Shown here: positions 1 through 34,462 of the stretch, piece after piece
Position numbering within the stretch: position 1 is the stretch's first letter
Layout of the letters: every line of letters begins with the position of its first letter
From: Spirochaetota bacterium
Lineage (GTDB): Bacteria; Spirochaetota; JAAYUW01; JAOAHJ01
DNA: 34,462 nt
Assembly: GCA_026415295.1 (NCBI GenBank)
Contig: JAOAHJ010000021.1
Coordinates: 1-34,462, forward strand
Direction of reading: 5' to 3'
Position numbers and translations under genes: made by a program
Notes under the pieces: model-generated
What the model was told of the DNA's origin: nothing
The model's database searches: none
Seen by the model: only the letters and a program-made list of their open reading frames with translations

Positions 1-1
1 C

Positions 2-265
2 TACATAACAGGTTGGACAAAAGGAAATATTGATAATATTTCTAAAACTGGAATTCAAGATATATTCTTAGTTAAATATAATTCTTCAGGCATTAAGCAA
101 TGGACTAAATTAATGGGAGTTTTTGGGAGTGAATCTACAGGTAGATCTATAGCAATCAGCACCTCTGGAATTATTTCTTTAGGTGGTTTTACAAGTGGTA
201 ATCTTGATGGGCAACCCAAAACTGGCGATAATGATTTATTTATTACAAACAGACTTTCACCATAA
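2..265 (+). CDS. SBBP beta-propeller-repeat protein, C-terminal fragment (5' end outside window)
   Basis: The open frame enters from the left edge and ends at TAA 263-265, giving the last 87 residues. It shows the SBBP (seven-bladed beta-propeller repeat) rhythm: YITGWTKGNID, then DIFLVKYNSSGIKQW, then GGFTSGNLDGQPKTGDNDLF, which is about one and a half repeats. Proteins of this family are usually secreted or outer-surface proteins of unknown ligand. The start and any signal peptide lie outside the window. The adjacent decayed gene (558-842) has a lipoprotein signal and the same C-terminal end, so this copy is probably a lipoprotein too (inference). No function can be assigned beyond surface beta-propeller. 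Confidence 0.75.
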   Translation, partial: YITGWTKGNIDNISKTGIQDIFLVKYNSSGIKQWTKLMGVFGSESTGRSIAISTSGIISLGGFTSGNLDGQPKTGDNDLFITNRLSP

Positions 266-557
266 TAGTAGTTTATTTAACTTATTATCATAATTTTATA
301 TTTTTTTATTATTTCTATTCTATTTAACAATCTTTTTTGATATTTTATTTTATTATATAATCTTTGTTATTTATTTAATAATAATTTATTTTACATTAAT
401 ATTTAATTTATCATAATTTTTATCTATATTTATTTTTATCAAAATATTTTTCAAACTATTTTTTATTGAATTTATTTTTTTTTTGATATATAATTATATA
501 ATAAATTAAAATATATTATAATTTTAATTAATATTAAAATATTAAAAGGAATTATTT
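266..557. other. A+T-rich gap between the two SBBP genes
   Basis: No open frame with coding character is visible. The left part (271-304) is the 3' flank shared with the second SBBP gene. The right part carries the leader of that gene, with a purine-rich ribosome site (aaaagga, 544-550) shortly before ATG 558. The rest is nearly pure A/T, where any promoter match would be by chance. Confidence 0.6.
271..304 (+). repeat. Direct repeat, copy 1 (3' flank of SBBP gene)
   Basis: A 34-base stretch starting gtttatttaacttattatca just after the stop codon is identical to 845-878. The matching distance to both stop codons (apart from three extra bases in copy 1) shows that the two genes and their 3' flanks arose by duplication. 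Confidence 0.85.
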
Positions 558-842
558 ATGAAAAAAATAGTATTTTTTTTGTTACTTTTCTTTTCTTTAT
601 TTTTAATAATAAATTGTCATCCACCTTCTCTCTACAATACTAATAACAACAATACTCCTCAATCTTCAATTACTAAATGAAAAAGACTACTAGGAGCAAA
701 TGGAGCTAATACAGAAGCACGTGGAATAGCAATAGACTCATCAAATAATATCTATGTTTGTGGATATACAACTGGTAATCTTGATAATCAAACTATAACT
801 GGAACCAAAGATTTATTTGTTACAAACAAAGTTTCTCCATAA
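558..842 (+). pseudogene. Decayed, shortened SBBP-repeat lipoprotein
   Basis: ATG 558 follows an aaaagga site. The first 40 codons encode a lipoprotein-type signal: MKK, a hydrophobic core, and a lipobox ending LIINC (Cys about residue 20), then an Asn-rich linker. TGA at 678-680 stops the frame. The same frame continues to TAA 840-842 with RLLGANGANTEARGIAID, YVCGYTTGNLDNQ and KDLFVTNKVSP, which aligns residue for residue with the end of the SBBP gene at 2-265. The TGA falls exactly where that gene has the TGG Trp codon of its KQWTKLMG segment, so a Trp codon probably became a stop. Only the last repeat remains, so most propeller blades have also been deleted. A functional 40-residue lipopeptide is possible but unlikely. 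Confidence 0.7.
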
Positions 843-844
843 TA

Positions 845-878
845 GTTTATTTAACTTATTATCATAATTTTATATTTT
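845..878 (+). repeat. Direct repeat, copy 2 (3' flank of SBBP pseudogene)
   Basis: Identical over 34 bases to 271-304, and placed just after the stop codon of the decayed SBBP gene. It marks the end of the duplicated unit. Confidence 0.85.
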
Positions 879-916
879 ATTTATATTTTTTTATTATTTC
901 TATTAACAAAAATATA

Positions 917-950
917 AAAGATAAGTGGGAAAAAATCCACTTATTTTTTT
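917..950 (+). terminator. Rho-independent terminator after the SBBP pseudogene
   Basis: A perfect 8-base stem, ataagtgg (921-928) and ccacttat (937-944), with an 8-base loop is followed by a T run. The stem can extend outward by one G-T and several A-T pairs (917-920 with 945-948). It is the clearest terminator in the window and separates the SBBP locus from the sugar operon. Confidence 0.8.
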
Positions 951-955
951 TAATT

Positions 956-993
956 TGAATTGATTTAATTATTTACATCAATTCATTTTTTTT
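956..993 (+). terminator. Second hairpin with T run (terminator or operator)
   Basis: A perfect 9-base inverted repeat, tgaattgat (956-964) and atcaattca (977-985), is followed directly by eight T. This is the shape of a second, tandem terminator. It also sits just upstream of a TATAAT at 1001-1006 that could be the -10 box for the symporter gene, so it might instead be an operator for a sugar regulator. The sequence does not decide between the two. Confidence 0.45.
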
Positions 994-1078
994 AATACTT
1001 TATAATAAATTTATTTACATTTTAATTTTTATATCTATAATTATTAATAGAGAAAAAATAAATTTCGGGAGCTTTTTT

Positions 1079-2539
1079 ATGACTGAAAAGAAAAAGCTTA
1101 AAGGTGTAAACTATTTTGCTTATGGTATTGGCGATATTTATGGTGGTGGTTCATTTTTAATTATAAACACACTTTTTTTGTTTTTTTTAACTGATATTGC
1201 TAAATTACCTCCAGTTTTAGCTGGTCTTGTTATCTTTTTCGGAAAATTTTGGGATGCTGTAACAGATCCAATAATGGGTTATATATCTGATAATACAAGG
1301 ACCAAATTTGGAAGAAGAAGAATCTATTTTATAACAGGAATAATACCTGTTTTTATCACTTTTATTTTAATCTGGCTTAAAGTTGACTTTAATAATAATA
1401 TCATTAATTTTCTTTATTATGCTTTTGCTTATATGTTTTTTTCAACTGCTTTTACTCTTGTTATGATTCCTTACTCAGCTTTAAATGCAGATATGACTGG
1501 AGAATATAAAGAAAGAACTAAACTTACCGGTTTTAGAATGTTTTTTTCTCAATTTTCATCTTTAATATGTGGAACTTTGCCAAAAATAATAATAAACAAA
1601 ACAGGTGGTGGAGCTTCTGGCTTTTTAACAATGGCCATAATTTTTGGTATATTCTTTTCTGTTCCTTGGTTATTCGTTTTTTTAGGAACTTTTGAAGATG
1701 AAAATAGATATAAAGATCAAGAAACTCAAAAAGTATCTGAATTTTTTAAAGGTATACTTTCAGTTTTCAAGAACAAATCTTTCAGAATTCATATAGGAAT
1801 GTACATTGCAGCATATGTTGCTATGGATTTTATAATGGCTTTATTCATATATTACTTACAAAAATATTTAAATAAACCATCTCTTTATGTCCCATGTATG
1901 GGAACAATATTGATAACACAAATTCTTTTTTTACCACTTTATGTATTTATAAGCAATAAATTTGGAAAAGGTGTAGCATTTAGAATTGGATTACCGTTGT
2001 GGGCATTAGGACTTATTATTTCATTCTTCTTAACACCTACATCTACAAATTTTATTGTTTTAATTGTTTGTTTTATAATTGGTGCTGGCTTATCAGCAGG
2101 AGTTTTTGTTCCTTATGCTATTTTACCTTCTGTTGTCGAAATCGATACTCTTATTACAACAAAAAATAGAGCAGGTTTATACTCAGGAGCTATGACTCTA
2201 ATAAGAAAAACAGTTCAAGCTATTGCTTTAGCTTTAATAGGATTATATTTGCAACTTATTAAATATGATGCAAATGCAAAAACTCTTTCAAATGAAACTT
2301 TAAATGGAATTAAAGCTGGTTTTTTTCTATTTCCATTTATTCTTTTGTTTATTGGATTCTTAATAGGATTAAAGTTTAAAGTTACACCAAAAACTTTTGA
2401 AGTAATAAAAAATGAAATAGAAAGATTAAAAAAAGGAGATAAAAAAGAAAATACATCTGAAGAAAACAAAAAAATTTGTGAAACATTAACAGGTTTTTCT
2501 TTTGAAAAACTTTTTAATAAAGAAAACCTTAACATATAA
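1079..2539 (+). CDS. GPH-family sugar:cation symporter (MFS, MelB/YihO-like)
   Basis: This 486-residue protein has the hydrophobic profile of a 12-helix inner-membrane carrier. The family signature of glycoside-pentoside-hexuronide:cation symporters is clear near residues 54-78: GKFWDAVTDPIMGYISDNTR followed by TKFGRRR. The length matches the family (450-500). It probably imports a glycoside or monosaccharide with Na+ or H+. The C-terminal tail after the last helix (about residue 445 onward) is charged and cytosolic. The start is supported by a gggag site (1067-1071) eight bases before ATG. It heads a co-oriented run with a sugar-isomerase-fold protein and a GH31 glycosidase, so these probably act on the same substrate. 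Members of this family also transport sulfoquinovose (YihO/YihP), which is relevant to the GH31 neighbour. The substrate cannot be read from the sequence. Confidence 0.9.
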   Translation: MTEKKKLKGVNYFAYGIGDIYGGGSFLIINTLFLFFLTDIAKLPPVLAGLVIFFGKFWDAVTDPIMGYISDNTRTKFGRRRIYFITGIIPVFITFILIWLKVDFNNNIINFLYYAFAYMFFSTAFTLVMIPYSALNADMTGEYKERTKLTGFRMFFSQFSSLICGTLPKIIINKTGGGASGFLTMAIIFGIFFSVPWLFVFLGTFEDENRYKDQETQKVSEFFKGILSVFKNKSFRIHIGMYIAAYVAMDFIMALFIYYLQKYLNKPSLYVPCMGTILITQILFLPLYVFISNKFGKGVAFRIGLPLWALGLIISFFLTPTSTNFIVLIVCFIIGAGLSAGVFVPYAILPSVVEIDTLITTKNRAGLYSGAMTLIRKTVQAIALALIGLYLQLIKYDANAKTLSNETLNGIKAGFFLFPFILLFIGFLIGLKFKVTPKTFEVIKNEIERLKKGDKKENTSEENKKICETLTGFSFEKLFNKENLNI

Positions 2540-2716
2540 AAAATTTAGTTTTTTTAATTTGAATTTATTTTATTTTTTATTTAATTTCTTTAAGTAATTT
2601 AATTTATTTATTTTCTTTTTTATTTTCTTTTACTTTATTTTAATTTTTTAATTTTATTTTATTTTAATTTTAATTTACTTTTTATATATAATTTTTTAAT
2701 TAAGTAAGGATCAAAT

Positions 2717-4039
2717 ATGAATAAAAAATCAAAAATAGGTGTAGTTTGTGGATTAAGAAAAACTTTTGATTATAACACAGCTTCTCAAATATTTGAAGAA
2801 AAAAAAAGATATTTAAGGAGTATAAATTTAGTAGATTGGGTTATATATGAAAAACCAGTTTTTGAAGTTGAAGATTTATCTGATGTAGTTAACTATTTTA
2901 TAAGTAGTAATATCGATGCTTTTATATTTATATCTGGGACTTTTCATCTTGGTCATCTTCCTTTATTTATTTATAAACATTTAAATAAGCCAGTATACTT
3001 CTGGGGATGGGATGAACTACCTTATGATGGAGGAAAAATAAGGCTAAATTCTGTTTGTGGAGTAAATTTAAATTGCTCAAATTTTTATAAAAGTGGAATT
3101 GACAACTTTCATTACTCAATAGGAGATGAGATAGATATTAACTGGCTTAAAGCAATTAATATAATACATGGACTTAATAACTCAAAAGTTGGAATTGCAG
3201 GCTATAGAGCTCATGGATTCTTTAATGTTGATGTAGATGATACTTCTATTTATAAAAATTTTGGAATTTTAATAGACCATTTTGAACTTTCAGAGATATT
3301 TAATTACAATTTTGATAAAGAAGATTTTGACTATTTTAATCAAAAAGTAAAAAAAATTTTCAATACAAAAGCTTTATCAGAAGAACAGATTAATAAAGTT
3401 GTAATTCTTTCTGCAAAATTAAAAAAATTTTTTGTTGATAATAATCTATCATCTTTAGCTATAAGATGTTGGCCTGAATTTGCTGCTTCTTTTAGTATTT
3501 CTCCTTGTGCCTCAATGTCAATACTTCAGTCAGAAGGAATAATTTTAACATGTGAAGGGGATTTAGATGGATCTATCTCAATGATTGCTCAGAAATACGC
3601 AGGATCTGATTATCCTTACCTTGCTGACTTTTCACAAATCAATTTAAAAGAAAATTTTGGACTTTTATGGCATTGTGGAGTTGCCCCATGTAATTTATGG
3701 GATGGAAAATGTGATATTACATTAGATACTTATTTTGCTGGAGGAAAAGGAGTTACTGCTGGATTTGTAATGAAAGAAGGAGAAATATCACTTTTAAGAC
3801 TTGATTCTGTAAATGGAGATTATAGAGTATTTTTGTCTGAAGGGAAAATCATACCTATGGATAAAGCTTTGACTGGTACTTATGGTAAAGTTGTTTTCAA
3901 AACCCATATTAAAAATGTTCTTGATAAAATTATTTCAAATGGTATAGCTCATCATATTTCTGTTTCTTATGGTAACTATAATGATGCATTTAGAATATTT
4001 GCTAAAATAAAAAAATTAAAAATAATAGAAGGTATTTAA
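2717..4039 (+). CDS. L-fucose isomerase-fold sugar isomerase-like protein
   Basis: This 440-residue protein belongs to the L-fucose/L-arabinose isomerase superfamily (COG2407 type). Recognisable parts are the N-terminal Rossmann-like half (KIGVVCGL; residues 67-80 IDAFIFISGTFHLG) and a metal-binding C-terminal half: RCWPEF with E254, TCEGDLDG with E280/D282/D284, and WHCGVAP with H319. These correspond in kind to the Glu, Asp and His metal ligands of FucI, though the exact pairing of E254 and D282 is my alignment by eye. The reaction would be a metal-dependent aldose-ketose isomerisation in the cytosol. It is shorter than E. coli FucI (about 590). An aagga site precedes ATG 2717. Placed between a sugar symporter and a glycosidase, it probably isomerises the released sugar. 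As I recall, sulfoquinovose isomerases of the sulfo-transaldolase pathway belong to this fold, but no other gene of that pathway is in the window. Confidence 0.8.
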   Translation: MNKKSKIGVVCGLRKTFDYNTASQIFEEKKRYLRSINLVDWVIYEKPVFEVEDLSDVVNYFISSNIDAFIFISGTFHLGHLPLFIYKHLNKPVYFWGWDELPYDGGKIRLNSVCGVNLNCSNFYKSGIDNFHYSIGDEIDINWLKAINIIHGLNNSKVGIAGYRAHGFFNVDVDDTSIYKNFGILIDHFELSEIFNYNFDKEDFDYFNQKVKKIFNTKALSEEQINKVVILSAKLKKFFVDNNLSSLAIRCWPEFAASFSISPCASMSILQSEGIILTCEGDLDGSISMIAQKYAGSDYPYLADFSQINLKENFGLLWHCGVAPCNLWDGKCDITLDTYFAGGKGVTAGFVMKEGEISLLRLDSVNGDYRVFLSEGKIIPMDKALTGTYGKVVFKTHIKNVLDKIISNGIAHHISVSYGNYNDAFRIFAKIKKLKIIEGI

Positions 4040-4142
4040 TTTAGTTTTATTTTATTTTTTTTATTAATTTATAGCTTAATTTATAAATTTAAATCTTTAA
4101 TTAAAATAATCTATAAAGAACTAATTTTACCAGGAGAACTTT

Positions 4143-6293
4143 ATGTTTTACAATGAAGATAAAAATTCAATTAAAATCTATCTTAAAGATAAAATAATTT
4201 TTCATTTCAAAAAAGGCAAAGTAAATATTGAACTTTTTTGTTCAAAACTAAGTATTACTTCATCAAGAGGGTCCTTCTTTTTTAAAGAAAAATTATATGA
4301 ATCTATTAAATTAAAAAATTATGAAATATTAGATAAAAATGAAAGATTAATAAAAATTAACTTTGAAAATAAAATAGAAATATTTTTTGAAAAAATAAAA
4401 GAAAATTATTTAAATCAAAATGATTCAATTGTAAAAATATACTTTAATGTAATTGATAAAAAATATAATGGAATAAATATTTTATTAAATGCTTATAAAG
4501 ATGAAAAAATATTTGGGGTTGGTGAACAATTTTCATTTTTGAACTTAAAAGGTAAAAAGGTCCCAATATTTTGTCAAGAGCAAGGAATAGGAAGAGGAAA
4601 AAATCTTTTTACATTTCTTGTAAATCTATTATATAAAGCTGGAGGTAATTATTTCACAACTTATTATGCTGAACCTTCATTCATTTCTAATAAATCATAC
4701 TTTTTAATAGCAAATTCTTACGACTACTCAATTTTTAATTTTAAAAAAAACCTTACCATTATGAAATTCTATACAATACCAGATTGGATAATTATAGGAG
4801 CTTCAAATTCTCTTATATCATGTTTAAAATTAAAAACTTCACTTGTTGGTAAACAGGAAAAAATACCTGATTGGGTTTTTAATGGTGCTATTTTAGGAAT
4901 TCAAGGAGGAAAAGAAATTGTTCTGAAAAAATTGGAAAAAGCAAAAAAACACAATATAAAAATAAGTGCTGTTTGGTGCCAAGATTGGGAAGGTAAAAGA
5001 ATTACAAGCTTTGGTAAACAACTTTTCTGGGATTGGATTTATGATAATAACTTATATCCTAATCTACCTGAATTTATTAAACTTTTAAATAAAGAAGGAA
5101 TAAAATTCTTAGGTTATATTAATCCTTTTTTATGCACAGATGGAAAATTATACCAAATTGCAAAACAAAAAAATTTACTTCTTAAAAACGAAAAAGGGGA
5201 ACCTTATCATGTCAAGATAACTACTTTCCCAGCAGCAATTCTTGACTTAACAAACCCAGAGACAATAGAATGGATAAAATCAATAATTAAAGAAAATATG
5301 CTAGATATTGGGCTTTCAGGTTGGATGGCTGATTTTGGAGAACATACCCCTATTGACTGTATGCTAAAAGATAAATATTTTATCAATAATTTTAGGAAGT
5401 ACCTATTTAATGATTTTTATAAAAACCTTATAGATACTAATTTTAAAATAAATGATAGCAATATAAGTAATGATAAAGATACTTATGAACAAAATATTGC
5501 TTATGAAAATAACTATTTAAGAGATTTTCATAATATCTACCCTGTTATATGGGCTAAAATAAATATAGATGCTATTAAAGAATCAAAAAAAGAAAACGAA
5601 ATCTTTATTTTTTCAAGAAGTGGATTTTTGGGTACTTCAAAAATATCTATGTGTTTATGGGGGGGAGATCAACTTGTAGACTGGTCAAAAGATGATGGTT
5701 TACCATCTGTTATTATTTCTTACCTTTCTTCCTCTTTTTCTTCAATTGCTGCAAATCATTCAGATATAGGTGGTTATACAACTGTTGCTTGGAAAAAAAG
5801 AGATAAGGAGCTATTTTTGAGATGGACGGAATTAGGTGCTTTTTCTATTATAATGAGAACTCATGAGGGAAATAGACCTGATGTAAATGTACAATTTGAC
5901 TATGATGAAGAAACATTAAAACATTTTTCAAAATTCTCACATATTTATAGCAGATTAAAAGAATATTATATTCATGTATATAATGAATATTATAAAGAAA
6001 ATTTACCATTTTACAGACATCTATCTATATATTATCCCGAAGATAAAAACATTTATAAATATGATTATTGCTACCTTATAGGAAAAGATCTTCTTATTTA
6101 TCCTATCATTAAAAAAGGAAGGAGAAAAATAAAAGTTTATATACCTGAAAATAATTTTATTCATCTTTTTACTGGTGTTGAATATAAAAAAGGTTTTCAT
6201 GTTATTAACTCCCCAATTGGTATACCTGCTGTATTTTATAGGAAGGATTCAACTTTTTCTAATCTTTTTTCTGAAATAAAAAATTTATTTTAA
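4143..6293 (+). CDS. GH31 alpha-glycosidase, YihQ (sulfoquinovosidase)-like
   Basis: This 716-residue protein matches E. coli YihQ along most of its length in my comparison from memory. The catalytic nucleophile is D397 (GWMADFGE) and the acid/base is D509 (WGGDQLVDW). YihQ-type sugar-contact residues are present as Q254 (GIQGGKE), Q280 (WCQDWEG), W296 (LFWDW) and Y545 (SDIGGY). The Arg that binds the sulfonate in YihQ (R301) is Gln293 here. The nucleophile to acid/base spacing is 112 residues against 67 in YihQ: roughly 45 Asn/Asp-rich residues are inserted near 405-460. There is no signal peptide, so it is cytosolic and would act after import by the symporter upstream. An aggaga site precedes ATG. 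GH31 assignment is firm. Sulfoquinovosidase activity is uncertain because of R to Q; another alpha-glycoside is the alternative. Confidence 0.88.
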   Translation: MFYNEDKNSIKIYLKDKIIFHFKKGKVNIELFCSKLSITSSRGSFFFKEKLYESIKLKNYEILDKNERLIKINFENKIEIFFEKIKENYLNQNDSIVKIYFNVIDKKYNGINILLNAYKDEKIFGVGEQFSFLNLKGKKVPIFCQEQGIGRGKNLFTFLVNLLYKAGGNYFTTYYAEPSFISNKSYFLIANSYDYSIFNFKKNLTIMKFYTIPDWIIIGASNSLISCLKLKTSLVGKQEKIPDWVFNGAILGIQGGKEIVLKKLEKAKKHNIKISAVWCQDWEGKRITSFGKQLFWDWIYDNNLYPNLPEFIKLLNKEGIKFLGYINPFLCTDGKLYQIAKQKNLLLKNEKGEPYHVKITTFPAAILDLTNPETIEWIKSIIKENMLDIGLSGWMADFGEHTPIDCMLKDKYFINNFRKYLFNDFYKNLIDTNFKINDSNISNDKDTYEQNIAYENNYLRDFHNIYPVIWAKINIDAIKESKKENEIFIFSRSGFLGTSKISMCLWGGDQLVDWSKDDGLPSVIISYLSSSFSSIAANHSDIGGYTTVAWKKRDKELFLRWTELGAFSIIMRTHEGNRPDVNVQFDYDEETLKHFSKFSHIYSRLKEYYIHVYNEYYKENLPFYRHLSIYYPEDKNIYKYDYCYLIGKDLLIYPIIKKGRRKIKVYIPENNFIHLFTGVEYKKGFHVINSPIGIPAVFYRKDSTFSNLFSEIKNLF

Positions 6294-6297
6294 CAAT

Positions 6298-7788
6298 ATG
6301 AGAAAATTGCACTATCCAAAATTTCTAATTAAGATTTTAAGATTAACTTTCGGGTTTTTTCTCAAAAAATATTACAATATAAATTTTATTGATAAAGAAA
6401 ATGTTAAAAAGTTTAATAGACCTTTTATTTTACTTGCAAACCATTGTGGATTTTGGGATCCTTTTTTTATCTGTATTTATCTAGAACAAGAAATCCATTT
6501 TGTTACATCAGACAATATTTTTAGAAATCCTATTTTCAATTTTTTTATGAATCTTTTTGGTTCAATCCCAAAATCAAAATTTATTCCAGATATTGAAACC
6601 ATAAAACTCATTTTTAAAGTCATAAAAGAAAATAAATCTGTTGGTATATTTCCTGAAACAAATAGAACATGGGATGGTTCTACTTTTAAGATAAATCCAA
6701 ATATAGGAAAACTTGTAAAAAAACTCGGTATTGATTTAATAGGTGCAAAAATTAAAGGAGGTTATCTTTCTTTACCAAGATGGGCTCAAAAAAAAAGGTA
6801 TGGTAAAGTTATCATTGAATATGATTTTATAGTAAAATCTTCCGATTTGCAAAATCTTAATGAAGAAAAAATAAACCAGTTAGTTGAGGAATGGTTCAAA
6901 TACAATGAGGATGATTTTATTTTTAAAAATAATTTTAAATACAAAGGGAAAAATTTAGCTCAATATATTGAAAGGGTTCTTTTTATATGTCCAAACTGTA
7001 ACTCTTTTGTGTCTATATTTTCTTCAAAAAACCATTTTTTTTGTAAAAATTGTGGAGTAAAATTTGTTTATAATGAAACAGGAATAATTGATCTATTCAA
7101 AGAAAATAATTCAATAGATTATTATAAAAAAAAATTTGATAAAAATGACAATAACAAGGAATTAAAAAATTTTAAAATTACAGACTTTAACACTGTTAAT
7201 AAATGGAACAAATGGCAGATTAATTATCTTTACTCATATTTAAAAAATAAACTTCTAAATATTTTAGATAATTTTAACTTAGAAAATTTCAAATCCATAA
7301 ACAATTTTTTATTTATAGAAAAAGAGTTAGCCTTTGTTGAAAGAGGTTATAGATTAAAAAAAGCAAAATTTTTAACAAAAGGTTTTTTAAATATAAGTTT
7401 TTTTAATTTTACAATAAAAGATCTTGAAAATAAAACTTCTAACTTTCCATTATTTGAACTTGAAGGAATAAATGTTCAAGACAAAGAAATTCTTGAATTT
7501 TATCATGAAAATAATCTTTATAGGATTTTTTTCAAAAATAAAAGAATTTCAGTATATAAATGGTTATTGTACTTTTTATTAATAAAAAAAATTATAATGG
7601 AAAATATAGAAATATTAGATCTTATTTTTAAAAAATTAACAAATACTAATCCGCTTTATCAAAATTTAAGTAACATAGAATTAAATAATAATATGATTAT
7701 AATAAAAGAAACAATTGAAAAAATTTTAAACTATAAAATAAAAAATAAAATAACTAAATTAAATATAGAAAATATATTTAACTTTTAA
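6298..7788 (+). CDS. PlsC-type acyltransferase with zinc ribbon and unknown C-terminal region
   Basis: The N-terminal 200 residues form a 1-acylglycerol-3-phosphate acyltransferase-type domain: NHCGFWD (H49, D54; the HX4D catalytic motif) and FPETNRTWDG (118-127; variant of the FPEGTR phosphate-binding motif). After it come two CxxC pairs, C231/C234 and C249/C252, which form a zinc ribbon. The remaining 240 residues are Lys/Asn/Phe-rich and not recognisable. Ordinary PlsC proteins are about 200-260 residues, so this one is doubled in length. ATG is four bases after the glycosidase stop with no Shine-Dalgarno site, suggesting translational coupling. A role in phospholipid acylation at the membrane is likely from the family; the extra half is unexplained. 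Confidence 0.8.
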   Translation: MRKLHYPKFLIKILRLTFGFFLKKYYNINFIDKENVKKFNRPFILLANHCGFWDPFFICIYLEQEIHFVTSDNIFRNPIFNFFMNLFGSIPKSKFIPDIETIKLIFKVIKENKSVGIFPETNRTWDGSTFKINPNIGKLVKKLGIDLIGAKIKGGYLSLPRWAQKKRYGKVIIEYDFIVKSSDLQNLNEEKINQLVEEWFKYNEDDFIFKNNFKYKGKNLAQYIERVLFICPNCNSFVSIFSSKNHFFCKNCGVKFVYNETGIIDLFKENNSIDYYKKKFDKNDNNKELKNFKITDFNTVNKWNKWQINYLYSYLKNKLLNILDNFNLENFKSINNFLFIEKELAFVERGYRLKKAKFLTKGFLNISFFNFTIKDLENKTSNFPLFELEGINVQDKEILEFYHENNLYRIFFKNKRISVYKWLLYFLLIKKIIMENIEILDLIFKKLTNTNPLYQNLSNIELNNNMIIIKETIEKILNYKIKNKITKLNIENIFNF

Positions 7789-7805
7789 ATATAGAGGATT
7801 GAATT

Positions 7806-8678
7806 ATGCTTAGTATGACAGGGTATATTTATAAAACTTTTAACCATAATAGTTTAAACATAACTTTTGAAATTAAATGTTTAAATCATAGATTCCTAGA
7901 ATATAATTTTAATTTTCCTTCAAATTTTTCAAAATTTGAAATAAATCTTATAAAAATTTTAAAAGAAAATTTCAGTAGAGGAACATTTTATATAAATATC
8001 TATCTTGATAAATTTATAGGAGATTATCAAATAATAATAAATGAACAGCTTGCTTATAGCTTAACTAAATCTTTTAAAAGTTTAATAAAAAAACTTAAAA
8101 TATCTAAAAGAATCTATATCTCAAATATTCTTCCCTTTGAAGGAATTATTAAAATTATCCCTCAAAATTTTCCACAAGAACTTGAAAATTTTATATTTAG
8201 TTCATTTGAGAATTGTCTTAAAGAGCTTAAAGAAAACATGAAAAATGAAGGTGAATTCCTAAAAAAAGAAATAAACAATTACATAAAGAGTATATATGAA
8301 AATTTAAATATTATAAAACAAAGAAGTTTAGAAGAGAACAGTTTAATATTAAACAAATTAAAAGAAAAAATTAAAAAATTAATAGATGAACAAAAGATTG
8401 ACGAAGATAGGATACTTCAGGAAGCTGGTATTCAACAGAATAAAATAGATATAACAGAAGAAATAACAAGATTAGACTCACATTTAATATACTTAAAAGA
8501 TTTGATAAACTCCGAAAAGTATGATATAGGTAAAAAAATTGATTTTATATGTCAAGAAATACTTAGAGAAGCTAATACTATATGTTCTAAATCAATAACA
8601 ACCGAAATAATTTACAATGCTATAGAAATAAAAAATCAAATAGAAAAGATTAGAGAACAAACACGAAACATATCTTAA
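7806..8678 (+). CDS. yicC: YicC/YloC-family endoribonuclease
   Basis: This 290-residue protein has the usual length of the family. Visible are the N-terminal MLSMTGY start, the FEIKCLNHRFLE segment (YicC_N) and the conserved C-terminal segments RLDSHLIYLKDLI and GKKIDFICQEILREANTICS, near residues 223-260. YicC proteins are endoribonucleases involved in RNA turnover. A gagga site precedes ATG 7806, and the gene follows the acyltransferase by 17 bases, so it can be cotranscribed. It ends convergent with the sigma factor gene. Confidence 0.9.
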   Translation: MLSMTGYIYKTFNHNSLNITFEIKCLNHRFLEYNFNFPSNFSKFEINLIKILKENFSRGTFYINIYLDKFIGDYQIIINEQLAYSLTKSFKSLIKKLKISKRIYISNILPFEGIIKIIPQNFPQELENFIFSSFENCLKELKENMKNEGEFLKKEINNYIKSIYENLNIIKQRSLEENSLILNKLKEKIKKLIDEQKIDEDRILQEAGIQQNKIDITEEITRLDSHLIYLKDLINSEKYDIGKKIDFICQEILREANTICSKSITTEIIYNAIEIKNQIEKIREQTRNIS

Positions 8679-8716
8679 AAATATAAACCGTAGTTTTGAG
8701 TCATATTTTATATTTT
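8678..8716. terminator. Possible bidirectional terminator between yicC and sigma gene
   Basis: A perfect 10-base inverted repeat, aaaatataaa (8678-8687) and tttatatttt (8707-8716), fills the gap between two convergent genes and overlaps both stop regions. The stem is all A-T with a 19-base loop, so it is weak. Position and symmetry are the only support. Confidence 0.3.
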
Positions 8717-9659
8717 AAGCAGCTAAAGCTTGCTTCAACTTTTTTATTCTTGTAGGATGTTTTAATTTTCTCAAAGCCTTTTTTTCTATCTGTCTTATTC
8801 TCTCTTTTGTTAAATTAAATTTATTTCCTATCTCCTGCAATGAGAGAGGTTCACCTCCATAAAGACCAAATCTATACATAATTACTTCTCTTTCTCTTTC
8901 TGTAAGTGTATTTAATATATTATTAATAGTTTCTTTTACATGAAGATTTTCTGATTCTTCTTCAGGAGATATAGAATTATCAGGAATAAATTCATAAAAA
9001 AGTGAAGAGTCTGAATTATCTGAAATCTTTTCTTCAAGAGAAATAAACTCTTTGGAAAAAGTTAAAATTGTTTCCAAACTATCTTTAGAGATAGATAGAT
9101 CTTCTGAAATTTTATCAATATTTGGATTAATGCCTAAATCTTCATTTTTATTTAAATATCTTTCAATATGAATAAGTTCATTTGTTTTATTTAATGGAAG
9201 TCTAACCATTCTTGTCTTTTCAGAAATAGCTTTTAAAATAGCTTGTCTTATCCACCAAACAGCATAAGAAATAAAATGATAACCTCTATCTGGGTCAAAT
9301 TTCTCAATAGCATTAAGTAGACCAACATTTCCTTCTGCTATTAAATCCATCATAGAAAGACCTTTATTTTGATATTTTTTTGCTATAGAAACAACAAATC
9401 TCAAATTTGAATTTATAAGTTTTTCCTTTGCTTTTAAATCACCTTCTTTTGCTAATCTAGCAAGCCTTTCTTCTTCATCCCTTTCTAACAATGGATATCT
9501 ATTTACATCTTTATAGTAGCTCTTAAAAAGATAATCTTTATTATCAACTTTATCACTATTTAATTTAATTTTCTTATTTAAAGGAAAATTTACATCTGCT
9601 TTCTTTATTTTTTCTAGAACTCCTTTATCTTTCATCCTTTTAACTTCTGCTACTATCAT
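8715..9659 (-). CDS. RNA polymerase sigma-70 family factor (group 1/2, no region 1.1)
   Basis: This 314-residue protein carries sigma regions 1.2 (DVNRYPLLERDEEERLARLA, 51-70), 2 (NSNLRFVVSIAKKY, DLIAEGNVGLLNAIEKFDP, FISYAVWWIRQAI), 3 (about 160-230) and 4 (LTEREREVIMYRFGL; helix-turn-helix LSLQEIGNKFNLTKERIRQIEKKALRKL near 272-299). Region 2.3-2.4 is close to consensus, so it should recognise ordinary -35/-10 promoters. It lacks the acidic region 1.1 and the large non-conserved insert of many primary sigma factors. It could be a short RpoD or an RpoS-like second sigma; the sequence alone does not decide. A strong aggggga site lies just upstream of ATG 9659. It is convergent with yicC and divergent from the gene at 9860. 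Confidence 0.9.
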   Translation of the reverse strand: MIVAEVKRMKDKGVLEKIKKADVNFPLNKKIKLNSDKVDNKDYLFKSYYKDVNRYPLLERDEEERLARLAKEGDLKAKEKLINSNLRFVVSIAKKYQNKGLSMMDLIAEGNVGLLNAIEKFDPDRGYHFISYAVWWIRQAILKAISEKTRMVRLPLNKTNELIHIERYLNKNEDLGINPNIDKISEDLSISKDSLETILTFSKEFISLEEKISDNSDSSLFYEFIPDNSISPEEESENLHVKETINNILNTLTEREREVIMYRFGLYGGEPLSLQEIGNKFNLTKERIRQIEKKALRKLKHPTRIKKLKQALAA

Positions 9660-9859
9660 TCTTCCCCCTACAAAATAAAATACAAAAATAGCATTTTATT
9701 ATTTGCAATTAATATGCCAACTAATTTTTCTTTGTATTAAAGTAATTACAATAAATTTGAGTTTTAATAAAATGTATAATTTTTTTATATGTATATATAT
9801 TACACATATAGAAATCTATTTTTTTATTTATTAAAAATTTAATTTTTGTATATTTAGTT

Positions 9860-11089
9860 ATGGAAATAAATTATATTAATATAGATCAGGTAGAAAAAAC
9901 CTACAAAAATTTTTTAATTAATGAATTTTTAACAAAAAACAAAAATTTCTTTGATAATGTTGAAATAAACTTGCTTGCAAATTCTTTTGATGAGCTTTGT
10001 ATAAAACCTCTTTTTTTTGCTATTAAAATTAAAAATTCTTATTTTCCTTTTTTTTATAATTTTGATCTTTTTTTAAAATTATTTTCAAAAGAAAATTACA
10101 AGAATAAATATTTTTATAGTATTACTTTAGAATATGACTCTGAAGAAATTTTTGATGAAAAATTGAAAGAATTTTTTAAAAAAATATTTTTTATTACTTT
10201 TAGAGAAAATTTTAGTTTTTTTTTATATGTCATATTTATTTTATTTTCAACATTTGAATCATTTAAAAATTATATAATTTTCTATAAAAGTACACTCTTA
10301 TTTGAATATAAAACTCAAATTGATAATATTTTATATAACCTATCAAATATTAAAAATAATAATCTATTAATAGATTATCTCTTTAATGAGCTTAGTTGTA
10401 AAAATAACGATAACTTTGATAATAAAAATAATCATATTGATTTATTAAAAAAATCTTATAAAGATCTTTTAGATACTATTTTGTATTTAAAAGAGAACTT
10501 AATCTATTTTGTAAATTTAAAAATTAAAGAAAAAGAGTTAAAAAAGCTTTTTTTAATATTAAAGGATAAACTCATATTTAACAACCTTAAACTCATTTTT
10601 GAAATTTCCAAAAATTTATGTCTTAATAAAAACTATTTTATGTCCCTAATAAATTTCACTTATGAAATATTAAATCAATATAGAAACAATAAAGATTACA
10701 AAACTGTTTTACTTGAAATATTAAATAAAGTTGATAAATTTAAAAATTTATCTAATAAATTATCAAATAATTTTGAAATTATAGAATTTATAAAATTATA
10801 TTATGAAATAATTTTATATGAAAAAAAACCATTAAATCAAAAACAGAAGGAATTTTTTGATTTTTTAAATTTAATTAAAAACCCATTTTATAAAAAAAAT
10901 GAAGTTGAACTTAGGGAATATTTAAATTCTATAAGCTTAAAAAAGATTCAATTTAACTTTTCCCCATATTTTGAGGAAAAAGAGTTTGAAATAAAATACA
11001 AATTTAAAAAAGTGGAAGATATTATTAAATTCAGTAAAGAAGTAGAAAAATTAATAAAAAATTTTAAAAATATCTGGGAGAAAATATAA
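9860..11089 (+). CDS. Unrecognised 409-residue protein upstream of the SplB-like gene
   Basis: I do not recognise a family. The protein is rich in Phe, Ile, Leu, Lys and Asn. One strongly hydrophobic segment lies near residues 115-130 (FSFFLYVIFILFSTF), which may be buried or a single membrane helix. Residues about 195-245 look helical and possibly coiled-coil (KDLLDTILYLKENLIYFVNL and following). There is no signal peptide and no Cys cluster. The gene ends four bases before the SplB-like gene, so the two are very likely translated together. No clear Shine-Dalgarno site precedes ATG 9860. The steady coding frame over 1.2 kb and the tight coupling make it a real gene; its role is unknown but probably linked to the radical SAM partner. 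Confidence 0.75.
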   Translation: MEINYINIDQVEKTYKNFLINEFLTKNKNFFDNVEINLLANSFDELCIKPLFFAIKIKNSYFPFFYNFDLFLKLFSKENYKNKYFYSITLEYDSEEIFDEKLKEFFKKIFFITFRENFSFFLYVIFILFSTFESFKNYIIFYKSTLLFEYKTQIDNILYNLSNIKNNNLLIDYLFNELSCKNNDNFDNKNNHIDLLKKSYKDLLDTILYLKENLIYFVNLKIKEKELKKLFLILKDKLIFNNLKLIFEISKNLCLNKNYFMSLINFTYEILNQYRNNKDYKTVLLEILNKVDKFKNLSNKLSNNFEIIEFIKLYYEIILYEKKPLNQKQKEFFDFLNLIKNPFYKKNEVELREYLNSISLKKIQFNFSPYFEEKEFEIKYKFKKVEDIIKFSKEVEKLIKNFKNIWEKI

Positions 11090-11093
11090 ATAA

Positions 11094-12224
11094 ATGTATA
11101 CGAAAGAAACAATAGATTTAATAATACCAGATACTGTTATTATTAACAAAAATCTATTAGAAAATTATGAAGAAAGACTAAATAGTATTAATAATAAGAT
11201 AAACAATTTAAATCAAAAATTTAATATAAATAAGAAAATTAAAATTGTTTACTTAAAAGAGAAAGAAATTCAAGAATTTTATAAAAATTCAACCTATGAA
11301 AATACAAAAGAAAATATTTTAATTTTAACTAAGAATAAAGGTAAAAGTATCAAAAAATGCCCCGGTACTAAAAATTATTTATGTTGCAACTATTTTATAA
11401 TTAATCTTTATGTAAATTGCCCTCTAAAATGTAAATATTGTTTTTTGCAATTTTATATAAAAAATCCTATAAATACAATATATATCAATATTGAAGATAT
11501 TTTTAATCAGTATAATGAAACAATTAAAAGAATTAAAATAAAAAGAATTGGTACAGGTGAACTTTCAGATTCTCTCATTTTTGATCCAATAACTGAATAT
11601 TCTATTGATTTTGTTAACTTTTTTAAATCACATAAAGAGACTCTTTTTGAATTTAAAACTAAAACTATTTTTACAGATAATTTATATAAAATAGAACCAT
11701 CAAAAAACATTGTAGTTGGTTTTTCATTAAATAGTGAATCAGTAAAAGAAGAAAATGAACCATTAACTAATACTATTTATGATAGAATTCTCGAAGCTTC
11801 AAAGCTTTCTAAATATGGATATAGTGTATCTTTTCATTTTGATCCTATATTTTATTATGAAAATTACAAAGAAGATTATAAAAAGATTCTTAATTTGATT
11901 AAGGAAAATTTAGATGAAAAAACAATCGTGTGGATATCACTTGGAACTTTCAGGTATCATCCAGAAATGAAAGATATATTAAGAATAAACTATCCTGATG
12001 AAAAAATAACTTTTAATGAATCTATAAGTGGTTTTGATAATAAAATAAGGTATTTCTATTATATTAGAAAAGAAATTTACTCTTTCTTTTATGATTTTTT
12101 CAAAAATAATTTAAAAGTTCCTATTTATCTTTGTATGGAATCAAAAAAATTATGGAATGAAATTTTTAGAAATAAACCTAAAGATATTGACAACTTAAAA
12201 AATATTTTTAATATAGAGAAGTAA
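11094..12224 (+). CDS. Spore photoproduct lyase-like radical SAM protein
   Basis: This 376-residue protein has the SplB (COG1533) layout. KCPGTKNYLCCNYF (C89, C97, C98) precedes the radical SAM cluster motif NCPLKCKYCFLQ with C109, C113 and C116 (CX3CX2C). Further on come GTGELSDS (153-160), FHFDPI and the C-terminal YLCMESKKLW typical of the family. True spore photoproduct lyases have a hydrogen-donor Cys (C141 in Bacillus subtilis); the matching stretch reads GTGELSDS and has no Cys, nor is there any Cys between C116 and the C-terminal CMES motif. It therefore probably belongs to the non-spore SplB-like branch, with an unknown substrate. The organism shows no other sporulation gene here. 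It overlaps the operon of the unknown protein upstream (four-base gap). Confidence 0.85.
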   Translation: MYTKETIDLIIPDTVIINKNLLENYEERLNSINNKINNLNQKFNINKKIKIVYLKEKEIQEFYKNSTYENTKENILILTKNKGKSIKKCPGTKNYLCCNYFIINLYVNCPLKCKYCFLQFYIKNPINTIYINIEDIFNQYNETIKRIKIKRIGTGELSDSLIFDPITEYSIDFVNFFKSHKETLFEFKTKTIFTDNLYKIEPSKNIVVGFSLNSESVKEENEPLTNTIYDRILEASKLSKYGYSVSFHFDPIFYYENYKEDYKKILNLIKENLDEKTIVWISLGTFRYHPEMKDILRINYPDEKITFNESISGFDNKIRYFYYIRKEIYSFFYDFFKNNLKVPIYLCMESKKLWNEIFRNKPKDIDNLKNIFNIEK

Positions 12225-12263
12225 AGATATTCTAAAGTATTTAATTTAAAAGGACTTCATAAA

Positions 12264-12953
12264 ATGGCAAGAGATCCATATGAAATTCTTGGTGTACCCA
12301 AAACTGCTACTATTGATGAGATAAAAGCTAAATATAAAGAACTTGTTAAAAAATATCACCCCGATAAACATAAAGATAATCCTTTATCTGATCTTGCAGA
12401 GGAAAAGTTTAAAGAGATTCAAGAAGCTTATGAAACAATAATAAAAGGTAAAACTTCTTCATCTTATGACTACTCATCAAGCTATAATTCTTCAAGTTCA
12501 TATTATAACAATAATACATATAGCAATTCAAGTTATGAGAGTAACTCATCATATTCTAATAGTTATTCTAGTTATTCTAGTTATTCTAATTACTCTATAT
12601 ATCAGGAAGTTAGACAATTAATTAATAGTGGGAAATATATACAAGCAGAAGCTATTCTAGATGGTAACCCATCAAATGATGCAGAATGGTATTTTTTAAA
12701 AGCTGTAATACTTGCTTTTAGAGGACTCTATTACAATGCTGACACATATATATTAGAAGCTCTTAAAAAAGATCCTAATAATCCAGAGTATAATGACTTT
12801 AGAGACAAACTACTAAAAGCTGCTAAATCTGACCCTTTTGCTTTTGATCATACATATTCAAGAAGCTATAGATCAAGAGAGATGGCAGATGATATGTGCT
12901 GCAACTGTCTTAGTTTACTATGCTGTTTGCAGTTTTGTTGTGGAAGCTCATAA
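12264..12953 (+). CDS. DnaJ-domain protein with TPR-like region and Cys-rich tail
   Basis: This 229-residue protein starts with a J domain (residues 3-68): DPYEILGVPKTATIDEIKAK and the HPD motif at H32-P33-D34, needed to stimulate an Hsp70 ATPase. A Ser/Tyr/Asn-rich low-complexity linker (about 70-112) follows. Next is a helical TPR-like region (VRQLINSGKYIQAEAILDG; WYFLKAVILAFRGLYYNADT; about 115-180). The end is Cys-rich (CCNCLSLLCCLQFCCGSS). It lacks the Gly/Phe and zinc-finger domains of classical DnaJ, so it is a specialised co-chaperone. Client and partner are unknown. An aaagga site precedes ATG 12264. Confidence 0.85.
   Translation: MARDPYEILGVPKTATIDEIKAKYKELVKKYHPDKHKDNPLSDLAEEKFKEIQEAYETIIKGKTSSSYDYSSSYNSSSSYYNNNTYSNSSYESNSSYSNSYSSYSSYSNYSIYQEVRQLINSGKYIQAEAILDGNPSNDAEWYFLKAVILAFRGLYYNADTYILEALKKDPNNPEYNDFRDKLLKAAKSDPFAFDHTYSRSYRSREMADDMCCNCLSLLCCLQFCCGSS
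12561..12587 (+). repeat. Three tandem 9-base repeats in the DnaJ-protein linker
   Basis: agttattct is repeated three times exactly and encodes Ser-Tyr-Ser units. Partial copies flank it. It is a short in-frame coding repeat that could change in copy number without shifting the frame. Confidence 0.8.
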
Positions 12954-13063
12954 TTAAAACTAAAAAATCAAAATTAATAATTGAAAATAAATTAAAATAA
13001 ATAATATATTAAATAAAAAGATTAACACTTATTAAAAATTAATAAAAGAAAATTGTTCCTTAA

Positions 13064-14119
13064 ATGAAAATAATAATTCCAAAATTTTCCGGGTTCTGTC
13101 CTGGAGTTAAAAAAGCTGAAAAGTTATTATTTGAATTAATTAATAGATTAAATCTAAATAATAATAAAAATTATTCTAATACTTCTAACAAAAAATGTAA
13201 TAAAGGAAATAATTTTCACGAAAATTATTTCCTCCTAGGACCTATTATCCATAATAAATATTATATAGAAATACTTAAAAACAAAGGATTAACCGTAATT
13301 GATGAAGATGATTTAAATTTTCTTCAAGATGAAAATATATTATTATACGAAGAAAACTTAAAAATATTTTTTAATAAGATATTAGAAAAGTATAATTTAG
13401 ATTATAAATACATACCAATTATTCGAACACATGGAATTCCTCAACAATTTGAATATTTTATTCAAAAATATTTTTCAAAATATATAGATTTAACCTGTTT
13501 TAAAATAAAAAAGATACAAAATCTAATTAAAGAGTATAATAAAAAAAATTTTACCACCATTATATCGGGGAAAAAAAATCATCCAGAAGTTATATCCCTC
13601 AAAAGTTTTTCAAAAAATTATTTTATTATTGAAAGTAAAGAAGAAATAAAAAATATCTTTGAAAAAATCAAAAGCCAAAATATTAATAAAATTCTTTTAA
13701 TCTCTCAAACTACTTATAACTATGATATATTTAATTTTGCTAAAAATGAAATTCTAAATTTTATTAAAGATAAAAATATTGAATTTACCTATTTTAACAC
13801 AATCTGTGAAATAACTTATAATAGAGAAAAAGAAGCTCAAAACTATCTTGGAAAAGTTGATTTAATAATTATTATTGGGGATAAAACATCTTCAAATTCT
13901 ATCAAACTTTATAATTTTATAAAAAACAATGAAAAAAATAATATTAAAGATAAAACGATCTTTATAGAAAGTTTTAATGATTTTTTAAGTATATTTTTAA
14001 ATAATAATTTTATGACTGAAGTTAAAAATAATAAAATTAAGAAAATTATGATAATATCCTCTTCGTCTACTCCAGAAATTTTAGAAAAAGAAATAGTTAA
14101 TTATTTAAATAATTTATAA
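13064..14119 (+). CDS. ispH: 4-hydroxy-3-methylbut-2-enyl diphosphate reductase
   Basis: This 351-residue protein catalyses the last step of the MEP isoprenoid pathway, reducing HMBPP to IPP and DMAPP with a [4Fe-4S] cluster. All landmarks are present in order: C12 (GFCPGVKKAEKLL), GPIIHN, IRTHGIP, the second cluster Cys (DLTCFKIKK), NHPEV, SQTTYN, the third Cys (NTICEITYNREKEAQ), SSNS and SSSTPE. The second motif reads TCF rather than the usual TCP. An Asn/Lys-rich insert of about 20 residues follows the first helix (near 29-52), explaining the extra length compared with the usual 280-320. No clear Shine-Dalgarno site is visible before ATG 13064. It should be active. Confidence 0.93.
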   Translation: MKIIIPKFSGFCPGVKKAEKLLFELINRLNLNNNKNYSNTSNKKCNKGNNFHENYFLLGPIIHNKYYIEILKNKGLTVIDEDDLNFLQDENILLYEENLKIFFNKILEKYNLDYKYIPIIRTHGIPQQFEYFIQKYFSKYIDLTCFKIKKIQNLIKEYNKKNFTTIISGKKNHPEVISLKSFSKNYFIIESKEEIKNIFEKIKSQNINKILLISQTTYNYDIFNFAKNEILNFIKDKNIEFTYFNTICEITYNREKEAQNYLGKVDLIIIIGDKTSSNSIKLYNFIKNNEKNNIKDKTIFIESFNDFLSIFLNNNFMTEVKNNKIKKIMIISSSSTPEILEKEIVNYLNNL

Positions 14120-14212
14120 ATTATATTTAAAAAATACAATATATTTAAAAATATAAAAAACAAAATTGATAAAATGACATAAAGATAAATAAAAATAAAT
14201 TAAATATAATTA

Positions 14213-15034
14213 ATGGTAAAAAATATGATAGATTTTTTAAAAATAAATTTTATAGAAATATTAAACAACAATCATAATATAATTCTACTTACTATTTCTA
14301 TCTTTTTCGCTGGTTTCATTGATTCAATTGCAGGTGGAGGTGGTCTTATTTCTATGCCAGCATATATTGCTTTTGGAATACCAGGACACTTTATACTTGG
14401 TACAAACAAATTTTCATCAACTTCCGGGACACTATTTGCTACTTTTAAATTTGCATATGAAAAAAAGATTCTATACAAAACTGGATTAATATCTGTATTT
14501 TTTGCATTTATTGGATCTTTAATAGGTTCAAGGCTTGTACTGCTTATACCAACTATATTTATAAAATACCTTTTAATTATACTTTTACCAATTATTACTC
14601 TTTTAAGTATAATTAAAAGAGATACCCAGCTTACAGGTTTAGTTGAAGAACCAATATTTAAAGAAAATATTAACTTTTATATAAAAGCTTCTCTACTTTG
14701 TTTTTTAATTGGAGTTTATGATGGCTTTTTTGGCCCTGCTACCGGAACTTTTATTATTCTTGTTTATAATCATATACTTAAAATTGATTTAGTACATTCT
14801 TCAGGAACAGCAAAAATAGTTAACCTTTCATCAAATGTTGCTGCTCTTATCGTTTTTCTTATTAAAGGTGTTGTTTATATTAAAATAGGTATAATATGTG
14901 CAATTGCTGGCATTATTGGAAATTTTCTAGGGGCTTCTTTTGCTATTAAAAGAGGAAGCAAAATTATAAAACCTATATATTTATTTGTTTTATTACTCTT
15001 ATTTACTAAAATAATTATAGATACCTTTAAATAA
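14213..15034 (+). CDS. TauE/SafE-family membrane permease
   Basis: This 273-residue inner-membrane protein has about eight hydrophobic helices. The family signature is in the first repeat: DSIAGGGGLISMPAYIAFGI followed by GTNKFSSTSGTLFAT, and in the second repeat YDGFFGPATGTF and SGTAKIVNLSSNVAAL. TauE/SafE proteins are thought to export sulfite, sulfoacetate or similar anions, but substrates vary. There is no clear Shine-Dalgarno site for ATG 14213; ATG 14225 is an alternative start. It lies 93 bases after ispH and 96 before the PHP gene, with no clear functional tie to either. Confidence 0.88.
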   Translation: MVKNMIDFLKINFIEILNNNHNIILLTISIFFAGFIDSIAGGGGLISMPAYIAFGIPGHFILGTNKFSSTSGTLFATFKFAYEKKILYKTGLISVFFAFIGSLIGSRLVLLIPTIFIKYLLIILLPIITLLSIIKRDTQLTGLVEEPIFKENINFYIKASLLCFLIGVYDGFFGPATGTFIILVYNHILKIDLVHSSGTAKIVNLSSNVAALIVFLIKGVVYIKIGIICAIAGIIGNFLGASFAIKRGSKIIKPIYLFVLLLLFTKIIIDTFK

Positions 15035-15130
15035 TATTTTGACATGTAAACCTCTAATAAAAATATTTTTAACAATAATTGATTTTCTTAAATTATTTAA
15101 TTTTTAAAATTATTTTTTAATTAATTTTTT

Positions 15131-16612
15131 ATGGATACAAATTTTAAAAATTATATAAACTTAAGTAAATACAAACAAAATATTTTATTTGCTGATTTTC
15201 ATATACATTCTAAATATTCACTTGCTACATCAAAAGAAAATACTTTTGAAAATATCATAAAATCAACAATTTATAAAGGTATTTCTATTATAGGCACAGG
15301 AGATATACTTCATCATAAATGGAGAAATGAATTTATAGACCACATTGATAAAGACTCATTAATAAATGATTGCGGAATATATTTCCCTGATGATAAAAAA
15401 TTAAGAAATATTTTAAGATCAATAGATACCTTCGAAAATAAGCATTTATTAAAAGAATTTATTGCTAAAAAAAACTACAAACCTTTATTCTTAATGCTTA
15501 CTACAGAAATATCCTTCATATACAAAGATAAGGACAAAACAAAAAAAAATCATATTCTTCTTATCTTTTCATCATTTAAGAATGTCGAAAAATTAATCAA
15601 TTTTCTTAATAATAAAAATTATAATTTAAATTCAGATGGAAGACCAACTCTAAAAATATCACCAAATATATTTTTTGATATCTTATTAGATATAGATCCT
15701 TATGTTATTATTATTCCTGCACATATATGGACACCTTGGTTTTCTACTTTGGGTTCTAAATCAGGTTTTGATTCTATGTTAGATGCTTTTGGAGAACACT
15801 TAAAATATATTAAAGCAATTGAAACTGGACTTTCTACTGATCCACCTATGCATTGGCTTTGCTCATTTTTAGATAATTTTAATTTAGTATCAAATTCAGA
15901 TGCACATAACACTTCTTCAATAGGAAGAAACGCTACAATATTTTATTTAAATAAACCTTTTGAAAATATTAATTTTAAAGATATGATTTTTGCCTTAGAA
16001 AATAATTCAAATGAATTTTATGAAGAAATAAAATCAAATAAAAATATATTTTTCAGAAATAACATAAATCTTTTTGGTACAATTAATCTTTTTCCACAAC
16101 TAGGGAAATACTATTTCGATGGGCACAGAAATTGTAACTTTTTTTGCTCACCTATTGATGCAAAAATTATAGAGAATAAATGTCCTTTTTGTAAAAAATC
16201 TATAACGAAAGGTGTCCTTCATAGAATATTTGAAATAAAAGATAGAAACAATCCAGAAGAAAGAAAAAATAAAAGATTTTATAAAAATATTATTCCACTG
16301 TTAGAAATTTTCGAATTAACACTTAAGAATTTTATCTCTAAGAAAAAGATTTTATTTTTTTACAACTTTTTTATCTCCAATATTGAAAGAGAGTTAGATT
16401 TACTTACATTCTATGAAAAACAAGATGTAGAAAATTTATTGTTAGAAAATATTGAAAAAATATTAAAATTTAATTTAGAATATAATATATTAACTCATAA
16501 TGAACTTCAAATATTTTTTTTAGAATTTGTAAAATTAATAGATTTAATGAATAATAAAAAATTAAAAATAAATGAAGGTTTTGATGGGAAATATGGGTCA
16601 ATAATAAATTAA
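15131..16612 (+). CDS. PHP-domain phosphoesterase with C-terminal zinc ribbon
   Basis: This 493-residue protein belongs to the COG1379 family (PHP phosphoesterase with zinc ribbon, often annotated as UvrD-helicase-associated). The PHP metal site is visible: ADFHIHSKYS with H24 and H26, GTGDILHHKW, then PAHIWTPWFSTLGSKSGFDS and SNSDAHN. The zinc ribbon is C335, C339, C351 and C354, followed by the conserved GVLHR. In this family the PHP domain is expected to hydrolyse a phosphoester, and a DNA-related role has been suggested; the substrate is not known. The C-terminal 110 residues are helical and Lys/Asn-rich. It ends three bases from the convergent TRAP permease stop. Confidence 0.88.
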   Translation: MDTNFKNYINLSKYKQNILFADFHIHSKYSLATSKENTFENIIKSTIYKGISIIGTGDILHHKWRNEFIDHIDKDSLINDCGIYFPDDKKLRNILRSIDTFENKHLLKEFIAKKNYKPLFLMLTTEISFIYKDKDKTKKNHILLIFSSFKNVEKLINFLNNKNYNLNSDGRPTLKISPNIFFDILLDIDPYVIIIPAHIWTPWFSTLGSKSGFDSMLDAFGEHLKYIKAIETGLSTDPPMHWLCSFLDNFNLVSNSDAHNTSSIGRNATIFYLNKPFENINFKDMIFALENNSNEFYEEIKSNKNIFFRNNINLFGTINLFPQLGKYYFDGHRNCNFFCSPIDAKIIENKCPFCKKSITKGVLHRIFEIKDRNNPEERKNKRFYKNIIPLLEIFELTLKNFISKKKILFFYNFFISNIERELDLLTFYEKQDVENLLLENIEKILKFNLEYNILTHNELQIFFLEFVKLIDLMNNKKLKINEGFDGKYGSIIN

Positions 16613-16615
16613 ATT

Positions 16616-18640
16616 TTATTTTTCTTTCATAAAAAACTTTTGTATAAGCGCTATTATAACTACTATGCATGACCCTATAATATCTGTAAATATTGATGGA
16701 TAAATAAGAAATAAACCAGTTATAAAAAGAACAATAGATTCAATTCTTTTTAATTTTTTTATAAAAAAACCACTCAAAGCAGAACTAATAGATATCATTC
16801 CTAAAATAGCTGTAAAAATAGCTACTAGTGTTTGAAGAAAATTACCACTAAGTAATAAAAGTTGGGGAGATAATACAAACATATAAGGAACAATAAAAGC
16901 CCCAATTGCAAGTCTTGTAGCATTAATACCGGTTTTTAAAGGATTCGCTTTCGCTATAGCAGATCCAGCATAAGCAGCTAAAGCTACTGGTGGGGTAATA
17001 TCTGCAACAATACCAAAATAGAAAACAAAAAGGTGAGCAGCAATAGGTTTTATAGAAAGCATAAGTAGTGCTGGTGCAGCAATAGTCGAAGTAATTATAT
17101 AATTTGCTGTTGTTGGAACACCCATTCCCAAAATAATAGAAGTTAGCATTGCCATAACTAGTGTTAAAACTAATTGTAAAGACTTTATTAGTGACTCAGC
17201 CAAAATTTCAGGATTTGTTATATTTAAATTGATATAAACATTTTTAAAAAAATTTCCAACATTTAAAGCAACATTATTGGCAACAACTATTAGAGCACTT
17301 GCTAATTTTAACCCTATTCCAGTTTTAGTAACAACACCAACTATTATACCAGCAGTTGCACAAGCAGTAGCTACCCCTAATGCTGATCTTGCACCTTTTT
17401 CAAGTGCTTCAAAGAAATCTTTAATTGTTATTCTAGTTGACTTTCGAAGCATTGAAGCAACAATAGCAATAATAATAGATCCTAAAGCAACTAATTGTAA
17501 TGAATATCCTACTACAAGAAGATAGATGATAGCTATTAAAGGTAAAAATAAATGCCCTTCCTGTATCATTATATCTTTAAATTTTGGTAATTCATTTCTA
17601 GGAAGTCCCTTTAAACCAAGTTTTTTAGCCTCAAAATGAACTCCAGCAAATACACCAATAAAATACAAACATGCTGGAATTATAGCAGCTTTAACAACTT
17701 GTGTATATTTAATTCCAAGAAATTCAGCCATTAAGAAAGCTGCTGCTCCCATTATTGGTGGCATAATCTGTCCACCAGTTGAAGCAGTTGCTTCAACAGC
17801 TCCAGCAAACTCAGGTTTATAACCAAGCTTTTTCATCATAGGAATAGTAAAACTTCCAGAACCAACTACATTAGAGACACTTGATCCTTCTACCATCCCT
17901 TCAAAAGCACTTGTAACTACTGCAACTTTTGCAGGTCCTCCAGCTGCCCATCCTGCAAGAGCATTTCCAAGATCAATAAATAGTTTTCCTACCCCTGTTT
18001 TTTCAATGAAAGCAGCAAAAAGTAAAAACATAAATAGAAATGTTGAAGAAACTCCAACAGGAATACCAAAAATCCCTTCAGTTGTAAAAAATAGGTGATT
18101 AACAAGTTGCTTAACTGTAACATTTCTATGAGCAATAAGATTTGGCATCGATTCACCAAAAAAAGCATAGAGGATAAAAATTACTGCAATTATAACCATT
18201 GGTAAACCAATAATTCTTCTAGCAGCTTCTAAAACAAGTAGTATAGCAATCCCTCCAATTATCAAATCACTAGTATATGTTATACCAGCTCTCATTACAA
18301 GATCTTTATAAAAAATTACAATATAAAACATACAAAAAAAAGCTAAAACTGCTAATATTATATCACTTGTGGAAATTCTATCTCTTCTTGATTTTTTAGA
18401 AAATGGGTAAAGCAAATAAACCAAAAGTAATATAAACGCAAGATGGACAGCTCTAGTCTGGTGGGCATCTATTCTAAAAACATTAAAAATATTTAATATT
18501 TGAAATAAGCTTAAAAGAATGCATATAATAAATATTATTTTCCCTTGTAATCCAGCCAAATTTCTATGTACAGATTCTCTATCAACTTTTTCAAGAACTC
18601 TTTGAATTTCTTCATTATTTAAACTATTTAAATCTCCCAT
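16616..18640 (-). CDS. TRAP transporter fused permease (DctQM, TAXI type)
   Basis: This inner-membrane permease of 674 residues fuses the small (4-helix) and large (12-helix) TRAP subunits, as is usual for TAXI-type systems. Family segments include GKLFIDLGNALAGWAAGGPA, EGSSVSNVVGSGSFTIPMMK, EATASTGGQIMPPIMGAAAF, GMGVPTTANYI and DITPPVALAAYAGSAIA. It imports an organic acid using the Na+ or H+ gradient, with the TAXI binding protein encoded immediately upstream. I place the start at ATG 18640 because a strong Shine-Dalgarno site (ggtgggag, 18642-18649 on the minus strand) lies directly before it. A longer open frame to 18739 would overlap the end of the TAXI gene and adds residues unlike the family. 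Confidence 0.92.
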   Translation of the reverse strand: MGDLNSLNNEEIQRVLEKVDRESVHRNLAGLQGKIIFIICILLSLFQILNIFNVFRIDAHQTRAVHLAFILLLVYLLYPFSKKSRRDRISTSDIILAVLAFFCMFYIVIFYKDLVMRAGITYTSDLIIGGIAILLVLEAARRIIGLPMVIIAVIFILYAFFGESMPNLIAHRNVTVKQLVNHLFFTTEGIFGIPVGVSSTFLFMFLLFAAFIEKTGVGKLFIDLGNALAGWAAGGPAKVAVVTSAFEGMVEGSSVSNVVGSGSFTIPMMKKLGYKPEFAGAVEATASTGGQIMPPIMGAAAFLMAEFLGIKYTQVVKAAIIPACLYFIGVFAGVHFEAKKLGLKGLPRNELPKFKDIMIQEGHLFLPLIAIIYLLVVGYSLQLVALGSIIIAIVASMLRKSTRITIKDFFEALEKGARSALGVATACATAGIIVGVVTKTGIGLKLASALIVVANNVALNVGNFFKNVYINLNITNPEILAESLIKSLQLVLTLVMAMLTSIILGMGVPTTANYIITSTIAAPALLMLSIKPIAAHLFVFYFGIVADITPPVALAAYAGSAIAKANPLKTGINATRLAIGAFIVPYMFVLSPQLLLLSGNFLQTLVAIFTAILGMISISSALSGFFIKKLKRIESIVLFITGLFLIYPSIFTDIIGSCIVVIIALIQKFFMKEK

Positions 18641-18641
18641 T

Positions 18642-18649
18642 CTCCCACC
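18642..18649 (-). promoter_or_regulatory. Shine-Dalgarno site deciding the TRAP permease start
   Basis: The minus-strand reading is ggtgggag, close before ATG 18640 and in the 34-base gap after the TAXI stop codon. It selects the 674-residue product over the upstream in-frame ATG at 18739. Confidence 0.75.
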
Positions 18650-18674
18650 TACCCTGCAATTTATAATAAATTCT

Positions 18675-19613
18675 CTATTTACCCTTAAAATACTTTTCTG
18701 CTCCTGGGTGTAAAGGAATTGATATACCAAAAAGAGCATTTTCCTTTTTTATAAATTTACCCATTTGATGAGCTGCTTCCAGTTTTTGTAAATTTTCAAA
18801 AATTGCTTTTACAATAGAAAAAACAAGATCATCTTTCATATCATCTCTTACTACAAGCATTGCTAATACAGCTAAAGTTTGAATATCAGAAGTAATTTTA
18901 GGATAAGTATCTTTTGGTATTATTGATTTAATATAAAATGGATATTTAGAAGTCAAATCTTTAACTATATTATCTGGTATAGGTATTAGCATTATATCTC
19001 TTTGAGAAGCTATATCTCTAACAGCAGCAGTTGGAAGTCCAGCTGTCAAAAAAGCCACATCAATTGTACCATCTCTTAATCCATTTGCTGCATCAGCAAA
19101 TGATAAATATTGTACAGAGATATCTTTATATGTAATGCCTGCTGACAACAAAATCTGCCTTGCATTTACTTCAACACCACTACCAGCTGCACCAACTGCA
19201 ACCTTCTTACCTTTTAAATCGTATATTGTTTTAATACCTTTATTTGTTAAAGTAACAATTTGAATAGTTTCAGGATATAAAGAACATAAAGCTTTCATTC
19301 CTGTAAATTTTTTATCCTGAAACAACTCTATTCCATTATAGGCATAATATGCAACATCATTCTGAACAAATGCCATTTGAACAGAATTTTCTTTTAACAT
19401 ATTAATATTTGCAACTGAACCACCTGTAGAAACAGCTGTTGCATTAACATTTGGAACTTTTGTATTTAAAATTTCAGCAATTGCACCACCCAAAGGATAA
19501 TATGTCCCAGCTGTTCCACCTGTACCTATATTTAAAAATACTTTTTCTTGAGCAACTGAAATTAATGTAAATAATAAAACTAAAAAGATTAAAATTATGG
19601 ATTTTATTTTCAT
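18675..19613 (-). CDS. TAXI-family TRAP transporter solute-binding protein
   Basis: This 312-residue protein has an N-terminal signal peptide (MKIKSIILIFLVLLF, likely cleaved after SVA about residue 21) and the TAXI start of the mature protein, LNIGTGGTAGTYYPLGGAIA. Further family segments are QMAFVQNDVAYYAYNG, GAAGSGVEVNARQILLSAGI and GTIDVAFLTAGLPTAAV. It binds the substrate in the periplasm and delivers it to the fused permease downstream. The ligand class for TAXI proteins is dicarboxylates or amino acids such as glutamate, but it cannot be read here. A strong gggagg site (19619-19624) supports ATG 19613. It is the first gene of a two-gene operon and is divergent from a chemoreceptor. Confidence 0.93.
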   Translation of the reverse strand: MKIKSIILIFLVLLFTLISVAQEKVFLNIGTGGTAGTYYPLGGAIAEILNTKVPNVNATAVSTGGSVANINMLKENSVQMAFVQNDVAYYAYNGIELFQDKKFTGMKALCSLYPETIQIVTLTNKGIKTIYDLKGKKVAVGAAGSGVEVNARQILLSAGITYKDISVQYLSFADAANGLRDGTIDVAFLTAGLPTAAVRDIASQRDIMLIPIPDNIVKDLTSKYPFYIKSIIPKDTYPKITSDIQTLAVLAMLVVRDDMKDDLVFSIVKAIFENLQKLEAAHQMGKFIKKENALFGISIPLHPGAEKYFKGK

Positions 19614-19832
19614 AAAAACCTCCCTATAAAAATGTTATAAAATCTTCTACTTAATATTATAAAATAATTTTAAATTTTTTCAAAAAATATTATTTTTTTT
19701 TAAAAATAAAATTTTTTTATTAACAATATTGAATAATAGAAAAATAGTTTAAATATTATTTAAAATAGTTCTAAATTAATTAATTGCTACTTATTTTTAT
19801 TGCTTTATATTATTTTTTTTAAAGGAGTATGT

Positions 19833-21965
19833 ATGTTAATGAATACAATAAAAGGAAAAATCATGGTTTCATTTCTTTTTCTTTCTATATTCATTCTATT
19901 TATACTTTCTTTACTAATAATTTCATTTACAAGGAGAAATATAGAACCATATATAAATGAACTTGGTGTAGAAATAACTAAAAAAGGAGCAACTGCTATA
20001 GAAAATCTAATCTCAGGATTAATTTCTGAAATAAAAGTTATAACAACTTTGGAAGATGTTAAAAATGGAAATATCATAAAAGATGGTGTAACTTTAGATT
20101 TTTTTTCTGGATCTATATCACTAGTTAATAAAACATTAGATAATATTAAAAATAATCTCAATCCCCTCTTTGAAATTCTTTTTTATACTGATGAAAATGG
20201 AAATTTTATTACAACAACTGGTTCAATGGGAAGTGAAAAAGAAAGAGAGTTTTTTACTGAAATAATGATCAATAATAAAGAATACTTTGTAAGTGATCCA
20301 CTTATTTCTAAATCAACAGGAAAAGAGGTTTTTATTATATCTCATAAAGTTGTTGATAATCAAAATAAGACTAATGGAATAATAAGTGTAAATGTCACAC
20401 TTGAAAAATTTACTGAAATAGTAAATAGTATTAAAATGGGAAAATCTGGTTATGGATGGGCTATTAGTTCTGATGGAACTATATTTGCTCATAAAAATAA
20501 GAATTTTATAATGCAAAAAAATATAATAGATCTTGAAAAAGAAGGATATAAAGGATACAAAAAATTCTATGAAATCATTTCTAAAAATGATTCAGGTCTT
20601 TTCAAAATTGTTAGGCCTGATAAAGTTTCAGAAATATTGATATTTAAAAAAATTGCTTACACTAAAGGTTGGGTTATTGGAATTTCAATAGAAGAAAGAG
20701 AACTCAAAGCACCTTTATATAATCTAATTAAAATAATTGTTTTAATGCTCTTTTTTTCTATTTTTTTTATCTTTATAATTTCATCTATACTCGGTAATTT
20801 TATAACAAAAAATATTATCAAAATAGATAAGTTCTTTATTAAATTGTCAAAAGGTGAAGGGGATCTTACGAATAAAATAAAAATAAAAACAAATGATGAA
20901 ATTGGTTCACTTGCATCAAATTTTAATCTATTTATTGATAAATTAAGAAATATCGTTTCTCTTATAAAAGACTCTCTTAATAAATTAAAATTAACAGGAG
21001 AAGTATTAGCAGCAAATATGATTGAAACATCTACTGCAATTCATGAAATAAGTTTAAATACTTCAAATATTAAAAATATTGCTGACAATCAAAAAGAAGT
21101 ATTCGATAATTCATCTGAACTTATATTAAAAATGGTAAAAAATATCGAAGAATTAAATACTCTAATAGAAAATCAATCAATTGCTCTTGAAAAGTCGTCC
21201 TCTTCGATAGAACAAATGGTTAGAAATATTGAATCAACAACAAATATATTAGAAAAAAATTCCATATCAGTTTCAAACTTACTAAAAGCTTCGGAGGATG
21301 GTAAAAAAGGAATGGATAATCTAAACAATGTAACAAATGAAATAATAAAAAGTTCAGAAGGATTATTTGATGCTTCCGATTCAATACAAAAAATTGCTGA
21401 CCAAATAAACCTTCTTGCTATGAATGCATCTATAGAAGCAGCTCATGCAGGAGAAGCCGGTAGAGGTTTCTCAGTTGTTGCCGATGAAGTTAGTAAACTT
21501 GCAGAAAGTTCTCTACAGCAAGGAAAAGACATATCTCAAAAACTAGTAAATATAAAAAATATGATAGACAAGATATCTATTTCAGTTAGAGAAGCTATAA
21601 CTCTATTCGATAAAGTGTTTGAACTATCAAAAATAGTTGCGCAGCAAGAAGATATTATAAAAAGTGCTATGGTCGAACAAAATATTGGCTCATCACAAAT
21701 TTTACAAGCCATTAAAGAAATAAGTAATATAACTTCAAAAATTAAAAATTTCTCCTCCTCAATGGTTGATTTAAATAATTCTATTAAAGAAAATACTGAA
21801 AAGCTAACCAAAATTACAGAAGAGGTTGATTCATCAATAAATGAAATGAATATTGGTCTTGATTCAGTCAATAAATCAATAACAAATATTGAAAAAATAT
21901 GTGTTGAAAATAAACAAAATATTGAAAAGGTTGAAGAAAATGTTAAAAAATTCAAGACTGAATAA
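19833..21965 (+). CDS. Methyl-accepting chemotaxis protein (dCache sensor)
   Basis: This transmembrane receptor of about 710 residues has a first membrane helix (about 10-30), a large periplasmic dCache-like sensor (about 35-285, with the segment GKSGYGWAISSDGTIFAHKN), a second helix (about 293-320), HAMP (DEIGSLASNFNLFIDKL) and a long signalling coiled coil. The hairpin tip is near residue 530 (AMNASIEAAHAGEAGRGFSV, then VADEVSKLAESS). No C-terminal CheR pentapeptide is visible. The aaaggag site at 19821-19827 places the start at ATG 19833 (or 19839), not at the upstream in-frame ATG 19800. It lies divergent from the TAXI-TRAP operon, so the two might share a ligand; this is inference. Confidence 0.92.
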   Translation: MLMNTIKGKIMVSFLFLSIFILFILSLLIISFTRRNIEPYINELGVEITKKGATAIENLISGLISEIKVITTLEDVKNGNIIKDGVTLDFFSGSISLVNKTLDNIKNNLNPLFEILFYTDENGNFITTTGSMGSEKEREFFTEIMINNKEYFVSDPLISKSTGKEVFIISHKVVDNQNKTNGIISVNVTLEKFTEIVNSIKMGKSGYGWAISSDGTIFAHKNKNFIMQKNIIDLEKEGYKGYKKFYEIISKNDSGLFKIVRPDKVSEILIFKKIAYTKGWVIGISIEERELKAPLYNLIKIIVLMLFFSIFFIFIISSILGNFITKNIIKIDKFFIKLSKGEGDLTNKIKIKTNDEIGSLASNFNLFIDKLRNIVSLIKDSLNKLKLTGEVLAANMIETSTAIHEISLNTSNIKNIADNQKEVFDNSSELILKMVKNIEELNTLIENQSIALEKSSSSIEQMVRNIESTTNILEKNSISVSNLLKASEDGKKGMDNLNNVTNEIIKSSEGLFDASDSIQKIADQINLLAMNASIEAAHAGEAGRGFSVVADEVSKLAESSLQQGKDISQKLVNIKNMIDKISISVREAITLFDKVFELSKIVAQQEDIIKSAMVEQNIGSSQILQAIKEISNITSKIKNFSSSMVDLNNSIKENTEKLTKITEEVDSSINEMNIGLDSVNKSITNIEKICVENKQNIEKVEENVKKFKTE

Positions 21966-22007
21966 TATTTAAAATCAAAATAAATCAATTATTTTTATTT
22001 TTTTGAC

Positions 22008-22035
22008 TTGATATTTAAAAAAATTAAATTATATT
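22008..22035 (+). promoter_or_regulatory. Candidate sigma-70 promoter of the acyl-CoA synthetase gene
   Basis: TTGATA (22008-22013) and TATATT (22030-22035) are each one base off consensus and 16 bases apart, giving a leader of about 80 bases to ATG 22121. In such A+T-rich DNA the -10 match means little; the -35 is the useful part. Confidence 0.4.
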
Positions 22036-22120
22036 CTTTTTAATGGCTTATTAAATAAATAATTTAAATTAAAAATATTTTTTCTACAATAATCTTTTCT
22101 AAAAAGTATAAGGAGAAAAA

Positions 22121-24166
22121 ATGAGCAAAAAATATAATTATACTTATGATAATCTTGTTCAAATGGTTTATCTTACAAGTAGAAATTTTCAAGACAGAAT
22201 TTCGCATAAATTCAGATCTAAAAACTCTGATAATGAATTTATAACAAAAACATATAAAGAATACTTTTATGATATATGTTGTCTTGCATATGCATTTAAC
22301 AATGAAGGTATCAAAAAAGAGGATCATGTAGCTTTTTATTCAAACAATAGATATGAGTGGACATTAACTGATTTTGCTCTACTTATGATTGGTGCAGTTT
22401 CTGTTCCTAGAGGATCAGATACAACTCCAATTGAACTTAACTTTATTACAAATCATTCAGATTCTACATTTATAATTTTTGAAAACATTAAAATATTTTT
22501 AGAGTCATTTAAAATTTTTGATAATGATCTTAAAAAAAAGCTAAAAAAGATATTTATAATTGATAAGCCATTTGATATAAAATCGTATATAAATAACTTA
22601 GAAGATCCGCTTTATGAAGAAATTTACAATCAAAATGAAAATAATGTCATATATTATGATGATCTTTTCCTTAAAGGAAAAAAATTATTTGATGAAGAAA
22701 TGGATCAAATAAGAAATAATAAAAAAGAAAAACAAGAATTCATAAAACTTATAGAATCTATTAATAAAGAAGATCTTGCTACAATTATTTATACTTCAGG
22801 AACAACTGGAAATCCCAAAGGAGTAATGCTAACTCATAAAAATTTTTTACATAATGTTAAAAATATTACTCCAAGAATGGAATTGGATGAAGAAAATGGA
22901 GAAGTTACTGTTTCTATATTACCTACTTGGCATGTTTATGAAAGAACTTATGAATATGTTGCTTTATCTGCAGGTACAACTTTTGTTTATTCAAATATTA
23001 AATTTTTATCTCAAGATTTAGAAAGAGAAAAACCTACTATCTTTGTTACTGTTCCAAGAATATGGGAATCCATCTATTCTAAACTTATGTCAAAAATATA
23101 TGAAGGAAGCAAATTAAAAAGATATCTTTTTTATTTCTTTCTTAAAAATTCTGAAAGAAATCTATTATCAAAAAATTATTTAAAAGGATGCTATTTAATC
23201 CTTAGAAAGCAAAATTTTTTAATTAAATTTATTTTATTCTTTTTTCATTTATTAAGGTATATATTAACTTTTCCTTTTTCTAAACTTTCAAAAAAGATAT
23301 TTAAACCAATTTTACAAAAAGTTGGAGGAAGATTGAAAGGAGCATTTTCTGGTGGAGGAAGTTTACCCCCATATCTTGATAATTTTTTTAATTCTATTGG
23401 TATACCATTAATTAATGCTTATGGCTTAACAGAAACTTCCCCTGGTGTTTTATCAAGAAGTTATGAAAGAAATACTCTTGGTGCAACAGGAATTCCATTT
23501 TCAGAAACATATGTCAAACTTCTTGATTTAGAAGGAAATGAAGTTAAAATGGGTCAAAAAGGAGTTTTATGGGTAAAAGGTGAAAATGTTATGAAAGGAT
23601 ACTATAAAAATAAAGAAGCAACAGATGCTATAATAAGTAAAGATGGTTGGTTAAATACTGGGGATCTCTGTATTCAAAGTTTTAATGGAGATTATGTTAT
23701 TGTTGGTAGAGCTAAAGATACAATAGTATTATTAGGTGGTGAAAATGTTGAACCAGAACCTATTGAAAACAAACTTAAAGAAAGCGAATTAATAGATCAT
23801 GCCGTAGTCAGAGGTCAAGACAAGAAAAACTTAACTGCAATTATTGCAATAAATGAAGAAGCTTTAAAAAAGCTTATGGAAAAACTTGGATTTTCAAAAA
23901 AAGAGATTGAAGAAAACATCAATAAAGATGTAATAGACCATCCAACAATATTTGATATAATTAAAAAAGAAGTTAATAAACTAATATCAAAAGAACATGG
24001 ATTTAAACCTTTTGAACAAATTTCAAAAATTTTGCCAATAAAAAATAAATTTCAAATCGGGCAAGAATTAACACAATCACTAAAAATAAAGAGAAAATAC
24101 ATTGAGGAAAAATATAAAGAATTTATAAAAAAATATTTAGATAAGGAAGAAAAAAAGAATAAATAA
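22121..24166 (+). CDS. Long-chain acyl-CoA synthetase (AMP-forming)
   Basis: This 681-residue protein belongs to the ANL adenylate-forming superfamily, FAA1/FadD15 type. It activates a fatty acid with ATP to an acyl-AMP and then acyl-CoA. Seen are the P-loop-like A3 motif YTSGTTGNPKG (224-234), the A5 motif AYGLTETSPG (433-442), NTGDL near 515, and GRAKDTIVLLGGENVEPEPI near 530. A hydrophobic, basic segment around residues 335-390 could contact the membrane. The family commonly has VPRG-like wording (here SVPRGSDTTP) in spirochaetes, which is one reason for the taxonomic guess. A strong aaggag site precedes ATG 22121. The gene has its own candidate promoter and stands alone. Confidence 0.93.
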   Translation: MSKKYNYTYDNLVQMVYLTSRNFQDRISHKFRSKNSDNEFITKTYKEYFYDICCLAYAFNNEGIKKEDHVAFYSNNRYEWTLTDFALLMIGAVSVPRGSDTTPIELNFITNHSDSTFIIFENIKIFLESFKIFDNDLKKKLKKIFIIDKPFDIKSYINNLEDPLYEEIYNQNENNVIYYDDLFLKGKKLFDEEMDQIRNNKKEKQEFIKLIESINKEDLATIIYTSGTTGNPKGVMLTHKNFLHNVKNITPRMELDEENGEVTVSILPTWHVYERTYEYVALSAGTTFVYSNIKFLSQDLEREKPTIFVTVPRIWESIYSKLMSKIYEGSKLKRYLFYFFLKNSERNLLSKNYLKGCYLILRKQNFLIKFILFFFHLLRYILTFPFSKLSKKIFKPILQKVGGRLKGAFSGGGSLPPYLDNFFNSIGIPLINAYGLTETSPGVLSRSYERNTLGATGIPFSETYVKLLDLEGNEVKMGQKGVLWVKGENVMKGYYKNKEATDAIISKDGWLNTGDLCIQSFNGDYVIVGRAKDTIVLLGGENVEPEPIENKLKESELIDHAVVRGQDKKNLTAIIAINEEALKKLMEKLGFSKKEIEENINKDVIDHPTIFDIIKKEVNKLISKEHGFKPFEQISKILPIKNKFQIGQELTQSLKIKRKYIEEKYKEFIKKYLDKEEKKNK

Positions 24167-24211
24167 AAAAAAATTTATAAAACTATAAGAAAAAAATAAA
24201 ATAAATAATTT

Positions 24212-25420
24212 CTAAATATCAATTAATTTTTTTATAAACCTTTTATATTTTAGTCCATACTTTGTTATCTTACCATTTATAGCATTTGTTGGGCAAATAT
24301 TTATACATCTATAACATGCTATGCAATAATCACTATTCAATATTAAATTTTTTTCTATCATTTTTACCTTATTAATTTTTAAATTATTAATTTTTATTCT
24401 TTCCCCCTCATCTTCAATAATATAGCTATTATTTTGATTATTTTTAATTTGATTATTTTTATGAAAATATTTAATAATAATCGCATTAGTTGGGCATAAA
24501 TTTAAACAATTAAAACACAATGTACACAATTCTGAAATTATATATTTTTTAAACATTTTTATAAAAATATTTTTATTATTAAATATACTTTGCATTAAAA
24601 TAATGTAAGGATAAGTCAAAAAATTTATTAAATTTTTAAAGAATCTATTAATTGGATTATTTTGACTAAATTTAATATTCTTTTTATCTAAGTCAAAATT
24701 ACTAATAAAACTTAAATCTTTACTATTTTCAGGTAGTTTTTCAATCAAATAATTGGTCAAAAAATATATAAATTTATCCCTTACTCTTCTAAATGATTTT
24801 TTAGATGGATAACCTTTTGATATCAAAGGATTAAATTTTAATCTTAAGGCAGGGTGACTGTCTTCAAAATGAAGAGATTCAAAAAAAATAACATTAAAAG
24901 CTTTATAATTTTTTTTAATATAGTAAGCTATATTTGATGGAAGCCCCCCATCTGTTGTTAAAATTATCAAATCAATCTTTTGTTGAAAATAAATCAAATA
25001 TTTTTCAATTAATTTTAGTAAAGCCAATATTAGTTTAGGTGGTTGATAAAAATAAACCGGAAATGATAAAATTAAAAGTTTTGATTTTGATATTTCATCC
25101 AATAAGTTAAATAATGAAATGTTTCCATTTGTTAAAAAAGAATCATTTTCATGATTTTCATTTATATTTAAACCTTTTAAAAAATAAAAAAAATTTTCAT
25201 TTATCCTATAAGAAAAAAAATCATCAAAATAATTTTCTATTTCTAATTTCTCTACATTTATAACTTCTAATAAAGGATAGTTTGAATTTATATCACCCAT
25301 AGTATTTGAGATTTTACTTAAAAATCCATCTTTAATATATTTGCCAAAATAGTAGGAAATAATTTGCACCATTGTTTTCGTATTACCTGTGCCAGAAAAA
25401 TAAATCCAATTGATTTTCAT
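24212..25420 (-). CDS. EFR1-type flavodoxin plus 2x[4Fe-4S] ferredoxin protein
   Basis: The N-terminal flavodoxin-like FMN loop is YFSGTGNTKT, a few residues from the start. The C-terminal part has two CxxCxxCxxxCP clusters (CTLCFNCLNLCPTNAI and CIACYRCINICPTNAI), each ligating a [4Fe-4S] centre. This is the layout of EFR1-family proteins, cytosolic electron carriers of anaerobes. I use ATG 25420 because the fold normally begins right before the FMN loop; ATG 25453 is an in-frame alternative, and neither has a Shine-Dalgarno site. The two clusters are separated by an unusually long Asn/Lys/Ile-rich insert of about 50 residues. It follows nadE by about 65 bases (32 from the longer start) and could be cotranscribed. 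Its redox partner is unknown. Confidence 0.85.
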   Translation of the reverse strand: MKINWIYFSGTGNTKTMVQIISYYFGKYIKDGFLSKISNTMGDINSNYPLLEVINVEKLEIENYFDDFFSYRINENFFYFLKGLNINENHENDSFLTNGNISLFNLLDEISKSKLLILSFPVYFYQPPKLILALLKLIEKYLIYFQQKIDLIILTTDGGLPSNIAYYIKKNYKAFNVIFFESLHFEDSHPALRLKFNPLISKGYPSKKSFRRVRDKFIYFLTNYLIEKLPENSKDLSFISNFDLDKKNIKFSQNNPINRFFKNLINFLTYPYIILMQSIFNNKNIFIKMFKKYIISELCTLCFNCLNLCPTNAIIIKYFHKNNQIKNNQNNSYIIEDEGERIKINNLKINKVKMIEKNLILNSDYCIACYRCINICPTNAINGKITKYGLKYKRFIKKLIDI

Positions 25421-25485
25421 TAATAAATTATTTAATTTTTCTCTAAATACCATAATAAATATTTTTTATATATTTTTATAATATA

Positions 25486-27195
25486 TTAACTTAAAAAAAT
25501 ATTATAATAAAAACTATTGAGAGGAAAATTTCTATCACTTCCAAATGACTTTCTTGAAAATTTTAGTAATGGGGGAGCCTGTTTTCTCTTATATTCATTT
25601 TTAAAGATTAATTTTATTGTATACATAACAGTTTCTCTATCAAAACCCATACTTATTATTTCTTCATGATCCTTATTTTCTTCTAAAAAATAATAAATTA
25701 TTAAATCAAGGATATCATAAGGTGGCAAACTATCTTGATCTTTTTGGCCATGTCTTAATTCTGCTGATGGGGCCTTTTTTATTATATTTTCAGGGATTAT
25801 TTCTTTCTTCTCTTTTATTATCTCTGAAATATTAAAAAATCTTTTATTTTTAATATGAGCTTCTATAAATTCATAATCATTATTTATAAAGTTTGCTAAC
25901 TTATAGACTAAAGTTTTATAAATATCTCCTAGAACACAAACTCCACCTGTTATATCTCCATACATTGTGCCATAACCTGTTGCAACTTCACTTTTATTGC
26001 TTGTGTTTAATAAAAAATACCCAAATTTATTGGAGAAAGCCATTAATATATTTGCTCTAATTCTTGCTTGAATGTTTTCCTCTGTTACATCAAAAGGTTT
26101 CCCTAAAAAATAGGGGTTTAATTCATTTAAATAAGTTTCATAAATAGTATTAATATTTATTTTATCACATTTTATTCCCAAATTACTTGCAAGATTAAAT
26201 GAATCCTTAAAAGATCCTTCAGATGAAAATGGAGAAGGGAGAGTATATGAATAAACATTTTCAGGGCCAAAGGCTTTTGTTGCTATGTACCCAACAAGTG
26301 CAGAATCTATGCCTCCAGACAATCCAACACAAACTTTATTGAAACCTGAATTATTTACATAGTTCTTAACTGAAAATATCATTAAGTTATGAAGCTTAAA
26401 TAAAATTTCTTCATCAAACTCAGGAAACTTGGAAATATTTCCAAATCTTTCAAAATTCACATAATATTCTGAAGATAAACTTATTTTTTCCTCTAAATTA
26501 GACAATTTTATAAATTCAATATTTTTACCCTCAGGATTATAAAAACTCAATCCTTCATCTAAATATGGAGTTACAATTATCTTATTTTCTTCTTTTATAT
26601 AAAAGTTAGTTTCACAGTCAAAAACATTTTGATCAAATACTCCACCAATAGAACATTGAATGTATATTTCAGAAACATATTTTTTAATACTTTCAATAAA
26701 TTTTTTTATATCATTATCTTTATAATAATTATAAGGAATAGGTAAAAGATTAACAATAAAAGATTGTTTTGTTTCTCTAAAAAAACTTTCAAGATCAATA
26801 TTCAAAGTTTTATTTAAAATTAGAAAAATTTGAAAATTATCAATTTTAACAAATGAATTTTCATTTAATTTTTGTTTAATTTCTCCATTTTTTATTATTA
26901 AAACCGAATCTTTAAATTTACAACCTTGATAACAAAATGGGAGTGGCAAAATAATGTAAAGATTTTCAAAATTTCTTGAATAGGATAAGATTCTCGAAAT
27001 ACTATTTTCAATTTTTTCTTTAAATACAGAATATAGTGTTAAATCACCAGGATCATAACCTGTCATAAAATATTGAGGAAAAATCAATAACTGTGAATTT
27101 TCTTTATTTGCTATTTCTATAAACTTATTAATAAGCTGACAATTTTTATCAATATCAAGATAAAAAGGAATTCCTTGAGCAATAGCTATTTTCAT
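25486..27195 (-). CDS. nadE: NAD+ synthetase with degenerate glutaminase domain
   Basis: This 569-residue protein has the two-domain layout of glutamine-dependent NAD+ synthetase. The C-terminal synthetase is intact: ATP loop LSGGIDSAL (292-300), NTSNKSEVATGYGTMYGDIT and KAPSAELRHGQKDQDSLPPY. It amidates nicotinate adenine dinucleotide to NAD+. The N-terminal nitrilase-like half (1-250) keeps the fold (IFPQYFMTGYDPGDL; IQCSIGGVFDQNVFD) but not the catalytic residues. The catalytic Glu of FPE is Gln41. Where ICED-like wording with the nucleophile Cys belongs (about 123-130) the sequence is IFLILNKT, with no Cys from 93 to 180. It should therefore depend on free ammonia or another donor (inference). 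ATG 27195 begins MKIAIAQ as in the family. It is divergent from cinA, which makes related products. Confidence 0.9.
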   Translation of the reverse strand: MKIAIAQGIPFYLDIDKNCQLINKFIEIANKENSQLLIFPQYFMTGYDPGDLTLYSVFKEKIENSISRILSYSRNFENLYIILPLPFCYQGCKFKDSVLIIKNGEIKQKLNENSFVKIDNFQIFLILNKTLNIDLESFFRETKQSFIVNLLPIPYNYYKDNDIKKFIESIKKYVSEIYIQCSIGGVFDQNVFDCETNFYIKEENKIIVTPYLDEGLSFYNPEGKNIEFIKLSNLEEKISLSSEYYVNFERFGNISKFPEFDEEILFKLHNLMIFSVKNYVNNSGFNKVCVGLSGGIDSALVGYIATKAFGPENVYSYTLPSPFSSEGSFKDSFNLASNLGIKCDKININTIYETYLNELNPYFLGKPFDVTEENIQARIRANILMAFSNKFGYFLLNTSNKSEVATGYGTMYGDITGGVCVLGDIYKTLVYKLANFINNDYEFIEAHIKNKRFFNISEIIKEKKEIIPENIIKKAPSAELRHGQKDQDSLPPYDILDLIIYYFLEENKDHEEIISMGFDRETVMYTIKLIFKNEYKRKQAPPLLKFSRKSFGSDRNFPLNSFYYNIFLS

Positions 27196-27385
27196 ATACT
27201 ACTCCTCAAAAAAGTTATCCTCTTTTTAATAATTATAATATTTTTATTTTTTTTATCCATTTTTAATATTTTTTTTATTATCTTCTTATAATTAAAATAA
27301 CTATAAATTTTTTAAAATAACAAAAAATATTTTTAAGTTGTAATTTTTATGTTAAATTATATATAAGATCTAAAAGGAATGCTTT

Positions 27386-28873
27386 ATGCTTAAAATTGCT
27401 TTAATAACAGTTGGTGATGAATTAATATCAGGAAAAATATTGAATTCTAACTTAAAAGAAATAGCTGAAATTCTCTTATCTGAAGGAATTAAAATAGATT
27501 CACAATTTGTAGTAGGTGATAATGAAGATAAATTAGTTGAGGTCCTTAACTTTTGTATTAAAAAATTTGATATAGTTATAGTTTCTGGGGGACTCGGTCC
27601 AACTTCTGACGATATTACAAGGTTTGCAGCTTCAAGATTTTTCGAAAAACCATTAAAGAAAAGTGAACATGCTTATGAAAACCTTATTAGATTTTATAAA
27701 AATAGGGAAATGCCTGACTCAAACTTAATTCAAACTTTAATCCCCGAAGGCTCTACGCCAATAGAAAATAAATTGGGAACTGCTGCAGGTTTTTACTACT
27801 TTTATAATAAAACTCACTACTATTTTATCCCAGGAGTTCCAAAGGAAGCTATCGAAATGTTAAAGAGCTACATAATAAAAGATATAAAAGAAAAGTTTAA
27901 TATTAATAATATGATCCATAACTTCTCTTTGTTTTTATCTTTAATATCTGAGTCAAAAACATATGATATCTTATCCAACTACAACAAATATGATGAGATA
28001 AAAATCTTATTTAATCCAGGATTCTATCCATCACATAACTTTATCAAAATAGTTTTTAATTTCACTTTAAATAATTCTTCTATTAATATAGAAAATTCTC
28101 TATTAAATTTTTTGGATTACATAATAAATAATTTAAAAAATAAAATATTTTTTTACTCATTTGATAAAAATTTTTTAACAAACATATCAAAGAATTCTAA
28201 CAATGATCAAAATATTTACAAAAATTTTTACTTTAAAATAGTAAATTTAAATAAAAATTTTCAAATTTTAAATAAAATTTTTTATGAAAAATTTATTTTA
28301 TTTCTTGATAATAAAAATTTAATTAACAATGAAAATTTTAATAGATATGAATATTTTAAATCCATATTATATAATAATCAAGAATTACTACCTGCATACA
28401 TTGCTATTGAATTATTAAAAAATTTTAATTATACCATATCAACTGCTGAAAGTTGTACAGGAGGATTAATAGGTTCTAAACTAACTAATATAAGTGGATC
28501 TTCAGAAGTTTTTAAAGGGGGAATAATTGCATATTCAAATGAAATAAAAAAAGAGATATTAAAAATTAAAGATGAAACATTAATGAAATTTGGTGCTGTA
28601 TCAAAAGAATGTGTTAAAGAGATGGCAGAAAATGTAAAAAATATTTTCAAAAGTGATGTTTCTATAGCAGTAAGTGGAATTGCAGGTCCAACTGGAGCAA
28701 CTCCAACTAAAGAAACAGGCCTTGTATATTATTGTATAAATATTAAGGATAATTATCAATTATTTGATTTTATTTTTCCTTTTGATAGAATAATAAATAA
28801 AGAAAGATTTGCAAATACTGGGATTTTATTAATTATATCTATCTTAGAGGAATTTTTGCAAAAAAATAATTAA
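27386..28873 (+). CDS. cinA: CinA: MoCF-like domain plus NMN amidohydrolase (PncC)
   Basis: This 495-residue protein has the N-terminal COG1058/MoCF domain (ITVGDELISGKILNSN; VSGGLGPTSDD; FIPGVPKEA near 148-155) and the C-terminal PncC domain (STAESCTGGLIGSKLT near 352-367; VSGIAGPTGATPTKETGLVY). CinA proteins deamidate nicotinamide mononucleotide and hydrolyse ADP-ribose. It is some 75 residues longer than the usual 410-420 because of an Asn/Phe/Lys-rich stretch around 255-335. A ggaat site lies before ATG 27386. It is divergent from nadE, another NAD-metabolism gene, across a 190-base gap, and 29 bases upstream of the recombinase gene. Confidence 0.92.
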   Translation: MLKIALITVGDELISGKILNSNLKEIAEILLSEGIKIDSQFVVGDNEDKLVEVLNFCIKKFDIVIVSGGLGPTSDDITRFAASRFFEKPLKKSEHAYENLIRFYKNREMPDSNLIQTLIPEGSTPIENKLGTAAGFYYFYNKTHYYFIPGVPKEAIEMLKSYIIKDIKEKFNINNMIHNFSLFLSLISESKTYDILSNYNKYDEIKILFNPGFYPSHNFIKIVFNFTLNNSSINIENSLLNFLDYIINNLKNKIFFYSFDKNFLTNISKNSNNDQNIYKNFYFKIVNLNKNFQILNKIFYEKFILFLDNKNLINNENFNRYEYFKSILYNNQELLPAYIAIELLKNFNYTISTAESCTGGLIGSKLTNISGSSEVFKGGIIAYSNEIKKEILKIKDETLMKFGAVSKECVKEMAENVKNIFKSDVSIAVSGIAGPTGATPTKETGLVYYCINIKDNYQLFDFIFPFDRIINKERFANTGILLIISILEEFLQKNN

Positions 28874-28902
28874 ATGATCTATTTACTTTAATTCTAAGAA
28901 AG

Positions 28903-29868
28903 ATGTTTAAAAAATTAATATTTAAATTTTTAAATTACATTTTGCTTGAAAGAAATTATTCAAAAAACACTTACCTTTCATATAAAAATGATCTAGAGGA
29001 TTTTAATGATTATTTAAATGCAAGATTAATTATATCAAATACTCAAAGAAGTGAAGATGATTCTAACTCATCAGAAATGATAAAAAAAGTAGATATTAAT
29101 CTTATATCAGAATATTTTAAAACACTTAAAGATAAAGGTTGCAATTCAAGAACAATTGCAAGAAAATATTCTTCACTCAACTCATTTTACAAATATCTCT
29201 TAGAAAATAATTATATAGAAAAAACTCCCTTTGAACTTTTTGAATATCCTAAAATAAACATTTCACTTCCTGAATATTTAGAATATGAAGAGTTGGAAAA
29301 GTTACTTGAATGTATAGAAAAATTAATTAAAAAAGAAAAAAACAAAAATAACTCTAAAAATAATTTATTAAATGAGATCAGAGATAAGGCTTTGTTTGAA
29401 TTTATGTATTCCACAGGGGTAAGAGTCTCTGAGGTATGTGAATTAAAAATAGATAACATTAATATAGAAGAGTCTTTTTGTATAATTTTTGGGAAAGGTA
29501 AAAAAGAGAGAATTATTCCTTTTGGAGATAAAGCAAAAAAAGACCTACAGGAATATATACAAAACATAAGACCAATATTAAATAAAAAAAATAAAAGTTA
29601 TCTTTTTCTTTCAAGAAATGGAGATAAACTATCAAGAATAACTATATGGAAAAACTTAAAGAAATATGGAAAAATTTCAGGTCTTAAAAAGAATCTTTAC
29701 CCTCATATCTTAAGACATACTTTTGCAACACATCTTATATCAAATGGTGCAGATATAAGGTTTGTCCAAGAATTACTTGGACATGAATCTATTTTAACAA
29801 CTCAAATATATACACATCTTGATACTAAAACTCTTGTTGAATTTTACAAAAAATACTCTTTTAGATAA
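28903..29868 (+). CDS. Tyrosine recombinase, XerC/XerD type
   Basis: This 321-residue protein has an N-terminal SAM-like core-binding domain (residues 5-115) and a catalytic domain with all active residues: R174 (TGVRVSEV), K198 (GKGKKERIIPF), H268 and R271 (PHILRHTFATH), H294 (LLGHES) and nucleophile Y303 (TQIYTHLD). Length and motifs fit chromosome-dimer resolution recombinases rather than phage integrases. There is an unusual polar insert near residues 44-62 in the N-terminal domain. No attachment-like repeats or phage genes are adjacent, so a housekeeping Xer role is likely. XerC and XerD cannot be told apart here. It ends eight bases from the convergent transglutaminase gene. Confidence 0.9.
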   Translation: MFKKLIFKFLNYILLERNYSKNTYLSYKNDLEDFNDYLNARLIISNTQRSEDDSNSSEMIKKVDINLISEYFKTLKDKGCNSRTIARKYSSLNSFYKYLLENNYIEKTPFELFEYPKINISLPEYLEYEELEKLLECIEKLIKKEKNKNNSKNNLLNEIRDKALFEFMYSTGVRVSEVCELKIDNINIEESFCIIFGKGKKERIIPFGDKAKKDLQEYIQNIRPILNKKNKSYLFLSRNGDKLSRITIWKNLKKYGKISGLKKNLYPHILRHTFATHLISNGADIRFVQELLGHESILTTQIYTHLDTKTLVEFYKKYSFR

Positions 29869-29876
29869 TATTGCAA

Positions 29877-30872
29877 CTACTTTTTATAAATCAAATAATA
29901 TTGAACAATTATAGGAAGTATCATAACTGAACCTTTTTTAATTGCCCCATATATATTTAAATAATAATTTCCAGGTTCAGGAAGTTTTACATATATTCTC
30001 CATCTAAACATATTATCTTCTTTTAATACAAATACTGTAGGTTTATTATTAATTTTTTCAAACTTATCTCTTGAAAGAAGTTTAGCAGTTATCTCCAAAT
30101 TATCTAAAGGTGTTGAAAAACCTATTGTCAATTCATTCTCTGAGGTTTGAATCCTTGAGTATGGGTGACTGGGGGAAGTCAATTTAAGCTTAAAAAATTG
30201 AGGCCACACATATAAAAGATTAAAAAAAGTCTGCAAATCAATTTTATTTGGAACTAATTGCCAAAAAGGATCTTCTGGAAAATGGGTATACAATAACTTA
30301 TCTGGATCAGGACAAAAATAGAACTCTTCATATTCTTTCTTAAATGAAAACCCATCCGTATAACCTGCACCCCATGTAGCATCAATAAGGTACCATTTAT
30401 TATTAATATTTATTGCATTCCAAACATGGTTATTTTTTGGAATACCAGTATTAGAAGGATCATATTTATAATCCTTAGCAAAACCTTTTATAATTTCGCA
30501 TTTTATATTTGCAATATCACACATTTTCTTAAACAAAGAAGCATATCCACTACATACTCCCTTTCTATTTTGAAATGTAGAATCCGCATCATAATTTGAG
30601 ACAAAACCCGGATAAAGCCCATAAACATCATAAGAAATATTATCAGTTATCCAAATCCATAATGCTCTGGCTTTTTCAAGATCATTTTTTGATGTTGCAA
30701 CAAGATATTTAGTTAAAATTTCTATATCTGAAGAGTATTGAGAAGGCACATTTCTTGCATAATTATCTATAGAAGAAAAATTTGATGGATCAAAATTTTG
30801 ATAGGAATAAAATAAAAAGATAAAAAAAATCAAAATTAAACTTAAAGTAAACTTTTTAAAATTTACTTTCAT
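29877..30872 (-). CDS. Exported KY-like transglutaminase-fold protein
   Basis: This 331-residue protein starts with a signal peptide or membrane anchor (hydrophobic 9-22). A transglutaminase-like papain-fold domain follows with the full triad: C107 (GVCSGYASLFKKM), H149 (NNHVWNAI) and D164 (LIDATWGAG). The C-terminal part, with HFPEDPFWQLV and a beta-rich region to the end, resembles the KY/hillarin-type transglutaminase-like proteins. It may be a protease or cross-linking enzyme outside the cytoplasm; the actual reaction is not known. It follows the hybrid histidine kinase by 17 bases on the same strand with a gtggggt site, so the two form an operon. It ends in TAG. Confidence 0.85.
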   Translation of the reverse strand: MKVNFKKFTLSLILIFFIFLFYSYQNFDPSNFSSIDNYARNVPSQYSSDIEILTKYLVATSKNDLEKARALWIWITDNISYDVYGLYPGFVSNYDADSTFQNRKGVCSGYASLFKKMCDIANIKCEIIKGFAKDYKYDPSNTGIPKNNHVWNAININNKWYLIDATWGAGYTDGFSFKKEYEEFYFCPDPDKLLYTHFPEDPFWQLVPNKIDLQTFFNLLYVWPQFFKLKLTSPSHPYSRIQTSENELTIGFSTPLDNLEITAKLLSRDKFEKINNKPTVFVLKEDNMFRWRIYVKLPEPGNYYLNIYGAIKKGSVMILPIIVQYYLIYKK

Positions 30873-30889
30873 ATCTACCCCACAAAAGA

Positions 30890-33565
30890 TCAGTTAAATT
30901 TTGATAATAATTTCTTTAAATCATCAATTGTAAAAGGTTTCGCAATGCTATCATTAAAACCAAAATCTTGGGGATATTTTAATACATTATCATCACTGTA
31001 ACCTGTCATTGCAATAGCAATAACATTCTTATCAAACTTACGAATTTCTTTAATTGTATCTTTACCACCTAGACCATCTCTAATAGTTAAATCAAAAAGT
31101 AAAAAATCAAAAGGTTTATTTTTATCTTTTTCTTCATAAAATAATTTTATGGCACTATTTCCTTCTGAAACAGAAAAAACTTCAAATCCTAGCTTAGAAA
31201 GCATTTTTTTTAAAATATTTAATATAACTTCTTCATCATCAAGAACTAAAATTTTTTTAAACTCAAAATTTGATTTAATTAACAGATCTTTGCTTTTATT
31301 CTGCTCCTGTGATTCTTTTTTAACTGGAAGATAAATTTTAAAAGTAGCACCTTTACCCTCTTCAGAATCAAACTCTATAAAACCACCATGCCTATTTATT
31401 ATAGATTGACATAAAGGAAGACCAAGTCCATTCCCTGAACTTTTTGTAGTAAAGAAAAGATCAAATATTTTATCCTTTATTTCTTTTGAAATACCTGGCC
31501 CATCATCACTAATAGATATTTTAATATAATTTCCATCCCATATAGAATCTTTACTTTTAGGAAAAGAAACATTAGATAAACTAACAGTTATAGTTCCTTC
31601 ATTTTCCATAGCTTGAATTGCGTTAATAACAATGTTTTGAATAACTTGAGAAATTTGTATCTCATCAATATCAGCCATATCTATATTATTATCAAAATTA
31701 TATTTAACATTAACCTTTGTTCCACTGATTGTAAATTGTACTGTATCTTTTATTAATTTTTCTATAGATTGTACTTTAGTCTTAAATCCCCCACCTTTAG
31801 CAAATGTCATTAATTGTCCCGTTAAACCTTTTGCTCTTTCTAATGAAAGTAATGAATTATAAAGATAATTCTTAATTTCAGAAATATTTTCTGACTCTTT
31901 AGCAAGTTCAATATATCCATAGATTCCTTCAAGAATATTATTAAAATCATGAGCAATTCCTGCTGCTAGAATACCAATTGATTCGAGTCTTTGGGATTTC
32001 TGTATATGATCCATTAATTTTATTTTTTCTGTTATATCTCTAAATACTAAAATAACTCCAAAAATATTACCATTATTATCCAGTATTGGAGAAGCACTAT
32101 CCTCTATAATATATTTTTTACCGTTTTTTGAAATAAGAATTTGGTTATTTGCTATTTGTGAAACTTTTTTTGTTTTTAATACTTCAAAAATAAGATTTTC
32201 AGATATTTCTTCTCCTGACTCTTTTTTAAGCATAAGTATTTCATTGATATTCTTTCCTATTGCTTCATTTTCCTCATAGCCAGTTAAAAATAAAGCTGTT
32301 TTATTAATTAAAGTTATTATTCCATTAGTATCTGTAACAATTACTGCATCATCAATACTTTGTAAAGTTATTTTTAACTTTTCTTTTTCTTCAAAAAGTT
32401 TTTCTTCAATTTTTTTTCTATCAGTTATATCAAGTACTGTAGTTAGTCCAGCTGGTCTACCTTTATAGCTTATAGTTTGGCTAACTATATAAACCCACCT
32501 AATTTGTCCACTTTTATCAAATATTCTAACTTCATAATTTTCTTCACCACCTATACCAGAAAGTCTTTTTTTTGCTCTACTTAAAATAAGATCTAAATCT
32601 TCTGGATAACAAATGTCCCAAAACTTCATATTCATTGCTTCATTCAAATTATAACCAGTCATATTTAAAGCAGCTTTATTTACATAAATAAACTTATCAT
32701 CTTGGTAAACCATTATCCCTGTTGGACTTGCTTCAGCAAAGGTTCTAAATTTTTCTTCACTTTCTTTTAGTGCTTGTTCTATTTTTTTCTTTTGATCAAC
32801 ATCTCTAACTATTGCAAGAATTCTATCTTGCCCTCCAATTTTAATTTTTTTTAATGTTACCTCCTCTAAAAAAATTGAACCATCTTTCTTTCTACCAATC
32901 CATTCAAATGTAACAATATTACCATTTAAAGTCTGCTGAATTCTTTCTAAAGCAGTATTTTGATCATAACCATTAGAACTCAAACTTAAATCTTCAATTT
33001 TGCATTTCAATATTTCTTCTTTAGAAGAAAATCCATAAGTTTTAACAGCTTGTAAATTGCAATCCAGAATATCGCCGTCTAAATTATGGATAAAAATTGA
33101 ATCAGAAATATAATCGAATATGTCTCTGAATTTTTCTTCACTTTCTTTTAGAATTCTCTCTTTTTCTTTTAATTCAGTAATATCTCTAAACAATTCAATA
33201 GCTCCAAATAAATTACCTTGTTCATCAAATATAGGGTTAACTTTTATCCATAAAAAAGTTTCTTTTTTACTTAATGGATGAATAAATTTAGTTTCAGCAG
33301 TTAAAGTATTTTCTTCTCTTTTAATGTTGGTATAATATTCTATTATCTTCTCATCAAAATTAAAATAGAGATCTATTAAAAGTGGTCTTCTGATTTTATA
33401 AATTGCATAGGAATATTCATAATTACCTTTCCCAACAATATCTTCATTTTTGACACCTGTAAATTTTTCTATTGCTTTATTCCAAAAAATTACTTTACCA
33501 TCAGTATCTATACCAAAAGCAGGATCAGGTAAATCTTTAATAATTCCACTAAAGTTTATATTCAT
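30890..33565 (-). CDS. Hybrid sensor histidine kinase: four PAS, kinase, receiver
   Basis: This 891-residue protein has no membrane helices, so it is a cytosolic sensor. Four PAS domains lie at about 5-130, 142-258, 268-385 and 395-512. The HisKA-type phosphoacceptor is H539 (AAGIAHDFNNIL). The ATPase has the N box (QNIVINAIQAM, near 643), the G1 box (DDGPGIS, 687-693), an F/G2 region (FTTKSSGNGLGLPL), and a receiver domain (770-891) with phosphoacceptor D825 (LLFDLTIRD), T854 and K876. It ends in TGA, the only intact gene here to do so. No Shine-Dalgarno site precedes ATG 33565. Downstream in the same operon is an exported transglutaminase-fold protein; no separate response-regulator gene is nearby. 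The stimulus cannot be read from the sequence. Confidence 0.93.
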   Translation of the reverse strand: MNINFSGIIKDLPDPAFGIDTDGKVIFWNKAIEKFTGVKNEDIVGKGNYEYSYAIYKIRRPLLIDLYFNFDEKIIEYYTNIKREENTLTAETKFIHPLSKKETFLWIKVNPIFDEQGNLFGAIELFRDITELKEKERILKESEEKFRDIFDYISDSIFIHNLDGDILDCNLQAVKTYGFSSKEEILKCKIEDLSLSSNGYDQNTALERIQQTLNGNIVTFEWIGRKKDGSIFLEEVTLKKIKIGGQDRILAIVRDVDQKKKIEQALKESEEKFRTFAEASPTGIMVYQDDKFIYVNKAALNMTGYNLNEAMNMKFWDICYPEDLDLILSRAKKRLSGIGGEENYEVRIFDKSGQIRWVYIVSQTISYKGRPAGLTTVLDITDRKKIEEKLFEEKEKLKITLQSIDDAVIVTDTNGIITLINKTALFLTGYEENEAIGKNINEILMLKKESGEEISENLIFEVLKTKKVSQIANNQILISKNGKKYIIEDSASPILDNNGNIFGVILVFRDITEKIKLMDHIQKSQRLESIGILAAGIAHDFNNILEGIYGYIELAKESENISEIKNYLYNSLLSLERAKGLTGQLMTFAKGGGFKTKVQSIEKLIKDTVQFTISGTKVNVKYNFDNNIDMADIDEIQISQVIQNIVINAIQAMENEGTITVSLSNVSFPKSKDSIWDGNYIKISISDDGPGISKEIKDKIFDLFFTTKSSGNGLGLPLCQSIINRHGGFIEFDSEEGKGATFKIYLPVKKESQEQNKSKDLLIKSNFEFKKILVLDDEEVILNILKKMLSKLGFEVFSVSEGNSAIKLFYEEKDKNKPFDFLLFDLTIRDGLGGKDTIKEIRKFDKNVIAIAMTGYSDDNVLKYPQDFGFNDSIAKPFTIDDLKKLLSKFN

Positions 33566-33746
33566 AATTAATATTATTAATAAGAATTCTTTTTATATAA
33601 GAGAATCAAAATGTTTAACAATTATTTTATAAATAATAATTAATTATTCCATATAAATAATTTATTCAAAATCTTTATATTTAAATTATAATATAATAAA
33701 ATTATTCTTTTTCAATTTTATTTTTAAAAATTTTTAAATTTTTAAC

Positions 33747-33775
33747 TTGACTATTTGGTATTTTGGTATTATATT
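33747..33775 (+). promoter_or_regulatory. Sigma-70 promoter of the Rrf2 gene
   Basis: TTGACT (33747-33752) and TATATT (33770-33775) are each one base off consensus with the ideal 17-base spacing. It is the best promoter match in the window and points at the Rrf2 gene. Confidence 0.65.
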
Positions 33776-33778
33776 ACC
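33765..33778 (+). promoter_or_regulatory. Probable Rrf2 operator over the -10 box
   Basis: ggtattatattacc is a 14-base palindrome with one mismatched pair, covering the -10 box. It differs by one base from the perfect palindrome at 34427-34440. Rrf2 proteins typically bind such dyads and repress themselves. Confidence 0.55.
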
Positions 33779-33878
33779 TATATATAAGAAAAACTTATAT
33801 TAAATTTAAATTATTTTTTTTATTAAAAATTTATTTATTAAAAAATTTTATATTAAATAAAACAATACTAAAAGCTAT

Positions 33879-34319
33879 ATGAAAAAAAATAGTATATTAT
33901 ATTTTTCAGATGCTACCATGCTTGCAATTCATTCTATATCAATGCTTACCAAGAATTTTGAAAAAGATAAAAATAGTTTTTTAACAACAAAAGAAATAGC
34001 ATCTACTTTAGGAGCAAGCGAAAACCATCTCTCTAAAGTTATGCAGGTGCTCTCAAAACATGGATATATAGAATCCATAAAAGGTCCTTCAGGTGGTTTT
34101 AGATTGAAAAAAGATCCTAAAAGTATAACTATAAAAAATATTATTGAACTCATCGAAGGGCCTATATCTTATAATTTCTGTCCATTTTTTAAAAATTGTC
34201 CAACTAATAATTGTATTTTAGGAAATGAAATAATAGAGCTTTCCCATAAAATTTTGGAATTATTAGACAATATTACTATTTTAGAAGCTTCAAGAAAATT
34301 TAAATTAAACACTAATTAA
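33879..34319 (+). CDS. Rrf2-family transcriptional regulator with three Cys ligands
   Basis: This 146-residue protein has the Rrf2 winged helix: YFSDATMLAIHSISML, the recognition helix ENHLSKVMQVLSKHGYIES (49-66) and the wing KGPSGGFRLKKDP (68-80). Three cysteines C101, C107 and C112 (CPFFKNCPTNNC) occupy the place where IscR, NsrR and related members bind an Fe-S cluster; the second spacing is four residues, one shorter than in IscR. It may therefore sense iron-sulfur status, nitric oxide, redox or, without a cluster, cysteine supply. It is divergent from the histidine kinase. Its promoter has an operator-like dyad, repeated just after the gene, so autoregulation and control of the next operon are likely. 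Confidence 0.9.
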   Translation: MKKNSILYFSDATMLAIHSISMLTKNFEKDKNSFLTTKEIASTLGASENHLSKVMQVLSKHGYIESIKGPSGGFRLKKDPKSITIKNIIELIEGPISYNFCPFFKNCPTNNCILGNEIIELSHKILELLDNITILEASRKFKLNTN

Positions 34320-34426
34320 TAAATATATTTCTTTATCAAATTATTTTAATTATAGATTATTTTAATTTTAAAATAAAAAATTATTAATAAAAAATTTAAT
34401 ATGGTTTTTTATATTTAAAAAATATA

Positions 34427-34440
34427 GGTATTATAATACC
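34427..34440 (+). promoter_or_regulatory. Second Rrf2-type operator, upstream of the next gene
   Basis: ggtattataatacc is a perfect 14-base palindrome at the right edge, 107 bases after the Rrf2 stop, in otherwise featureless A/T sequence. It contains TATAAT (34432-34437), so it may cover the -10 box of a gene starting beyond the window, as at the Rrf2 promoter. Confidence 0.55.
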
Positions 34441-34462
34441 ATAATGCTAATATATATATAAG

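Follow-up and report, generated by a model that had tools for sequence, protein, structure and literature searches.

Known NAD Synthetases and Retained Glutaminase-Like Domains

Type F NAD synthetases (NadEs) of known structures, including 5kha, 4f4h, 3n05, and the M. tuberculosis enzyme (3dla), are fused proteins in which a glutaminase half of nitrilase fold precedes the synthetase half. In the main survey of these enzymes, all the fused forms characterised previously use glutamine (PMC3376133), and free ammonia is accepted besides it (PMC6946656, PMC3376133). The "YRE loop" positions the Glu-Lys-Cys triad and couples the two active sites (PMC6946656). Synthetase halves in contact with a glutaminase half carry a distinctive extended C-terminal loop (PMC3376133). 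In addition, PII binds and de-represses the glutamine-dependent NadE2 (PMC7196632).

The window studied here, the whole stretch of 34,462 nucleotides from a Spirochaetota bacterium, encodes a NadE that shares with the type F enzymes the domain order, the synthetase half, the nitrilase fold, and the C-terminal loop. Unlike the glutamine-dependent type F enzymes, it lacks both the Glu-Lys-Cys triad and the YRE loop, and its first half is predicted to be unable to support glutamine use. As judged from alignments and a predicted structure, it is very probably an ammonia-dependent synthetase that retains its pseudo-glutaminase as a structural partner. Single-domain NadEs (type N: 1xng, 2e18, Bacillus NadE, and those that replace the fused form in three genomes of the same order, G001-G003) share with it the free-ammonia chemistry that would be expected here. 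They lack the first half and the C-terminal loop, whereas the window's enzyme has both and groups by sequence with the fused enzymes. Vertebrate CPS1 offers a parallel, as it also retains an ancestral glutaminase-like domain and uses external ammonia (PMC4655335). The glutaminase domains of the two systems are unrelated, however, and the human site survives with a Cys to Ser change, whereas the site in the window's enzyme is deleted.

The nadE Gene and the Loss of Its Glutaminase Site

The gene (Table 1) belongs to a draft genome of 2.1 Mb (39 contigs, 96% complete). The SGGxDS ATP motif and the substrate-site columns are kept, as in members of PF02540, and the N-terminal half of nitrilase fold and the extended C-terminal loop are those of type F. 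The marks of glutamine-dependent enzymes are missing, from the triad and the YRE loop to the score against the NCBIfam fused NAD synthase model (PRK13981/NF010588), which reaches 426.2 bits for a cut-off of 479. The Pfam CN_hydrolase model matches residues 2-109 only, with 26.5 bits.

Table 1. Position of the nadE gene and of its features within the window.
Feature	Position	Strand	Basis
nadE, fused pseudo-glutaminase and NAD synthetase, 569 aa	25486..27195	-	ORF (exact match), Pfam, NCBIfam
Pseudo-glutaminase half, N-terminal, aa 1-243, nitrilase fold kept	26467..27195	-	AlphaFold2, fold search, conserved columns
Gln41 codon, replacing the catalytic Glu	27073..27075	-	Alignment with fused relatives
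Remnant of the catalytic segment, aa 110-139 (30 aa)	26779..26868	-	Profile of intact glutaminase halves
Linker between the halves, aa 244-255, low confidence	26431..26466	-	pLDDT <50
NAD synthetase half, aa 262-569	25489..26412	-	Pfam NAD_synthase, 236.7 bits; 64/70 near-invariant columns
SGGIDS ATP-binding motif, aa 293-298	26302..26319	-	5/6 residues invariant (alignment A1), I296 almost
Insertion of ~22 aa, near aa 441-462, before IIPENII	25810..25875	-	Alignment A3; pLDDT <50 at aa 452-460
C-terminal interface loop, aa 543-558	25522..25569	-	Published signature (PMC3376133), found here

Alignment with 109 fused NadEs of the same phylum, all with an intact Glu-Lys-Cys triad, places Gln41 in the Glu column, Glu112 in the Lys column, and a gap in the Cys column. 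The sequence-only reading had reported the Gln41 replacement and the lack of a nucleophilic Cys, and both are borne out; no overlooked triad emerges from the alignment, and the loss of the Lys, unnoticed earlier, adds to the other two. A model built from the 109 intact halves matches residues 1-109 and 140-220 only. Its positions 110-171, a segment of 62 positions that holds the Lys, the YRE loop, and the Cys, are shrunk to 30 residues, the YRE loop being deleted along with them. Homology of this half is supported by a score of 58.2 bits, versus -0.2 or less for its shuffled versions. Near-invariant columns, i.e., those at least 95% conserved in intact fused enzymes, are kept at 64 of 70 positions in the synthetase half versus 16 of 37 in the glutaminase half. 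The former, described earlier as textbook, deserves the term except for the insertion of ~22 residues, its sole oddity, which its relatives in alignment A3 do not have. The other two reading frames of nadE are full of stops and devoid of an ICED motif, which rules out a frameshift or a Cys hidden in another frame. No firmer case for the catalytic loss of this half could be made from sequence: with neither the triad nor the YRE loop remaining, the half is predicted to be unable to hydrolyse glutamine.

Recurrence of the Loss in Other Genomes

Within the Spirochaetota sample, Borrelia/Borreliella, two more families, and four individual genomes have NadEs whose triad is incomplete or absent. Borrelia/Borreliella make up family f36, as indicated by plasmid contigs of genomes G233 and G105 that are 100% identical over 8 kb to Borreliella chilensis and Borrelia hermsii. 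No readable member of this family retains the triad, not even the one (L069) with a Lys in the Lys column, from which both Glu and Cys are gone. A further Borreliella-type nadE of this family (L077, genome G247) has its frame broken in the pseudo-glutaminase half, by an assembly error or a true break, leaving an open frame of 377 aa only, and is unscorable. The loss extends to four of the four genomes of family f34 and to genome G277 (family f53). Genome G116 (L063) displays Lys, Ala, and Gly in place of the Glu, Lys, and Cys, and its congener G218 is intact. All 70 synthetase columns are kept in L063, and six of the 37 glutaminase columns are changed, namely the Glu, the Lys, the Cys, the Glu next after the Cys, and two others; by this pattern, L063 is a predicted clean loss of activity, not a case of gene decay. 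In genome G081 (L150), the Cys is changed to Gly, the Glu is kept, and the congeners are intact. Likewise, G010 (L174) and G354 (L166) have lost the Cys region and kept the Glu, and their close relatives are intact. Four fused NadEs from other phyla also lack the catalytic Cys, namely L187 (Odoribacter sp. Z80), L231 (Bacteroidales bacterium Emb289P1bin57), L243 (an Oxalobacter sp. of the sheep omasum), and L228 (a Kiritimatiellia genome). Their loss is possibly linked to ammonia-rich gut habitats, the omasum being the one such source on record. Most of the genomes besides those of Borrelia are draft or metagenome assemblies; G177, which is cut off at a contig edge and shows adapter-like sequence, was excluded.

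No second full NAD synthase is found in the twelve eroded genomes searched. A glutamine synthetase match is present in the window's genome and in several eroded ones, though the genomes of Borrelia, two of the four from f34, and G277 yield none. A missing glutamine synthetase is thereby ruled out as the general cause.

On a maximum-likelihood tree built from 73 rows of synthetase-half sequence, five changes of triad state are required. Forcing all eroded forms together as a single clade lowers the log-likelihood by 222 units (p-AU 1.4e-5), and one common loss for all of them is rejected. The window's enzyme, Borrelia, f34, and G277 lie on long branches on one side of a weak branch (68/81), and a single ancient loss uniting these four would be allowed. 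The synthetase-only forms of G042 and G050 are nested among the fused NadEs (98/95). Loss of the glutaminase in fused NadEs is thus repeated, apparently an undescribed pattern: no earlier description was found in the open-access literature, most subscription papers lying outside the search. These proteins are a bacterial analogue of the CPS1 pseudo-glutaminase, replicated independently several times and caught at different stages: a few active-site residues are changed in L063, a segment is deleted in the window's enzyme, and the domain is gone in G042 and G050. They make it testable why dead amidotransferase domains persist and whether PII loss precedes. Since fused NadEs are classed as glutamine-dependent by architecture alone, the eroded ones are probably wrongly annotated.

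Probable Ammonia Use and Proposed Role of the Retained Half

The sequence-only reading had proposed an enzyme either ammonia-dependent or fed by another protein. The former option stands: the window's NadE would have to run on ammonia, because its glutaminase site is gone, fused NadEs accept free ammonia, and no other NAD synthase is found. The search of the 96% complete genome for another nadE returned weak, local matches only, so no paralogue is detected alongside what is the organism's only detected NAD synthetase. In the proposed mechanism, the intact synthetase half would activate NaAD with ATP, and cytosolic NH3, presumably the sole donor, would then attack and amidate it. The folded pseudo-glutaminase would pack on the synthetase half via the retained C-terminal loop, probably serving dimer assembly and stability. 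The glutaminase may have become dispensable where ammonia was plentiful or PII sensing already lost.

Structurally, AlphaFold2 predicts a nitrilase-type first half (mean pLDDT of the protein 82.7, pTM 0.86), with pLDDT values mostly of 80-96 over residues 1-230, and lower (64-79) at residues 121-150, around the shrunken segment. The best solved matches in a fold search are the fused NadEs 3n05, 4f4h, and 5kha. The C-terminal interface loop is found in the window's enzyme and in the eroded fused forms examined, and is absent from the synthetase-only L028, L033, L040, and L041. No close relative of the window's NadE exists in the collections searched, nor did a scan of genome contigs with this sequence alone return one; the estimates of selection come from Borrelia. 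Among Borreliella/Borrelia sequences, the dN/dS ratio is 0.34-0.35 for the dead half versus 0.19-0.23 for the synthetase half; the former is relaxed yet constrained. Together with the column changes in L063, these features point to a loss of catalysis with the scaffold retained. The structural role proposed earlier for this half thus gains backing from the confidently predicted fold, the interface tail, and the purifying selection in Borrelia, from which it may be inferred.

The faster evolution of the dead half in Borrelia would also suit a decaying relic, under little selection and heading for loss, without present function, and the nesting of G042 and G050 among fused forms means that the glutaminase domain can be dropped entirely. 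Such a relic is an unlikely description of the half, however: its nitrilase fold is still predicted with confidence in the window's enzyme, the Borrelia ratio of ~0.34 is well below 1, the frame is kept in nearly all sampled species (L077 being broken), and the interface loop is present wherever the half is present.

The latter option of the earlier reading fares less well and is improbable; here, a separate nitrilase or glutaminase would bind to NadE or deliver NH3 to it, in the manner of the two-subunit type C/R. Two-subunit NAD synthetases do exist (PMC3376133), and the window's genome has a free nitrilase, the amidase-like L035, whose Glu-Lys-Cys is intact, the only intact free-standing one found there. 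L035 is located on another contig, though, and fits best an archaeal-type nitrilase model (256.9 bits, cut-off 500) and far less the NadE model (87.2 bits, cut-off 479). Moreover, the pseudo-domain already fills the place where a subunit would dock, and the enzyme still has its C-terminal loop. Two other candidate glutaminase subunits, L036 and L037, were dismissed, as they resemble Lnt apolipoprotein N-acyltransferases.

It is very improbable that the pseudo-glutaminase hydrolyses something via an altered mechanism: the 16 retained near-invariant columns could be taken to speak for it, but no nucleophile, base, or Lys is left, and the positioning loop is deleted. Finally, a sequencing or assembly artefact (frameshift or chimera) in this multi-contig draft can practically be set aside, given the unbroken frame of 569 aa, the stop-filled alternative frames without the missing motif, the distance of the Glu to Gln41 change from the shrunken segment, and the like losses in independent genomes, including single-contig Borrelia-type chromosomes.

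Erosion of the Glutaminase and Absence of PII

No canonical PII is found in the window's genome. Among the genomes of the tree set, a canonical PII is present in none of the 18 with an eroded form versus 40 of the 53 with an intact one, the usual presence of a PII gene being what intact relatives share with NadE2(Gln), which PII controls (PMC7196632); the naive Fisher test (p 6.6e-9) ignores kinship, and some of the intact genomes counted are incomplete. Two of the eroded genomes, G010 and G354, have weak, divergent PII-like matches. On supported branches, only four contrasts are independent, of which usually two or three agree and none disagrees, so kinship could explain the pattern. The link between eroded glutaminases and PII absence is therefore suggestive, and not significant after correction for kinship. 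Thirteen intact genomes are devoid of canonical PII, which fits a PII loss preceding that of the glutaminase. Tentatively, and with some doubt, the recurrent glutaminase loss might follow PII loss, with the retained half turned into a non-catalytic regulatory or assembly module in lineages including the sampled Borrelia/Borreliella. Such a module may act, for example, in NAD feedback inhibition or dimer formation.

Genes Surrounding nadE

Divergent from nadE, a gene at 27386-28873 (plus strand) encodes a CinA/PncC-type protein of 495 aa that passes the PncC domain cut-off. It possesses an extra Asn/Lys-rich stretch, roughly residues 200-325, between its two domains. PncC deamidates NMN, thereby releasing ammonia, and the nadE-CinA/PncC pair is for this reason linked, at least thematically, to NAD salvage. 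Downstream of nadE on the same strand (24212-25453, minus), the encoded protein harbors two 4Fe-4S motifs and is closest to the EFR1 ferredoxins (58.7 bits, cut-off 75). Farther away, at 29877-30872 (minus strand), a transglutaminase-like protein is supplemented by a KY-type immunoglobulin-like domain (Pfam, 65 bits), a pairing that is, to our knowledge, uncommon in bacteria.
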